A DNA stretch of 64,000 nt from Nitrosomonadales bacterium. GTDB lineage: Bacteria > Pseudomonadota > Gammaproteobacteria > Burkholderiales > Gallionellaceae. Location: NCBI GenBank assembly GCA_016214695.1, contig JACRNY010000001.1, positions 1,178,001-1,242,000 of the forward strand, read 5' to 3'. Below the pieces are notes generated by a model. The model was not told the DNA's origin and did not search any database. It worked only from the letters and a program-made list of their open reading frames with translations. Numbering within the stretch: position 1 is the stretch's first letter; each line of letters starts with the position of its first letter. Both the position numbers and the translations under genes were made by a program. This document shows positions 1 to 64,000 of this stretch, in pieces.

Positions 1-299
1 TTGCTCAGGAACTGGACTGACACTGCATAGACCAGCAGGCCCGGCAGGATCGCGATCACCGAGAAGATCAGTACCAGACGCAGCGTCAATCTTGCACCGT
101 ATACCCGCTGCTTCAGCTTGTGGCGCAACTGCAAGATCTGCGAAGCGACCAGGCCGGCCAACGCTACCGCCAGACCGCCCGTCATCACCAGCAATACATA
201 ATAGTTATGCGAGAACAGTTCCGTATTCGCACTGGCGCTCGACAACAGATAGAGCAGGGCCGCCCCGAGGATGCCGCTGATGATGACCAGATACTTCAT
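1..299 (-). CDS. NtrY-like sensor histidine kinase, N-terminal part (cut by window edge)
   Basis: Reverse-strand translation begins MKYLVIISGILGAALLYLLS, has a second hydrophobic stretch around residues 33-54, a basic linker (LRHKLKQR), and a third membrane segment before the sequence runs off the window. This three-helix start, directly downstream of a DUF4390 gene and rsmB, matches the NtrY-type membrane kinase usually found there in Betaproteobacteria. Its ATG shares bases with the stop of the upstream DUF4390 gene (ATGA overlap), so the two are probably translationally coupled. The kinase domains lie outside the window, so the assignment rests on the N-terminus and gene order. Confidence 0.75.
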   Translation of the reverse strand, partial: MKYLVIISGILGAALLYLLSSASANTELFSHNYYVLLVMTGGLAVALAGLVASQILQLRHKLKQRVYGARLTLRLVLIFSVIAILPGLLVYAVSVQFLS

Positions 300-943
300 G
301 GCTGTTCCTCGGCCAGTGGCGGCTGTATCTCCCAGCGATAGGCCTTGGACTCAAGGTTCCAGTCCTCGTTGGTCAGCGCATTCACCTGCAACGGTTTGGG
401 CAATTGCGTCACGTCCAGGCGCATCTGCGCCAGTGCCGAGCAACAGTCGCTGCCTTTTTTCATCAGGCGCGTGAAGAACCCGCCGCCTTCCTTGTCCAGC
501 ATGGCGAGCGGAACGGGCGGCGCAGTCTGGTGACCCAGCACACGCAGTGCATCCTTCAGCTCGTAGAAACTCTGGAACAGCGATCCGTGGGTGATGCGAT
601 ATTGCTGGGTAAGGGCGTTGTAGGAAAGTTTGGCCACCTGCTCATTGCGGGCGACATCGGTATCCAGCCAATACCAGCGCGAGCGGTTGATGGTGAGTTC
701 ACTGACGAAGTACAGCGTGACGCCGCGCTTCAGCGCCGTCTCCACCGTATGGGACAGCTGGATATCGTAATCGGCTGAAAGCTGGTAGCCCTCTTCGGTC
801 AGACGAGCTTCCGCCTTGCTGATGACGATGCCCTCGGCGAATGAAGAAGTGGCACACAGCCACAGACAGATCGCGCAAAGCGACCGGCACAACCACTCAG
901 GCTTTTTTGTGCAGCAATGCATAGAAGAATCCATCGTGCTCAT
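296..943 (-). CDS. DUF4390 family exported protein
   Basis: 215 codons. A basic N-terminus followed by a hydrophobic, cysteine-rich stretch ending SSFAEG looks like a Sec signal peptide cleaved after FA. The rest is a soluble domain with motifs (YQLSADYDIQLSHTVETAL, GVTLYFVSELTINRSRWYW) typical of the DUF4390 family, whose function is unknown. The gene overlaps the end of rsmB by 47 bases with this start; an internal ATG at 922 would shorten the overlap and still keep the signal peptide. It sits between rsmB and an NtrY-like kinase, which suggests a role with that envelope two-component system; this is inference. Confidence 0.8.
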   Translation of the reverse strand: MSTMDSSMHCCTKKPEWLCRSLCAICLWLCATSSFAEGIVISKAEARLTEEGYQLSADYDIQLSHTVETALKRGVTLYFVSELTINRSRWYWLDTDVARNEQVAKLSYNALTQQYRITHGSLFQSFYELKDALRVLGHQTAPPVPLAMLDKEGGGFFTRLMKKGSDCCSALAQMRLDVTQLPKPLQVNALTNEDWNLESKAYRWEIQPPLAEEQP

Positions 944-2171
944 CGTTCGGCAGCAATTGCCCTTCTGTCATTCCCGGCGCAGATAACCCGATCTGAACCG
1001 CATCGTCATGCTGCTCAAGGAATGTCGCGACCACCTGCCGGTTCTCGCGCGCAAAGATGGAGCAGGTCGCGTAGAGCAATTTACCATCTCCGGCCAGCAG
1101 CGGCCACAAAGCATTCAGGATCTGTATCTGTTGTACTGCAAAATTTTCGATGTCTTCCGGACGGCGCAGCCATTTGATATCCGGGTGCCTGCGCACCACA
1201 CCGGCTGCCGAACAGGGTACGTCGGCCAGAATGCGCTGGAAGGGTTTGCCGTCCCACCATTCGTCCGGCGTGGCGGCATCGCCGCAAACCACCTTTGCGT
1301 TCAAGCCAAGCCGCTGCAGATTTTCGTGCACGCGCGTCAAACGCTGCTCGTCCTTGTCCAGCGAGACGAGTTCTATGCTCGCCGATTCCAGCAGGTGTGC
1401 GCTCTTTCCACCCGGCGCGGCGCAGGCATCCAGCACGCGCATGCCGTCCCGCACGTCGAGGAACCGCGCTGCATATTGCGCGCCGGCATCCTGCACCGAG
1501 ACCCAACCCTCGGCGAATCCGGGCAAGCGGTCTACCCCGACCGGTTTTTGCAGTATCAACGCATCGGGCGCAATGATCCGGGCGGCGATGTCCTGTCCCG
1601 CCAGCAGGGTCTGATATTCCGCCACTGTTGTCTGGCGCGCATTGACGCGCAGGGTCATCGGCGGATGCAGGTTGCCCGCTTCGAGGATAGCTGATGCCTG
1701 TTCGCCGTATTGTGTTCGCAGCGCATCGATCCACCACTGCGGATAGGAATAGCGGCTTTCGTCCTTCCGGTCGGCTGCCAGCAATAACTCCTGTTGTTTT
1801 CGCTGAAAGTTGCGCAAGACGGCATTGACCAGTCCGCTGGCTGCCGGATTGACGTTCTTGGTCGCACGCACCGCCTGGTCGACGATGGCATGCTGACCGG
1901 CACGTGTGTGCTGCAATTGATAGAGTGCGACCAGCAGCAGGCAGCGCAGCGGTGATTCCTGCACTTTTCGCTCCAACAGGCTATCCAGCATGAAGACGAG
2001 CCGCAAGTAGTGGCGCAGTGTGCCGTAGCAGAGGTCCTGCAACGCGCCGCGCTCCTGCGCCGTCAGGCTTGCCTGCCTGCGCAGGCTTTCGCCCAGCACC
2101 TCGGTGAGGTTGCGCCCGTTGCGCACCACTTTGCTGACTATCTTTGCCGCTTCAAGCTGGATGCGTTGCAT
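897..2171 (-). CDS. rsmB: 16S rRNA (cytosine967-C5)-methyltransferase RsmB
   Basis: 424 codons from ATG 2171, 2 bases after the fmt stop. A longer in-frame extension upstream runs inside fmt and is rejected. The N-terminal about 140 residues resemble the NusB-like RNA-binding domain (LTAQERGALQDLCYGTLRHY). The C-terminal Rossmann methyltransferase has the SAM motif DACAAPGGKSAHLLE, the ADVPCSAAGVVRRHPDIKW motif, and LLYATCSIFARENRQVV, which together carry the two cysteines used by m5C RNA methyltransferases. It forms a likely operon fmt-rsmB-DUF4390-ntrY-like. Confidence 0.95.
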   Translation of the reverse strand: MQRIQLEAAKIVSKVVRNGRNLTEVLGESLRRQASLTAQERGALQDLCYGTLRHYLRLVFMLDSLLERKVQESPLRCLLLVALYQLQHTRAGQHAIVDQAVRATKNVNPAASGLVNAVLRNFQRKQQELLLAADRKDESRYSYPQWWIDALRTQYGEQASAILEAGNLHPPMTLRVNARQTTVAEYQTLLAGQDIAARIIAPDALILQKPVGVDRLPGFAEGWVSVQDAGAQYAARFLDVRDGMRVLDACAAPGGKSAHLLESASIELVSLDKDEQRLTRVHENLQRLGLNAKVVCGDAATPDEWWDGKPFQRILADVPCSAAGVVRRHPDIKWLRRPEDIENFAVQQIQILNALWPLLAGDGKLLYATCSIFARENRQVVATFLEQHDDAVQIGLSAPGMTEGQLLPNDEHDGFFYALLHKKA

Positions 2172-2173
2172 TT

Positions 2174-3103
2174 TCAGTGTGCGCCGAAGCGATCGCCGGC
2201 CTTGAGCGGAAAGCCTTGTATGAATTGGGCTGCAGGCAAGGGTTTGCCGCCCGGTTTCTGCATCACTTTCAGCGCAAGCGTTCCCTTGCCGCAAGCGACC
2301 AGGATCACATCCTTCTCCACAGCGATGATGGTACCCGGGGGGGCGGTTTTCCCTTCCGCGAGTCCGGCGCGCTGTATCTTGACCGGCGTACCGCCGAAAA
2401 CGGTATGTGCGACCGGAAACGGGAAGTAGCCGCGCACCGCACGTTCCAGCTGTTGCGCGTCCTGAGTCCAGTCGAGCAATGCCTCGCCCTTGCTCAGTTT
2501 GGCCGCGTAGGTCGCAAGCCCTGCGTCCTGCTGCTCGGGTTGCAACTTGCCATGTGCCATATCCTGCAGTGTTTCGGTGATGGCTTGTGCGCCCATCCCG
2601 GCCAGCCTGTCGTGCAGGGTCTCGGCAGTATCGTCCGCAACTATGCCGCAAACTTTCTTAAGCAACATGGCGCCGGTATCCAGTCCTTCGTCCATCTGCA
2701 TGATGGTGATACCGGTCTCGGCATCGCCGGCCAGGATCGCCCGCTGGATGGGTGCGGCACCACGCCAGCGCGGCAGCAAGGAAGCATGGATGTTGAGACA
2801 GCCGTAGCGCGGCATCTCAAGCACGGACTTCGGCAGGATCAAACCGTAGGCAGCAACCACCATCACATCGGCGTTCAATGCTGCGACAGCCTGCTGTGCC
2901 TCCTCAGTTTTTAGTGTGGGAGGTTGCAACACAGGCAATCCATGTTGCTGCGCCAGCTGTTTCACCGGGCTGGCGGTCAGTTGCATGCCGCGTCCGGAAG
3001 GACGATCCGGTTGGGTCAGCACCGCGACCACCTCATGTTCCTTCAATATCGCATCCAGCGCACTGGCCGCGAATTGCGGCGTTCCTGCAAAAATGATCTT
3101 CAC
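2174..3103 (-). CDS. fmt: Methionyl-tRNA formyltransferase
   Basis: 309 codons. It formylates the initiator Met-tRNA. The N-terminus MKIIFAGTPQFAASALDAIL is the formyltransferase Rossmann start; the catalytic region contains LNIHASLLPRWRGAAPIQ and the downstream GITIMQMDEGLDTG block. The C-terminal domain that contacts tRNA follows (VRGYFPFPVAHTVFGGTPVK). Length is normal for the family. It is 10 bases downstream of def, giving the classical def-fmt pair that adds and later removes the formyl group. Confidence 0.98.
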   Translation of the reverse strand: MKIIFAGTPQFAASALDAILKEHEVVAVLTQPDRPSGRGMQLTASPVKQLAQQHGLPVLQPPTLKTEEAQQAVAALNADVMVVAAYGLILPKSVLEMPRYGCLNIHASLLPRWRGAAPIQRAILAGDAETGITIMQMDEGLDTGAMLLKKVCGIVADDTAETLHDRLAGMGAQAITETLQDMAHGKLQPEQQDAGLATYAAKLSKGEALLDWTQDAQQLERAVRGYFPFPVAHTVFGGTPVKIQRAGLAEGKTAPPGTIIAVEKDVILVACGKGTLALKVMQKPGGKPLPAAQFIQGFPLKAGDRFGAH

Positions 3104-3113
3104 TAAGCCGTTC

Positions 3114-3617
3114 TCAGAGTATCTCGCGCCGGTGCTTTTTCAGCTTGGCGCGGATGCGGGTTTGCTTCAGATGCGACAGGTATTCGACGAACACCTTGCC
3201 GCGCAGATGGTCCATCTCGTGCTGGATGCATACCGCCAGCAAGCCGTCGGCTTCCAGCGTGAACGGCTTGCCGTGCTCATCCAGAGCGTGCACCGTCACC
3301 CGTTCGGCGCGGCTGACTTTTTCATAGATGCCGGGAACAGACAGGCAGCCTTCCTCATGCTCCTCTATCCCCTTACTGGCCTGCAACTCGGGGTTGATGA
3401 ACACTTTCAGGTCGTTGTGAGTCTCCGACACATCGAGCACGATGAGCTGGATGTGCTTGTCTACCTGGGTTGCCGCCAAGCCTATGCCCGGAGCAGCGTA
3501 CATGGTCTCCGCCATGTCGCGCACCAGTTTGCGGATCGAATCGTCCACCCGTTCGACCTTTTTTGCGACCTTGTGCAGCCGCTCGTCGGGGTATTGCAGA
3601 ATGGGGAGAATTGCCAT
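3114..3617 (-). CDS. def: Peptide deformylase
   Basis: 167 codons from ATG 3617, chosen because [18 protein letters not shown] is the family N-terminus; the upstream in-frame extension is unlike the family. All three deformylase motifs are present: [17 protein letters not shown] (metal-binding Cys) and QHEMDHLRG (HExxDH metal ligands and catalytic Glu). It removes the N-formyl group from nascent proteins. It is divergent from the LysM gene at 3708, so promoters for both lie in 3618-3707. Confidence 0.98.
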
Positions 3618-3707
3618 AAAAGCTTGCCAACTTAAGAGACTAGATGCAGAATTTAAACCGCCGTGCAAACATCACACTGCACTTTCCTTACTTTGCTGGG
3701 GTTTTCC

Positions 3708-4793
3708 ATGCGCAAGATTATATCGCTGATTTGTCTCCTGTTGCCTATTGCCGTCTTTGCCGATGAGCTGCAGCTGCAGGAGAACGCACCGGATCGGTAT
3801 GTAGTGGTAAAGGGCGACACGCTGTGGGATATCTCGGCAAAATTTTTCAAGGACCCTTGGAAGTGGCCACAGATCTGGGGTTTCAACAAGGATACGATCA
3901 AAGACCCGCACTGGATCTATCCGGGCGATGTGGTCTATCTCGACTCTTCGACGCATACGCTGAGAATCGGGAATCAGGGAGGTACTGCTGTTCCAACTGA
4001 CACCGCCGGAATTGTCCCTGACATGGGCGACACTACTTCCGGTGCATCCGATGCGGTCAAGCTGATGCCCAAGGCGCGCGTCGTCGCCGGCACCAGCGAG
4101 GCGATCCCCAGCATCTCGCTGAAGGTCATAGGTCCTTTCCTGCAGCGCCCGCTTGTGATTGAAGATGCCGAATTGGAAGGCGCACCCAAACTGGTGGGCA
4201 CCCTGGAGGCGAAACAGCTGCTTGGCGCAAACGATATCGCCTATGCAACGAATATCCCTGCCGATCACGGTGAACGCTGGCAGATCTATCGTCCCAGCGT
4301 CACTTTCATCGATCCGGAAACCAAGGAAGTGCTCGGCCACGAAGTCACTTACCTGGGCGATGCCGATGTCGAGAAATTCGCCGATATCAGCACCCTCAGG
4401 ATCACCAAATCTGTCCTTGAGATCCATAAGGGAGATTACTTCGCGCAGGCGTCTTCCGGTTTTTCCAGCAACTACCTTCCGCATGCTCCCTCCAGCAGCA
4501 TCACAGCCCGCGTCATCTCCATCTACGGCGGGGTTGAGCAAGCAGGGCAGAATGCCGTCATCACCCTCAACAAGGGAAAGCGTGACGGGCTGGAGAATGG
4601 ACATGTGTTGGCTCTGTATCAAAAGGGTGAGGTCGTTAAGACTTCCGGCTGGTTCACACCCAATTTGACGATGCCAGATCTGCGCTACGGCTTGATATTC
4701 GTCTTCCGCGTGTTCGACAAAGTCTCCTACGCATTGGTTATGGAGACCAAGCTGCCTGTCCAGATCCTGGATCGCGCCAGCACTCCCGAGTGA
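3708..4793 (+). CDS. LysM domain protein, exported
   Basis: 361 codons from ATG 3708. A short basic start and hydrophobic core ending IAVFADEL forms a signal peptide (about residues 1-18). Residues about 30-80 form a LysM peptidoglycan-binding domain (YVVVKGDTLWDISAKFFKDP ... IYPGDVVYL). The remaining about 280 residues have no domain I recognise. A LysM gene between def and dprA is conserved in Betaproteobacteria. It is probably a periplasmic protein that binds cell wall; no enzymatic motif is visible. dprA starts 3 bases after its stop. Confidence 0.85.
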   Translation: MRKIISLICLLLPIAVFADELQLQENAPDRYVVVKGDTLWDISAKFFKDPWKWPQIWGFNKDTIKDPHWIYPGDVVYLDSSTHTLRIGNQGGTAVPTDTAGIVPDMGDTTSGASDAVKLMPKARVVAGTSEAIPSISLKVIGPFLQRPLVIEDAELEGAPKLVGTLEAKQLLGANDIAYATNIPADHGERWQIYRPSVTFIDPETKEVLGHEVTYLGDADVEKFADISTLRITKSVLEIHKGDYFAQASSGFSSNYLPHAPSSSITARVISIYGGVEQAGQNAVITLNKGKRDGLENGHVLALYQKGEVVKTSGWFTPNLTMPDLRYGLIFVFRVFDKVSYALVMETKLPVQILDRASTPE

Positions 4794-4796
4794 GAG

Positions 4797-5870
4797 ATGC
4801 CGCTCGACGCTTCACTCGCGTCGTGGCTGACTCTGACCCAAGTCAGCGGCTTGGGTAACGAGGGCTTGCGGCGTCTGCTGCAAGTCTTCGGTTCTCCTGA
4901 AGCGGTCCTGCAAGCCTCAATCTCTTCGCTTTCCCAATACGTCAAACCGGCTGTCGCGCGTGCCATCGCCGATGACTGCGACGAGTCCGTGCTTGATGCC
5001 GTCGCCGTCTGGCTCGATGATCCGCTCAACCGCATCCTCACCGTTGCCGACGCGGAATACCCGCAGGCGCTGCTCAATACCGCCGACCCGCCGCTGCTGT
5101 TATACGTCAAAGGTCGCCTCGATCTGCTGAATGTACCTTCACTGGCAGTGGTCGGCAGCCGCAACGCCACGACCCAGGGAATGCGCAATGCCGAAGCCTT
5201 CGCCCAATCGGCGTCCGATGCCGGCTTGTGCATCGCCAGCGGCATGGCACAGGGCATCGACACGGCAGCGCATATCGGGGGACTGCAAGGCGCGGGCTCC
5301 AGTATCGCCGTAGTCGGCACCGGTCTGGACAAGGTCTATCCGGCCTCCAACCGTGAACTCGCCCATCGGCTGGCGCAAGGCGGCACCATCATCTCCGAAT
5401 TCCCGCTCGGCACGCCGCCGCTGGCCGCCAATTTCCCGCGCCGCAACCGCATCATCAGCGGACTGAGTCTCGGCTGTCTGGTGGTCGAGGCCTCGCTGCA
5501 GAGCGGCTCGCTCATCACTGCACGCATGGCGCTGGAGCAGGGGCGCGAGGTGTTTGCCATTCCCGGTTCCATCCACTCGCCGCAATCCAAGGGTTGCCAT
5601 GCACTCATCAAGCAGGGTGCCAAACTGGTCGAAAGCGCCCGCGACATCCTTGAAGAGCTGGGGCAATCTGTAACGATTTCGTCCTTTAAAGGTGAAAACC
5701 AGCCGGAGCACCCGCTATTCGTGCATCTGGGCTTCGATCCGCTTGATCTCGAAAGTCTTGTCCAGCGTAGCGGCTTGACGATAGCCGAGCTATCCGCCAT
5801 CCTGTTGCAACTGGAACTCGACGGGCATATCGCATCTCTACCCGGCGGCCTCTATCAACGAATCACTTAA
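4797..5870 (+). CDS. dprA: DNA-processing protein DprA
   Basis: 357 codons. It loads RecA on incoming single-stranded DNA during natural transformation. The N-terminal helical part (LTQVSGLGNEGLRRLL) precedes the DprA/Smf Rossmann domain with VVGSRNATTQGMRNAEAFA, SGMAQGIDTAAHIG, VVGTGLDKVYPASN, PRRNRIISGLS and LEQGREVFAIPGS. A short C-terminal winged-helix-like part (LVQRSGLTIAELSAILLQLE) follows. Length and motifs are complete. Gene order LysM-dprA-smg-topA suggests one transcription unit. Confidence 0.97.
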   Translation: MPLDASLASWLTLTQVSGLGNEGLRRLLQVFGSPEAVLQASISSLSQYVKPAVARAIADDCDESVLDAVAVWLDDPLNRILTVADAEYPQALLNTADPPLLLYVKGRLDLLNVPSLAVVGSRNATTQGMRNAEAFAQSASDAGLCIASGMAQGIDTAAHIGGLQGAGSSIAVVGTGLDKVYPASNRELAHRLAQGGTIISEFPLGTPPLAANFPRRNRIISGLSLGCLVVEASLQSGSLITARMALEQGREVFAIPGSIHSPQSKGCHALIKQGAKLVESARDILEELGQSVTISSFKGENQPEHPLFVHLGFDPLDLESLVQRSGLTIAELSAILLQLELDGHIASLPGGLYQRIT

Positions 5871-5880
5871 AAACACTCAA

Positions 5881-6336
5881 ATGTTCGACATCCTGCTATT
5901 TTTGTTCGAAAGCTACTTTGATATCGGTAGCTATCCGGACCACGACAAACTCAGCGTGAAACTCAGCGCGGCAGGCTTCGAAGAAGACGACATCAACCAG
6001 GCACTGACCTGGTTGTCCGGCCTGCAGCAGCTCACCCGCGCCGAGTACCCCGAGAGCATCAACAACAGCGGCATCCGCCTCTACACCGATTTCGAGGAGC
6101 AGCGCATCAGCCCCGAAGGCCTGCGTTTCCTGTCGTTCTGGGAGCACAACAAGGTCATCACCCCGATAGAACGCGAGATGATCATAGACCGCGTGATCGC
6201 GCTGGGCCGCAAGAATCTGCCCTTGGACAAGGTCAAACTCATCGTGCTGATGGTGTTGTGGAGCCAGCACGACGACCTTGACCCGATGTTGATCGAAGAC
6301 CTGCTCACTCCGGCCGACATGGCCCAAGCACACTGA
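5881..6336 (+). CDS. smg: Smg family protein (DUF494)
   Basis: 151 codons. The start MFDILLFLFESYFDI and the end VLWSQHDDLDPMLIEDLLTP are characteristic of the Smg/DUF494 family, which sits next to dprA and topA in many proteobacteria. Its molecular function is not established. There is no signal peptide or membrane segment; the protein is acidic and predicted cytoplasmic. It lies 10 bases after dprA and 8 bases before topA. Confidence 0.93.
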   Translation: MFDILLFLFESYFDIGSYPDHDKLSVKLSAAGFEEDDINQALTWLSGLQQLTRAEYPESINNSGIRLYTDFEEQRISPEGLRFLSFWEHNKVITPIEREMIIDRVIALGRKNLPLDKVKLIVLMVLWSQHDDLDPMLIEDLLTPADMAQAH

Positions 6337-6344
6337 ACATATAA

Positions 6345-9044
6345 ATGGCATCCAACCTGCTGATCGTCGAGTCTCCGGCCAAGGCCAAGACCCTGAAGAA
6401 GTATCTCGGCAAGGACTTCGAAGTCCTCGCTTCCTACGGCCACGTGCGCGACCTCATCCCCAAGACCGGCGCGGTCGACCCCGACGACAACTTCGCGATG
6501 AAGTACGAGACCATCGCGCGCAACAGCAAGCATGTGGACGCGATAGCCAAAGCCGCAGCGGATGCCGACAACATCTTCCTGGCGCCCGACCCGGACCGCG
6601 AAGGTGAGGCGATTGCCTGGCACATCTCCGAGATTCTGAAAACCAAGCGCGCGCTCAAGGGCAAGAAGATGCAGCGCGTGGTGTTTTACGAGATCACCCA
6701 GTCGGCAGTGCAGGAAGCCGTCGCGCATCCGCGCGAGATCTCCATTCCGCTGGTGAATGCGCAGCAGGCGCGCAGAGCGCTGGACTATCTGGTCGGTTTC
6801 AATCTCTCGCCGTTGCTGTGGCGCAAGATCCGTCCCGGACTTTCCGCGGGTCGTGTGCAAAGTCCCGCTCTCCGACTGATCGTCGAGCGCGAGCTGGAGA
6901 TCGAGAAATTCAAAAGCCAGGAATACTGGTCTGTGCATCTGGATAGCCAGAAGAACAGCATCCCGTTCAAGGCCAAACTGTACCAGTTCCAGGGCAAGAA
7001 ACTTGAGCAACTCAGCATCGGCAGCCAGGCCGAGTACGATGCTATCCATGCGAAGCTGGCCGACGCCAAGCTGCCGCCTAAAGTGGTGCGCGTGGAGAAG
7101 AAGGGCAAACAGCGCAGCCCGGCCGCACCGTTCACCACTTCGACATTGCAGCAGGAAGCTGTGCGCAAACTGGGCATGACCTCGGATCGCACCATGCGCA
7201 CTGCGCAGTCGTTGTACGAAGGCGTGGACATCGGTGGCCAGACCATCGGTCTGATCACCTACATGCGTACCGACTCGGTGAATCTGGCGAACGAGGCCGT
7301 CGCCGAGATACGCCAGTATATCGGCGACAATTTCAGCAGCGAGTACCTGCCGGCCAAACAACCGGTCTACAAGAGCAAAGCCAAGAACGCGCAGGAAGCA
7401 CACGAAGCGATCCGCCCGACCTCGGTGCTGCGCACGCCGGACAGCCTGCGCGACCATTTGAACATCGACCAGATGCGCCTGTACGAGATGATCTGGAAAC
7501 GCACGCTCGCATCGCAGATGTCGCCTGCGCGTTTTGACACCGTGAGCGTCGATATCCGTTTGAGTAGCGACGACACCTTGTTCCGCGCCTCCGGCCAGAC
7601 GCTGGTGTTCCCCGGCTTCATCGGCGTGTACATGGAAGACGTGGACGACGCGGAAGAAGAAGACAGCGCCAAGCTACCGCCGCTGGTCGAGGGCGACGTG
7701 CTGCCCGTGGACAAGCTCTACGGCGAGCAACACTTCACCCAGCCGCCGCCGCGCTTCTCCGAAGCCAGCCTGGTGAAGGCGCTGGAGGAATACGGTATCG
7801 GCCGTCCTTCCACTTACGCCACCATCATCTCCACGCTGCAGGCGCGCGAGTACGCCACGCTGGACAAGAAACGTTTCATGCCCACCGACGTCGGTCGCGT
7901 GGTGATCAAGTTCCTCAACGAGCACTTCACGCGCTATGTGGACTACGGTTTCACCGCCAATCTCGAAGACGAGCTCGACGACATCTCCGAGGGCAAGCGC
8001 GACTGGATACCGGTGCTGGATGAATTCTGGAAAGGCTTCAATAAGCTCATCGGCGAAAAGAAGGACGTCGACCGTCCCGGCACCGAGATACTGGAAGAAG
8101 CCTGCCCCAAGTGCGGCAAGCCCTTGTCCAAGCGCCTCGGCAAACGCGGCAGCTTCATCGGTTGCACCGGCTACCCCGAGTGCGACTACACGCGCAGCTT
8201 GGCGGAAGAAGATGCAGGCGAAGCGCGCCGCGAACTCGGTCATCATCCCGAGACCAACCAACTCGTGCTGCTGTTGCGCGGACCTTATGGTCCCTACGTA
8301 CAACTCGGCGAAGTGGAAGAGGGCGCGAAGACCAAACCCAAGCGCGTCTCCTGGCCAAAAGAATTGCCTCTGGAGAACGCCGATCTCGGCTCGGCGCTAA
8401 AGCTGCTCTCGCTTCCAAGAGAAGTCGGCACTCACCCCGAAACTGGCAAGAAGGTCATTGTCAACATCGGCCGCTTCGGTCCCTACATCGGCCATGACGG
8501 CAAGTTCAAGTCCATCCCGCGTACCGACAGCATCTTCGACATCGGTCTGGATCGCGCCGTGGAACTGCTGGCCCAAGCCCGCACCGGCGGCGCCACCGTG
8601 CTGCGCAATCTGGGCGAACACCCGGACGACAAGGCACCCATCGAAGTTTGTAGCGGACGCTATGGTCCCTACGTGCGCCACGGCAAGATCAACGCCACCC
8701 TGCCCAAGGACGTGACGCCGGAGGCGGTGACACTGGAAGAAGCGCTGGAGATGATCGCCGCCAAGGCAGCGAAGGGCGGTACTGGCAAAGCGAAGACCGC
8801 GAAGAAACCGGCAGCAAAGAAAACCGCGGCCAAGAAGACCACCAAGGAAAAAGCGGTCGCCAAACCCAAGGCAACGGTGAAGAAGGCGACGGCGAAAACT
8901 GCGGCAGAAAAACCTGCGGTCAAGAAAACTACCAAGACTTCGACGACCAAAGCTAAGACGACGACAGCGAAAACAGCCACCAAAAAAGTCGCCGCCAAAC
9001 CTGCCGCAAAGAAACCTGCAGCCAAGAAGACCACCAAGAAATAA
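6345..9044 (+). CDS. topA: DNA topoisomerase I with lysine/alanine-rich tail
   Basis: 899 codons. It relaxes negative supercoils by single-strand cleavage. TOPRIM domain at the N-terminus (LLIVESPAKAKTLKKYLG; LAPDPDREGEAIAWHI with the DxDxxE metal site); catalytic Tyr306 lies in GLITYMRTDS. One four-cysteine zinc ribbon (CPKCGKPL ... CTGYPEC) is followed by topoisomerase C-terminal repeats (RFGPYIGHDGKF, RYGPYVRHGKI). Residues about 806-899 are a low-complexity Lys/Ala/Thr tail resembling histone H1, probably for extra DNA binding. A hairpin follows the stop directly. Confidence 0.98.
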   Translation: MASNLLIVESPAKAKTLKKYLGKDFEVLASYGHVRDLIPKTGAVDPDDNFAMKYETIARNSKHVDAIAKAAADADNIFLAPDPDREGEAIAWHISEILKTKRALKGKKMQRVVFYEITQSAVQEAVAHPREISIPLVNAQQARRALDYLVGFNLSPLLWRKIRPGLSAGRVQSPALRLIVERELEIEKFKSQEYWSVHLDSQKNSIPFKAKLYQFQGKKLEQLSIGSQAEYDAIHAKLADAKLPPKVVRVEKKGKQRSPAAPFTTSTLQQEAVRKLGMTSDRTMRTAQSLYEGVDIGGQTIGLITYMRTDSVNLANEAVAEIRQYIGDNFSSEYLPAKQPVYKSKAKNAQEAHEAIRPTSVLRTPDSLRDHLNIDQMRLYEMIWKRTLASQMSPARFDTVSVDIRLSSDDTLFRASGQTLVFPGFIGVYMEDVDDAEEEDSAKLPPLVEGDVLPVDKLYGEQHFTQPPPRFSEASLVKALEEYGIGRPSTYATIISTLQAREYATLDKKRFMPTDVGRVVIKFLNEHFTRYVDYGFTANLEDELDDISEGKRDWIPVLDEFWKGFNKLIGEKKDVDRPGTEILEEACPKCGKPLSKRLGKRGSFIGCTGYPECDYTRSLAEEDAGEARRELGHHPETNQLVLLLRGPYGPYVQLGEVEEGAKTKPKRVSWPKELPLENADLGSALKLLSLPREVGTHPETGKKVIVNIGRFGPYIGHDGKFKSIPRTDSIFDIGLDRAVELLAQARTGGATVLRNLGEHPDDKAPIEVCSGRYGPYVRHGKINATLPKDVTPEAVTLEEALEMIAAKAAKGGTGKAKTAKKPAAKKTAAKKTTKEKAVAKPKATVKKATAKTAAEKPAVKKTTKTSTTKAKTTTAKTATKKVAAKPAAKKPAAKKTTKK

Positions 9045-9069
9045 GGCCTGGGATTTTCGTCCCAGGCCT
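9044..9069. terminator. Hairpin between topA and the TIR-like gene
   Basis: A perfect 10-base stem (AGGCCTGGGA / TCCCAGGCCT) with loop TTTTCG begins at the last base of the topA stop codon. It has no T tract on the plus side; on the minus side a T-rich TTATTTCTT follows. It sits between convergent genes and may act as a weak two-way terminator or an mRNA end stabiliser. The rest of 9070-9177 holds nothing I can name. Confidence 0.6.
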
Positions 9070-9177
9070 ACCCCTTACCGACGTCCTGAAAATCGTTTGT
9101 AGCGCGTTTTGAGCGGTCTACGCTGGAAAGCCCGTGGTTATTGGCTTACATCAAATCTATTATGATCCTGGTACCGT

Positions 9178-9834
9178 TCACAATTTAGGAAAATACTTTG
9201 TTCCTCTTGTGTTTCCTGTAGCGCTTAGCCTCACTCCAACTTCATTTCGAATTGCAAGTTTTGCTAGTTCAATATTAACGCCGACTGCCGGAGCAATGGT
9301 CGTTACACCAATGTTCGGTGTTTTTGTTACGAGCTCGACTATCTTATCTTGAAGGCGAGAGAGAAATGACTCCGCTTCCTCATTCCTTGGTGGTGGAAGA
9401 ATTTGCGATATTAGTCTTTCGAGTTCTTCTTCCAGCGACGTAAAGGATTTGTATTGAAGCCTGTCGACCCCTTTTAAATCTGAGGGTACATCCGACATCT
9501 CTGTTTGTTCTGGATTGAGAGAGATGAATACGCGCTCACCCATGCCCAGCGCTAATCCCAATTCTAAGGTGACGTTTGGGTTCCATGCTGTGATGTCGTA
9601 GATTCCGAACTGAGATTCTCGAATGTAATTCGCAATTTTCTGCAAAATATGCAGAGAGGAAATTTTCTCGTCGGCAAAAACAAAGTCAACATCAAATGCT
9701 TTACCTACACTTTCGAAAGCGCGCCGATAGTCCTTCTTATCGATGTGTCTGTAGCTATATGCAACGAAAACCTGACGTGGCTTTTTCGCTTGGGTCGACA
9801 GTGAAACATCAATGAATGTATCTTGCGAGGGCAT
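9178..9834 (-). CDS. TIR/NDT-like Rossmann domain protein with predicted C-terminal winged helix
   Basis: 218 codons from ATG 9834, preceded by a good AAGGAAAG ribosome site. Residues about 20-145 form a Rossmann-type domain starting QVFVAYSYRHIDKKDYRRAF and carrying FGIYDITAWNPNVTLELGLA; the NPNVxxELG pattern, with candidate catalytic Glu91, recurs in TIR-like and nucleoside deoxyribosyltransferase-like domains that attack or bind nucleotides. Residues about 152-218 resemble a winged helix (VTTIAPAVGVNIELAKLAI, then LSATGNTRGTKYFP as the wing). It is visibly richer in A/T than its neighbours (a 60-base line at 9241 is 42% G+C), suggesting acquisition. It lies 40 bases downstream of gyrB on the same strand, so it may be co-transcribed with gyrB. 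Defence effector or nucleotide-responsive regulator are both possible. Confidence 0.7.
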   Translation of the reverse strand: MPSQDTFIDVSLSTQAKKPRQVFVAYSYRHIDKKDYRRAFESVGKAFDVDFVFADEKISSLHILQKIANYIRESQFGIYDITAWNPNVTLELGLALGMGERVFISLNPEQTEMSDVPSDLKGVDRLQYKSFTSLEEELERLISQILPPPRNEEAESFLSRLQDKIVELVTKTPNIGVTTIAPAVGVNIELAKLAIRNEVGVRLSATGNTRGTKYFPKL

Positions 9835-9874
9835 CAGCTTTCCTTATTCGTCAGCATCAAACGAAGTATGAAAT

Positions 9875-12337
<2,463 letters not shown>

Positions 12338-12338
12338 A

Positions 12339-13442
12339 TTAAATACGCATCGGCATGACTACATATTTGTAGTCGGTCTTCTCAGGGATGGTGATCAGCA
12401 GGCTGCTGTTCTGGTCGCCGAAGGAAAGGGTCACGGTCTGGGTATTGATGTTGTTGATACCGTCCAGCAGATAATTCACATTGAAACCGATATCCAGGGG
12501 GGCGCCGGAGTAGTCGTTCTCGATGTCTTCCTGGGCTTCTTCCTGCTCGCTGTTGCTGCTGATGATGCGCAAGTTCTTTTCGGTCAACAGCAAGCGTACA
12601 CCGCGGAACTTCTCGTTGGACAGGATGGCAGCACGCTGCAATGCTTGCAGGATTGTCATGCGGTCCATGGTTAGATGATTGGTATGGGTCGGAATGACTC
12701 GGTTGTAGTCGGGGAATTTGCCGTCGATGACTTTGGATGTCAGCACCACGTCGGCAAAAGAGATGCGGACTTGCTTCTCGGCCAGTTCCAGTTGAACCTT
12801 GTCTTCGGAATCTGCCAGCAGCTTCAGTAGTTCGTTCACGGTCTTGCGCGACAGGATGACTTCCTGCTTCTTGTGGCTTTCCGGCAGTTCTTCGTTGATG
12901 AAAGCCAGACGGTGACCGTCGGTGGCGATCAGCTTGATGTTCTTGCCATCCACCACCAGCAACACGCCATTCAGGTAATAGCGGATGTCTTGCTGTGCCA
13001 TGGCGTATTGCACTGAGCTCAACAGTCGGCGCAGCACGCCTTGCTGGATCTCGATCTTGGCTGCATCGACCAACTGCTCGGCCAGCATTGGGAAATCCTG
13101 TGCCGGCAAAGTTTGCAGACTGAAACGGCTCTTGTTCGCCTTTACCAGCAGTTTGTTCTCCTGATCATCCAGGGAGACTGTGCTGTTGTCCGGAATGGCT
13201 CGCAGAATTTCCTGCAGCTTCTTGGCAGAGATCGTGATCGAACTTTCGATTCCATCCAGTTCGGCTTTGAGCTGAGCTTCGATCTGTATCTCTAGATCGG
13301 TTGTGATGAACTTGGCTCCGGTCTTGTTCTTCTTGATCAGAACATTGGAGAGGATAGGGAGCGGCTGTTTGCGCTCAACGATACCAACTACTGCTTGCAG
13401 AGGTTTCAGAAGTTCGTTTCGATCGATTTGTTTGATGAACAT
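12339..13442 (-). CDS. dnaN: DNA polymerase III beta subunit (sliding clamp)
   Basis: 367 codons. The start MFIKQIDRNELLKPLQAVVGIVERK, the three repeated clamp folds and the C-terminal end KYVVMPMRI are those of DnaN. Dimeric clamp that tethers polymerase III and other partners to DNA. It follows dnaA after about 200 bases that hold the putative origin and precedes gyrB. Confidence 0.99.
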   Translation of the reverse strand: MFIKQIDRNELLKPLQAVVGIVERKQPLPILSNVLIKKNKTGAKFITTDLEIQIEAQLKAELDGIESSITISAKKLQEILRAIPDNSTVSLDDQENKLLVKANKSRFSLQTLPAQDFPMLAEQLVDAAKIEIQQGVLRRLLSSVQYAMAQQDIRYYLNGVLLVVDGKNIKLIATDGHRLAFINEELPESHKKQEVILSRKTVNELLKLLADSEDKVQLELAEKQVRISFADVVLTSKVIDGKFPDYNRVIPTHTNHLTMDRMTILQALQRAAILSNEKFRGVRLLLTEKNLRIISSNSEQEEAQEDIENDYSGAPLDIGFNVNYLLDGINNINTQTVTLSFGDQNSSLLITIPEKTDYKYVVMPMRI

Positions 13443-13645
13443 AAGGTTCTTTCTTTAAATACTTAACAATCTTAATAATGGACGATAATTCTGTTAGTAA
13501 TCCTGATTCTTCTTATTTATTAGCTGCTTAATCGATAGTTAGCGGGCAGCAAAACTCTGCTTATCCATGTGTACTCTTTGTGCATAACTTTTCCCCTTTG
13601 CTCGATTCACTGCTTATCTACAAATTGTGCACAGGTATTACCTGT
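13443..13645. other. oriC: Putative replication origin (oriC) between dnaN and dnaA
   Basis: This 203-base gap has an AT-rich half (about 13443-13550, rich in TTAAT, TTATTTATT and similar) suitable as an unwinding element. Next to it is a cluster of DnaA-box-like 9-mers: TGTGCATAA at 13579-13587 (complement TTATGCACA, a perfect TTATNCACA), TTATCTACA at 13614-13622 and TTGTGCACA at 13625-13633 (one mismatch each), and TTATCCATG at 13561-13569 (two). Position beside dnaA, between two parS sites, supports an origin. The dnaN promoter must also lie here. Confidence 0.8.
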
Positions 13646-15004
13646 TTATCCCCTTAAAGTCTGGTTCAGCAGATTGAAATCGGCGTTGAGTGCAGAATCT
13701 GCGTTCCGTAGCGATTCGATGGTCTTGCAGGCATGCAGGACAGTCGAGTGATCGCGGCCGCCAAAAGCGTTTCCGATTTCTGGCAGGCTCAGTTGGGTGA
13801 GTTCGCGTGCCAGGGTCATCGCGATCTGACGCGGCCTGGCAATGATGCGTGATCGCTTCTTCGAGAGCAGATCAACTATTTTGATGCGATAGAAATCTGC
13901 CACAGTCTTCTGGATGTTTTCGATGGAGACCTGCTTGTTCTGGGCTGCCAGCAGATCCTTAAGTGCTTCCTTGGCCAGTTCGATAGATATTGGACGCTTG
14001 TGGAAGCGGGCATAGGCCTCGATGCGGTTCAGTGCCCCTTCCAGTTCGCGGATGTTGGAGCGGACATGTTTGGCGATGAAGAAGGCGACATCTTCGGTGA
14101 TAGGTGAGCCACTGGTGGCAGCTTTCTGCAGCAGGATAGCTACGCGCATCTCAAGTCCGGGCGGTTCGATGGCCACGGTCAAGCCGCAGGTGAAACGTGA
14201 AGTCAGGCGCGGTTCTATGCCGGAGATCTCTTTCGGAAAGGTATCGCAGGTGATAACTACTTGTTTATTTGTGTCGATAAGCGAGTTCAGGGTGTAGAAG
14301 AACTCTTGTTGCGTGCCCGGCTTGTCAGCGATGAACTGGATGTCGTCGATCAGCAACAGGTCCAGTGAATTGTAGAATTGCTTGAATTCATCGAAGTTTT
14401 TCGTCTGAAAGGCGCGTACTACCCCGGAAATGTAGTTGGTCGCGTGGATGTAGCAGACCTTGGCTTGCGGATTCTGTTTGGTTACCAGATTGCCGATGGA
14501 TTGCAGCAAGTGGGTCTTGCCAAGGCCAACGCCGCCATAAATAAACAATGGGTTATATGCAACTCCCGGTGTTTCGGCGACCTGGATCGCGGCTGCATGG
14601 GCCAACTGGTTGGCTTTACCGGTAACAAAGGTATCGAACACCAGCGCAGGATTCAGCTTGTTTGGGCTTTTCGCCTTGCTTGCTGGCGGTGTGGCTGCTT
14701 TACCAGCTGAGGCTGTGGCCTTAACTGGTACTGAAGGCTCTTTTGCCGCGGCCTTGGCACCACGCTTTTCAATGCGCAGTTCGATCTGTGGCGGTGTGGA
14801 GAAGAATGGGAGGGCGCGCTTGGAGATTTCGGACAGGAACCGTTCCTGGACGATGCGCAGAGTAAAACTGTTCGGGGCAGTCAGGACAAGCTTGTCACCA
14901 TCGATCTCGAATATCAACGGTTTGATCCAGGAATTGAATTGTTGTGGAGGAAGCTGCTCTTCAAAGAAACGAAGACAGCTACCCGACAGACTCTGGGCTG
15001 ACAT
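13646..15004 (-). CDS. dnaA: Chromosomal replication initiator DnaA
   Basis: 452 codons from ATG 15004; a TTG 21 bases upstream is an alternative, but MSAQSLSGSCLRFFEEQLP aligns better with the family start. Domain I (PQQFNSWIKPL), a Pro/Ala/Lys linker (about 90-120), an AAA+ domain with Walker A GGVGLGKTHL and Walker B LLLIDDIQFI, and domain IV with the DNA-binding signature LPEIGNAFGGRDHSTVLHAC are all present. It binds DnaA boxes and opens oriC. It is divergent from rpmH. Confidence 0.99.
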   Translation of the reverse strand: MSAQSLSGSCLRFFEEQLPPQQFNSWIKPLIFEIDGDKLVLTAPNSFTLRIVQERFLSEISKRALPFFSTPPQIELRIEKRGAKAAAKEPSVPVKATASAGKAATPPASKAKSPNKLNPALVFDTFVTGKANQLAHAAAIQVAETPGVAYNPLFIYGGVGLGKTHLLQSIGNLVTKQNPQAKVCYIHATNYISGVVRAFQTKNFDEFKQFYNSLDLLLIDDIQFIADKPGTQQEFFYTLNSLIDTNKQVVITCDTFPKEISGIEPRLTSRFTCGLTVAIEPPGLEMRVAILLQKAATSGSPITEDVAFFIAKHVRSNIRELEGALNRIEAYARFHKRPISIELAKEALKDLLAAQNKQVSIENIQKTVADFYRIKIVDLLSKKRSRIIARPRQIAMTLARELTQLSLPEIGNAFGGRDHSTVLHACKTIESLRNADSALNADFNLLNQTLRG

Positions 15005-15059
15005 AGGTGCGGAAAAGTGTCGCAAAGGTTTCGACGCATTCTACAAGTTCTGCCAAAAG

Positions 15060-15068
15060 TTATCCACA
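15060..15068 (+). promoter_or_regulatory. Perfect DnaA box upstream of dnaA
   Basis: TTATCCACA, the consensus high-affinity DnaA box, lies 56 bases upstream of the dnaA start and just before the rpmH promoter. It is well placed for DnaA autoregulation and for control of rpmH; this role is inferred. Confidence 0.8.
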
Positions 15069-15080
15069 GCATAAAAACAC

Positions 15081-15109
15081 TTGACAGAAATCGCGCTAAC
15101 GATTGTAAT
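15081..15109 (+). promoter_or_regulatory. Sigma-70 type promoter of rpmH
   Basis: A perfect -35 box TTGACA (15081-15086) is followed after 17 bases by TGTAAT (15104-15109), one base away from TATAAT. rpmH begins 38 bases further on. This is the best promoter match I found in the window, fitting a highly expressed ribosomal protein operon. Confidence 0.8.
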
Positions 15110-15147
15110 CGCGCGCTTTTCAATAGTTAAATCAGTCAGGAGCAAGC

Positions 15148-15282
15148 ATGAAACGCACATTTCAACCGTCGGTTACCAAAAGAAAGCGCACTCACGGTTT
15201 TCTGGTTCGCATGAAGACCAAGGGCGGCCGTGCCGTCATCGCAGCTCGTCGCGCACGCGGCCGTGCACGTCTTGGCGTGTAA
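15148..15282 (+). CDS. rpmH: 50S ribosomal protein L34
   Basis: 44 codons: starts [20 protein letters not shown] and ends [10 protein letters not shown], the invariant L34 pattern of very basic residues. A strong ribosome site (CAGGAG) precedes the ATG. It is divergent from dnaA, which is the universal bacterial arrangement, and heads the rpmH-rnpA-yidD-yidC-mnmE series. Confidence 0.99.
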
Positions 15283-15637
15283 TCCGGAAAAAGCACAGAC
15301 TTTTCCCCGGCGCTATCGCGTAGGTCGCCGGGAAGGATTCTCGCAGATACTAAAAAATCGGGCGCAAACCACTAACTGGTACGCGATCCATTGGGTAGAC
15401 GGTAAATCAGGACACGCCCGCTTGGGTGTCTCCGTCAGCAAGCGCGTGGTGCCGACAGCAACAGGCCGCAATCGCATCAAGAGATTGATTCGAGAGCAGT
15501 TTCGGGTGGTCGCTCGGCAAGGTGCGGCACGCGATGTGGTGGTCAGGTTGCGCAAACAGCCTGACCAGGCAGAGCGGAAAGAGGCTGGCAGGGTGTTGAA
15601 CGACGCGCTCAAAAAGATCCTCGCGGTGAATGCATGA
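15230..15637 (+). CDS. rnpA: Ribonuclease P protein component
   Basis: Up to 135 codons. The RNase P protein signature [20 protein letters not shown] with [11 protein letters not shown] is present; this basic protein helps RNase P RNA mature tRNA 5' ends. The start is uncertain: GTG 15230 (preceded by AAGGG, overlapping rpmH by 53 bases), GTG 15263 or TTG 15272 are all in frame. The last gives 121 residues, nearest the usual size. There is no ATG start in frame near the rpmH end. Its stop overlaps the yidD start. Confidence 0.93.
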
Positions 15638-15843
15638 AGCAACTGCTGTTATTGCTGGTCAAGGGATATCAGTGGCTGCTGCGCCCGCTGCTTCCCCCTA
15701 CCTGTCGTTTCCACCCCTCGTGTTCCCAGTATTCCTTCGAAGCGATCTCCAAATATGGCGCGCTGAAAGGTTTTTGGCTTACCATCAAGCGGGTTGCACG
15801 GTGCAACCCTTGGCATCCGGGCGGATACGATCCTGTCCCATGA
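15634..15843 (+). CDS. yidD: Membrane protein insertion efficiency factor YidD
   Basis: 69 codons. It contains the family core LLPPTCRFHPSCSQYSFEAI and ends RCNPWHPGGYDPVP, with the three conserved cysteines. A small amphipathic membrane-associated protein thought to assist YidC. ATG overlaps the rnpA stop (ATGA). Confidence 0.97.
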   Translation: MKQLLLLLVKGYQWLLRPLLPPTCRFHPSCSQYSFEAISKYGALKGFWLTIKRVARCNPWHPGGYDPVP

Positions 15844-15867
15844 ATTCGATAAACAGGTGATATTGCA

Positions 15868-17514
15868 ATGGGTCTTCAACGGCTGTTTCTGTTTCTGATT
15901 TTTTCTTTTTCTTTGGTTGTTCTGTGGGGCGAGTGGACTCGCCAGAACCAGCCGCCGGCACCACCAGTAGCAGCCGCAGCCGAAACACCCAAAGACCCAT
16001 CGATTCCGACGGCGACCGTCAGGGCCAGCCAGCCGGCAGTAATGGCGGCAACTCCGGTAGAAGCCAAATCTATTCCATCGGGCAAAAGAATCGTCGTAAC
16101 GACAGATACGCTGCGCGCCGAGATCAATACCGCGGGCGGCAATCTGCAGCACCTGGATCTGGTGCAGCATCGCGATGCTGAGGATCAGAGCAAACCCATC
16201 ACCCTGCTGCAGCAAGACGGAACACGCACTTATGTTGCCCAATCCGGTCTGTTGGGCAAGGATCTGCCCACTCACAACTCCGAATACACCGTGCAGGGCG
16301 ACGATTTCACCCTGGCAGAGGGCAAAGACGCGCTGGAAGTCCGCCTGAACGCCAATCCGGTCGGCGATGCGCGTGTGACCAAGGTTTACACCTTCCATCG
16401 CGGCAGTTATCTGGTGGATGTGAGCTACGAGATTGAGAACAAGGGCAAAACGGCGTTGACACCGTCGGCATATTTCCAGTTCGTACGCGATACGACAGCC
16501 GCAGCGGGCGAATCCACTTTCGTGCCCACCTACACCGGGCCAGCGATTTACACCGATCTGGAGAAATTCCAGAAGATCGAGTTTTCCAGCATCGAGAAGA
16601 ATAAAGTCATACTGCCGGCAAACCCGGATAACGGCTGGATCGGCATGCTGCAGCACTATTTCGTCGCAGCCTGGCTGCCTGAAGGCAAGGGCCCGCGCGA
16701 GTTCTACACCAAGAAACTGGATGCAGATCTCTACTCGGCTGGCGTGATCCTGCCTGTCGCCAGCATCGAACCGGGTCAGTCTGGCCGCTTTACCACCCAG
16801 CTCTACATGGGTCCGGCACAATCCAAACTGGATGATGTCGCTCCCGGATTGGGCTTGTCTGTTGATTACGGCTGGCTGACTATTTTCGCAACGCCGCTGT
16901 TCTGGTTGATGTCGCACATCAACGATCTGGTAAATAACTGGGGTGTGGCGATCGTCCTGCTCACCGTCCTGATCAAGTTGGCGTTCTTCCCTCTGTCTGC
17001 CGCCAGTTACCGCTCCATGGCCAAGATGCGAGTGGTCGCGCCCAAGCTGGAGCAGATCAAGAAGCAATACGGTGATGACCGCGAACGCTTGAACAAGGCC
17101 ATGATGGACTTGTACAAGAATGAAAAGATCAATCCGCTGGGCGGCTGCCTGCCGGTGCTGATCCAGATCCCGGTGTTCATCGCGCTGTACTGGGCCATTC
17201 TGTCCAGCGTGGAGTTGCGCCACGCACCGTTCTTCGGCTGGATCACGGATCTGTCGGCGACCGATCCCTATTACATCCTGCCCATCATCATGGGTGTCAG
17301 CATGCTGATCCAGACCAAGCTGAACCCGGTACCGCCAGATCCCATCCAGGCCAAGCTGATGCAGATCATGCCGATCGCCTTTAGCATCGTGTTCTTCTTC
17401 TTCCCGGCCGGATTGGTGCTGTATTCCATCGTGAACAACATCCTGTCCATCGGCCAGCAGTGGTACATCAACCGCGGAACCGAAGCCGCACGCAAAGGTG
17501 GCGCCAAAGCCTGA
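15868..17514 (+). CDS. yidC: Membrane protein insertase YidC
   Basis: 548 codons. An N-terminal membrane anchor (residues about 5-22), a Pro/Ala-rich linker, the large periplasmic beta domain of Gram-negative YidC (about 60-330), then the conserved five-helix Oxa1 core, with [20 protein letters not shown] in the coiled hairpin and [18 protein letters not shown]. It inserts and folds inner-membrane proteins, including subunits of the ATP synthase encoded downstream. Confidence 0.98.
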
Positions 17515-18841
17515 CATTATCGCGGCGATCGCCACCGCCCCTGGGCGCGGTGGCATCGGCGTGGTCAGGGTATCCGGTCATGGCCTGACCGCGATGGCCA
17601 CGGCGCTTACCGGACGCCAACTCACTCCCAGGCTGGCAAGCTATACCTCTTTCCTCGCTGCTGACAGCAGCACATTAGACCAAGGCATCGCACTGTTCTT
17701 TTCCGCGCCTCACTCGTACACCGGGGAAGAGGTGCTGGAGCTGCAGGGCCATGGCGGTCCCGCGGTGCTGCAATCGGTGCTGCAGCGTTGCCTGGAACTG
17801 GGCGCACGTCTGGCCCAGCCGGGCGAATTCACCCAGCGCGCCTTTCTCAACGACAAGATGGACCTGGCCCAGGCGGAAAGTGTGGCCGACCTCATCGACG
17901 CCACCACCGAGCAGGCGGCTCGCAGCGCCATGCGCTCCTTGCAAGGTGAATTTTCAGCGGCCATTCATGGCGCTGTTTCCCAACTCATCGACCTGCGCAT
18001 GCTGGTCGAGGCGACGCTGGATTTCCCAGAGGAAGAGATCGAGATCAGCGACCGCCAGCTATGCGCCAGCAGGCTAGCGACCCTGAGGGGGGAATTGGCG
18101 CGTATCGCAGGGCTGGCAAAACAGGGCAGCATCCTGCGCGAGGGAGCGCAGGTGGTGCTGGTGGGAGCACCCAATGCCGGCAAATCCAGTCTGCTCAACC
18201 GTTTTGCCGGCGAGGAGGTCGCGCTGGTGAGCGAGATCCCAGGCACGACCCGCGACTCAATACGCCAGTCCATGCAGGTTCGCGGCGTACCTTTGCACCT
18301 GATCGATACCGCCGGACTGCGCGAAACGACTGATGTGGTCGAACAGATGGGTATAGACCGTACCCGGCAGGCACTGACACGGGCTGATGTGGTACTGGTG
18401 TTGCTGGACGAGTCGCAACAGCGTGCGGAGCCGGAAGACCAGGCCGTGCGGGCGCAACTGCCAGCCCAAACGCCACGCCTGTATCTGCACAACAAGATCG
18501 ACTTGAGCGGGCATCAGCCTGGTGTGGAAATGCGCGAGGAGAAGGCGCACATATATCTTTCGGCCAAGACCGGTGCGGGCATGGCGGTGCTGGAAGAAAA
18601 GCTGCTGGAGATCATCGGCTGGCATCAGGAGACGGGTGTTTTCATGGCGCGCGCGCGTCACCTCGAGGCACTTTCCGCTGCTACAGAACATCTGGATGCG
18701 GCAGAACAACAACTTGATCGCCCGGAGCTTTTTGCCGAGGAGTTGCGCCAGGCACAGGAGGCGCTCAACAGCATCACGGGCGAATTCAGTGCGGACGACC
18801 TTCTGGGCGAGATATTCAGCCGTTTTTGCATCGGAAAATAA
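17498..18841 (+). CDS. mnmE: tRNA modification GTPase MnmE
   Basis: 447 codons from GTG 17498, overlapping yidC by 17 bases. N-terminal folate-binding domain ([20 protein letters not shown]), helical domain interrupted by a G domain with P-loop [14 protein letters not shown], switch DTAGL, NKID and SAKTG. It ends with the conserved FCIGK, whose Cys is needed for function. With MnmG it makes the cmnm5 modification of wobble uridine. Confidence 0.98.
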
Positions 18842-18849
18842 CTAAAATA

Positions 18850-18865
18850 TGTTTCACGTGAAACA
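18850..18865. other. parS centromere site (mnmE-mnmG intergenic)
   Basis: TGTTTCACGTGAAACA, a perfect 16-base palindrome and an exact match to the parS consensus. It lies 9 bases after the mnmE stop, about 5.2 kb from the putative origin on the other arm from the 12322 site. The rest of the mnmE-mnmG gap (18866-18939) probably carries the mnmG promoter. Confidence 0.96.
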
Positions 18866-18939
18866 TTTTGACGTGCTTTAGTTTTCGTTGGAATTATCTT
18901 TTGGGGTATGATGCGCGTCCTCATTTTGGTGGGTGACGA

Positions 18940-20826
18940 ATGCGCGACCCGAAACAATTCGATGTCATCGTGATCGGTGGCGGCCATGCCGGAACGGAAG
19001 CCGCACTGGCCAGCGCGCGTGCGGGTTGCGCTACCTTGCTGCTCACCCACAACATCGAAACCCTGGGCGTGATGTCTTGCAATCCATCCATAGGCGGAAT
19101 AGGAAAGGGTCATCTAGTCAAAGAGTTAGATGCTCTTGGCGGTGCCATGGCTGCTGCCACTGACGAGGGCGGCATCCAGTTCCGCATCCTGAATGCATCC
19201 AAGGGCCCGGCCGTACGCGCGACGCGCGCCCAGGCCGATCGCGCGTTGTACAAGCAGGCAATCCGCAAACGCCTGGAGAACCAGCCCAACCTCAGCCTGT
19301 TCCAGCAACCCGTAGAAAAACTGTTGTTGGAACAAGGGCGCGTTGTTGGTGTACAGACACAGCTCGGCCTGACTTATCACGCCAAGAGCGTGGTCCTCAC
19401 GACCGGGACTTTCCTTGCCGGACTGGTGCATGTCGGCTTGAGCAATTATCCGGCCGGGCGTGCGGGTGACCCGCCTTCCATTGGTTTGGCAAAAAATCTG
19501 CGCGAGCTTGGCATGCCGACAGGACGTCTGAAAACCGGTACACCACCGCGCATCGATGGCCGTACCATCGATTATTCCGTGATGCAGGAACAACACGGCG
19601 ATATACCGGTTCCGGTGTTTTCCTTCATGGGTCGCGCGGAACAACATCCGCGCCAACTACCCTGCTGGGTTACCCAGACCAATGCGCGCACACATGAGAT
19701 CATCCGCAATGGTTTGGGAGAGTCTCCTTTATTTACCGGCGTTATCGAAGGAGTAGGTCCTCGCTATTGCCCTTCCATCGAAGACAAGATCACACGCTTT
19801 GCCGGCAAGGATTCGCATCAGATTTTTCTTGAACCGGAAGGGCTCAGCACACACGAGATCTACCCGAACGGTATCTCGACCAGCCTTGCCTACGATACCC
19901 AGCTGGCGCTGGTGCGCTCGATCAAGGGGCTGGAGAATGCGCATATCACGCGTCCCGGTTATGCCATCGAATACGATTACTTCGACCCGCGCGGACTGAA
20001 GACCTCGTTGGAGAGCAAGACCATTTCCGGATTGTTTCTGGCCGGACAGATCAACGGCACCACCGGCTACGAAGAGGCGGCAGCGCAGGGTCTTTTGGCA
20101 GGAGCGAACGCTGCGCTGCAAGCGCAGGAAAAGGAAACATGGTGTCCGCGCCGCGATGAAGCCTATCTGGGCGTGCTGGTCGATGACCTGATCACGCGCG
20201 GCGTTTCCGAGCCGTACCGTATGTTCACTAGTCGCGCGGAATATCGTCTGCAACTGCGTGAAGACAACGCCGACATGCGCCTGACCGAGACAGGACGCAA
20301 GCTGGGATTGGTGGATGACGAACGCTGGCAGGCCTTTGAGAATAAGCGCGAAAAGATAGCGCGCGAACTCGAGCGCCTGAAATCGACCTGGGTGAATCCG
20401 CGCATGCTGGACAAGGCTGACGCCGAGCGTGTGCTGGGCAAGGAGATCGAGCGCGAATACTCGCTCTATGATCTGCTACGCCGTCCAGAGGTGAACTATG
20501 CATCGTTGATGACGTTGCCGGGCGCGCATTGCAGCGAAGCAGCCGATGTCGCCGAACAGGTCGAGATCCATGCGAAATATCATGGATACATCGAACGCCA
20601 GCGCGACGAGATCGCGCGCCAGGAAGGATATGAGACGACAGAGTTGCCGCTCGACATGGATTATTCTGCGGTGCGCGGTCTGTCCATCGAAGTACGCCAG
20701 AAACTGAATCAGCACAAACCGCAGACGTTGGGCCAGGCGGCGCGTATCTCGGGTGTGACCCCGGCGGCGATCTCCTTGTTGCTGGTACATTTGAAGCGCG
20801 GCTTAAAACAAGACAAAGCCGCATGA
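18940..20826 (+). CDS. mnmG: tRNA uridine-5-carboxymethylaminomethyl modification enzyme MnmG (GidA)
   Basis: 628 codons. FAD-binding start [20 protein letters not shown], the GidA signatures [20 protein letters not shown] and [16 protein letters not shown], and the C-terminal helical domain ([18 protein letters not shown]) are all intact. It works with MnmE on wobble U34 of tRNAs. Its stop overlaps the rsmG start. Confidence 0.99.
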
Positions 20827-21446
20827 GTCTGGAGAAGGAACTGGCGGCAGGTATCGCGCAGATGGGTATCGCGGTCACGCCGGAGCAACAGGCGAAGCTG
20901 CTGGAATATCTGGCGCTGTTGCATAAATGGAACGGGGTGTACAACCTCACCGCGATACGCCAGCCGGAGCAGATGGTGAGTAACCACTTGCTCGACAGCT
21001 TGGCTGTGCTGCCGCATCTTTGGCCGCAGCGCTGGCTGGATGTGGGTTGCGGTGGTGGCCTACCGGGGCTTGTGCTGGCAGTGATGCGGCCGGAGTGGTC
21101 GTTCACCCTGATGGACAGCAACAGCAAGAAGACCGGCTTCGTGCAGCAGGCGGCCATCGAGTTGGGGCTGCGCAACGTCGAAGTGCGTTGCGGCAGAGTG
21201 GAACAGTGGCAAACGGAAAAGAAGTTCGACGGAATCATCTCGCGCGCGTTTGCAGAAGTAGTGGATTTTGTCTCGTTGACGCAGCATCTGTTGGCGGACG
21301 GAGGTCGTTGGGCAGCGATGAAGGGGACGCCGGAGCAGGAACTGGCCAGGCTGCCCGAAGGGATAGAAGTAGAAAAGGTAATCACATTGCATGTTCCTAA
21401 ACTAAAAGCGGCCCGCAGTCTGGTCGTGTTGGGGGTAAAAAAATGA
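20823..21446 (+). CDS. rsmG: 16S rRNA (guanine527-N7)-methyltransferase RsmG (GidB)
   Basis: 207 codons. SAM-binding motif [17 protein letters not shown] and the family motifs [20 protein letters not shown] and [14 protein letters not shown] are present. ATG overlaps the mnmG stop (ATGA) and its own stop overlaps the parA start, so mnmG-rsmG-parA-parB is likely one coupled unit. Confidence 0.98.
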
Positions 21447-22222
21447 GCAAGATATTGGCTATCACCAATCAAAAGGGCGGCGTAGGTAAAACCACGACCA
21501 CCGTCAACCTTGCGGCCAGTCTTGGGGCTGCGAAGCAGCGCGTGCTGTTGATCGACCTCGATCCGCAGGGTAACGCCACTATGGGCAGTGGTATCAACAA
21601 GGCCGATCTTGAAGCGACCGTGTATGACGTGCTGCTGGGCGAAAAGACCATCGCCGAAGCGCGCATCAGATCGGAATCTTGCAAATACGATGTGCTGCCT
21701 GCCAACCGCGAACTGGCAGGTGCCGAAATCGAACTGGTGGAAGTGGAAGGGCGCGAGATGCGCCTGAAGGAAGAACTGGCCCCGTACCTGAACGAATATG
21801 ATTACATCCTGGTCGATTGCCCGCCCGCGCTGAACCTGCTCACGCTGAACGGATTGTGCGCCGCAAAATCTGTGATGATCCCGATGCAATGCGAATACTA
21901 CGCACTGGAAGGTTTGAGCGATCTGGTCAACACCATCCGCAAGGTACGCGAGAACCTGAACCCGGATCTGGAGATCGAGGGGCTGCTGCGCACCATGTTC
22001 GATCCGCGCAATGCCTTGGCCCAACAGGTATCGGAACAACTCCAGCAGCATTTCGGCGACAAGGTCTACCGCACCGTCATTCCGCGCAATGTGCGTCTGG
22101 CGGAAGCACCCAGCTTCGGCATCCCGGCGCTGTACCACGACAGCCAGTCCAAGGGTACGCTTGCCTATCTGGCACTGGCGGGAGAGATGCTGAACAACGC
22201 GACCGAAGCGCAAGCGGCATAA
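21443..22222 (+). CDS. parA: Chromosome-partitioning ATPase ParA (Soj)
   Basis: 259 codons. Deviant Walker [29 protein letters not shown], and Walker B region ILVDCPPALNLLTLNG. Typical short chromosomal ParA without an N-terminal helix-turn-helix. It forms nucleoid-bound gradients that move ParB-parS complexes and is encoded beside its partner parB and close to two parS sites. Confidence 0.98.
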   Translation: MSKILAITNQKGGVGKTTTTVNLAASLGAAKQRVLLIDLDPQGNATMGSGINKADLEATVYDVLLGEKTIAEARIRSESCKYDVLPANRELAGAEIELVEVEGREMRLKEELAPYLNEYDYILVDCPPALNLLTLNGLCAAKSVMIPMQCEYYALEGLSDLVNTIRKVRENLNPDLEIEGLLRTMFDPRNALAQQVSEQLQQHFGDKVYRTVIPRNVRLAEAPSFGIPALYHDSQSKGTLAYLALAGEMLNNATEAQAA

Positions 22223-22245
22223 CAAGTTCAAACAAAGGGAAAATC

Positions 22246-23115
22246 ATGGCAAAACCGATCAAGGGGCTGGGGCGCGGCCTGGATGCGCTGCTCTCCGGAA
22301 ACAGCACGACGAAACAGAACGAGACATTGCGTGACCTCAAGGTCGAGCAACTCAAGCCGGGTAAATACCAGCCGCGCAGCCGTATGGACGAAGCCTCGCT
22401 GAACGAACTGGCAGCCTCGATCAAATCGCAGGGCATCATGCAACCCATCCTGGCGCGCGAATTGCCAGACGGTGGCTACGAAATCATCGCCGGTGAACGC
22501 CGCTGGCGCGCTGCACAGCTTGCCGAACTCAAAGTCGTTCCAGTCATCGTGCGCAAGGTGCCGGACAATGCCGCACTGGCGATGGCGCTGATCGAGAACA
22601 TCCAGCGCGAAGACCTGAATCCACTGGAAGAGGCCATCGGTATCCAGCGTCTGATCGACGAATTCCAGATGACGCATCAGGCCGCCGCCGATGCGGTCGG
22701 TCGTTCGCGCAGCGCGGCCAGCAACCTGCTGCGCCTGCTCAAGCTGCCGCAGGCCGTGCAGGACATGCTGATGGAAGGCTCGCTCGACATGGGCCACGCG
22801 CGTGCACTGCTCTCGCTCGAAGGAGCGCAACAGGTGCTGCTGGCCAACAAGATCATCCTGGAAGGCCTGTCGGTACGCGAAGCGGAAAAGTTGGTGCAGC
22901 AGCAAGGCGATGCAGCCCCTGCAAAAACGGCCCCCGGCAAGAAGCCGCATAAAGTGGATCGAGATACCCAGCAATTGCAGGAAGAGGTGAGCGCAGAACT
23001 GGGCGCACGGGTGGAGATCAAGTCCAATAGCAAAGGTGGCGGCAAGCTGGTCATCGAATACTCCAGCAACGATCACCTGGAAGAACTGCTCAGTGGACTC
23101 CGCAAGGGACGCTAA
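22246..23115 (+). CDS. parB: Chromosome-partitioning protein ParB (Spo0J)
   Basis: 289 codons from ATG 22246 with AAGGGA upstream; a longer upstream frame inside parA is rejected. N-terminal MAKPIKGLGRGLDALL is the ParA-contact box. Then PGKYQPRSRMDEASLNELAA and the CTP-binding YEIIAGERRWRAA motif, the helix-turn-helix around THQAAADAVGRSRSAASNLL, and a C-terminal dimerisation domain. It binds the parS sites at 12322 and 18850. Confidence 0.98.
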   Translation: MAKPIKGLGRGLDALLSGNSTTKQNETLRDLKVEQLKPGKYQPRSRMDEASLNELAASIKSQGIMQPILARELPDGGYEIIAGERRWRAAQLAELKVVPVIVRKVPDNAALAMALIENIQREDLNPLEEAIGIQRLIDEFQMTHQAAADAVGRSRSAASNLLRLLKLPQAVQDMLMEGSLDMGHARALLSLEGAQQVLLANKIILEGLSVREAEKLVQQQGDAAPAKTAPGKKPHKVDRDTQQLQEEVSAELGARVEIKSNSKGGGKLVIEYSSNDHLEELLSGLRKGR

Positions 23116-23128
23116 ACCGGGCAGCGGG

Positions 23129-24796
<1,668 letters not shown>

Positions 24797-24837
24797 TCCT
24801 CGCTTCGCGAAACGCATAACTAAGAAAGGTAGCTTGC

Positions 24838-25308
24838 ATGAATATCAATGCAACTCTCCTCGCCCAGCTGATCATGTTCGTGCTGTTCGTGTGGTTCTGC
24901 ATGAAGTTCGTCTGGACGCCCATCGTGGCCGCTCTGGACGCACGCAAGAAGCAGATCGCCGACGGTTTGGCTGATGCCGAACGCGCCAAGCACGACCTGG
25001 AGCTGGCTTCCAAGCGCTCCGCAGAGATCCTGCGCGAAGCCAAGGAAAAGGCCGGCGAGATCGTGGCGAGCGGTGAAAAGCGCGCCAGCGAGATCGTCGA
25101 AGAAGCCAAGGGTCAGGCCAAAGTGGAAGGCGACCGCATCATCGCCGGGGCCAAGGCCGAGATCGATCAGGAAGTGTTCCGTGCCAAGGAGCAACTGCGT
25201 ACGCAAGTTTCCGCGATCGCACTGGCCGGCGCGGGCAAGATCCTCGGTCGCGAGATCGACGCCAAGGCGCATAACGATCTGCTCGACAAACTCGTTGCGG
25301 AAATCTGA
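24838..25308 (+). CDS. atpF: F0F1 ATP synthase subunit b
   Basis: 156 codons. One N-terminal membrane helix ([20 protein letters not shown]) followed by a long charged helix that forms the peripheral stalk dimer. Length is the same as E. coli subunit b. Confidence 0.98.
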
Positions 25309-25313
25309 ACGCC

Positions 25314-25847
25314 ATGTCCGAAGCCATAACCACTGCGCGCCCTTATGCCCAAGCGGCATTCGATGAGGCGCAAAAACTGAAAGCCTTGCAGGCATGGTCG
25401 GAGATGCTGTTGTCTCTGGCCGAGGCGGTCAATCATCCCGATGTGCGCGCCGTCGTCACCAACCCGCGCGTCGCCAAGAAACAGGTCGAAGGCCTGGTCG
25501 AAGCGCTGATCGGCAAAGACGCCTCCGCGCAGCAGCGCAACTTCGTGCGCATCCTCGCCGACAACCAGCGTCTGCTGGTGTTGCCGGAGATAGCCGCGTT
25601 GTTCGAGTCGCTGAAGGCCGATGCGGAAAAGACCGTCAACGTGGTGGTGGACTCTGCGTTCGAACTGTCCGCTGCGCAGAAAGACAAGATCGTCAGCTCG
25701 CTGAAAAAGCGCATGGGTCGCGAGATCAAGCTGGTCTGTCAGACCAACAAGGAATTGCTGGGTGGCGTAGTGATCCGTGCCGGAGACCAGGTGATCGACG
25801 GTTCTGCACGCACCCGACTCGGTGAAATGGCGAACGCGCTAGCCTGA
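25314..25847 (+). CDS. atpH: F0F1 ATP synthase subunit delta
   Basis: 177 codons. N-terminal six-helix domain start TTARPYAQAAFDEAQ and C-terminal GGVVIRAGDQVIDGSARTRL are the OSCP/delta signatures. It links the b dimer to the F1 head. Five bases separate it from atpF. Confidence 0.98.
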   Translation: MSEAITTARPYAQAAFDEAQKLKALQAWSEMLLSLAEAVNHPDVRAVVTNPRVAKKQVEGLVEALIGKDASAQQRNFVRILADNQRLLVLPEIAALFESLKADAEKTVNVVVDSAFELSAAQKDKIVSSLKKRMGREIKLVCQTNKELLGGVVIRAGDQVIDGSARTRLGEMANALA

Positions 25848-25877
25848 TAAAGAATTTTCAAGAATGAGGAAATCCAG

Positions 25878-27419
25878 ATGAAGCTCAACCCTTCCGAAAT
25901 TAGCAATTTGATCCGCAGTCGCATCGATAACTTCGAAGCACTGACCCAGGCGCGCACCGAAGGTACGGTGGTCAGCGTGACCGACGGTATCGTTCGCGTG
26001 CACGGCTTGTCCGATGTGATGCAGGGCGAGATGCTGGAATTCCCCGGCAACACCTTCGGTCTGGCGCTGAACCTCGAGCGCGACTCCGTCGGCGCCGTTA
26101 TTCTGGGCGAATACGAACACATCACCGAAGGCGACACTGTCAAGTGCACCGGCCGCATTCTCGAAGTGCCGGTCGGCCCCGAACTGCGCGGTCGCGTAGT
26201 CAATGCGCTGGGCCAGCCTATCGACGGCAAAGGTCCGGTCAACGCCAAGATGACCGACAAGATCGAAAAGGTAGCCCCCGGCGTTATCGCACGTAAGTCC
26301 GTTGACCAGCCCGTGCAAACCGGTCTGAAGTCCATCGACTCCATGGTTCCGGTCGGCCGCGGCCAGCGCGAACTGATCATCGGCGACCGCCAGACCGGCA
26401 AGACCGCTGTTGCAGTCGACGCCATCATCAACCAGAAGGGTCAGAACATGACCTGTATCTACGTCGCCGTCGGTCAGAAAGCTTCGACCGTTGCCAACGT
26501 GGTGCGCAAACTGGAAGAGCACGGCGCGCTGGAATACACCATCGTCGTGGCAGCGACCGCTTCCGACTCCGCCGCGATGCAGTTCCTGGCACCGTATGCC
26601 GGTTGCACCATGGGCGAATACTTCCGCGACCGCGGCGAAGACGCACTGATCGTTTATGACGACCTGACCAAGCAAGCCTGGGCGTATCGTCAGATCTCCT
26701 TGCTGCTGCGCCGTCCGCCGGGCCGCGAAGCTTACCCCGGTGACGTGTTCTATCTGCACTCCCGTCTGCTGGAGCGCGCAGCCCGCGTGAACGCCGAATA
26801 CGTCGAAGCCTTCACCAAGGGCGCCGTCAAGGGCAAGACCGGTTCGCTGACCGCATTGCCGATCATCGAAACCCAGGCCGGCGACGTGTCCGCATTCGTG
26901 CCGACCAACGTGATCTCGATCACCGACGGTCAGATCTTCCTGGAAGCCGACCTGTTCAACGCCGGTATCCGTCCCGCGATCAACGCCGGTGTATCGGTGT
27001 CCCGCGTGGGTGGTGCAGCGCAGACCAAGGTCATCAAGAAGCTGGGTGGCGGTGTGCGTCTGGCACTGGCTCAGTACCGTGAACTGGCTGCATTCGCGCA
27101 GTTCGCTTCCGATCTGGACGAATCGACCCGCAAGCAACTGGAGCGTGGCCGTCTGGTGACCGAACTGATGAAGCAATTGCAGTACTCTCCCCTGTCCGTT
27201 TCCAAGATGGCGGCGACACTGTTCGCAGTGAACAAGGGCTATTTCGACGACGTTCCTGTCGCCAAGGCTCTGGCCTTTGAATCCGCGATGCATGCGTATC
27301 TGGGCTCGAAGAACAAGGAATTGATGGACGCGGTGGAATCGAGCAAAGACCTGTCCGCAGACAACGAGAAATTGCTGACAGCTGCGATCGAAGCCTTCAA
27401 GGCAACTGCAGTCTACTGA
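25878..27419 (+). CDS. atpA: F0F1 ATP synthase subunit alpha
   Basis: 513 codons. P-loop [35 protein letters not shown] and the signature region [17 protein letters not shown]. Non-catalytic nucleotide-binding subunit of F1. Length equals that of E. coli. Confidence 0.99.
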
Positions 27420-27432
27420 GTCGAGGTGAGTT

Positions 27433-28299
27433 ATGGCGGGCAGTAAAGAGATCCGCACCAAGATCAAGAGCGTAGAAAATACGCGCAAGATCACGCGTGC
27501 GATGGAAATGGTGGCAGCAGCGAAAATGCGCAAGGCGCAGGATCGCATGCGTGCCGCTCGCCCTTACGCCGAAAAGATCCGCAACGTTGCTGCACACTTG
27601 TCGCGCGCCAACCCGGAATACAAGCATGCATTTCTGGCCAAGCGTGACAGCGTCAAGAACGTCGGTCTGATCGTCGTCACCTCGGACAAAGGCCTGTGCG
27701 GTGGTTTGAACACCAACCTGCTGCGTCTGGCGGTGAACGAAATGAAAACCTGGGAAAGCCAGGGCAAGGGTCTCATCGTTTGCCCGATCGGCAACAAGGG
27801 CTTCGGTTTCATGAACCGCATCGGCGCCAAGGTGCAATCGCATCTGACTGGTCTGGGTGACACGCCGCACATCGAGAAACTGATCGGTGCTGTGAAAGCC
27901 ATGCTGGATGCCTATGTTGCCGGCGAGATCGATGCGATCTACCTGAGCTACAACCACTTCGTCAACACGATGAAGCAGGAGCCGCGCGTGGAACAGTTGC
28001 TGCCGCTGAGCGGCGAGCAGCTGGGAACGAGCGAAGGGAACTGGGATTACATCTACGAGCCGGATGCAAAGAAAGTCATCGACGAATTGCTGCTGCGTTA
28101 CATCGAATCCTTGGTGTATCAGGCTGTGGTCGAGAACATGGCATCCGAGCAAAGCTCTCGTATGGTGGCGATGAAAGCCGCTTCCGACAACGCGAAGAGC
28201 GTCATCGGCGAGCTCAAACTGGTTTACAACAAAGCGCGTCAGGCAGCGATCACCAAGGAAATTTCCGAGATCGTTGGTGGCGCGGCGGCAATCGGCTAA
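27433..28299 (+). CDS. atpG: F0F1 ATP synthase subunit gamma
   Basis: 288 codons. N-terminal [20 protein letters not shown] and C-terminal [19 protein letters not shown] coiled-coil arms that form the rotor shaft; the middle [12 protein letters not shown] motif is conserved. Confidence 0.99.
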
Positions 28300-28332
28300 A
28301 CGATTGCTGGCACGAATTCAGAGTTAATTTAG

Positions 28333-29769
<1,437 letters not shown>

Positions 29770-29786
29770 TAAATTAGGAGCCGATC

Positions 29787-30212
29787 ATGGCAATGACCGT
29801 ACATGTGGACGTGGTGAGCGCCGAAGAGCAGATCTTCTCCGGCCTTGCTGAAGTCGTCGTCGTACCGGGCGAAATGGGCGAACTGGGTATCTACCCGCGC
29901 CATACCGCCCTGATGACTCGCATCAAACCCGGTGCGGTGCGCATCAAGCGTCCTGACCAGGAACGCGAAGAGCTGATCTACGTTTCCGGCGGTATGCTGG
30001 AAGTGCAGCCCAGTGTCGTCACCATCCTGGCCGACACGGCGATCCGCGGTGCCGATCTGGATGAGGCCCGTGCGCTGGAAGCCAAGCAGGCAGCGGAAGA
30101 GGCGATCAAGAATCGCACTTCCGACATCGACTACGCGGCAGCACAGGCAGAACTGGCGGAAGCAATCGCGCAGCTGCGTGCCATCCAGCAAGTTCGCAAG
30201 CACACGCACTAA
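29787..30212 (+). CDS. atpC: F0F1 ATP synthase subunit epsilon
   Basis: 141 codons. N-terminal beta barrel ([31 protein letters not shown]) and a C-terminal helical hairpin ending [10 protein letters not shown]. Central-stalk subunit that inhibits ATP hydrolysis. Last gene of the operon; a terminator follows. Confidence 0.98.
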
Positions 30213-30234
30213 GCGATACCGTTCCAGAATGAAC

Positions 30235-30265
30235 AAAAGGGCAGCTTCGGCTGCCCTTTTGTTTT
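30235..30265 (+). terminator. Rho-independent terminator of the atp operon
   Basis: Perfect 11-base stem AAAAGGGCAGC / GCTGCCCTTTT with a TTCG tetraloop, followed by GTTTTG. It ends 17 bases before the stop of the convergent HD-GYP gene and may serve both directions. Confidence 0.93.
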
Positions 30266-30282
30266 GCCGATGGCTGGCGTAA

Positions 30283-32736
30283 CTAGCCGCTCAGGCTGAA
30301 GCCTTTTTCGCGGAACAATCGCAGACAGACATCAACCACGAGCGGGTCATAAAAGACCCCGCGATACTTGTCGATCTCCGCAAGTGCGGTTTCGAGACCG
30401 AGCGCAGGACGATAGGGTCGGTGCGACATCATGGCTTCCGCCACATCGGAGACCGCCAGGATACGGGCTTCGAGCAGGATGGCATCTCCTTTCAAACCTT
30501 GCGGGTAGCCACTGCCATCGATATGTTCGTGGTGCTGCAGGATCATTTCTGCCACAGGCCACGGCAGTTTCACGTCCTTCATGATGTCATAGCCGACTTG
30601 GGGATGGCTCTTGATGAATTCAAACTCCATACTGGAAAGCTGCCCGGGACGCGTGAGGATCTCGGCGGGGACATAGATCTTGCCGATATCGTGGATCGTC
30701 GCACCCAGTCGCAAACCGGTGATACGGAGGTCGGACAGACCGAGCTCCATGGCGATGGCGACGCTCAGATTGGCAACGCGCCGCTGATGACCGGCAGTAT
30801 AGGGATCACGTTTCTCGACAGTTACGGCGATAGCCTGGATCGTACCGGCCAGTGCCTGTTTGACCGTCTCGTCGCTGCGTTGCTGCCGTTCATGCAAGTG
30901 ATCGCGCTCGGCGCGCAAGCGCAGCATACGGATACCGAAAGCAAGGTCGCCTGCCAACTCCTGTAACAGCTTGATCTCATCCTCATCGAAGGCGTTGATC
31001 TCCTTGCCATACAGATTGATGGCCCCGAACGGTCGATTGAAATCATCGAAGAGAGGAAGCGCAATACTCGACGCATAACCGCGCGCTATTGCCTGATCGC
31101 GCCAGGGCAGGAATCGCGGATCGTGCAGGATATCCTGCGCGACCTGGTAATCCCCGGTACGAATAGCAGTTCCGGTAGGGCCGTGACCCTTGGCACTGTC
31201 ATCCCAGCTGATCTCGATATGGTCCAGATAATCGACATGGGAACCTGCACGCGCTACGACACGGACACTCTTGTCTGCATCTCTTTCGGCAAAGCCGACC
31301 CATGCCATGCGATATCCGCCGATGGAGACAAGAGCATCACAGATATCCCCGAGCAACTGAGTCTCGTCATTTGCACGTACCAGCACACCATTGCACGTAC
31401 TTAAAGCATGCAGCGCGCGGTTGGATTTCTGCATCCCCAGTTCGGCAAGGCGCCGTAAGGTGATGTCCTGCACGGTTCCTATCGATTTCAGAGGAGTGCC
31501 TGAAACATCGTAATAGGTCTCGCAGCGCTCATTGACATACTTGACTCGCCCGTCCGCCATCAAAAGACGATGGGTGATGTCATACGCCTTATGGTTCCGC
31601 ACTGATTCAGTGTAAGCCTGATCCACCAGCTCCAGGTCTTCGGGGTGGATGGCAGCCAGAAAAGCTTCATAGGAAGCGCCGAAGTGCCGGCGGTCGAGCT
31701 CGAAGATGCGGTAGATCTCGTCGCTCCAGGATAACTCGTTACTTTGCAGATCCAGCTCCCAATTGCCCAGCTGGGCGATACGCTCCGCTTCATTGAGTCC
31801 GGCCATGCTGTGACGCAGAGCCTCTTCAGCACGCTTGCGCGCGGATATATCGCGCATCATGCCGATCGCATGCCAATGGCCGTTGAGCATGAGACCCGAG
31901 ATCGAAAGTTCGACCGGGATCTCATGCCCGTCCTTGTGCAGCGCCTCGACCTCGATGGTCTTGCCGATGATGGGTCCGTGTCCATCGGCGCTGAAAAGCC
32001 TGAAGCCCTCGATCGCCTTCTCCATGTAGCGCTGCGGGGTCAACAATTGATGCAATGGCTTGCCGATGACTTCATCCGGGCGGTAGCCGAGAATCCGCTC
32101 TGCTGCCGGGTTCCAGTACACCAACGCGCTGCTGTCATCGACCATGATCAGTGCATCCAGCACGGCAGTGCTGATGGCACGGAATTTCTCCTCGCTGGTC
32201 GCCAAGGCCTGCAGGCTGGTGTCGCGGGCGGCTATCAAACCGCCGGTGTAGACATCGTGTGATCTGCACAGAATGATGGCCTTGGCCAGATTCGCCATCA
32301 CCGGCTGGAACAGCTGGGTCAAAGGCAGGTCGCTGTCGGGCAGATGCGGAGACAGCAGCACGATCACACCCTGACCCTCGATCGGCAGACGCAGAAAGGC
32401 CTGATAGCGGATGGCCTCGACAGGCAGCGCGGCCAGCAGGGCAGTATCCACGCCACGTTCGGCCGGCCCGCATAACAAACCCTGCGGCAGCCGGACCGAC
32501 TTGCCGACCATCCCGGCCAGCTCGTAATCACCGACAGCTGCGTCGAGATGTATCTCTGTCAATTCGGCAGAACCGCGTGCACCTGATGGCATTTGCAGGC
32601 AAACGAAGCCGGCAGGGAACGAGGTGTGATAGAGCAGGCGTTGCAAAGTCTTGTTGAGCAACGGTTTGACACTGACCTCGCCACCGATGACCAGGGCCAT
32701 TTCATACAGGATGCTCAGGATGTAACTGTGTTCCAT
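30283..32736 (-). CDS. GAF-PAS-PAS-GAF-HD-GYP cyclic-di-GMP phosphodiesterase
   Basis: 817 codons, cytoplasmic, no membrane segment. Residues about 1-160 look like a divergent GAF; 183-305 PAS (ending MMRDISARKRAEEAL); 320-432 PAS with PAC (TVQDITLRRL); 445-605 GAF; 630-810 HD-GYP. Metal-site HDIGK is at 682-686 and HHEHIDGSGYP at 735-745, so the catalytic and GYP motifs are complete and c-di-GMP hydrolysis is expected. Four sensory modules suggest integration of several signals. It is convergent with the atp operon and divergent from glmU. Confidence 0.92.
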   Translation of the reverse strand: MEHSYILSILYEMALVIGGEVSVKPLLNKTLQRLLYHTSFPAGFVCLQMPSGARGSAELTEIHLDAAVGDYELAGMVGKSVRLPQGLLCGPAERGVDTALLAALPVEAIRYQAFLRLPIEGQGVIVLLSPHLPDSDLPLTQLFQPVMANLAKAIILCRSHDVYTGGLIAARDTSLQALATSEEKFRAISTAVLDALIMVDDSSALVYWNPAAERILGYRPDEVIGKPLHQLLTPQRYMEKAIEGFRLFSADGHGPIIGKTIEVEALHKDGHEIPVELSISGLMLNGHWHAIGMMRDISARKRAEEALRHSMAGLNEAERIAQLGNWELDLQSNELSWSDEIYRIFELDRRHFGASYEAFLAAIHPEDLELVDQAYTESVRNHKAYDITHRLLMADGRVKYVNERCETYYDVSGTPLKSIGTVQDITLRRLAELGMQKSNRALHALSTCNGVLVRANDETQLLGDICDALVSIGGYRMAWVGFAERDADKSVRVVARAGSHVDYLDHIEISWDDSAKGHGPTGTAIRTGDYQVAQDILHDPRFLPWRDQAIARGYASSIALPLFDDFNRPFGAINLYGKEINAFDEDEIKLLQELAGDLAFGIRMLRLRAERDHLHERQQRSDETVKQALAGTIQAIAVTVEKRDPYTAGHQRRVANLSVAIAMELGLSDLRITGLRLGATIHDIGKIYVPAEILTRPGQLSSMEFEFIKSHPQVGYDIMKDVKLPWPVAEMILQHHEHIDGSGYPQGLKGDAILLEARILAVSDVAEAMMSHRPYRPALGLETALAEIDKYRGVFYDPLVVDVCLRLFREKGFSLSG

Positions 32737-32880
32737 GATGAGCCATTATCCCACCGAAGTTGCAGAAGGGAAGCTTGAGAACGGCCGATAGCCCTGAATC
32801 TGCAGGCGTCACAGCCATGAGGGCAGCTAAATCAGACAGGCTATTTGATATACTGCGCTACCTATTGATTCAGAACCTTT

Positions 32881-34245
32881 ATGAGCCCTTTGAACATCGT
32901 CATCCTCGCTGCCGGTAAAGGCACGCGCATGTATTCCGACAAGCCCAAGGTGTTGCATGCACTGGCAGGCAGGGCATTGGTGCAACATGTACTGGACTGT
33001 GCAGTGTCGCTGCAACCGCAGCAGGTATGCGTGGTGTATGGGCATGGTGGCGAAGCCGTGCCTCAGGCGATGAATGCATATGACGCGCAGTTCGTGATCC
33101 AGGAACCGCAACTGGGCACAGGGCATGCCGTGCAACAGGCGATGCCACACCTCAAGGACGATAGTCGCACGCTGGTGCTGTACGGCGACGTGCCATTGAT
33201 CCAGCACAATACCCTGCACCAGATGCAACAGGCTGGAGACGGACTGGTGCTGCTCACCGTCAACCTTGATAACCCAACCGGCTATGGCCGCATCGTGCGC
33301 AATGCCGAGGGCGATGTGCAAAGCATCGTCGAGCAGAAGGATGCGACAGCCGAGCAGCTGCAGATCGGCGAAGTGAACACCGGCATCATGCTGGCACCGA
33401 CGCGCGAGTTGCGCGCCTGGCTGGGAAAACTGGGCAACAACAATGCTCAAGGTGAGTACTACCTCACCGATATCGTGGCGATGGCCGTACAGCAGGGTGT
33501 CGCCGTACGTACGGCGCAACCGGCGCAGCGCTGGGAGGTCGAGGGCATCAATAACAAGATGCAGCTCGCCGCTCTGGAGCGGGTATGGCAACAGACACAG
33601 GCGAACAAGTTGATGGCGCAAGGAGTGACGCTGGCCGATCCGGCGCGTATCGATATCCGCGGCGAGCTGACTTGCGGACGCGATGTCGAGATCGACATCG
33701 GCTGTGTCTTCGAAGGCCAGGTCACTCTGGCTGACCGCGTGCGTGTCGGCGCTTACAGCGTCATCCGCGACGCTGTCATCGGGCAAGGCACCCAGATCGC
33801 GCCATACAGTCACATCGACAGCAGCGAAGCGGGAGCAAACTGCCACATCGGTCCCTACGCGCGCCTGCGTCCCGGCAGCAAGTTGCACGATGATGCGCAT
33901 GTGGGCAACTTCGTCGAGATCAAGAACAGCGAGATCGGCAAGGGCAGCAAGGCCAACCACCTGAGCTACATCGGCGACAGCACCGTGGGCACCCGCGTCA
34001 ACATCGGCGCCGGCACCATCACCTGCAACTACGACGGCGCGAACAAATTCCGTACTGTCATCGAGGACGATGCCTTCATCGGTTCGGACACGCAACTCGT
34101 TGCCCCCGTGACGGTAGGCAAGGGCGCTACCATAGGCGCCGGTTCCACCATCACCAAAGACACACCTGCCGGGGAACTTACCCTGTCGCGCAGCAAACAA
34201 ATGACGATCGCCGGTTGGCAGCGTCCCGTTAAAGGAAAAAAGTGA
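32881..34245 (+). CDS. glmU: Bifunctional UDP-GlcNAc pyrophosphorylase / GlcN-1-P acetyltransferase
   Basis: 454 codons. N-terminal nucleotidyltransferase start [20 protein letters not shown]-terminal left-handed beta helix of hexapeptides ([26 protein letters not shown]). It makes UDP-GlcNAc for peptidoglycan and LPS. glmS follows 1 base after its stop, so the two consecutive UDP-GlcNAc genes are coupled. The gap 32737-32880 holds the divergent promoters. Confidence 0.99.
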
Positions 34246-34246
34246 T

Positions 34247-36070
34247 ATGTGCGGTATCGTCGGAGCAGTCGCAAAACGCAACGTCGTCCCCATCCTGGTG
34301 AATGGACTGCAACGCCTGGAATACCGCGGCTACGATTCGGCCGGCCTGGTGGTGGTGCATGACGGCAAGCTGGATCGCGTGCGCAGCACCGGTCGTGTCG
34401 CCGAACTGGGACAGAAGAGCGCCCATACCCAGGGCGAGCTGGGAATCGCCCATACGCGCTGGGCGACGCACGGCGTGCCGAGCGAGCGCAATGCGCACCC
34501 GCACATGAGCCGCAATCTGATTGCCGTGGTGCACAACGGCATCATCGAGAACTACGAGGCGTTGCGCGCCGATCTGTCGATGCACGGCTACGAGTTCACC
34601 TCCGACACCGACACCGAAGTCATCGCCCACCTGATCCACAGCCATTACGCCCAGGGCAGCCTGCTGGTCGCCACGCAGATGGCGCTGGCGCAACTGGTCG
34701 GCGCCTACGCCATCGGCGTGGTCGCGGCCGACAATCCGCACCAGCTCATCGCCGCGCGCAAAGGCAGCCCGCTGCTGCTGGGCGTGGGAGAAGGCGAACA
34801 CTTCGTCGGCTCGGACATGTCGGCACTGCTGCAGGTCACCAAGAACGTGGTCTACCTGGAAGAGGGCGACGTCGTCGAAGTGAACCTCGCCAATTACCGC
34901 ATCTTCGACGCGACGGGAAACAACGTGCAGCGGCCCGTACATGTCAGCGAACTGGACAACGACAGTGTCGAGCTGGGCGAATACCAGCACTACATGCAGA
35001 AAGAGATCCATGAGCAGCCGCAGGCCCTGGCGAACACGCTGGAGTCGGTGTGCAATAGTCAGTCACTGGTACCGGGTATCTTCGGCGCCGAAGCGAACAC
35101 CATTTTCCCGCAGGTCGAGAACATCCTCATCCTCGCCTGCGGCACCAGCAACCATGCCGGCCAGGTCGCCCGCTACTGGCTGGAAGAGATCGCCGGCATC
35201 CCCTGTGTGGTCGAGATCGCCAGCGAATACCGTTACCGCAGCAGCGTCGCCAATCCCAGGACACTGGTGGTCACCATCTCGCAATCGGGCGAGACCGCTG
35301 ACACTCTGGCTGCACTGAACCATGCCAAGACCACCGGTCATCCGTTCACGCTGGCCATCTGCAACGTGCCGGAAAGCGCCATCATCCGCCAATCAAAGCT
35401 GCGTCTGCTGACCCGTGCCGGTCCCGAGATCGGTGTCGCCTCGACCAAGGCGTTCACCACCCAGCTGGCAGCCCTGTTCCTGCTGACGCTGGTGTTGGCC
35501 AAATTGCGCGGTCGTCTGGATGCGAACCGCGAGCAGCAATTCCTGCATGAACTGCGCCACCTGCCCGCCGCAGTACAGAAGGTGCTGGCACTGGAACCGA
35601 AGATCGCCGAGATGGCCGGACATTTTGCCGACAAAAACCATGCGCTGTTCCTGGGGCGCGGCATGCATTACCCGATCGCCGCCGAAGGCGCGCTCAAACT
35701 CAAGGAGATCTCTTACATCCATGCTGAGGCCTATCCGGCCGGCGAACTCAAGCACGGCCCGCTGGCGCTGGTGGACAAGGACATGCCGGTGGTGTCGGTA
35801 GCACCCAACGACAGCCTGCTGGAGAAGCTGAAATCCAACCTGCAGGAGGTCCGCGCCCGCGGTGGCGAGCTGTATGTGTTTGCCGATGCGAATACCCACA
35901 TCAAGGAAGCAGAAGGTATCCACATCCTGCAAATGCCCGAACACGCAGGTTTTCTGAGCCCTATTCTGCATACGGTCCCGCTGCAACTGTTGGCATATTA
36001 CGTAGCATTGCAAAAGGGAACGGATGTGGATAAACCGCGCAATCTTGCAAAGTCCGTTACTGTTGAGTAA
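34247..36070 (+). CDS. glmS: Glutamine-fructose-6-phosphate aminotransferase
   Basis: 607 codons. [12 protein letters not shown] with the catalytic N-terminal Cys; glutaminase domain to about 240; two SIS sugar-phosphate isomerase domains ([27 protein letters not shown]) and the C-terminal NLAKSVTVE. It supplies glucosamine-6-phosphate. Its last codons form the left arm of a large hairpin. Confidence 0.99.
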
Positions 36071-36089
36071 CGGACTTTGCGCGCGGTTT
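36032..36089. repeat. Long hairpin spanning the glmS stop codon
   Basis: Inner perfect 14-base stem GCAAAGTCCGTTAC (36047-36060) / GTAACGGACTTTGC (36067-36080) with loop TGTTGA. An outer perfect 9-base stem AAACCGCGC (36032-36040) / GCGCGGTTT (36081-36089) is separated by a six-base bulge on the left arm only. No T tract follows. It could end or stabilise the glmUS message. The remaining 36090-36203 contains no gene I can support. Confidence 0.85.
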
Positions 36090-36203
36090 ACGGCGAAGGC
36101 TAACGTGAGCATAGCGAACGTTAAGGGGCAACGCCCCGGCCGAAGCCACAAGCCTCGCTAGTTAAAGGTCCATCAACATTCGTCCCACACCCCAGGAGAG
36201 AAA

Positions 36204-36968
36204 ATGGCGGTCATCGCCGTGTTCAACCAAAAGGGCGGAGTGGGTAAAACCACCACCTGCCTCAATCTGACCTCTGCGCTGTCGCTGGCGCAGCGTCACC
36301 CGATTGCGCTCGACATGGATCCGCAGGGTCACCTGAGCCTGGCGTGCGGGCTGAAGAACGGCACCAATCAGGACAGAAGCATGGCCGCGTTCTTCCGCGA
36401 CAAAGTGCCGCTGGCCAAACTGTTGCACAACACTCCCGCAGGCTGGCAACTGATCCCGGCGACGCTGGAGCTTTCCAAGATCGATGCGCTGTACGGCAGC
36501 GATCCGCAAGCCGCCAAGATGCTGAAACAGGGTTTGGCTGAAGAGCTGGCGCTCACAGGCGCACCGATCCTGATCGATTGCTGTCCCATGCTGGGTGTGC
36601 TGACGCTGAATGCCTTGCTGGCAGCTGACAAGGTGCTGATCCCGGTATCGGCGGACTATCTGTCGCAACACGGCGTGCACCGCCTTGATGCCGCCTTGAA
36701 CGTGCTGGAGAAGAAACTGCAGCGCACTTTCGAGCGCCGCATCGTGGTCACGCGCTTCGATTCGCGCCGCAAGCTATCCTACGATATCTACGACAAGCTG
36801 AAAGAACGCTACGGCAATCTGGTATGCAAGACGCGCATCGGCGAAACGGTGGCGCTAGCCACCAGCCCGATGCATGGCCTGGATGTGTTCGCCTTTGCGC
36901 CGCAAAGCCCGGGCGCGGCGGATTACAAGGCGCTGGCCAAGGAATTGATGGACAGCGGCTTCGTTTAA
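36204..36968 (+). CDS. Orphan ParA family ATPase
   Basis: 254 codons. Deviant Walker [17 protein letters not shown] and [15 protein letters not shown] are intact; the Walker B segment reads [17 protein letters not shown]. Related to but clearly different from the parA at 21443, and no parB-like gene is next to it. Such orphan ParA/MinD-type ATPases position cellular cargos; the cargo cannot be read here. Its stop overlaps the stop of the convergent ubiB by two bases. Confidence 0.9.
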
Positions 36969-38488
36969 GCGAAGTAGGCGTAGCCAGCAAAAAGCAGCGC
37001 AGTACCCAACAGAAGCGTGATGGCCGACAACCAGGCATTGCGCTTTTTTTGCTGGATGATCATCTCGCGCAACATCGGACCGGCTTGACCGGCGAGGTCT
37101 TCGTTCAGGCGCTGGTGCAGCAAGCGCGGCAGTTGCGGCAACAGCATCGCATAACGCGGCGCCTCGGCACGCAAAGCCTTGATGAAACCGCGCCAGCCCA
37201 CCTGCTCGCTCATCCAGCGCTCCAGCCAGGGCTTGGCGGTCTTCCACAGGTCCAGTTCCGGATCGAGCTGCAGCCCCAGACCTTCCACATTGAGCAGCGT
37301 CTTCTGCAGCAGCACCAGCTGCGGCTGGATCTCGATGCCGAAACGGCGCGAAGTCTGGAACAGGCGCAACAGCACGCGGCCGAACGATACTTCGCGCAGC
37401 GGTTTGTCGAAGATGGGATCGCACACCGAGCGGATCGCCGCCTCGAACTCGTCCACGCGCGTGTCGGCCGGCGCCCAGCCCGATTCGATGTGCAGCTCGG
37501 CGACGCGCTTGTAGTCGCGGTTGAAGAAGGCGATGAAGTTCTGCGCCAGATAGTTCTTGTCGGTGGTTGTCAGCGTGCCCATGATGCCGAAGTCCATCGC
37601 CACATAACGTCCGTCCAGCGCCACCAGGATGTTGCCGGGGTGCATGTCGGCGTGGAAGAAACCGTCGCGGAACACTTGCGTGTAAAAGATCTCCACGCCG
37701 TTCGCCGCCAGTTTCCTCAGGTCGATACCCGCCTTGCGCAGCGCGGCGATCTGTCCGATGGGAATACCCTGCATGCGTTCCATCACCATCACGGTCTCGG
37801 AACACCAGTCCCAATACACTTCGGGAACCAGAAGCAAACGTGCATCGATGAAGTTGCGGCGCAACTGGCTGCAACTTGCCGCCTCGCGCATCAGGTCCAG
37901 TTCGTCGTGCAGATATTTGTTGAATTCGGCGACCACCAGCTTCGGTTTCAGGCGCTTGCCGTCTTCCCACCAGTATTCGATCAGTCCGGCGCAGATATCC
38001 AGCAACGCCACATCATGGCCGATCACGCGCGAGATGCCGGGCCGCAATATCTTCACCGCCACCTCGCGCCCGTCGGGCAATACGGCGAAGTGAACTTGTG
38101 CCACGGAGGCACTGGCAATCGGCGTCTCGTCGAATTCGGCGAACACCTCGCCCAGCTTTTTGCCATAGGCCTCTTCCAGAATGGCGACCGCCTGGGCGGA
38201 AGGGAAGGGCGGCACTTGATCCTGCAGTTTCGCCAGTTCATCGGCGATGTCGGTGGGTATCAGGTCGCGGCGGGTGGAGAGCAGCTGGCCGAATTTGACG
38301 AAGATGGGGCCCAGCGTCTCCAGCGCGAGGCGCAGCCGCTCGGCGCGCGGGCGCGAAGTATCGCGGAAGAACAGCAACCAGTTCAGGGGGCGGAGCAGCC
38401 AGCTTGTGCGCTCATGGGCCAGCAGGAATTCGTCCAGACCGAAACGCAGCACGACGAAGATGATGTTGAGTAACCTGAAGAAACGCAT
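36965..38488 (-). CDS. ubiB: Ubiquinone biosynthesis atypical kinase UbiB
   Basis: 507 codons from ATG 38488, chosen because [20 protein letters not shown] is the family start; the longer frame runs into a palindrome. The UbiB-specific [14 protein letters not shown] motif (KxGQ) and kinase-like ATP site are present, with two C-terminal hydrophobic segments ending [16 protein letters not shown]. It is an ATPase required for ubiquinone synthesis. ubiE is found 3 kb away on the same strand. Confidence 0.95.
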
Positions 38489-38510
38489 CGCCAACGGTTC
38501 CAAATGAAAA

Positions 38511-38534
38511 GGGCACGGTGATATCACCGTGCCC
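38511..38534 (-). terminator. Perfect 24-base palindrome, terminator-like
   Basis: GGGCACGGTGAT followed directly by its reverse complement. On the minus strand, reading out of the Tim44-like gene, the stem is followed by TTTTCATTTG, which fits a rho-independent terminator between that gene and ubiB. Confidence 0.8.
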
Positions 38535-38555
38535 TCTAGTTTACTTGAGAAATCC

Positions 38556-39392
38556 TCAGTTCTGCTGGATACCGGCCAGAAGCCAAACGGATTTGTCGTC
38601 TTTCAGGTTCTTCTGCACATGCCAGATTTCGTCGAAGCTCTCTGCTGCTCCGTTGTTCTCGCGCAACTGGCCGCTCATGCGCACGCTGGCAATGGCCAGA
38701 TCGCCCTCGGTCGCCACTTCCAGCAGGTCGGTGTTGATCGAGACCACATCGGTCCGCTGTGCGGCATCACCGCGTTCCTGCATCTGCATCGAGACTTCGG
38801 CGAACATCTCCGGCGTGGTGTATTCGCGGATATCGTTCAGGTCCTTGCGATCATTGGCCGCCTGCAGGCGGATGAAGGTGGTCTTGGCACCGCGCAGGAA
38901 ACTGTCCACCGGGAAGTCGGCCGGGATGCTGGCGCTGACGGTGCTGGAAGCGCCGCCGCTCAACGGCTGCGCAGCAGGTTGCTGCGTGCCGCCATAAGGC
39001 GCGCCGGCACCGGCATATTGCATCGCCGGTTGCTGCTTCTTGCGCAGCATCGAGAGCACGAAGAACACGGCGACCACGGCCAGGATGATCATCAGCAACA
39101 TGCCCATACCTTCACCCAGCCCGAAGTGTGAGAACAAAGCGGCCAAACCCAAGCCCGCGGCGATACCGGCCAAGGGGCCGAGCCACTTGCTACCCTGCTT
39201 GGCAGGGGCGGCAGCAGTCTGAGCCGGAGTTGCCTGTGCGGGTGTGGCATCGGCGGATTTTTGTGCCGGAGCGCTCATCGTGCGCTGCTTGCCGAAACTG
39301 CCTCCGCCGCCAAAGCGCTTGGCTTCAGCGTTCGCAGCGAGCAAAGAAAGGCTGGTCAAAACGATGGTCAAGAAGATGGCAAAACGTTTCAT
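38556..39392 (-). CDS. Tim44-like domain membrane protein
   Basis: 278 codons from ATG 39392 with AAAGGA upstream. Signal peptide or anchor ([20 protein letters not shown]), Gly/Ala-rich linker, a hydrophobic pair at about 75-115 ([39 protein letters not shown]), then a Tim44-like domain ([20 protein letters not shown] ... [20 protein letters not shown]). Bacterial Tim44-like proteins are widespread inner-membrane proteins of uncertain role. Confidence 0.88.
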
Positions 39393-39465
39393 GCGGTTCC
39401 TTTTGAGTGGTTGATACAACAAAACGAGTATAGCAGCAGAGTCCGGTGGCAAAGCCCCACTTGGT

Positions 39466-39852
39466 TCATGGGGAGATATGTTCGGGCAACAGCCGGATGT
39501 CGCTGACGAAGTATTCCGTTTCACCGAAACAGGAAGTCGGCAGGCCCTTGTTCTGTGCATAGACCAGCGCCACACGCTGGCCTACGAATTGATTGATCTT
39601 GGCAGCCACGGCATCGTCGCGCACCGAGAACAGGAACTTCTCCGGTGCCGCACCAGGCAGGGCAACCAGCGAAAGTTCGCCTTCCCAGGTCTTGCAGATC
39701 CAGCCCTTGCTGGAGAGTTTCTGCATGAAGCCGGCGCGTTCGCCTTCCGAATAGCTCCAGTGCATCATGAGCCAGATATAGGCTGCGAAGACAGCCAGGG
39801 TAATCACAACAATACCGGCAGCAATGGTTAAAGCACTTTTTGGCAACGCCAT
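39466..39852 (-). CDS. Conserved single-pass membrane protein of unknown function
   Basis: 128 codons. One membrane helix at about 7-29 (LTIAAGIVVITLAVFAAYIW), then about 95 residues on one face with two cysteines (GWICKTWEG, PTSCFGETE). I do not assign a function. It lies between the Tim44-like gene and the pseudouridine synthase gene on the same strand. Confidence 0.75.
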   Translation of the reverse strand: MALPKSALTIAAGIVVITLAVFAAYIWLMMHWSYSEGERAGFMQKLSSKGWICKTWEGELSLVALPGAAPEKFLFSVRDDAVAAKINQFVGQRVALVYAQNKGLPTSCFGETEYFVSDIRLLPEHISP

Positions 39853-39918
39853 GGATGAATCCTTGAAAGATGGGAAAGCGGCGACGATTATAGTCGGAGC
39901 TGCTGCAACGTCCCGCGA

Positions 39919-40545
39919 CTAAAATGGGGCCGGGCTGGTGAAGTTCAAGGGTTCGCCGCTCACAGGATGGTTGAAGCTCAGCGAACAGGCATGCAACAGC
40001 AAACGCGCTGCGCTAGTGACATCGCCATACAGGGCATCGCCGAGGATGGGATGACCGATGGCAGCCAGATGTACCCTGAGTTGATGGGTGCGTCCGGTGA
40101 TTGGCTCCAGCTCCAGGCGTGAACTGCCACTTTCCATACCCAGCAGGCGATAGCGCGTGAGCGAGGGCTTGCCCTGTTCATGATCGACCATCTGCTTGGG
40201 GCGATTCGGCCAGTCACGAATGAGCGGCAGGCTGATCTCGCCAGCCTCCTGTTCCAGTTTGCCGGAAACGACGGCGATGTAGCGTTTGCCAACCTCGCGC
40301 TCCTGGAACATCTGCGAAAGCCTGCGTTGCCTCCCGGCTCTGCGCGCGAACAGCATCAGACCGGAAGTCGCCATGTCCAGGCGGTGCACTACCAGCACAT
40401 CGGGAAAATTCTGCAGCAAGCGCGCGACAAGACAATCCTGCTTGTCTTCGCCGCGGCCAGGTACGGCCAGTAACCCGGCGGGCTTGTTCACCACCAGCAG
40501 AGAATCATCCTGGTAAATCAGATAGTGAAGGCTATTGCTTGTCAT
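39919..40545 (-). CDS. rluA: RluA family pseudouridine synthase
   Basis: 208 codons from ATG 40545; the frame extends upstream but overlaps the next gene there. It has the RluA catalytic motif VVHRLDMATSGLMLFAR (catalytic Asp), GKRYIAVVSG, and ITGRTHQLRVHLAAIGHPILGDALYG. It lacks an S4 domain and is short, like E. coli RluA, which modifies 23S rRNA U746 and tRNA U32. The exact target is inferred. Confidence 0.88.
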   Translation of the reverse strand: MTSNSLHYLIYQDDSLLVVNKPAGLLAVPGRGEDKQDCLVARLLQNFPDVLVVHRLDMATSGLMLFARRAGRQRRLSQMFQEREVGKRYIAVVSGKLEQEAGEISLPLIRDWPNRPKQMVDHEQGKPSLTRYRLLGMESGSSRLELEPITGRTHQLRVHLAAIGHPILGDALYGDVTSAARLLLHACSLSFNHPVSGEPLNFTSPAPF

Positions 40546-40726
40546 CGCCCTGCGCAGGCGTATCGGTGACCTGGTCGGTCTGGGTCTTCCTTGGCCGGTT
40601 CTTGCTCGGGTCGGCAAAACGGAAACGACCTGCCAGCACACAGCCCTTCATGCCGATGTCACACGGTTTGTTGAGCACCTTCTGGCACTTGCCATCCAGT
40701 TCATGCGGACAACCCCAGCCACTCAT
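40532..40726 (-). CDS. Small cysteine-rich protein
   Basis: 64 codons. Four regularly spaced cysteines in its first half (CPHELDGKCQKVLNKPCDIG, then KGC) suggest a metal or Fe-S site; the second half is basic and charged (NRPRKTQTDQ). It overlaps the rluA start by 14 bases, so translation is probably coupled. Function unknown. Confidence 0.72.
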   Translation of the reverse strand: MSGWGCPHELDGKCQKVLNKPCDIGMKGCVLAGRFRFADPSKNRPRKTQTDQVTDTPAQGDDKQ

Positions 40727-40758
40727 CTTTTAATTCCATCAACTAAACGAGAAACGCC

Positions 40759-40790
40759 GTTCGCCCTGAGCCTGTCAAAGGGTGAAGGGT
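40759..40790. repeat. Dispersed repeat copy 1
   Basis: Contains CCTGAGCCTGTCAAAGGGT, whose complement closely matches a copy at 46404-46440 in opposite orientation. The core CCTGAGC-n3/4-GTC(A/G)AAGGGT is a type of short interspersed repeat common in beta- and gamma-proteobacterial intergenic regions. Confidence 0.6.
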
Positions 40791-40798
40791 GTCCGAAA

Positions 40799-41140
40799 TC
40801 AAGCCTTCTTCACAAACTCCGTCTTCAACTGCATCGCGCCGATGCCGTCGATCTTGCAGTCGATATCATGGTCGCCGTCCACCAGGCGGATGTTCTTCAC
40901 CTTGGTACCGACCTTCACCACCGAAGATGAGCCCTTGATCTTCAGATCCTTGATCACCGTTACGGAATCGCCGTCCTGCAACACATTGCCGAAAGCATCC
41001 TTGAACACCTTGGCCTGCTCGCCAGTTTCCGCGGGTGCATTCTTGGACCACTCGTAGGCGCATTCGGGGCAGACATACATGTTGCCGTCTTCATAGGTGA
41101 AGGGGGAGTTACATTTGGGGCATTTGGGCAAACCGCTCAC
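40799..41140 (-). CDS. yjdM: YjdM/PhnA family zinc ribbon protein
   Basis: 113 codons from GTG 41140 with GGAG 7 bases upstream. N-terminal zinc ribbon ([20 protein letters not shown]) and C-terminal PhnA domain ([20 protein letters not shown]). Historically called alkylphosphonate uptake protein PhnA, but not needed for phosphonate use; actual role unclear. Confidence 0.95.
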
Positions 41141-41191
41141 AGCAGGACTCCAGTTGGCTACATAAAATTTATAAAAGGAAGGGAGGAGTTC

Positions 41192-41923
41192 TTAAAGTTT
41201 GTATCCCCGGTGCACCGCCACCACCCCGCCCGTCATGTTGAAATACTCCACGCGTTCCAATCCCGCATCCACCATCATCTGCTTCAACTCTTCCTGTCCC
41301 GGATGCATGCGGATGGATTCGGCGAGGTAGCGGTAGCTGTCGGCGTCGTTGGCGATGATCTCGCCCATCTTGGGCAGCAGCTTGAATGAATACAGGTCGT
41401 ACATCTTCTCCAGCGGTTTGGCGACCTTGGAGAATTCCAGCACGATCACGCGGCCGCCGGGTTTGAGTACGCGCTTCATCTCGCGCAGCGCGGCGTCCTT
41501 GTGTGTGACGTTGCGCAGGCCGAAGGCGATGCTGACCACGTCGAAATAGTTGTCGGGGAAGGGCAGGTGTTCGGCGTCGCACTGTGCGGTAGGCGTGGCG
41601 ATGCCTTCGTCGAGCAGGCGGTCGCGGCCTACGCGCAGCATGGCGTTGTTGATATCGGTGAGGACGACCTGTCCCGTGCTGCCGACCTTGTCGAGGAACA
41701 GGCGCGACAGGTCGCCGGAGCCGCCCGCGATATCCAGCACGCGCTGGCCTTCGTGCACGTTTGCCTGTCCGACGGCGAAGCGCTTCCAGATGCGGTGCAG
41801 GCCGACCGACATGAGGTCGTTCATGACGTCGTACTTGCTGGCGACGGAGGTGAATACTCCCGCGACCTTCCTGGCCTTCTCTGTTTCGTCTACGGTCTCA
41901 AAACCGAAATGGGTCTTTGCCAT
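41192..41923 (-). CDS. ubiE: Ubiquinone/menaquinone biosynthesis C-methyltransferase UbiE
   Basis: 243 codons from ATG 41923 with GAGGAG upstream; [20 protein letters not shown] is the family start. SAM motif [16 protein letters not shown] and the UbiE signatures [19 protein letters not shown] and [19 protein letters not shown]. It methylates the benzoquinol ring. It follows DUF971 on the same strand. Confidence 0.98.
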
Positions 41924-41946
41924 ATTACTGCTCCTCTGCATTCACT

Positions 41947-42031
41947 CCCTCTCCCACCGGGAGAGGGCTGGGGTGAGGGGTGAATCAAAACTCTACCCCC
42001 ACCCTGACCCTCCCCCTGCAAGGGGGGAGGG
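41947..42031. repeat. Two GC-rich REP-like hairpins between ubiE and the DUF971 gene
   Basis: CCCTCTCCC-ACC-GGGAGAGGG at 41947-41967 and CCCTCCCCC-n6-GGGGGAGGG at 42008-42031, linked by CTGGGGTGAGGGG and its near complement ACCCCCACCCTGACC. This paired inverted arrangement resembles the dispersed hairpin repeats found in many proteobacterial intergenic regions. Confidence 0.75.
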
Positions 42032-42038
42032 AATTTAC

Positions 42039-42389
42039 TTATTTATCGCGGCTCGCGCCGGCTGCTTCCAGCTTACCCAGGTAATCGTGCCACATGGCAT
42101 CCTGATATTTGCCGAGCTCGTGCAGGTACTCCCAGGTGTAAAGGCCGCTATCGTGACCGTCGTCGAAGGTCAGTTTGACGGCATAGCTGCCGGCCGGCTC
42201 AACATCCGTGAGCATCACGTTGCGCTTGCCGACCTGCAAGGTCTCCTGGCCGGGGCCGTGGCCGCGCACTTCGGCGGAAGGTGAGTACACGCGCAGGAAT
42301 TCGAACGGCAGCTTGTAGCGCGCTCCGTCGTCAAAGGCGATCTCCAGCATCCTGGATTGGTTGTGCAAGGTGATTTCGGTCGGGATCAT
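42039..42389 (-). CDS. DUF971 (GBBH-like N-terminal domain) protein
   Basis: 116 codons. Start [20 protein letters not shown], then [20 protein letters not shown] and the end [12 protein letters not shown] are the DUF971 pattern, a small metal-binding domain also seen in Fe-S biogenesis partners and gamma-butyrobetaine hydroxylase. Its place upstream of ubiE is conserved in Betaproteobacteria. Function unknown. ATG overlaps the stop of the gene before it. Confidence 0.92.
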
Positions 42390-42877
42390 AATGAACGTAT
42401 CTTCTTCAATAATGCGGTGGTAGAGCGCTCGTGCAGGAAGGGGATGCTGTGCACCTTGCCGCCCCAGAGCTGTTGTACTTCCTTGCTGCCCACGATGTTC
42501 TCGGGTTTCCAGTCGCCGCCTTTCACCAGGACGTCGGGCTTGCAGGCGAGAATGAGGTTGAGCGGGGTGTCCTCGTCGAACTTCACCACCAGGCTCACCG
42601 ATTCCAGCGCGGCCAGCACGGCCATGCGGTCCTGCTCGGCGTTGATCGGGCGGTCGTCGCCTTTGCCCTGGCGTTTCACCGAGGCATCGCTGTTGACACC
42701 GACGATGAGCGAAGCGCCGAGCGCGCCTGCCTGTGCCAGATAGGTGACATGGCCGCGATGCAACACATCGAAACAGCCGTTGGTGAACACCAGCGAGCGC
42801 GGCAACAAGGCGACCCTAGCGGCGAAGTCCTTCGCCTCGCAGATCTTGCTCTCAAAACTGGGGGCGGGGTATCTCAC
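42386..42877 (-). CDS. rfaE2: D-glycero-beta-D-manno-heptose 1-phosphate adenylyltransferase (stand-alone)
   Basis: 163 codons from GTG 42877, one base overlapping the previous stop. Nucleotidyltransferase motif [17 protein letters not shown] (HxGH type), [18 protein letters not shown] and the end STTALLKKI. It equals only the C-terminal half of E. coli HldE; the heptose kinase half is not in this window. It makes ADP-heptose for LPS inner core. Confidence 0.95.
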
Positions 42878-43442
42878 TAGTCGATGTATTCGAAGACGCG
42901 CACGACCTTGGCGACGTTCGCCGTGGTGCTGGCGATGTCCGATGCCGCATCGGCTTCGGCGCGGGTGACCAGACCCATCAGGTACACCACCCCGTTCTCG
43001 GTAACGACCTTGACATGGTCGGCCTTGAACGCGGTGCTTTTGACGAAGCGTAGCTTGACGTTGCCGGTGATGCGCGAATCGTCGCCATGTTTGGCGAGAC
43101 CCGAAGCTTGGCCGGTGCTCAGTTCGTTGGCGATACCTTTGACATTGGGGATGCTGCCGACGATGCGTTCGATATCCATCTTGGCATTCTCATCCGCGGC
43201 CGTACCGGTGATGAGCGCGAAGCGATTGAAAGCCGTGACGCTGACATGAGAGGCGTCCTTGTACTTGTCGTCGATGCGTTTCTGCGCCTTGCTCTCGATG
43301 GTGTCGTCCTCGACCATTGTCCCGGTACTGCGGCGGTCGGCCGACATCATCGCTCCCGCGCCCACACCGGCGGCGACCACGGGCACTGCGCAGCCCTGCA
43401 ACAGACCCACCACGACGAACAAGAACACGAACGGATAACGCA

Positions 43443-43443
<1 letters not shown>
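42877..43443 (-). CDS. dolP: Two-BON-domain outer-membrane lipoprotein, DolP-like
   Basis: 188 codons from the second ATG (43443); an ATG 3 bases upstream is equally in frame, but GGGAGGGGA gives better spacing to the second. Signal peptide with lipobox LLQGC, lipidated Cys18. Two BON domains at about 45-110 and 118-186 ([40 protein letters not shown]). It matches E. coli DolP (YraP), which maintains outer-membrane integrity. The same gene order yraN-SIS-dolP is found in E. coli. Confidence 0.9.
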
Positions 43444-44066
<623 letters not shown>

Positions 44067-44086
44067 TTACCTCAAGGCGGCCCGGC

Positions 44087-44422
44087 TTAAACCTCGAAAG
44101 CGTTCCTGACCCATTCCACCTTTGAGGTCGAATCCAGCAGCAGGGCATCGAAACGGCAGGGCGGGATGCGCTGCAAAGTGGTCAGGTAATGCTGCGCGGT
44201 GAGGATGAGGCGCTGTTGTTTGCGCGCGTCGATGCTGGCTGCCGCGCCGCCGAAATCGCTGCGGCTGCGCTGGCGCACTTCGGCGAACACCAGCGTGTCG
44301 CCATCGCGCAATATCAGGTCGATCTCGCCGAAACGGCAGCGGTAGTTGGTCTCGATCAACGTCAGGCCGTGCTCTTGCAGGTACACTGCAGCAAGCTGTT
44401 CGGCCTGGGCGCCGGGTCTCAT
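44087..44422 (-). CDS. yraN: YraN family (UPF0102) nuclease-like protein
   Basis: 111 codons from ATG 44422, which shares one base with the lpoA-like stop; a longer frame upstream lies inside that gene. Family start GAQAEQLAAVYLQEHGLTLI and restriction-like core CRFGEIDLILRDGDTLVFAE with Glu, Asp and Glu in nuclease-fold positions; a Val-Arg replaces the common Val-Lys. Function in cells is not established. Confidence 0.94.
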   Translation of the reverse strand: MRPGAQAEQLAAVYLQEHGLTLIETNYRCRFGEIDLILRDGDTLVFAEVRQRSRSDFGGAAASIDARKQQRLILTAQHYLTTLQRIPPCRFDALLLDSTSKVEWVRNAFEV

Positions 44423-45525
44423 CAGCGGTATCTGCTGTCCACCGGTACGCCCTGGCCTTGGCGCATGATGGCCAGCGTGGCTTCGCGCTGGAACATATGT
44501 CCATACAAAGTGACCTTGCCGGTAACGCCGTCCAGCGGCAGCAGGTTCGCATAGTCGTGGTTGAACAGCACTTGCAGCAGACGATAGGAGTCTATGCCCA
44601 GCGCATACAGGCGGTCCAGCTCGGGCGGCAGCGGCGTCGCGGAGCGCGGGTAGATCATCACCGCAGGGTGATCGGGCTGCAGCATCCACGGCATATCGAC
44701 GAAGCGGACATCGGACAAGTCGTAGTTGACCAGCGTGTTGGCATTGCCCGAAAACACTTGCGAGGTCGAATATACCGGCAGCACGGCATTGATGTAGGGA
44801 CGCAGCAGACGCGCCTTGTCCAGCTCGGCGGCGAGGAACACCGAATTGCCCGGTTCCTCCGGCAGTTCTTTCAACGGCGAGGGGTCGCCGGTAAAGACGA
44901 TCTCGGCGCGCAGGATGCCGCCCGCGCGTTGCCACTCATCGGAAAAAGCCTGCGCCAGGCGCCTGGAAAGCGGCGTATTGGTGGAGACGATGGAGGCGCT
45001 CAGCAGTCCCGCGTTGGTCGCGCGCTGGGCCGACTGGCGCGCTTCCGCTTCCGCCGGGAGACCGAAGAAATAGAGCTGGTCGGAACGCTCGCCTTCCACT
45101 GTGTTCAGGGCCAGTGTCGGCGTCATCAGCTCGGTGTTCGCGGCCAGGGCGGCGACACCGCTACGGGTGAGCGGGCCGGCCACAGCCACCGCGCCGGCGA
45201 GCAGGGCCTGCTGATAGATCGCCGCGACTTCGCTGCTTTCATCGGCACAGGGATAGACACGCACCGCCAGGCCGTTCTTCTCCCTGCCGGCAGCGGCGAG
45301 GAAACCCTGCTTCACGGCATCTGCAGCCTTGGCGAAGGCAGGCGATTTCAGTGGCAACAACAGGGCAATATGCGGCACGGGCTGTTCGATCGGGACCGCA
45401 GCGACGGGTGCAGGGGCAGCCGCCGCAGGGTTGAGCTCGTCCGCAGTGGCAGAGGCGGGGGCGCTCACGTATAGTGCGCCGACCAGCAGGGAAACGAACG
45501 AGAGAACAGAGACGTGACGTCGCAT
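44422..45525 (-). CDS. LpoA-like periplasmic protein lacking the N-terminal domain
   Basis: 367 codons from ATG 45525 (a TTG at 45540 is the alternative). Signal peptide ending VSAPASATADEL appears to be cleaved by signal peptidase I; no lipobox Cys is present. Residues about 55-365 form the periplasmic-binding-like domain of LpoA, the activator of penicillin-binding protein 1A (HIALLLPLKSPAFAKAADAV; GIDSYRLLQVLF). The TPR-like N-terminal half of E. coli LpoA is missing. The locus beside rsmI and yraN supports the family. Divergent from rsmI with overlapping starts. Confidence 0.85.
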   Translation of the reverse strand: MRRHVSVLSFVSLLVGALYVSAPASATADELNPAAAAPAPVAAVPIEQPVPHIALLLPLKSPAFAKAADAVKQGFLAAAGREKNGLAVRVYPCADESSEVAAIYQQALLAGAVAVAGPLTRSGVAALAANTELMTPTLALNTVEGERSDQLYFFGLPAEAEARQSAQRATNAGLLSASIVSTNTPLSRRLAQAFSDEWQRAGGILRAEIVFTGDPSPLKELPEEPGNSVFLAAELDKARLLRPYINAVLPVYSTSQVFSGNANTLVNYDLSDVRFVDMPWMLQPDHPAVMIYPRSATPLPPELDRLYALGIDSYRLLQVLFNHDYANLLPLDGVTGKVTLYGHMFQREATLAIMRQGQGVPVDSRYR

Positions 45526-46389
45526 AAGGAAGCCAAACAAAAATTGGAGTGCGCATTATATGTAGTCGCCACCCCGATTGGAAATCTAAGTGACATCACC
45601 CTGCGCGCACTGGAGGTGCTCGGCGCGGCCGACACCGTCGCCGCCGAGGATACCCGCAATACGCGCCATTTGCTGCAACATCACGGCATCAGCGATGCCA
45701 GGCTGCTGGCGCTGCACCAGCACAACGAACGCGGCGCGGCGGAAAAGGTCATCTCATTGTTACAGCAGGGCCAGCACGTGGCACTGGTGACCGATGCCGG
45801 GACTCCGGCGGTGAGCGATCCCGGCGCGGTGCTGGTGGAAGCGGTGCGTGCGGCGGGCTTTCGTGTGACTCCGATTCCCGGCGCAAGCGCAGCGATCACC
45901 GCGCTGTCGGCATCCGGCCTGAGTGCACCGCATTTCCTGTTTTACGGTTTCCTGCCCAACAAATCCGGCGCGCGCCGCACTGTGCTGCAAACACTGGTCG
46001 AGCATCCCTATACCCTGGTCTTCTACGAAGCACCGCACCGCATCCTCGAATGCACCGAAGACCTGCAGGCCGTCCTCGGCGACGAGCGCGACATCGTGTT
46101 CGCACGCGAGATCACCAAGCTGTTCGAAAGCATCCACCGCTGCAAACTGGGCGAAGCGATGGCCTGGCTGAACAGCGATGCCAACAACCAGCGCGGCGAG
46201 TTCGTGCTGCTGGTGTCGGGCGCACAGGCGCGCGCAGGACTGGATGCCGATACCGAAAAGACATTGAGTCTGCTGCTGGAAGAACTGCCGCTCAAACAGG
46301 CCGTGCAATTGGCGGTGAAGATCAGCGGCGGCAACAAGAACGAGCTGTACCAGCGCGCGCTGGTGCTCAAGGAAGAGCCAAACGACTGA
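45514..46389 (+). CDS. rsmI: 16S rRNA (cytidine1402-2'-O)-methyltransferase RsmI
   Basis: 291 codons from GTG 45514; a TTG at 45544 is an alternative that avoids overlap with the divergent gene. Family core LYVVATPIGNLSDITLRALE, EDTRNTRHLL, VTDAGTPAVSDPG and IPGASAAITALSASGL. It methylates C1402 in the decoding centre. The start region overlaps the start of the LpoA-like gene by 12 bases, so the two genes must use interleaved promoters. Confidence 0.96.
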   Translation: MTSHKEAKQKLECALYVVATPIGNLSDITLRALEVLGAADTVAAEDTRNTRHLLQHHGISDARLLALHQHNERGAAEKVISLLQQGQHVALVTDAGTPAVSDPGAVLVEAVRAAGFRVTPIPGASAAITALSASGLSAPHFLFYGFLPNKSGARRTVLQTLVEHPYTLVFYEAPHRILECTEDLQAVLGDERDIVFAREITKLFESIHRCKLGEAMAWLNSDANNQRGEFVLLVSGAQARAGLDADTEKTLSLLLEELPLKQAVQLAVKISGGNKNELYQRALVLKEEPND

Positions 46390-46403
46390 CCCACACAGAC
46401 CGT

Positions 46404-46440
46404 TCGTGGTGACCCTTCGACTTAGCTCAGGACTAAAGGC
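46404..46440. repeat. Dispersed repeat copy 2
   Basis: TCGTGGTGACCCTTCGACTT followed by AGCTCAGGACTAAAGG. Inverted relative to the copy near 40759; shares ACCCTT(c/t)GAC-n3/4-GCTCAGG. It lies in the rsmI-pyrC gap. Confidence 0.6.
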
Positions 46441-46453
46441 ATTGTCGAACCAT

Positions 46454-46472
46454 CCGGCGCAGTAAGCGCCGG
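46454..46472. terminator. GC-rich hairpin downstream of rsmI
   Basis: CCGGCGC-AGTAA-GCGCCGG, a perfect 7-base stem in the 126-base rsmI-pyrC gap. No T tract follows, so a terminator role is uncertain; it may be part of the neighbouring repeat or of a pyrC leader. Confidence 0.4.
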
Positions 46473-46515
46473 TGCGACCGTCCGGTTGCATAAGTGTTTA
46501 GGATAAAATGACACC

Positions 46516-47556
46516 ATGAAAACCCTCACCCTCACCCTCACCCGCCCCGACGACTGGCACCTGCACCTGCGCGACGACACGCTGATGGCCTCGGTGCTGC
46601 CCGACACCGCCAGACAATTCGCCCGCGCCATCGTCATGCCCAACCTGCGCCCGCCCGTCACCACCACCGCGCAAGCCGTGGCTTACCGCGAGCGCATCCT
46701 CAAGGCATTGCCCAAGGACATGAAGTTCGAACCGCTGATGACGCTGTACCTCACCGATATCACCAGTGCCGAAGAGATAAAAAAGGCCAAGGCCAGCGGC
46801 GTGGTGCATGCGGTGAAGCTGTATCCGGCAGGCGCCACCACCAACTCCGATGCGGGCGTCACCGACCTGCGCAAGACCTATGCCGCGCTGGAAGAGATGC
46901 AGCGCTGCGGCATGCCGCTGCTGGTGCACGGCGAAGTCACCAGCGCCGACATCGACATCTTCGACCGCGAAGCCGTGTTCATCGAGCGAGTGATGCAGCC
47001 GCTGCTGAAAGACCTGCCCGAGCTGCGCGTGGTGTTCGAACACATCACCACCAAAGATGCCGCGCAGTTCGTCGCCAGCGCACCCGACACCATCGCCGCC
47101 ACCCTCACCCCGCAACACCTGCTCTACAACCGCAACGCCATGCTGGTTGGCGGCATCCGCCCGCACTTCTATTGCCTGCCGATCCTGAAACGCGAGACGC
47201 ACCGCGAGGCATTGGTGCAGGCCGCCACCAGCGGCAGCAAGAAATTCTTCCTCGGCACCGACAGCGCCCCGCACGCGCAGCACACCAAGGAGAACGCCTG
47301 CGGCTGCGCCGGCTGCTATACCGCGCACAGTGCCATCGAACTGTATGCCGAAGCGTTCGAAGCAGCGGGCGCGCTGGACAAGCTGGAGGCATTCGCCAGC
47401 TTCTACGGCGCGGACTACTACGGTCTGCCGCGCAATACGGGGAAGGTCACGTTGCGCAAAGAAGAATGGCAGCTGCCTGCGTCGGTGGGATTCGGTGAGT
47501 ATCAGCTGGTGCCGCTAAGGGCGGGTGAGAAGATGAAGTGGAAGTTGGAAATTTGA
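46516..47556 (+). CDS. pyrC: Dihydroorotase (homodimeric type)
   Basis: 346 codons. Metal site [12 protein letters not shown] (HxH), [14 protein letters not shown] with the carboxylated Lys, LVHGEV, FEHITT and FLGTDSAPH with the catalytic Asp. Length and motifs match E. coli PyrC. Third step of pyrimidine synthesis. Confidence 0.98.
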
Positions 47557-47595
47557 GCATGCGCACGAAAAAATAATGCGCAGCAACGGAGAATC

Positions 47596-48126
47596 ATGAT
47601 GGAAAAGGCGAATGCCGCAGCAGCAGAAAACCAGGCTGTCGGGTCCATGGACGATGGCGGGCATCTGGACATCCTCATGATCCACGCCCTGCTGGATTCG
47701 CTGTTCACGATCTTTACCACTATGGTGGGGGTGAAGATATATCCGGGCGTCCCGGCGCTGAAGCAGGGCAATGCGGCAATGGGCGAGGTCACCGGACTGA
47801 TAGGCATGAAGGCGGATACCGCCAGCGGAAGCGTCGCGCTGTCCTTCACTTTGCCGGCGATACGCGTGATATCCCTCAATCTGATGGGGCACGAGCTCAC
47901 CAGTATCGACAAGGATGCGGCAGACCTTACCGGTGAGCTGACCAATATGCTGGTGGGCGGGGCGAAGCGCGTGCTGTCCGAGAAGGGGCACGAGTTCGAC
48001 ATGCAGACACCCCAGTTGCTGCTGGGTGGAGGGCACGAGATCGTGCATCACTGTGCCGGCCAGACGGTCGTGCTACCGGTCAGGATCGGCGAAGACGAGT
48101 TCTATATCGAATTGAATTTCGTCTGA
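47596..48126 (+). CDS. CheX-like chemotaxis phosphatase domain protein
   Basis: 176 codons. The fold and the helix DLTGELTNMLVGGAKRVLSE carry the CheC/CheX/FliY phosphatase pair Glu114 and Asn117 (ExxN) with a following Gly-Gly. Such proteins dephosphorylate CheY-type receivers. No chemotaxis gene is adjacent; the pilG/pilH receivers lie 13 kb away and are possible substrates. Leads a row of four small plus-strand genes. Confidence 0.82.
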   Translation: MMEKANAAAAENQAVGSMDDGGHLDILMIHALLDSLFTIFTTMVGVKIYPGVPALKQGNAAMGEVTGLIGMKADTASGSVALSFTLPAIRVISLNLMGHELTSIDKDAADLTGELTNMLVGGAKRVLSEKGHEFDMQTPQLLLGGGHEIVHHCAGQTVVLPVRIGEDEFYIELNFV

Positions 48127-48147
48127 GCGACAAGGACGACGACTTCC

Positions 48148-48681
48148 ATGCCGCTATCCTCCTATCTCGATACCGCACCTGCTCTGGGCGAGCGCGTGTT
48201 CCTGCACCCCTCCTGCCAGGTCATCGGCGACGTGAACATCGGCGACGACAGCTCGGTGTGGTGCAACACGGTGCTGCGCGGCGACGTGAACCGCATCGTG
48301 ATCGGGCGCGGCAGCAATGTGCAGGACCTGACCATGGGCCATGTGTCGCACAGGACGGCAGAGAAGCCGGACGGCTCGCCGTTGGTCATCGGCGATCATG
48401 TGACGGTGGGGCACTCGGTGATCTTGCACGGGTGCAGTATCGGCAACGACTGCCTGATCGGCATGGGCTCCATCATCATGGATGATGTGGTGATCCCCGA
48501 CCGCGTGATGGTCGGCGCGGGCAGTCTGATCTCCCCGGGCAAGACGCTGGAGAGCGGCATGCTCTACATGGGACGTCCGGCCAAGGCCGTGCGCAAGCTG
48601 ACGGATGAGGAGATCGCTTATCTGCGCTATTCGGCCGAGCATTACATACGGGTGAAGGACAACTACCTGAAGGGCGGATAA
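48148..48681 (+). CDS. Gamma-carbonic anhydrase-like hexapeptide protein (YrdA type)
   Basis: 177 codons of left-handed beta-helix hexapeptides. His65, His89 and His94 (MGHVSHR; VTVGHSVILHGC) stand where the zinc ligands lie in gamma-class carbonic anhydrases and YrdA. The end LRYSAEHYIRVKDNYL matches the YrdA C-terminal helix. Carbonic anhydrase activity is possible but not certain. Confidence 0.9.
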   Translation: MPLSSYLDTAPALGERVFLHPSCQVIGDVNIGDDSSVWCNTVLRGDVNRIVIGRGSNVQDLTMGHVSHRTAEKPDGSPLVIGDHVTVGHSVILHGCSIGNDCLIGMGSIIMDDVVIPDRVMVGAGSLISPGKTLESGMLYMGRPAKAVRKLTDEEIAYLRYSAEHYIRVKDNYLKGG

Positions 48682-48683
48682 GC

Positions 48684-49040
48684 ATGCACTCAAAGGATTT
48701 CCTGCTGAAAGACACCAACGAGCTGGAGCTGGAGATCGAGCGGCATTGCATCGGGCTGGGGCTGGACTGCTCCGATGAGTATCAGGTGCACATATTCGCG
48801 CACGAGATGCTGCAGAACATGGAACACCTCAAGGATGCGGCGGGCAAAGGTGATCGTTCAGCGAGGGCCAAGGTCGAGCTGTTCGGGATGGTGCTGATGC
48901 TGCATCAGGCGAACACCAAGGCCCTGGGGACGGACTACATGACGCAGTTCGAGGGACTATCGACCAGGCAACCCGCTTGGACTGCGTTGGCCAAGGCGTT
49001 AGGGAGCGAGCTGGAGAGCCGCAATCTGGATGAAGAATGA
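48684..49040 (+). CDS. Hypothetical protein
   Basis: 118 codons, predicted helical and cytoplasmic, no membrane segment. Not recognised. Notable segments are LGLDCSDEYQVHIFAHEMLQ and ARAKVELFGMVLMLHQANTK. It begins 2 bases after the carbonic-anhydrase-like gene and is followed by a DUF2288 gene, so co-transcription is likely. Confidence 0.75.
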   Translation: MHSKDFLLKDTNELELEIERHCIGLGLDCSDEYQVHIFAHEMLQNMEHLKDAAGKGDRSARAKVELFGMVLMLHQANTKALGTDYMTQFEGLSTRQPAWTALAKALGSELESRNLDEE

Positions 49041-49059
49041 AAGTATCGGGAACGGAACG

Positions 49060-49371
49060 ATGAGCAAGATGGACGAGCAGGATTTCAAACGCGCCAGCGT
49101 GAATCTGGAGACCGCGCAGATCGCGTGGAGGGAATTGCAGCGCTATTTCGCCAGCGGGGCGGCGATGCATGTGAGCGAGACGCTGGATTTGGTCGAGGTG
49201 GCGTTCCAGATCTCCGCGGACAATGCCGCACAGGTGGCGCAATGGATACAGGCCGGGCAGCTCGGCCGCGTGTCCGACGAGCAGGCACTGGCCTGGTATG
49301 AGGCCGATGCCGTCGTCTGGGCGGTCGTGGTCAGGCCCTACGTGCTGGTGCAGGCCACGAAAAAGGCCTGA
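49060..49371 (+). CDS. DUF2288 family protein
   Basis: 103 codons from ATG 49060. Motifs NLETAQIAWRELQRYFASGA and VWAVVVRPYVLVQ fit the DUF2288 family of small soluble proteins of unknown function. Last of the CheX-like/carbonic-anhydrase-like/hypothetical/DUF2288 row; convergent with the polyphosphate phosphotransferase gene. Confidence 0.85.
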   Translation: MSKMDEQDFKRASVNLETAQIAWRELQRYFASGAAMHVSETLDLVEVAFQISADNAAQVAQWIQAGQLGRVSDEQALAWYEADAVVWAVVVRPYVLVQATKKA

Positions 49372-49380
49372 GCGGCCGCC

Positions 49381-50874
49381 TCATTTCAGCTTCTTCATCG
49401 CGGATTCGATGCGCTGGCACAGCGTCTTCAGTATCTTGATGCGCGCGAAGTTCTTGTCGTTGGCTTCCACCAGTGTCCACGGCGCGGCTTCGGTGCTGGT
49501 GCGATCCACCATGTCGCCGATGGCCTGTTCGTAGGCGTCCCATTTCTCGCGGTTGCGCCAGTCTTCCTCGGTGATCTTGAAACGCTTGAAACCGATCTTC
49601 TCTCGCTCCTTGAAGCGGCGCAATTGTTCTTCCTTGCTGATGGTCAGCCAGAATTTCACCACCACGGTGTCGTGCCGCGTGAGCTGCGCCTCGAAGTCGT
49701 TGATCTCGCCGTAGGCGCGCATCCAGTCAGCCTCGGAGCAGAACTTCTCCACGCGCTCCACGAGTACGCGTCCATACCATGAGCGGTCGAAAATGGTGAC
49801 ACGGCCCTTGCGCGGCACATGCCGCCAGAAACGCCACAGGTAGGGCTGCGCGCGCTCTTCCTCGGTCGGAGCGGCGATCGGTATGACCTGATACTGGCGC
49901 GCTTCGAGCGCGCCGGTGATGCGGCGGATGCTGCCGCCTTTGCCGGCGGCATCGTTGCCTTCGAATACTGTCACCACGGTGATCTGCTTGAATCGGGGGT
50001 CGCGCGTGAGCATGGCCAGCTTGCCCTGGTATTTCTCCAGATCCGCCGCGAATTTCTTCTTGTCCAGTTTCTGCGTGAGATCGAGCGTCTCGAGGATGTT
50101 GAGCTTGTCGATCGGCGGCAACAGCGGCGCGGCACGGACAGAACCCTCTTTCTTCTTTTCGGATTCAGCCAGACGTTTGCGCAGGGCTTCAAGGATGACC
50201 TTGCCGACGGTCAATCCGCGATAACGTGCGTCTGCTCCTTCGACCACGATCCACGGCGCTTCGGCGGTGCTGGTGTGGCGGATGACGCTCTCATGGATGG
50301 TGGCGAATCTGTCGTAGCGCTTGAAGTGGTCCCAGTCGCGCTTGGTCACGCGCCAGCGCGTCTTGGGGTTCTTCTCCAGTGCTTTGAGGCGCGCTTCCTG
50401 TTTGTCCTTGGAAAGGTGCAGCCAGAATTTGATGATCAGCGCACCTTCGTCGGTGAGCATCTTCTCCAGGCGTTTGGCGCGTTCCAGACTCTGGTCGAGT
50501 TCGGCGACCTTGGTATAGCCCAGCGCACGGTTGAGGATGGGCCATGTGTACCAGGAACCCTGAAACACAGCGATCTTGCCCTTGGGTGGCAACGCGCGCC
50601 AGAAACGCCACATCATCGGACGTTCCATCTCTTCGTCGGATGGCTCGCCCATGCCATGGGTCTGGATGAAGCGCGGGTCCATCCATTCGTTGAGCAGGTT
50701 CACGGTCTCGCCGCGGCCAGCACCGTCGACGCCGCCAATGAGGATGATTACCGGGAATTTCCCTTTTTCCGCCAGATCGAACTGCGCATCCAGCAGCGCC
50801 TCGCGCAGTTTGGGTACTTCGGTTTCGTAAGTGGCCTTGTCGACTTTGTGTCCCAGTTCTGCCGATTCAAACAT
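49381..50874 (-). CDS. pap: Polyphosphate:AMP phosphotransferase (two PPK2 domains)
   Basis: 497 codons from ATG 50874 with GGAGG upstream. Two tandem PPK2 domains, residues about 10-240 and 270-495, each with a P-loop: GGVDGAGRGETVNLL and FEGNDAAGKGGSIRRI. The lid motifs WRFWRALPPKG and WRFWRHVPRKGRV repeat. Two-domain class II PPK2 proteins phosphorylate AMP to ADP with polyphosphate. The ppk1 gene that makes the polymer is 1 kb away. Confidence 0.93.
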   Translation of the reverse strand: MFESAELGHKVDKATYETEVPKLREALLDAQFDLAEKGKFPVIILIGGVDGAGRGETVNLLNEWMDPRFIQTHGMGEPSDEEMERPMMWRFWRALPPKGKIAVFQGSWYTWPILNRALGYTKVAELDQSLERAKRLEKMLTDEGALIIKFWLHLSKDKQEARLKALEKNPKTRWRVTKRDWDHFKRYDRFATIHESVIRHTSTAEAPWIVVEGADARYRGLTVGKVILEALRKRLAESEKKKEGSVRAAPLLPPIDKLNILETLDLTQKLDKKKFAADLEKYQGKLAMLTRDPRFKQITVVTVFEGNDAAGKGGSIRRITGALEARQYQVIPIAAPTEEERAQPYLWRFWRHVPRKGRVTIFDRSWYGRVLVERVEKFCSEADWMRAYGEINDFEAQLTRHDTVVVKFWLTISKEEQLRRFKEREKIGFKRFKITEEDWRNREKWDAYEQAIGDMVDRTSTEAAPWTLVEANDKNFARIKILKTLCQRIESAMKKLK

Positions 50875-50896
50875 GACATCCTCCGCTAGATGGAAA

Positions 50897-51349
50897 TTAC
50901 AGTTGTTCGGGCGAGATGACGAGGCGCAGGTTGGTCTGGTAATCGCCCTCGCGCTCGCGGCGGCTGAACCACCATACCGCGCCTTTTTTTATGCTCCAGT
51001 AATCCGTTTTGCCGGTCATCAGCAGCGCGGCCAGTTCGCCCAGCCAGGGCTGGTGTCCGACCAGCAGCACTGAGCCGCCTGCCATCGGCCAGCCCGCCGT
51101 GGCGATGGCTTTCTCCGGCGTGGCATGTACGTCGATGTTGGGTGCGGTGATGAAATGCTTGCTGAGCGCGGCCGCCGTCTGCTGCGCGCGCACGGCGGGA
51201 CTGACCAGGATGCGGGTGTGGGCGGGCAAACGGGGGGAAAGGAAATGCGCCATGCGCTCGGCCTGCCGCCGCCCCTTGTCGGTGAGCGCGCGTGCGCTGT
51301 CGGGCACGGTATCCGCAGCCTCGGCATGCCGCCACAGGATCAACTCCAT
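50897..51349 (-). CDS. sixA: SixA-type phosphohistidine phosphatase
   Basis: 150 codons. Histidine phosphatase start MELILWRHAEAADTVPDSAR with the catalytic RHx motif, LTDKGRRQAERMAHFL and VGHQPWLGELAALL. Similar proteins remove phosphate from histidine of phosphotransfer proteins. Its location between two polyphosphate genes suggests a phosphate-related role. Confidence 0.93.
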   Translation of the reverse strand: MELILWRHAEAADTVPDSARALTDKGRRQAERMAHFLSPRLPAHTRILVSPAVRAQQTAAALSKHFITAPNIDVHATPEKAIATAGWPMAGGSVLLVGHQPWLGELAALLMTGKTDYWSIKKGAVWWFSRREREGDYQTNLRLVISPEQL

Positions 51350-51391
51350 TTCCCCGCCTCCCTTTTATTACACTATCGGGTGCCAGAATAT

Positions 51392-51405
51392 ACCGTATAT
51401 ACTGT
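51392..51405. promoter_or_regulatory. Imperfect palindrome in divergent sixA/RHH-like promoter region
   Basis: ACCGTATATACTGT, a 14-base inverted repeat with one mismatched pair, in the 83-base gap between sixA and the lysine-rich gene. A possible operator for the ribbon-helix-helix-like protein encoded next to it; purely inferred from position. Confidence 0.4.
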
Positions 51406-51432
51406 TTGCGCCACATTCACAGGAGACTGAAC

Positions 51433-51774
51433 ATGACCAGGACAGTAGCGCGCAAACCTGTTGCCCGGAAACCCGCACCCGTACGCAAGGCCGCTCCGGT
51501 AAAGGCAGCAGCAAAGCCGGTGAAGAAGCACAAGAAAGAGAAGAGGGTCGACGTCAAGGTGAAGGTCGTGCGCGACAGCTTCACCATGCCGCAAGCGGAT
51601 TACGAATTGATTGCAGGGATCAAGCAGAAGGCCCTGAAATCCGGCTTGCATGTGAAGAAGAGCGAACTGCTGCGCGCCGGATTGCAGGCCCTGTCGAAGT
51701 TGACGGTAGTGCAGTTGAAGCGCGCGATCTCCGGCCTCGAGAAGATCAAGACCGGGCGGCCCAGAAAGGATTAA
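51433..51774 (+). CDS. Lysine/alanine/proline-rich protein with ribbon-helix-helix-like domain
   Basis: 113 codons from ATG 51433 with AGGAG 7 bases upstream. Residues 1-40 are low complexity (ARKPVARKPAPVRKAAPVKA, then KKHKKEK), like histone H1 tails. Residues about 47-90 fit a ribbon-helix-helix: strand DSFTMP, helix YELIAGIKQKALKSG, helix KKSELLRAGLQALSKL. The end is basic. Likely a DNA- or polyanion-binding protein. It is flanked by sixA and pap on one side and ppk1 on the other, all on the opposite strand. Basic tails can also bind polyphosphate; this is inference. Confidence 0.82.
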   Translation: MTRTVARKPVARKPAPVRKAAPVKAAAKPVKKHKKEKRVDVKVKVVRDSFTMPQADYELIAGIKQKALKSGLHVKKSELLRAGLQALSKLTVVQLKRAISGLEKIKTGRPRKD

Positions 51775-51783
51775 AAAGCAGGG

Positions 51784-53874
51784 CTAGTCAGTTTCGGCCG
51801 CCGCGAGCGGCTGTCCCAAGGCCTGCAACAGCTCGGTCTGCGCGCAACTCTCGCTGCCGCGACCGGGTGCTTTGCGGTGCCAGAAGCCGTTGCAATCCAT
51901 CTCCCACGCCTGCACGTTGTCTTTCAGATATGACTTCAGTCCTTCATCCAGCACACGTTTTTTGAGCTTCTCGTCGAGCACGGGAAAGCACACCTCGATG
52001 CGACGGAAGAAGTTGCGGTCCATCCAGTCGGCGCTGGCGAGATAGACATCGTGCGCCGTATCGTTGCGGAAATAGAAGATGCGCGTGTGTTCGAGGAAAC
52101 GCCCGATGATGGAGCGCACGCTGATGTTCTCGGACAGGCCTTTCACGCCGGGGCGCAGCGCGCAGACGCCGCGCACGATGAGATCTATCTTCACGCCCGC
52201 CTGCGATGCATCGTACAGCGCGGTGATGATCTCCGGTTCCAGCAGCGAATTCATCTTGGCGATGATGTGGGCGCGCTTGCCTTCCTTGGCGAATCTGACC
52301 TCGTTGGCGATGGCTTCCAGTATCTTGGGATGCAGGGTGAACGGCGATTGCCACAGGTGTTTCAGCTTGCTGGCTTTGCCCAGTCCGGTGAGCTGGGTGA
52401 ACACCTCGTTCACGTCGGCGCAGACGTCCTCGTTGCTGGTGAACATGCCGAAGTCGGTATAGAGCCTGGCGGTGCGCGGGTGGTAGTTGCCGGTGCCGAG
52501 GTGGGCGTAGCGGCGCAGCTTGCCGTCCTCGCGCCGCACCACCATCAGCATCTTGGCATGGGTCTTGTGGCCGACCACGCCGTACACCACATGCGCGCCG
52601 ACCGCTTCCAGGCGTCCCGCCCAGTTGATGTTTGCTTCCTCGTCGAAACGCGCCAGCAGTTCCACCACCACGGTGACTTCCTTGCCGCCGCGCGCGGCGG
52701 CGATGAGCGCCTCCATCAGTTCGGAATCTGTACCGGTGCGATACACCGTCTGTTTGATGGCGACCACGTTGGGATCGGAGGCTGCCTGCTGGATGAAATC
52801 GATCACCGGCTTGAACGACTGGTAGGGGTGATGCAGCAACACGTCATTCTTGCGCAGCACCTTGAACATGTCCGCGCCCTTCTTTTGCAACAGCGTGGGC
52901 ATGCCGGGCACGAAGGGTGCGAACTTGAGGTCGTCGCGGGCGACCTTGTCCGGGATGTTGAAGAGACGGACCAGATTCACCGGACCATGCACCCGATACA
53001 GATCTTCCGCCTTCAAGTCGAATTGCTGCAGCAGGAAGTCGGCCAGCTCGGCAGTACAGTTGTCGGCGACTTCCAGCCGTACGGCGTCGCCGAAGTGGCG
53101 CTGCGGCAATTCACCCTGCAGGCTGATGCGCAGGTTCTTCACCTCTTCTTCGTCCACGAACAGGTCGCTGTTGCGGGTGACGCGGAACTGGAAGCAGCCC
53201 AGCACTTCCATGCCGGAGAACAGCTCGCCGACATGCGCGTGCAGTATGGAGGAGAGGAACACGAAACCGTGCGGGCAGCCGGATATCTCCGGCGGCATCA
53301 GGATGGCGCGCGGCAACACGCGCGGCGCCTGCACGATGGCCTTGGCCGAGTTGCGGCCGAAGGCATCCTTGCCCTGCAATTCCACCGCGAAGTTCAGGCT
53401 CTTGTTGAGCACGCGCGGGAAAGGGTGGGCCGGATCGAGACCGATGGGGGTCAGCACCGGCATCACTTCGCGCAGGAAAAAGTCCTTGACCCAGGCCTGC
53501 TGCGCCTCGTTCCAATGGGTTCGCCGCAGGAACTTGATGCCCTGTTCGGCCAGCGCGGGGACGAGCTCTTCGTTGAACAGCTGGTATTGCCGCGCGATGA
53601 GCTGATGGGTCGGGGTATACAGGCGTTTGAGTATCTGGGTCGCTTCCAGTCCGTCAGGCCCGGTTGCCAAGCCGCCCAGCTTGGCCTGCTCTTTCAGGCC
53701 GGCAACGCGGATCTCGAAGAACTCGTCGAGGTTGCTGCTGACGATGCAAAGGTATTTGAGCCGCTCCAGCAAGGGCACCGACGCATCTTCGGCCTGGGCG
53801 AGCACGCGCCGGTTGAATTCCAGCAGACCGAGCTCGCGGTTGAGGAAGTTTTGCGCAGGGAATTTTTTTGCCAT
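51784..53874 (-). CDS. ppk1: Polyphosphate kinase 1
   Basis: 696 codons from ATG 53874; family start FLNRELGLLEFNRRVLAQAE. Phosphorylated His region GVVGHKTHAKMLMVVRREDG, LGTGNYHPRTARLYTDFGMF, and C-terminal HTRIFYFRNDT and DWMDRNFFRRIEV. It reversibly polymerises the gamma-phosphate of ATP into polyphosphate at the membrane. Confidence 0.98.
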   Translation of the reverse strand: MAKKFPAQNFLNRELGLLEFNRRVLAQAEDASVPLLERLKYLCIVSSNLDEFFEIRVAGLKEQAKLGGLATGPDGLEATQILKRLYTPTHQLIARQYQLFNEELVPALAEQGIKFLRRTHWNEAQQAWVKDFFLREVMPVLTPIGLDPAHPFPRVLNKSLNFAVELQGKDAFGRNSAKAIVQAPRVLPRAILMPPEISGCPHGFVFLSSILHAHVGELFSGMEVLGCFQFRVTRNSDLFVDEEEVKNLRISLQGELPQRHFGDAVRLEVADNCTAELADFLLQQFDLKAEDLYRVHGPVNLVRLFNIPDKVARDDLKFAPFVPGMPTLLQKKGADMFKVLRKNDVLLHHPYQSFKPVIDFIQQAASDPNVVAIKQTVYRTGTDSELMEALIAAARGGKEVTVVVELLARFDEEANINWAGRLEAVGAHVVYGVVGHKTHAKMLMVVRREDGKLRRYAHLGTGNYHPRTARLYTDFGMFTSNEDVCADVNEVFTQLTGLGKASKLKHLWQSPFTLHPKILEAIANEVRFAKEGKRAHIIAKMNSLLEPEIITALYDASQAGVKIDLIVRGVCALRPGVKGLSENISVRSIIGRFLEHTRIFYFRNDTAHDVYLASADWMDRNFFRRIEVCFPVLDEKLKKRVLDEGLKSYLKDNVQAWEMDCNGFWHRKAPGRGSESCAQTELLQALGQPLAAAETD

Positions 53875-53917
53875 AAACGGGGGGTCAGCGTAGCAGCAGT
53901 TCAGCGTTACTAAAGGT

Positions 53918-54190
53918 TCAGTTCTTCGGCGGCACGTAACCGGTGGGCATCTCGGTGCCGGCACCGAAGAAATAGTTCTCCATCTGCTGAGCCAGATACT
54001 GGCGCGCCTTGATGTCGGCCAGATTGAGGCGGTTCTCGTTCACCAGCATGGTCTGGAACTTGATCCAGCCTTGCCAGGCTTCCTTCGAGACGTTTTCAAA
54101 GATGCGCTGGCCGAGCGCGCCGGGATAAGGGGGGCGGTCCAGGCCTTCTGCTTCGCGACCGAGTTTTACGCACTGCACTGTTTTTGCCAT
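53918..54190 (-). CDS. yggX: Fe(2+)-trafficking protein YggX
   Basis: 90 codons from ATG 54190; the upstream extension is not family-like. Family core [37 protein letters not shown] and [20 protein letters not shown]. It protects Fe-S clusters from oxidants and is under oxidative-stress control in E. coli. Confidence 0.98.
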
Positions 54191-54331
54191 ATCGATGTTC
54201 ACTCCGTGGGTATTATGCTTGGGGATTGTGACATTACCGTGAATCTCCGCCCAAATCCAGCGGCTGTGCGGGATCACAGGGATGCTGGCGCTTCCGGCCG
54301 AAACGTCCGGCCATGAAACACGGGCGGCGCC

Positions 54332-55660
54332 CTAGCGCAGCGACAGCACGAACACCTTGGAACGGCGCTGATAGTTGTAGAGCGTCTTCTTTTGCGCCGG
54401 TAGCTGTTCGACGTCGACTTCCTTGAAGCCGCGTTCGATGAACCAGTGCGCCGTGCGGGTGGTCAACACGAACAGTTTCTGCAGCTTCATCGCTCTTGCG
54501 CGCGTGGCGATGTGTTTGAGCAGGGCGTCGCCGTAGCCGTGGCGGCGATAAGCGGGCTGGATGGCCAGGCAGGCGAGTTCTGCAGCCTTCTCGTCGGCGA
54601 AAGGGTACAGCGCCGCACAGCCGACGATGCGGTGGTCGTGCTCCATCAGCACGAAACGCCCGATCTCGCGCTCCAGCAGTTCGCGCGAGCGCCGTACCAG
54701 GATGCCCTCGGCTTCCAATGGCTGTAACAATTGCAGGATGCCGCCGACGTCCTCGATGGTCGCATCGCGCAGGGTGTTGAGTGTGCTTTCCACCACCATG
54801 GTGCCGATGCCGTCGTCGCTGAACAGTTCCTGCAGCAATGCCCCGTCGGTATGGCGGCTGACCAGGTGGGTGCGCGCTACCCCCGCCTCGCAGGCGCGTA
54901 CGGCACAGGGCAGGAACAGCCCGACATCATCGGGCAGCTTGCGTTTGCCGGAGAGGATCCTGTTCGCCTCGACGACGGTCAGTTCCTGGATCAGCGTGCC
55001 GTCTTTCTCATGTACGCCGTCGGTGTCGGTCAGGAAGATCAGCTTGTCCGCATCCAGTGCGATGGCCGTCGCTGTGGCGACGTCCTCCAGAGTGAGGTTG
55101 AACACTTCGCCGGTGGGCGAGTAGCCGAGCGGCGAGAGCAGCACCACTTCGCCGAATTCCATACGGTCGCGCAGCGCGGCCACGTCCACCTTGCGCACAC
55201 AGCCGGTGTGCATCAGGTCGATGCCGTTGATGACGCCGATGGGCTGCGCAGTGATGAAGTTGCCGCCCGCCACGCGGATATCGGCATTGGCCATGGGCGA
55301 GTTAGCCAGTCCCACCGACAACAATGCCTCGATCTCCAGCCGCACGCGGCCGACCGCCTCCTTTACGCACAGCATGGTCTCGGCATCGGTGAGGCGGATG
55401 CCGTGGTGGTAGCGACCTTCGATGTTCTCCTGCGACAGCCGCTGCTCGATCTGCGGCCGCGCGCCATGGACCAGCACCAGGCGTATGCCCAGCGCAGCCA
55501 GCAGGTTGAAATCGTGGGTCAGTTCGACGAATTTGCCGTCCGCCACCACTTCGCCGCCGAAGGCGACGACGAAGGTCTTGCCGCGGAAAGCATTGATATA
55601 GGGAGCGACGGAGCGGAACCAGTTTACGAATTCGGTGGATTGCAGTGGCATGGCAGTCAT
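54332..55660 (-). CDS. argA: Amino-acid N-acetyltransferase (N-acetylglutamate synthase)
   Basis: 442 codons from ATG 55660; TTG 55687 and ATG 55651 are alternatives. N-terminal amino-acid-kinase-like domain (FRSVAPYINAFRGKTFVVAF; LVLVHGARPQIEQRL) and C-terminal GNAT acetyltransferase domain (LACLAIQPAYRRHGYGDALL). Same architecture and length as E. coli ArgA; first step of arginine synthesis. Confidence 0.96.
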   Translation of the reverse strand: MTAMPLQSTEFVNWFRSVAPYINAFRGKTFVVAFGGEVVADGKFVELTHDFNLLAALGIRLVLVHGARPQIEQRLSQENIEGRYHHGIRLTDAETMLCVKEAVGRVRLEIEALLSVGLANSPMANADIRVAGGNFITAQPIGVINGIDLMHTGCVRKVDVAALRDRMEFGEVVLLSPLGYSPTGEVFNLTLEDVATATAIALDADKLIFLTDTDGVHEKDGTLIQELTVVEANRILSGKRKLPDDVGLFLPCAVRACEAGVARTHLVSRHTDGALLQELFSDDGIGTMVVESTLNTLRDATIEDVGGILQLLQPLEAEGILVRRSRELLEREIGRFVLMEHDHRIVGCAALYPFADEKAAELACLAIQPAYRRHGYGDALLKHIATRARAMKLQKLFVLTTRTAHWFIERGFKEVDVEQLPAQKKTLYNYQRRSKVFVLSLR

Positions 55661-55821
55661 TTCGGGCGTGATTTCATATGCCTGCAATTAAACACCCAGA
55701 ACGGGAAAATTGCCATGCGCTGTTCCGCTGTCATACAGCTACCGTGCGGAAGGAATAAAGTTTAGAATGGCAGCATAAATCACTTAGAGAGCAGTCACCG
55801 CTCCATCGCAAGGAAACAACC

Positions 55822-56451
55822 ATGAACAGCCTGCTCAGCCAAGTCTCCTATCCGGTCTTCCTTTACATGACGTTTCAGTTCTTCCTGATCGCCAGCGTGT
55901 TTTCCTTCTTCGTCGGGATCGCCCTTGCATTGAGAAGCCAGAAAGCGTTGCGTTTCTTCGACCTGATGAACCGCTGGGTCTCGGTGCGCAAGATGATGAA
56001 GCCGCTTTCCGAACCGCATTACATCGAACCCGCCCTGCTGAAACGGCGCGCCATTCTGGGGACGACCATCATGGCCGGCGGCTTGGTCTCCATCCTGCTG
56101 CTGGCAAATGCCGATCTGACGCCCACGCTGTCGCTGTTCGAAGGCAGCCTGACCGATTCCGAGATCACCGGCGTCGCCGGTAATTTGAAGGGTTTCCTGC
56201 TGGTCGGCAATGTGGTCTGCATGCTGGTGGGCGCCCTCGTCCTGTTCTCTCCGCATGTGCTGACGTCGATCGAGGGCTATACCGACCGCTGGTTCACCAT
56301 GCGCAAGACCATGCAACCGCTCGACAAGATGCATATGGATGTCGATTGCTGGGTGCTCAAGCACCCGACCAGCGCAGGGATCTCGCTGAGCATATTGTCC
56401 TTGAGTGCCGGGATGCTGATGCTCAACCAGCTGCACAACATCACTGCCTGA
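55822..56451 (+). CDS. Internally duplicated membrane protein of unknown function
   Basis: 209 codons with AAGGAAAC upstream. Four membrane helices at about 16-36, 78-96, 123-143 and 183-201. Residues 31-93 and 136-200 are two copies of a unit: a helix end with VG, a cytoplasmic-looking loop with RW-x3-RK-x-M-x-PL (51-62 and 156-167), and a second helix. Not recognised. It is alone between argA and rsmE, transcribed opposite to both. Confidence 0.82.
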   Translation: MNSLLSQVSYPVFLYMTFQFFLIASVFSFFVGIALALRSQKALRFFDLMNRWVSVRKMMKPLSEPHYIEPALLKRRAILGTTIMAGGLVSILLLANADLTPTLSLFEGSLTDSEITGVAGNLKGFLLVGNVVCMLVGALVLFSPHVLTSIEGYTDRWFTMRKTMQPLDKMHMDVDCWVLKHPTSAGISLSILSLSAGMLMLNQLHNITA

Positions 56452-56496
56452 GCCGTGCCGGCAGCTTGCCTGCGCAAACGCGGCTCTCGCCGGTTC

Positions 56497-57234
56497 CTAA
56501 TTAAAATCCCCCCACAGCGTCTGCAGCGCGGCGATGCCCGCGATGGCCGCCGTTTCCGTGCGCAGCACGCGCGGGCCGAGCAGGACGGGAGCAAAACCCG
56601 CCTGCTGCGCGACATTGGCTTCGTCGGCAGTGAAGCCGCCTTCGGGGCCGATGAGCAGGATGGCGCGGCCTTGCGGTCTGGGCTGGGATTGCAGGTTGCT
56701 GGCACCGCCCGGAAGCAGGATGAATTTACTGTCGGGGGCGTTGCGCATCCCGGTCAGCCAGGTACTCAATTCCTGCGGGGCATGCAATTGCGGCAGGGTG
56801 TTGCGCCCGCATTGTTCGCAGGCGGAGACGGTGACGTTGCGCCAGTGTTCGGTGCGCTTGTCGGCGCGCGGACCGGACAGCTTCGCCACGCTGCGCTGGG
56901 TCTGCACCGGCACGATTTCGGCGGCCCCCAGCTCGGTGGCCTTCTGCACCACCAGATCCATCTTGTCGCTGGTGCACATGGCCTGTGACAGCACGATCTG
57001 CAGACCGGACTCCTGTTGTCCCATGCAGGTCTGCAGGTTGCCGAGCAACACATGTTTGCCGTTGATGGCGTTGATGGTGGCGTCCAGCGCGTTGCCCAGG
57101 CCGTCGAAGATCTGCACGGCATCCCCCACGCGCAGGCGCAAGACGCGGCTGGCATGATGGGCGGCCTCGGGCGGCAGCTCGGCATGGGCGCTCTGGGGCA
57201 GGGGCGGCGGGCAGTAGAAGCGAGGGGCTGACAT
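56497..57234 (-). CDS. rsmE: 16S rRNA (uracil1498-N3)-methyltransferase RsmE
   Basis: 245 codons from ATG 57234; family start APRFYCPPPLPQSAHAELPP. C-terminal SPOUT knot motifs AILLIGPEGGFTADE and LGPRVLRTETAAIAGIAAL. It modifies the ribosomal decoding region. Divergent from the peroxiredoxin-like gene. Confidence 0.97.
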   Translation of the reverse strand: MSAPRFYCPPPLPQSAHAELPPEAAHHASRVLRLRVGDAVQIFDGLGNALDATINAINGKHVLLGNLQTCMGQQESGLQIVLSQAMCTSDKMDLVVQKATELGAAEIVPVQTQRSVAKLSGPRADKRTEHWRNVTVSACEQCGRNTLPQLHAPQELSTWLTGMRNAPDSKFILLPGGASNLQSQPRPQGRAILLIGPEGGFTADEANVAQQAGFAPVLLGPRVLRTETAAIAGIAALQTLWGDFN

Positions 57235-57310
57235 GGCGGCAAATGGCGTCGGTACGGGCGTGATAATATAACGCCCAGAAAAAGAACGTTGATCTTTGGG
57301 AGCGAAAATT

Positions 57311-57862
57311 ATGGTCAGCCTGCAACCCCCTTTGTGCGATTTCGGCTGGAAGGCGCGCCCGTTCGAGCTGGTGGGCGTGGACGGCAAGCGCCACACGCTG
57401 GAAAGTGCGCGCGGCAAGAATGGCTTGCTGGTGATGTTCATCTGCAACCACTGCCCCTACGTCAAATCCATCCGCGACCGCATCATCCGCGACACGCGCG
57501 AACTGCAGCAGCACGGCATCAACAGTATCGCCATCATGTCCAACGATCCCGCCGAGTATGCGGAAGACAGCTTCGATAACATGAAGCTCGTCGCACAGCA
57601 GTACGACTATCCCTTCCCCTACGTGTGGGACGAGACGCAGCAGATCGCCAAGGATTACGGCGCGGTGTGCACCCCGGATTTTTTCGGTTTCAACGCCAAC
57701 CTCGAATTGCAATATCGCGGGCGCCTGGACGCCTCGCGCAAGGAGGCCGTGGCGGACGCTCCGCGCGACCTGTTCGATGCCATGCTGCAGGTGGCAAAGA
57801 CCGGGCAGGGGCCGCGCGAGCAGATCGCCAGCATGGGCTGTTCCATCAAATGGCGCGAGTGA
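57311..57862 (+). CDS. Thioredoxin-fold peroxiredoxin-like protein
   Basis: 183 codons from ATG 57311, with GGGAG upstream (a TTG 15 bases earlier is rejected). AhpC/TSA-type fold; Cys45 and Cys48 lie in ICNHCPYVKS, and the fold continues with FPYVWDETQQIAKDYGAVCT and PDFFGFN. The CxxC pair and Cys near 126 suggest a thiol reductase or peroxidase. Substrate unknown. Confidence 0.88.
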   Translation: MVSLQPPLCDFGWKARPFELVGVDGKRHTLESARGKNGLLVMFICNHCPYVKSIRDRIIRDTRELQQHGINSIAIMSNDPAEYAEDSFDNMKLVAQQYDYPFPYVWDETQQIAKDYGAVCTPDFFGFNANLELQYRGRLDASRKEAVADAPRDLFDAMLQVAKTGQGPREQIASMGCSIKWRE

Positions 57863-57880
57863 TCGCGCGAAAGGCATAGA

Positions 57881-59254
57881 GTGAAGATATTGATCCTGGG
57901 CGCCGGGCAGGTCGGCTCGACGGTGGCGGAGAATCTGGTCGGCGAAGCCAACGACATCACTGTGGTCGACTCTGACGGTGACAAACTGGTTCAACTGCAG
58001 GACCGCCTGGATTTGCGCACCATCACCGGCAATGCAGCGCATCCTTCCGTGCTCGAACAGGCCGGTATCGCCGATACCGATATGCTGCTGGCGGTGACGC
58101 AGAGCGACGAGGTGAACCTGGTCGCGTGCAAGCTGGCAGCGAGTCTTTACAACACGCCGACGCGTATCGCCCGCATCCGCACCGTCGACTACCTCAAGCG
58201 CGAAGAGCTGTTCAACCGCGACAACTTCTGCGTCGATTTCTCCATCTGCCCGGAGCAGATTCTCACCGATTACATCACCAAGCTGATCGAATTCCCCGAA
58301 GCCTTGCAGGTGCTGGAATTCGCCGACGGCAAAGTATCGCTGGTGGCGGTGAAGGCCTTCGAGGGCGGCCCGCTGGTGGGCAAACCGTTGAGTTTCCTGC
58401 GCACGCACATGCCGCAGGTGGAGACGCGCGTGGCTGCGATCTTCCGTCAGGATAGAGCCATCATCCCCGAAGGCAGTACCGTGGTGCATGCCGGCGACGA
58501 GATCTTTTTCATCGCGGCTTCGGACAATATCCGCCGCGTGCTGAAAGAGATGCGCCGCATGGACAAGCCGACCAAGCGCGTCATGATCGTTGGCGGCGGC
58601 AACATCGGCCGGCGGCTGGCCAAGGCGCTGGAGCGCGACTACAACGTCAAGCTCATCGAGTTCAACAAGAAAGCCTGCCAGAAGCTGGCGGGCGAGTTGA
58701 CCAACACGCTGGTGCTCAACGGCGATGGTACCGATGAGAAACTGATGCAGCAAGAAAACGTCAAGGAGGTGGACGTGTTCTGCGCGCTCACCAACGACGA
58801 CGAAAACAACATCATGTCGGCGCTGCTGGCCAAACAGGGCGGGGCGCGCAAGGTGATCTCGCTGATCAATCGCAGCGCCTATGTCGATCTGGTGCAGGGT
58901 GGCAAGATCGACATCGCACTGTCGCCTGCGCATGTCACCATCGGTTCGCTGCTGGCCTATGTGCGCCAGGGCGACGTGGCGGAGGTGCATTCGCTGCGGC
59001 GCGGCGCGGCGGAAGCGCTGGAACTGGTGGTGCACGGCGATCGCGACTCGTCGCGCGTAATCGGCCGCCATATCGGAGAGATCGACTTGCCCAAAGGAGC
59101 GACCATCGGTGCACTGGTGCGCGGAGACGAGGTCATCATGGGCCACCACGATACTGTGATCGAGGCGGAAGACCATGTCATCGTCTTCGTCACCGAGAAG
59201 AAACTGGTGAAGAAGGTCGAGAAACTGTTCCAGGTCAGCCTCGGGTTCTTCTGA
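57881..59254 (+). CDS. trkA: Trk potassium uptake system peripheral protein TrkA
   Basis: 457 codons from GTG 57881. Two RCK units: NAD-binding start KILILGAGQVGSTVAENLVG and second VMIVGGGNIGRRLAKALERD, each followed by a TrkA-C domain. It forms the cytoplasmic gating ring that controls the TrkH channel. The start of trkH shares a base with its stop. Confidence 0.98.
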   Translation: MKILILGAGQVGSTVAENLVGEANDITVVDSDGDKLVQLQDRLDLRTITGNAAHPSVLEQAGIADTDMLLAVTQSDEVNLVACKLAASLYNTPTRIARIRTVDYLKREELFNRDNFCVDFSICPEQILTDYITKLIEFPEALQVLEFADGKVSLVAVKAFEGGPLVGKPLSFLRTHMPQVETRVAAIFRQDRAIIPEGSTVVHAGDEIFFIAASDNIRRVLKEMRRMDKPTKRVMIVGGGNIGRRLAKALERDYNVKLIEFNKKACQKLAGELTNTLVLNGDGTDEKLMQQENVKEVDVFCALTNDDENNIMSALLAKQGGARKVISLINRSAYVDLVQGGKIDIALSPAHVTIGSLLAYVRQGDVAEVHSLRRGAAEALELVVHGDRDSSRVIGRHIGEIDLPKGATIGALVRGDEVIMGHHDTVIEAEDHVIVFVTEKKLVKKVEKLFQVSLGFF

Positions 59255-60714
59255 TGCGGCGCCTGTTCACCGTCTTCCATGCGCTGGGCCTGATGCTGGT
59301 AGTGTTCAGCTTCGCCTACCTGCTGCCCATCGTCACCGCGCTGATCTATGGCGACTACATCCTGGTATGGGACTTCCTGCTGACCATGTTGTGGACATTC
59401 AGCGCCGGCGTGCTGATGTGGCTGCTGACCAAGCGCCACAAGGGTGAACTGTCCATCCGCCACGGCTACCTGCTGGTGGTGGCGATGTGGACCGCGATGC
59501 CGGCCTTTGGCACCCTCCCGCTGTTGATGATGATCCCCAACCTGTCGTTCACCGATGCCTATTTCGAGACCATGTCCGGCATGACCACGACCGGTGCGAC
59601 GGTGCTGGTCGGGCTGGACAATCTGCCGCCCGCGATCAATATCTGGCGACACGAACTCAACTGGTTGGGCGGCATGGGCATCATCGTGCTGGCTGTGGCC
59701 ATTTTGCCCCTGCTAGGCATCGGTGGACGCCAATTGTTCAAGGCAGAAACGCCGGGGCCGATGAAGGATTCGGCGCTGACACCGCGCATCTCGGAGACGG
59801 CGCGCAACCTGTGGGTGATCTATGCGGGTATCACGCTGGCGTGCATATTGGCGCTCAAATGGGCCGGGATGAACTGGCTGGACGCCATCTGCCATGCTTT
59901 CGCCGCCTTGTCCCTGGGGGGGTTCTCCACACATGACTCAAGCGTCGGTTTTTTCAATTCGCCGCTGATCGAATCCATACTTATCGTGTTCATGTTGATC
60001 GCCGCGATCAACTTCGCCACGCATTTCCTCGCCTGGCGAAGCGGAAGCCTGAGGACATATCTACGCGATGCAGAAGCGGTTGCCACGCTCATCCTGATTC
60101 TGGGGAGTTGCCTGGGGGTGGGCTGGTTCCTGTGGTGGCAGGGTACCTATCCTGAATTTTTGATTGCCTTGCGCCATGCCAGCTTCAATCTGGTGTCAAT
60201 GGCGACCGACTGCGGTTTCGCCAGCCAGGACTTCAACCAGTGGCCGACGTTCGCCCCCATGTGGATGCTGCTGCTGAGCAGTATCGCGGTGAGCTCCGGT
60301 TCCACCGGCGGCGGAATCAAGATGATCCGCACGCTGGTGCTGGTCAAACAGGCCGGGCGCGAGTTCCTCAAGCTGCTGCACCCCGCGGTCGTCAACCCGA
60401 TGAAGATCGGCGGTCATGTCATCGCCAACAATATCGTGTTCGCGGTGCTGGGCTTTATCTTCCTGTATTTCGTCAGCATCGCGAGCCTGACCTTCGCCTT
60501 GCTGATCAGCGGGCTGGATTTTGTCTCGTCGTTCTCGGCGGTGATCGCCTGCATCAACAACGCGGGGCCGGGACTGGGCGTTGTCGGCCCGGCCGGCAAC
60601 TACCAGGGGTTGACCGATTTCCAAACCTGGGTATGCACCGTGGCGATGCTGATCGGGCGACTGGAGATCTTCACCGTGCTGATCCTGTTCACGCCCGCTT
60701 TCTGGAAGCGTTAA
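59254..60714 (+). CDS. trkH: Trk potassium uptake channel subunit TrkH
   Basis: 486 codons, about ten membrane helices. Four selectivity-filter loops with their conserved Gly: MSGMTTTGATV, AALSLGGFSTHDSS, MATDCGFASQDF and NNAGPGLGVVGP. Also SSGSTGGGIKMIRTLVL. Potassium uptake coupled to TrkA gating. Confidence 0.98.
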   Translation: MRRLFTVFHALGLMLVVFSFAYLLPIVTALIYGDYILVWDFLLTMLWTFSAGVLMWLLTKRHKGELSIRHGYLLVVAMWTAMPAFGTLPLLMMIPNLSFTDAYFETMSGMTTTGATVLVGLDNLPPAINIWRHELNWLGGMGIIVLAVAILPLLGIGGRQLFKAETPGPMKDSALTPRISETARNLWVIYAGITLACILALKWAGMNWLDAICHAFAALSLGGFSTHDSSVGFFNSPLIESILIVFMLIAAINFATHFLAWRSGSLRTYLRDAEAVATLILILGSCLGVGWFLWWQGTYPEFLIALRHASFNLVSMATDCGFASQDFNQWPTFAPMWMLLLSSIAVSSGSTGGGIKMIRTLVLVKQAGREFLKLLHPAVVNPMKIGGHVIANNIVFAVLGFIFLYFVSIASLTFALLISGLDFVSSFSAVIACINNAGPGLGVVGPAGNYQGLTDFQTWVCTVAMLIGRLEIFTVLILFTPAFWKR

Positions 60715-60814
60715 GGCGAGGAAACATTGAACGTGCGAGGATAAATGCGGTAGCATCGCGGATGGCGGGCCAGTTCCCGCCGACAGGGCATAATAATAGT
60801 CAGGGGTGGCGAGC
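60715..60814 (+). promoter_or_regulatory. trkH-pilG intergenic region
   Basis: A 6-base GC stem GGCGGG-CCAGTT-CCCGCC at 60764-60781 and an AT patch CATAATAATAG just after it, followed by AGGGG before the pilG start. Probably contains the pilG promoter; no element is strong enough to name with certainty. Confidence 0.35.
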
Positions 60815-61225
60815 GTGAGCGAGAATTTATCGGGCATCCGGGTCGTGCTCATCGACGACAGCAACACCATACGCCGCAGCGGCGAGATATTTCTTACGCA
60901 AGCGGGCTGCAAGGTCGTGCTGGCGGAAGATGGTTTCGACGGCCTGTCCAAGGTGGTCGACAACAAGCCGGACATCATCTTCGTCGATGTCATGATGCCG
61001 CGTCTGGATGGCTATCAGACCTGCGCTCTCATCAAGAACCATGCCGAATTCAAGAATACACCGGTGGTCATGCTGACCAGCAAGGACAGCCTGTTCGACC
61101 GCGCGCGCGGCAAGCTGGTCGGGGCCGACCAGTATCTGACCAAACCCTTCAGCAAGAAAAGTCTGATCGAAGCGGTGACCATGCATACAACCAAGCAACA
61201 TGAGGAAGCAGATTATGGCAATTAA
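60815..61225 (+). CDS. pilG: Twitching motility response regulator PilG
   Basis: 136 codons from GTG 60815, favoured by AGGGG at about 8 bases; GTG 60806 is possible. CheY-like receiver: acidic pocket VVLIDDSN, phospho-acceptor Asp in IIFVDVMMPRLDGYQ, VVMLTSKDS and YLTKPFSKKSL. No output domain. First of the pilGHIJ chemosensory set controlling type IV pili. Overlaps the upstream part of pilH by 11 bases. Confidence 0.94.
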   Translation: MSENLSGIRVVLIDDSNTIRRSGEIFLTQAGCKVVLAEDGFDGLSKVVDNKPDIIFVDVMMPRLDGYQTCALIKNHAEFKNTPVVMLTSKDSLFDRARGKLVGADQYLTKPFSKKSLIEAVTMHTTKQHEEADYGN

Positions 61226-61580
61226 GAAAGTGATGGTCGTGGACGACTCTGCAACGGAGCGTCATGTATTGGGTGACATCCTCGGCAAGAAGGGTTTCAC
61301 CGTGGTCTACGCCGAAAGCGGTGAGCAGGCGGTGGCAAGTTCCAAGACCGAACTGCCCGACCTGATCCTGATGGATGTGGTGATGCCCGGCCTGAACGGC
61401 TTCCAGGCGACCAAGGCGATCACTCAGGACCCAGCGACCCAGCACATTCCGATCATCATCTGCACCACTAAGGGGCAGGAGACCGACAAGATCTGGGGCA
61501 TGCGTCAGGGTGCCAAGGATTACATCACCAAACCGATCGGCGCAGACGAGCTGCTCGGCAAGATCGCTGCATTAGGCTGA
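61215..61580 (+). CDS. pilH: Twitching motility response regulator PilH
   Basis: 121 codons from ATG 61215, which fits the family start MAIKKVMVVDDSATERHVLG. Receiver domain with LILMDVVMPGLNGFQATKAI, IIICTTKGQETDK and DYITKPIGADEL. A second single-domain receiver following PilG, as in Pseudomonas-type Pil-Chp clusters. Confidence 0.95.
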   Translation: MAIKKVMVVDDSATERHVLGDILGKKGFTVVYAESGEQAVASSKTELPDLILMDVVMPGLNGFQATKAITQDPATQHIPIIICTTKGQETDKIWGMRQGAKDYITKPIGADELLGKIAALG

Positions 61581-61593
61581 TCGCCGGGTCGCC

Positions 61594-62091
61594 ATGTCGA
61601 AACGCTTCAACCTGCGCGAATTCCAGCAGAGCGTGCTGGATCGCCTGCAAGCCCAAGTGGCTGGCGGTGGCGATCATGCCTCCACGCTGGGCGTGCAGGT
61701 GGGCCAGGAATACTGGCTGGTGGACATGGTCGATATCAGTGAAGTGCTGCCATTGCCCCCGCTGACGACGGTACCCCTGACCAAATCCTGGTACTGCGGC
61801 GTCGCCAACGTGCGCGGCAATCTTTACAGCATAGTCGATCTCGGCGTGTACATGGGCGGAGCGCCTACCCCGCACGAGGGACAGAGCCGGGTGCTGCTGG
61901 CGGGACAGAAATTCGCCTTCAATGCCGGCCTGCTGGTGTCGCGTGTGCTGGGCCTGCGTAACGCCACGGAGTGGGAGCGCAGCGAACAGGATGGCGAGGT
62001 CCGCCTTAAAGATGGCAGCGGACAGGTGTGGCGCAAACTCGAATTGGCGCAGTTGCTGCAACAGCCGGAATTTTTACAGATCGGGGCGTGA
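61594..62091 (+). CDS. pilI: CheW-like twitching protein PilI
   Basis: 165 codons. CheW-type coupling domain with [20 protein letters not shown] and [20 protein letters not shown]. It links the PilJ receptor to the ChpA-type kinase. The N-terminal about 30 residues are specific to PilI proteins. Confidence 0.94.
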
Positions 62092-62113
62092 TACGCGCTC
62101 GGGAGGAGAGGAA

Positions 62114-64000
62114 ATGGCTTTCAAGTTACCGTTCAGTTTGTCGAAAAAACCCTCGCAGAGCTTCGTCAAGAAGGGCGACGGCGGGCCGGCACCGATCAAG
62201 ACGATCCAGATCCCGTGGTTCAGCAAGCAGTCCTTCGACAAGCAGCTGCGTGTACTCGGCGGTTTGCTGCTGTTCTTCCTGCTGATCGCGGCGATCTTCA
62301 CCTATTTCGACTCGCGCGACTCCTCCCACGCATCGCGTTATGTGGCGCAATCCTCGAAGCTGCTGATGTTGTCGCAACGTCTGGCCAAGGATGCGGCGGC
62401 CAGCTTCTCCGGCGACTCCGCTGCGTTCGAAGGCCTGGAGGCGACCCGCGCCGAGTTCTCCGCCATCCTGAATACCCTGGACAAGGGCTCGGACAGTGTG
62501 CCGCCGACGGAAGGCAATGCGCGCGCATCGCTGGACAGGCTGCTGGCGGACTGGAAACGCATGGGTGCCCTGCTGGACGAGCTGGAGAAGGGCCGCCCGC
62601 TGCTGGTGACGCTGGAACGCGGCGCCGCCGGCCAGCGTGACATGCTCAACCTGTCCAATCAGGTATCGGACCGTGCCACCCCGGCTTACGCCGCCAAGGC
62701 CGACCGCCTCAACCGCCTCATCGAACAGATCACCAGCGCCGTGCAGATGGTGCTGACCTCCGCCTCGACCGAGGACCTGCCAGGGCTGGAGCCGAAGATC
62801 CGCGAAGCAAAGGAGTTGCTGGAGCAGTTGCCGCAGAGTGACGCGACCGTGATGCTGCTGAAGGAAGATTTCGAAGGTTACCAGTCGGTGGTGGGCTTCA
62901 TCGCGGCCAATGCAGGCGATGTGCTGACCTCGCGTCTGGCGGGTAAACGCATCCTGGAAGAGGGCGAACAGTTGCTGTCGTCCACGCAGAAACTGGTGAA
63001 CGATTACGAAAGGTCGTCTGCCGCACGCGCCACAAGCTTCGTGGTGTTCTTCTCCGGCGGCATGCTGCTGCTGCTGCTGCTGTTGCTTTCCAAGATCTAC
63101 CTGGACGAATCCAAGCGCCGTGAACGCGAGGCCGGCGCGACCAACCGCAACAACCAGCAGGCGATTCTGCGCCTGATGAACGAACTGTCCGACCTCGCCG
63201 ACGGCGACCTGACCATCCGCGCCACCGTGTCCGAGGACATCACCGGCGCGATCGCCGACTCGGTCAACTACACCACCGACGAATTGCGGAAACTGGTCTC
63301 GCGCGTGACGACCGCCTCGCAGCAGGTGGCGCGCGCCACCGGCGAAGCAGGTAACGTGACCAAGGAACTGCTGAGTGCGACGCAGAAACAGGCGGCCGAG
63401 ATCCGTGACGCCGGCGGCGCGGTCGAGCTGATGACCAAGTCAATCCAGGAAGTCGACAGCAGCGCGGCGCAGTCTTCCGAGGTGGCGCGGCGCACGCTGG
63501 AAGTGACCGAACGCGGCGCGCGCGCCGTGCAGAACTCGATCTCCGGCATGGACGGTATTCGCGAACAGATCCAGGACACCTCCAAGCGTATCAAGCGACT
63601 GGGCGAAAGCTCGCAGGAGATCGGCGAGATCGTGGACCTGATCTCGGACATTACCGAGCAGACCAACGTGCTGGCGCTGAATGCGGCGATCCAGGCGGCG
63701 TCGGCGGGTGAAGCGGGACGCGGCTTTGCGGTGGTGGCGGAAGAAGTGCAGCGCCTCGCGGAACGTTCCGCCGAGGCGACCAAGCAGATCGGTATGCTGG
63801 TGAAGACCATTCAGAGCGACACGCAGGATGCGGTGGCCGCTATGGAAAAGAGCACGCAGGGTGTGGTGGACGGGGCGAAACTGTCCGACGCTGCCGGGCA
63901 GGCGCTGCGCGAGATTGAAACATCGACGCGCGAACTGACCGACCTGGTGAACAGTATCTCGGTGTCCACCCAGGTGCAGACCGACATGGCGCGCGAAGTG
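62114..64000 (+). CDS. pilJ: Methyl-accepting chemotaxis protein PilJ (cut by window end)
   Basis: 629 codons to the window edge, no stop reached. GAGGAG precedes ATG 62114. A first membrane helix at about 48-66, a periplasmic domain with two PilJ-type helical modules ([20 protein letters not shown]), a second helix at about 307-327 (very leucine-rich), a HAMP-like segment and the signalling hairpin ([38 protein letters not shown]). It senses surface or pilus signals and controls twitching. Confidence 0.96.

What the first reader, a model, noticed from the sequence alone, without database searches (positions are those of the whole stretch)
9178..9834. TIR/NDT-like domain fused to a winged helix, inserted behind gyrB
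The protein pairs a Rossmann domain bearing NPNVxxELG (candidate catalytic Glu91) with a C-terminal segment that looks like a winged helix ending RGTKYFP. The gene is visibly AT-richer than gyrB and topA on each side and lies 40 bases downstream of gyrB on the same strand. TIR-like and deoxyribosyltransferase-like enzymes often act in phage defence through nucleotide degradation; a DNA-binding C-terminus suggests a regulator that senses a nucleotide, or an effector that acts on the nucleoid. Being placed to share the gyrB transcript is unusual.
Basis: partly seen in the sequence, partly recalled or inferred. Interest (0 to 1): 0.72.

Follow-up and report, generated by a model that had tools for sequence, protein, structure and literature searches.

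The report
Lone TIR–winged-helix gene behind gyrB
A foreign gene sits right behind an essential gyrase gene in one bacterium; it probably encodes a small protein that destroys the cell's NAD when a virus attacks, and relatives of it are carried by very different bacteria.

Summary
The ORF is real (9178-9834, minus strand, 218 aa, 40 nt behind gyrB) and foreign by composition: GC3 0.41 against 0.754 ± 0.058 for 32 window genes. Of 34 genomes of its genus searched, only this one matched. Residues 22-129 are a TIR domain of the CAP12/Pycsar class (PF10137: 24.5 bits whole, 26.0 alone, cut-off 24.7). SfSTING active-site residues N80, E84, D110 correspond to N87, E91, D119. The C-terminal ~70 residues look winged-helix-like, but only through homologues and below curated cut-offs. 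Six full-length homologues (40-55 %, four phyla) and one frame-broken prophage copy occur as solitary genes in unrelated places: between gltA and sucC, behind an ABC permease, in an integron array, in prophages, one beside PD-T7-4, and in a defence island. Best reading: a mobile one-gene abortive-infection protein, TIR NADase plus winged-helix sensor, probably expressed by gyrB read-through. The gyrB-topA gap is an insertion hot spot in this genus.

The parts
9178..9834 (-). gene of 218 aa: N-terminal TIR-like domain, C-terminal winged-helix-like domain
   Evidence: full-length homologues, alignment A2
9448..9771 (-). TIR domain, residues 22-129 (PF10137)
9574..9576 (-). codon of N87, counterpart of SfSTING N80
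   Evidence: invariant in A3; mapping from the alignment and residues named in PMC9402430 (passages)
9562..9564 (-). codon of E91, candidate catalytic glutamate (SfSTING E84)
   Evidence: as for N87
9478..9480 (-). codon of D119, counterpart of SfSTING D110
   Evidence: as for N87
9181..9396 (-). C-terminal winged-helix-like domain, residues 147-218, ending RGTKYFPKL
   Evidence: alignment A4; HTH_24 in three of six homologues, below cut-off
9838..9845 (-). AAGGAAAG, probable ribosome-binding site
   Evidence: read from sequence
9868..9878 (.). left copy of imperfect 11-nt direct repeat (ATAGATTTCAT on the minus strand), overlaps the gyrB stop
   Evidence: family D7; 12 of 3000 shuffles as good, tested after it was seen
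9150..9160 (.). right copy of the repeat (ATAGATTTGAT), abuts the stretch conserved with relatives
9044..9069 (-). terminator-like hairpin (10-pair stem) behind the gene, before the end of topA
   Evidence: 6 terminator-like sites found, 1.0 expected
9875..12304 (-). gyrB, upstream neighbour on the same strand
   Evidence: GyrB relatives
6345..9044 (+). topA, convergent neighbour
   Evidence: tblastn to relatives

Best explanation
A horizontally acquired, self-contained anti-phage protein. The TIR domain is a NADase held inactive in the uninfected cell; the C-terminal winged helix senses a phage component, most likely a structural protein that forms a ring or filament, and clusters the TIR domains so that NAD+ is cleaved and the infected cell stops before phage is released. 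The gene has no partner and lives off its neighbour's transcript: in this genome it sits 40 nt behind gyrB with its own ribosome-binding site and no promoter-like site in the gap. Shown here: the ORF, its foreign composition, its absence from the related genomes searched, a coherent two-domain family, conserved active-site residues, mobile and defence-like neighbourhoods of relatives. Inferred: NADase activity, the winged-helix fold of the window protein, its role as sensor, the phage trigger, expression by read-through.
For: TIR class: PF10137 (15 of 16 members of A3 match it at E <= 1); PADLOC CBASS TIR effectors E 4e-6, PycTIR 1.7e-4. Active site: N87, E91, D119 invariant in 16 of 16 and aligned with SfSTING N80, E84, D110 (residues from passages of PMC9402430). 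Family: six full-length homologues; A2 alignment conserves the C-terminus too (A181, L203, G207, R210, G211, Y214). Defence or mobile contexts of the seven homologue loci: L110 in a cluster with ThsB-like TIR, caspase, TIR_2, 8xMP and, 8 nt downstream on the same strand, an ApeA-like HEPN protein; L203 (same sequence as L202) in a prophage between a gpA-type terminase and a lambda-type portal gene, followed by a full-length PD-T7-4 homologue, E 7.8e-93, PD-T7-4 being one of 21 defence systems found by selection (passages of PMC9519451); L105 between a terminase gene and an integrase gene; L108 in an array with attC sites. Transfer: GC3, 1 of 34 genus genomes, tree joins betaproteobacterial window with an alphaproteobacterium at 99/89 and Lysobacter with Desulfatitalea at 99/89. 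Precedent for the architecture: Swarozyc, TIR-like NADase with a C-terminal HTH/winged domain that binds the phage portal (PMC13174449).
Against: No structure. The whole-protein Pfam score is 0.2 bits under the cut-off. Against solved structures the profile is weak and mixed: PycTIR 0.043, CAP12 0.066, but also DNPH1/Rcl 0.074 and nucleoside deoxyribosyltransferase 0.094. SfSTING R78 is not matched (N85 there). L106, L107 and L109 sit among metabolic or unknown genes, with at most one weak candidate-defence match (PDC-M14B, 8e-8, beside L107). No defence gene was recognised next to the window gene itself, though its neighbours were read, not scanned. The prophage copy L203 is frame-broken in that assembly, and L110 lacks the first ~45 residues in frame.
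Confidence: 0.6

Rival explanations
1. Same effector, but the winged helix binds DNA: it senses phage DNA or a DNA structure, or anchors the NADase on the nucleoid.
For: Wing motif G-x-x-R-G-T-x-Y conserved in seven of seven rows of A2 at G207, R210, G211, Y214; best matches of a homologue are DNA-binding HTH families.
Against: All those matches are under the curated cut-offs; the domain is close to neutral; the presumed recognition helix is largely hydrophobic (MxQVVVxPLVG in A4), which fits a protein contact better (inference).
Confidence: 0.22
2. A nucleotide-sensing transcription regulator, perhaps acting on gyrB or its own transcript.
For: TIR/NDT-like domain plus winged helix; position in the gyrB unit.
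Against: Absent from 33 of 34 genus genomes and, among six full-length relatives, never beside gyrB; catalytic residues are kept, which a mere sensor would not need; no constant target neighbour.
Confidence: 0.08
3. An NDT/DNPH-like nucleotide hydrolase rather than an NADase, acting on (modified) nucleotides.
For: PF05014 matches 4 of 16 members of A3 (best 7.7e-7); DNPH1/Rcl and NDT appear in the profile search.
Against: The window protein does not match PF05014 at E <= 1 while 15 of 16 members match PF10137; the P-S-D-x-x-G stretch with D119 aligns with CAP12 and PycTIR.
Confidence: 0.15
4. A stranded passenger with no function in this host, on its way to decay.
For: Foreign composition; one genome only; no own promoter seen; relatives broken or short (L203, L110).
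Against: Intact frame, ribosome-binding site, conserved active site, close spacing to a highly expressed gene.
Confidence: 0.1

Closest known systems
Swarozyc (KpSwz; DUF4062, PF13271)
   Same: N-terminal TIR-like NADase with catalytic Glu, C-terminal HTH/winged domain, single protein, horizontal spread (PMC13174449: abstract, outline and Results part 1 of 2 seen)
   Different: Window protein does not match PF13271; Glu sits in NPNVxxELG, not in the DUF4062 motif; no long helical stalk; hhalign of our C-terminus with the C-terminus of one DUF4062 protein (L213, not KpSwz itself) 0.2 %
CAP12 / SfSTING (TIR-STING) and PycTIR
   Same: TIR class PF10137; N80, E84, D110 matched
   Different: No STING or cyclic-nucleotide-binding domain; no cyclase gene recognised beside it (neighbours read, not scanned); R78 not matched
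SpbK (Bacillus subtilis)
   Same: Small single-gene TIR NADase with one sensor domain; passages of PMC12847820
   Different: SpbK has an N-terminal four-helix bundle and a C-terminal TIR: opposite order, unrelated sensor; triggered by the portal YonE
Nucleoside 2-deoxyribosyltransferase / DNPH1 (PF05014)
   Same: Same superfamily fold; ExG motif; 4 of 16 relatives match
   Different: Window protein does not match; has a second domain
Integron-borne phage defence cassettes (Darracq, Kieffer, Getz 2025; titles seen in a reference list only)
   Same: One relative (L108) is in an attC array, host genome has an integron
   Different: No attC found at the window gene

Membership tests
CAP12/Pycsar TIR domain (PF10137) | profile score over the curated cut-off 24.7 | tested here: inconclusive
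   24.5 bits whole protein, 26.0 for residues 1-148 alone
CAP12/Pycsar TIR domain (PF10137) | catalytic Glu in NVxxExG and Asp of PxDxxG | tested here: met
   E91 and D119
TIR NADase | cleaves NAD+ | not testable with these tools
   needs enzyme assay
Swarozyc (DUF4062) | DUF4062 domain (PF13271) | tested here: not met
   no match at E <= 1 whole, <= 10 for domain; own genome none at 1e-8
Swarozyc (DUF4062) | C-terminal HTH/winged domain that binds portal | tested here: inconclusive
   HTH_24 in homologues under cut-off; no relation to one DUF4062 C-terminus; binding not testable
CBASS or Pycsar | nucleotide cyclase gene beside the effector | tested here: inconclusive
   neighbours read from ORF lists are housekeeping genes; they were not scanned with profiles
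NDT (PF05014) | profile match | tested here: not met
   no match at E <= 1
Winged-helix domain | profile match or fold | tested here: inconclusive
   none in the window protein; three of six homologues under cut-off; PDB profile hit 8vd6 is a repeat protein and sums weak HTH-like repeats; structure prediction off
Integron cassette | attC behind the gene | tested here: not met
   none by motif scan or covariance model; only 36 nt separate the stop from sequence conserved with relatives; the scan missed most attC of the own array and the model missed those of L108, so a strange attC is not excluded

The most novel reading that the evidence does not exclude
A previously unnamed family of one-chain immune sensors in which a ~65-residue winged helix is the entire phage sensor of a CAP12-class TIR NADase, reached independently of Swarozyc's winged portal-binding domain, and which spreads as a bare gene: integron cassette, prophage cargo, or tail of a strong core operon such as gyrB or gltA, whose transcript it borrows instead of bringing its own control.
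Probability: 0.3. Interest if true: 0.7.

Novelty: new variant of a known kind. Interest (0 to 1): 0.5.

Why it matters
If true, it is one of the smallest complete TIR immune proteins and would show convergent use of a winged helix as a phage-protein sensor, linking it to the newly described portal-sensing TIR-like NADases. It also shows a way for defence genes to escape searches based on defence islands: as single genes behind core operons. The gyrB-topA gap would be a cheap place to look for more.

Tried and rejected
Integron cassette at gyrB: rejected for this copy, with the limits stated in the membership test. BLAST of L108 and own attC against the window and five homologue loci gave only short chance-level matches.

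Conserved pre-topA stretch as a mobile repeat: rejected, single copy in the genome; four other places match over 14-22 nt only.

Tn7-like transposon as vehicle: Tn7-type genes lie behind gyrB in G012 and G013, but I saw no such end at the window gene; not settled. The papers consulted on Tn7 target sites (passages) do not mention gyrB.

Direct-repeat flanks as a target-site duplication: suggestive only (post hoc); no empty site was found in relatives.

First BLAST of gyrB-downstream sequence took minus-strand loci in the wrong direction; redone.

Searches that gave nothing: phages by tblastn, viral contigs with the single protein, genome contigs with the single protein, C-terminus alone in 398 genomes (only the window's own), A2 in 398 genomes at 1e-15 (only its own). 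Plasmids: 7 records, TIR part only, 27-35 %. In 369 genomes of the class, 11 besides the own matched at E <= 0.001, none past residue 166 of 218. Rows with matches reaching the C-terminus but other architecture (L127, L166) were not counted as members.

Tree: 44 rows chosen from the loci, L118 dropped for want of the motif; all seven two-domain rows are one side of a branch but without support (32/0); the six without L110 82/90.

Literature: no paper on this TIR-winged-helix combination was listed (the last returned none); open-access library only.

Full report
The gene. Window 9178-9834, minus strand, is an intact 218-aa ORF with a ribosome-binding site, 40 nt behind gyrB; topA converges on it. 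No promoter-like site lies in the gap: the scan found two in 9000-10100 (1.3 expected), one inside the gene and one on the other strand. A 10-pair hairpin followed by a T-rich tail lies at 9069-9044 behind the gene. So the simplest unit is gyrB plus this gene; that is inference.

Foreign origin. GC3 is 0.411 against 0.754 ± 0.058 (lowest 0.622) in 32 window genes. With the protein as query, 1 of 61 related genomes (34 of the genus, 3 more of the family, 24 more of the order) matched at E <= 1e-5: its own; 16 of the 61 miss the quality mark of 90 % completeness and 5 % contamination used in the tally.

The site. In 26 other genus genomes with a full-length gyrB locus, topA was found beside gyrB in 18 within 1.5 kb and in 3 more after longer stretches were taken (G010, G003, G023). 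Of the other five, two carry an island of at least 13 kb without topA in the stretch seen (G012, G013), two end at a contig end within 270 nt (G019, G009), one has another gene there (G002). The content differs: a type I restriction system with TnsA, TniB/TnsC and a TnsB-like protein in G012 and TniQ in G013 (Pfam; the counterparts in the other genome read by eye), a restriction system in G023 (read by eye), other small or unrelated ORFs in G003, G005, G007, G010, and in many no ORF of note. A stretch just before topA is shared: it aligned at score 32 or more in 12 of the 26. The window insert ends where that stretch begins, at about 9150. An 11-nt direct repeat with 10 matches brackets the insert and overlaps the gyrB stop; 12 of 3000 shuffles of the two edges did as well, a test made after seeing it.

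The TIR domain. PF10137 at residues 22-129; in PADLOC the best are TIR effectors of CBASS (4e-6), PDC-S35 and PycTIR. PHROGs gives only families of unknown function. A profile of 16 relatives finds PycTIR (0.043), CAP12 (0.066), DNPH1/Rcl (0.074) and NDT (0.094) among solved structures, none significant. The alignment printed there sets SfSTING N80, E84 and D110, named as active-site residues in passages of PMC9402430, against N87, E91 and D119; the chain is numbered eight higher than the paper, which fits R78, N80, E84 and D110 alike (my reading). N87, E91 and D119 are invariant in 16 of 16. R78 has no match, S10 was outside the alignment.

The C-terminus. Alone it matches nothing in Pfam but a chance-level CinA_KH (0.063), and in 398 genomes of the phylum only itself. 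Seven homologues share it: A30, L52, G56, R59, G60, Y63 of the domain are invariant (A4). L107 matches HTH_24 at 3.2e-4 and ArsR and MarR families weakly, L108 and L106 HTH_24 at 0.064 and 0.18, all under the curated cut-offs; L105, L109 and L110 match no HTH family. A PDB hit of E 4.4e-7 (8vd6, 'CAP REPEAT') is the sum of five weak repeats, each at a single-domain E-value above 7, and I give it no weight. So a winged helix is likely, not shown.

The family. They belong to four phyla by their record titles. Viral contigs gave three relatives, two of them full-length at 39 % and identical to each other over 5,541 nt, so one locus. The tree pairs the window with Ancylobacter (99/89), Lysobacter with Desulfatitalea (99/89) and these with Limisphaerales (100/96), against host kinship.

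Contexts. Window: behind gyrB. L106: 7 nt behind gltA (citrate synthase, 4.3e-132) and 4 nt before sucC (ATP-grasp and CoA-ligase domains), same strand. L109: about 100 nt behind a binding-protein-dependent permease. L108: in an array of small same-strand genes with attC sites GCCTAAC...GTTAGGC (three found by scan, two more seen by eye); an integrase was not looked for there. L105: between a terminase large-subunit gene, 3.9 kb away, and an integrase gene. L203: on the strand opposite to the head genes, between gpA-type terminase and lambda-type portal, followed by a PD-T7-4 homologue matched over 1-209 of 211 positions; the TIR gene there is frame-broken and 79 % identical in DNA to that of Lysobacter. 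L110: with ThsB_TIR, caspase, TIR_2, 8xMP and an ApeA-like HEPN protein starting 8 nt downstream. L107: unknown genes, one with a weak PDC-M14B match. So of seven homologue loci, two carry recognised defence genes next door, two lie in prophages (L203 counts in both), one in an integron array, two behind metabolic operons, one among unknown genes.

Mechanism. TIR NADases of this class work by clustering; in Swarozyc a C-terminal HTH/winged domain of the same chain binds the phage portal and so activates the TIR-like domain (PMC13174449, Results part 1 read), and in SpbK an N-terminal bundle does so (PMC12847820, passages). The window protein has the same layout as Swarozyc with a different TIR class and no detectable kinship of the C-terminus to one DUF4062 protein (single sequence, low power). 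I therefore commit to a one-chain sensor-effector, with a phage protein as the likelier ligand than DNA, because the helix that would read DNA is hydrophobic in the family and the domain nearly neutral. Both points are inference.

Verdict. It is a new variant of a known kind.

Noticed in passing
G000:C4:136539-137480 and L192:4531-9926: The host genome has an integron integrase (494 bits, cut-off 265) with an array of about eight attC sites; a partial second integrase lies at the start of contig C2.
   Followed up: partly
L045, L046 (behind gyrB in G012, G013): Tn7-type genes (TnsA, TniB/TnsC, TnsB-like, TniQ) with a type I restriction system directly behind gyrB: gyrB may be a Tn7-like attachment site in this genus.
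   Followed up: partly
first ~25 nt behind gyrB in 8 of 26 genus genomes (L010, L011, L013, L014, L021, L022, L026, L027): Shared TGTAGGTTCTCA, perhaps a transposon end or an old terminator; present in the three genomes with restriction islands and in five without.
   Followed up: no
L203:3950-5425: Prophage cargo of two genes, a TIR-winged-helix copy (frame-broken) and a PD-T7-4 homologue, between terminase and portal genes, with a GGCGTCAGGTC stretch between the two genes that recalls attC ends in L108.
   Followed up: partly
L110:516-6994: Compact conflict cluster in an Actinomycetota MAG: ThsB-like TIR, caspase, TIR_2, 8xMP, TIR-winged-helix, ApeA-like HEPN.
   Followed up: partly
L114, L115, L117, L119: A sister group (Planctomycetota, FCPU426, Omnitrophota) with the same TIR class and another conserved C-terminal domain with RGT-x-x-R motif.
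   Followed up: no
L213: A 344-aa DUF4062 protein whose C-terminus looks winged by eye, a possible Swarozyc relative.
   Followed up: no
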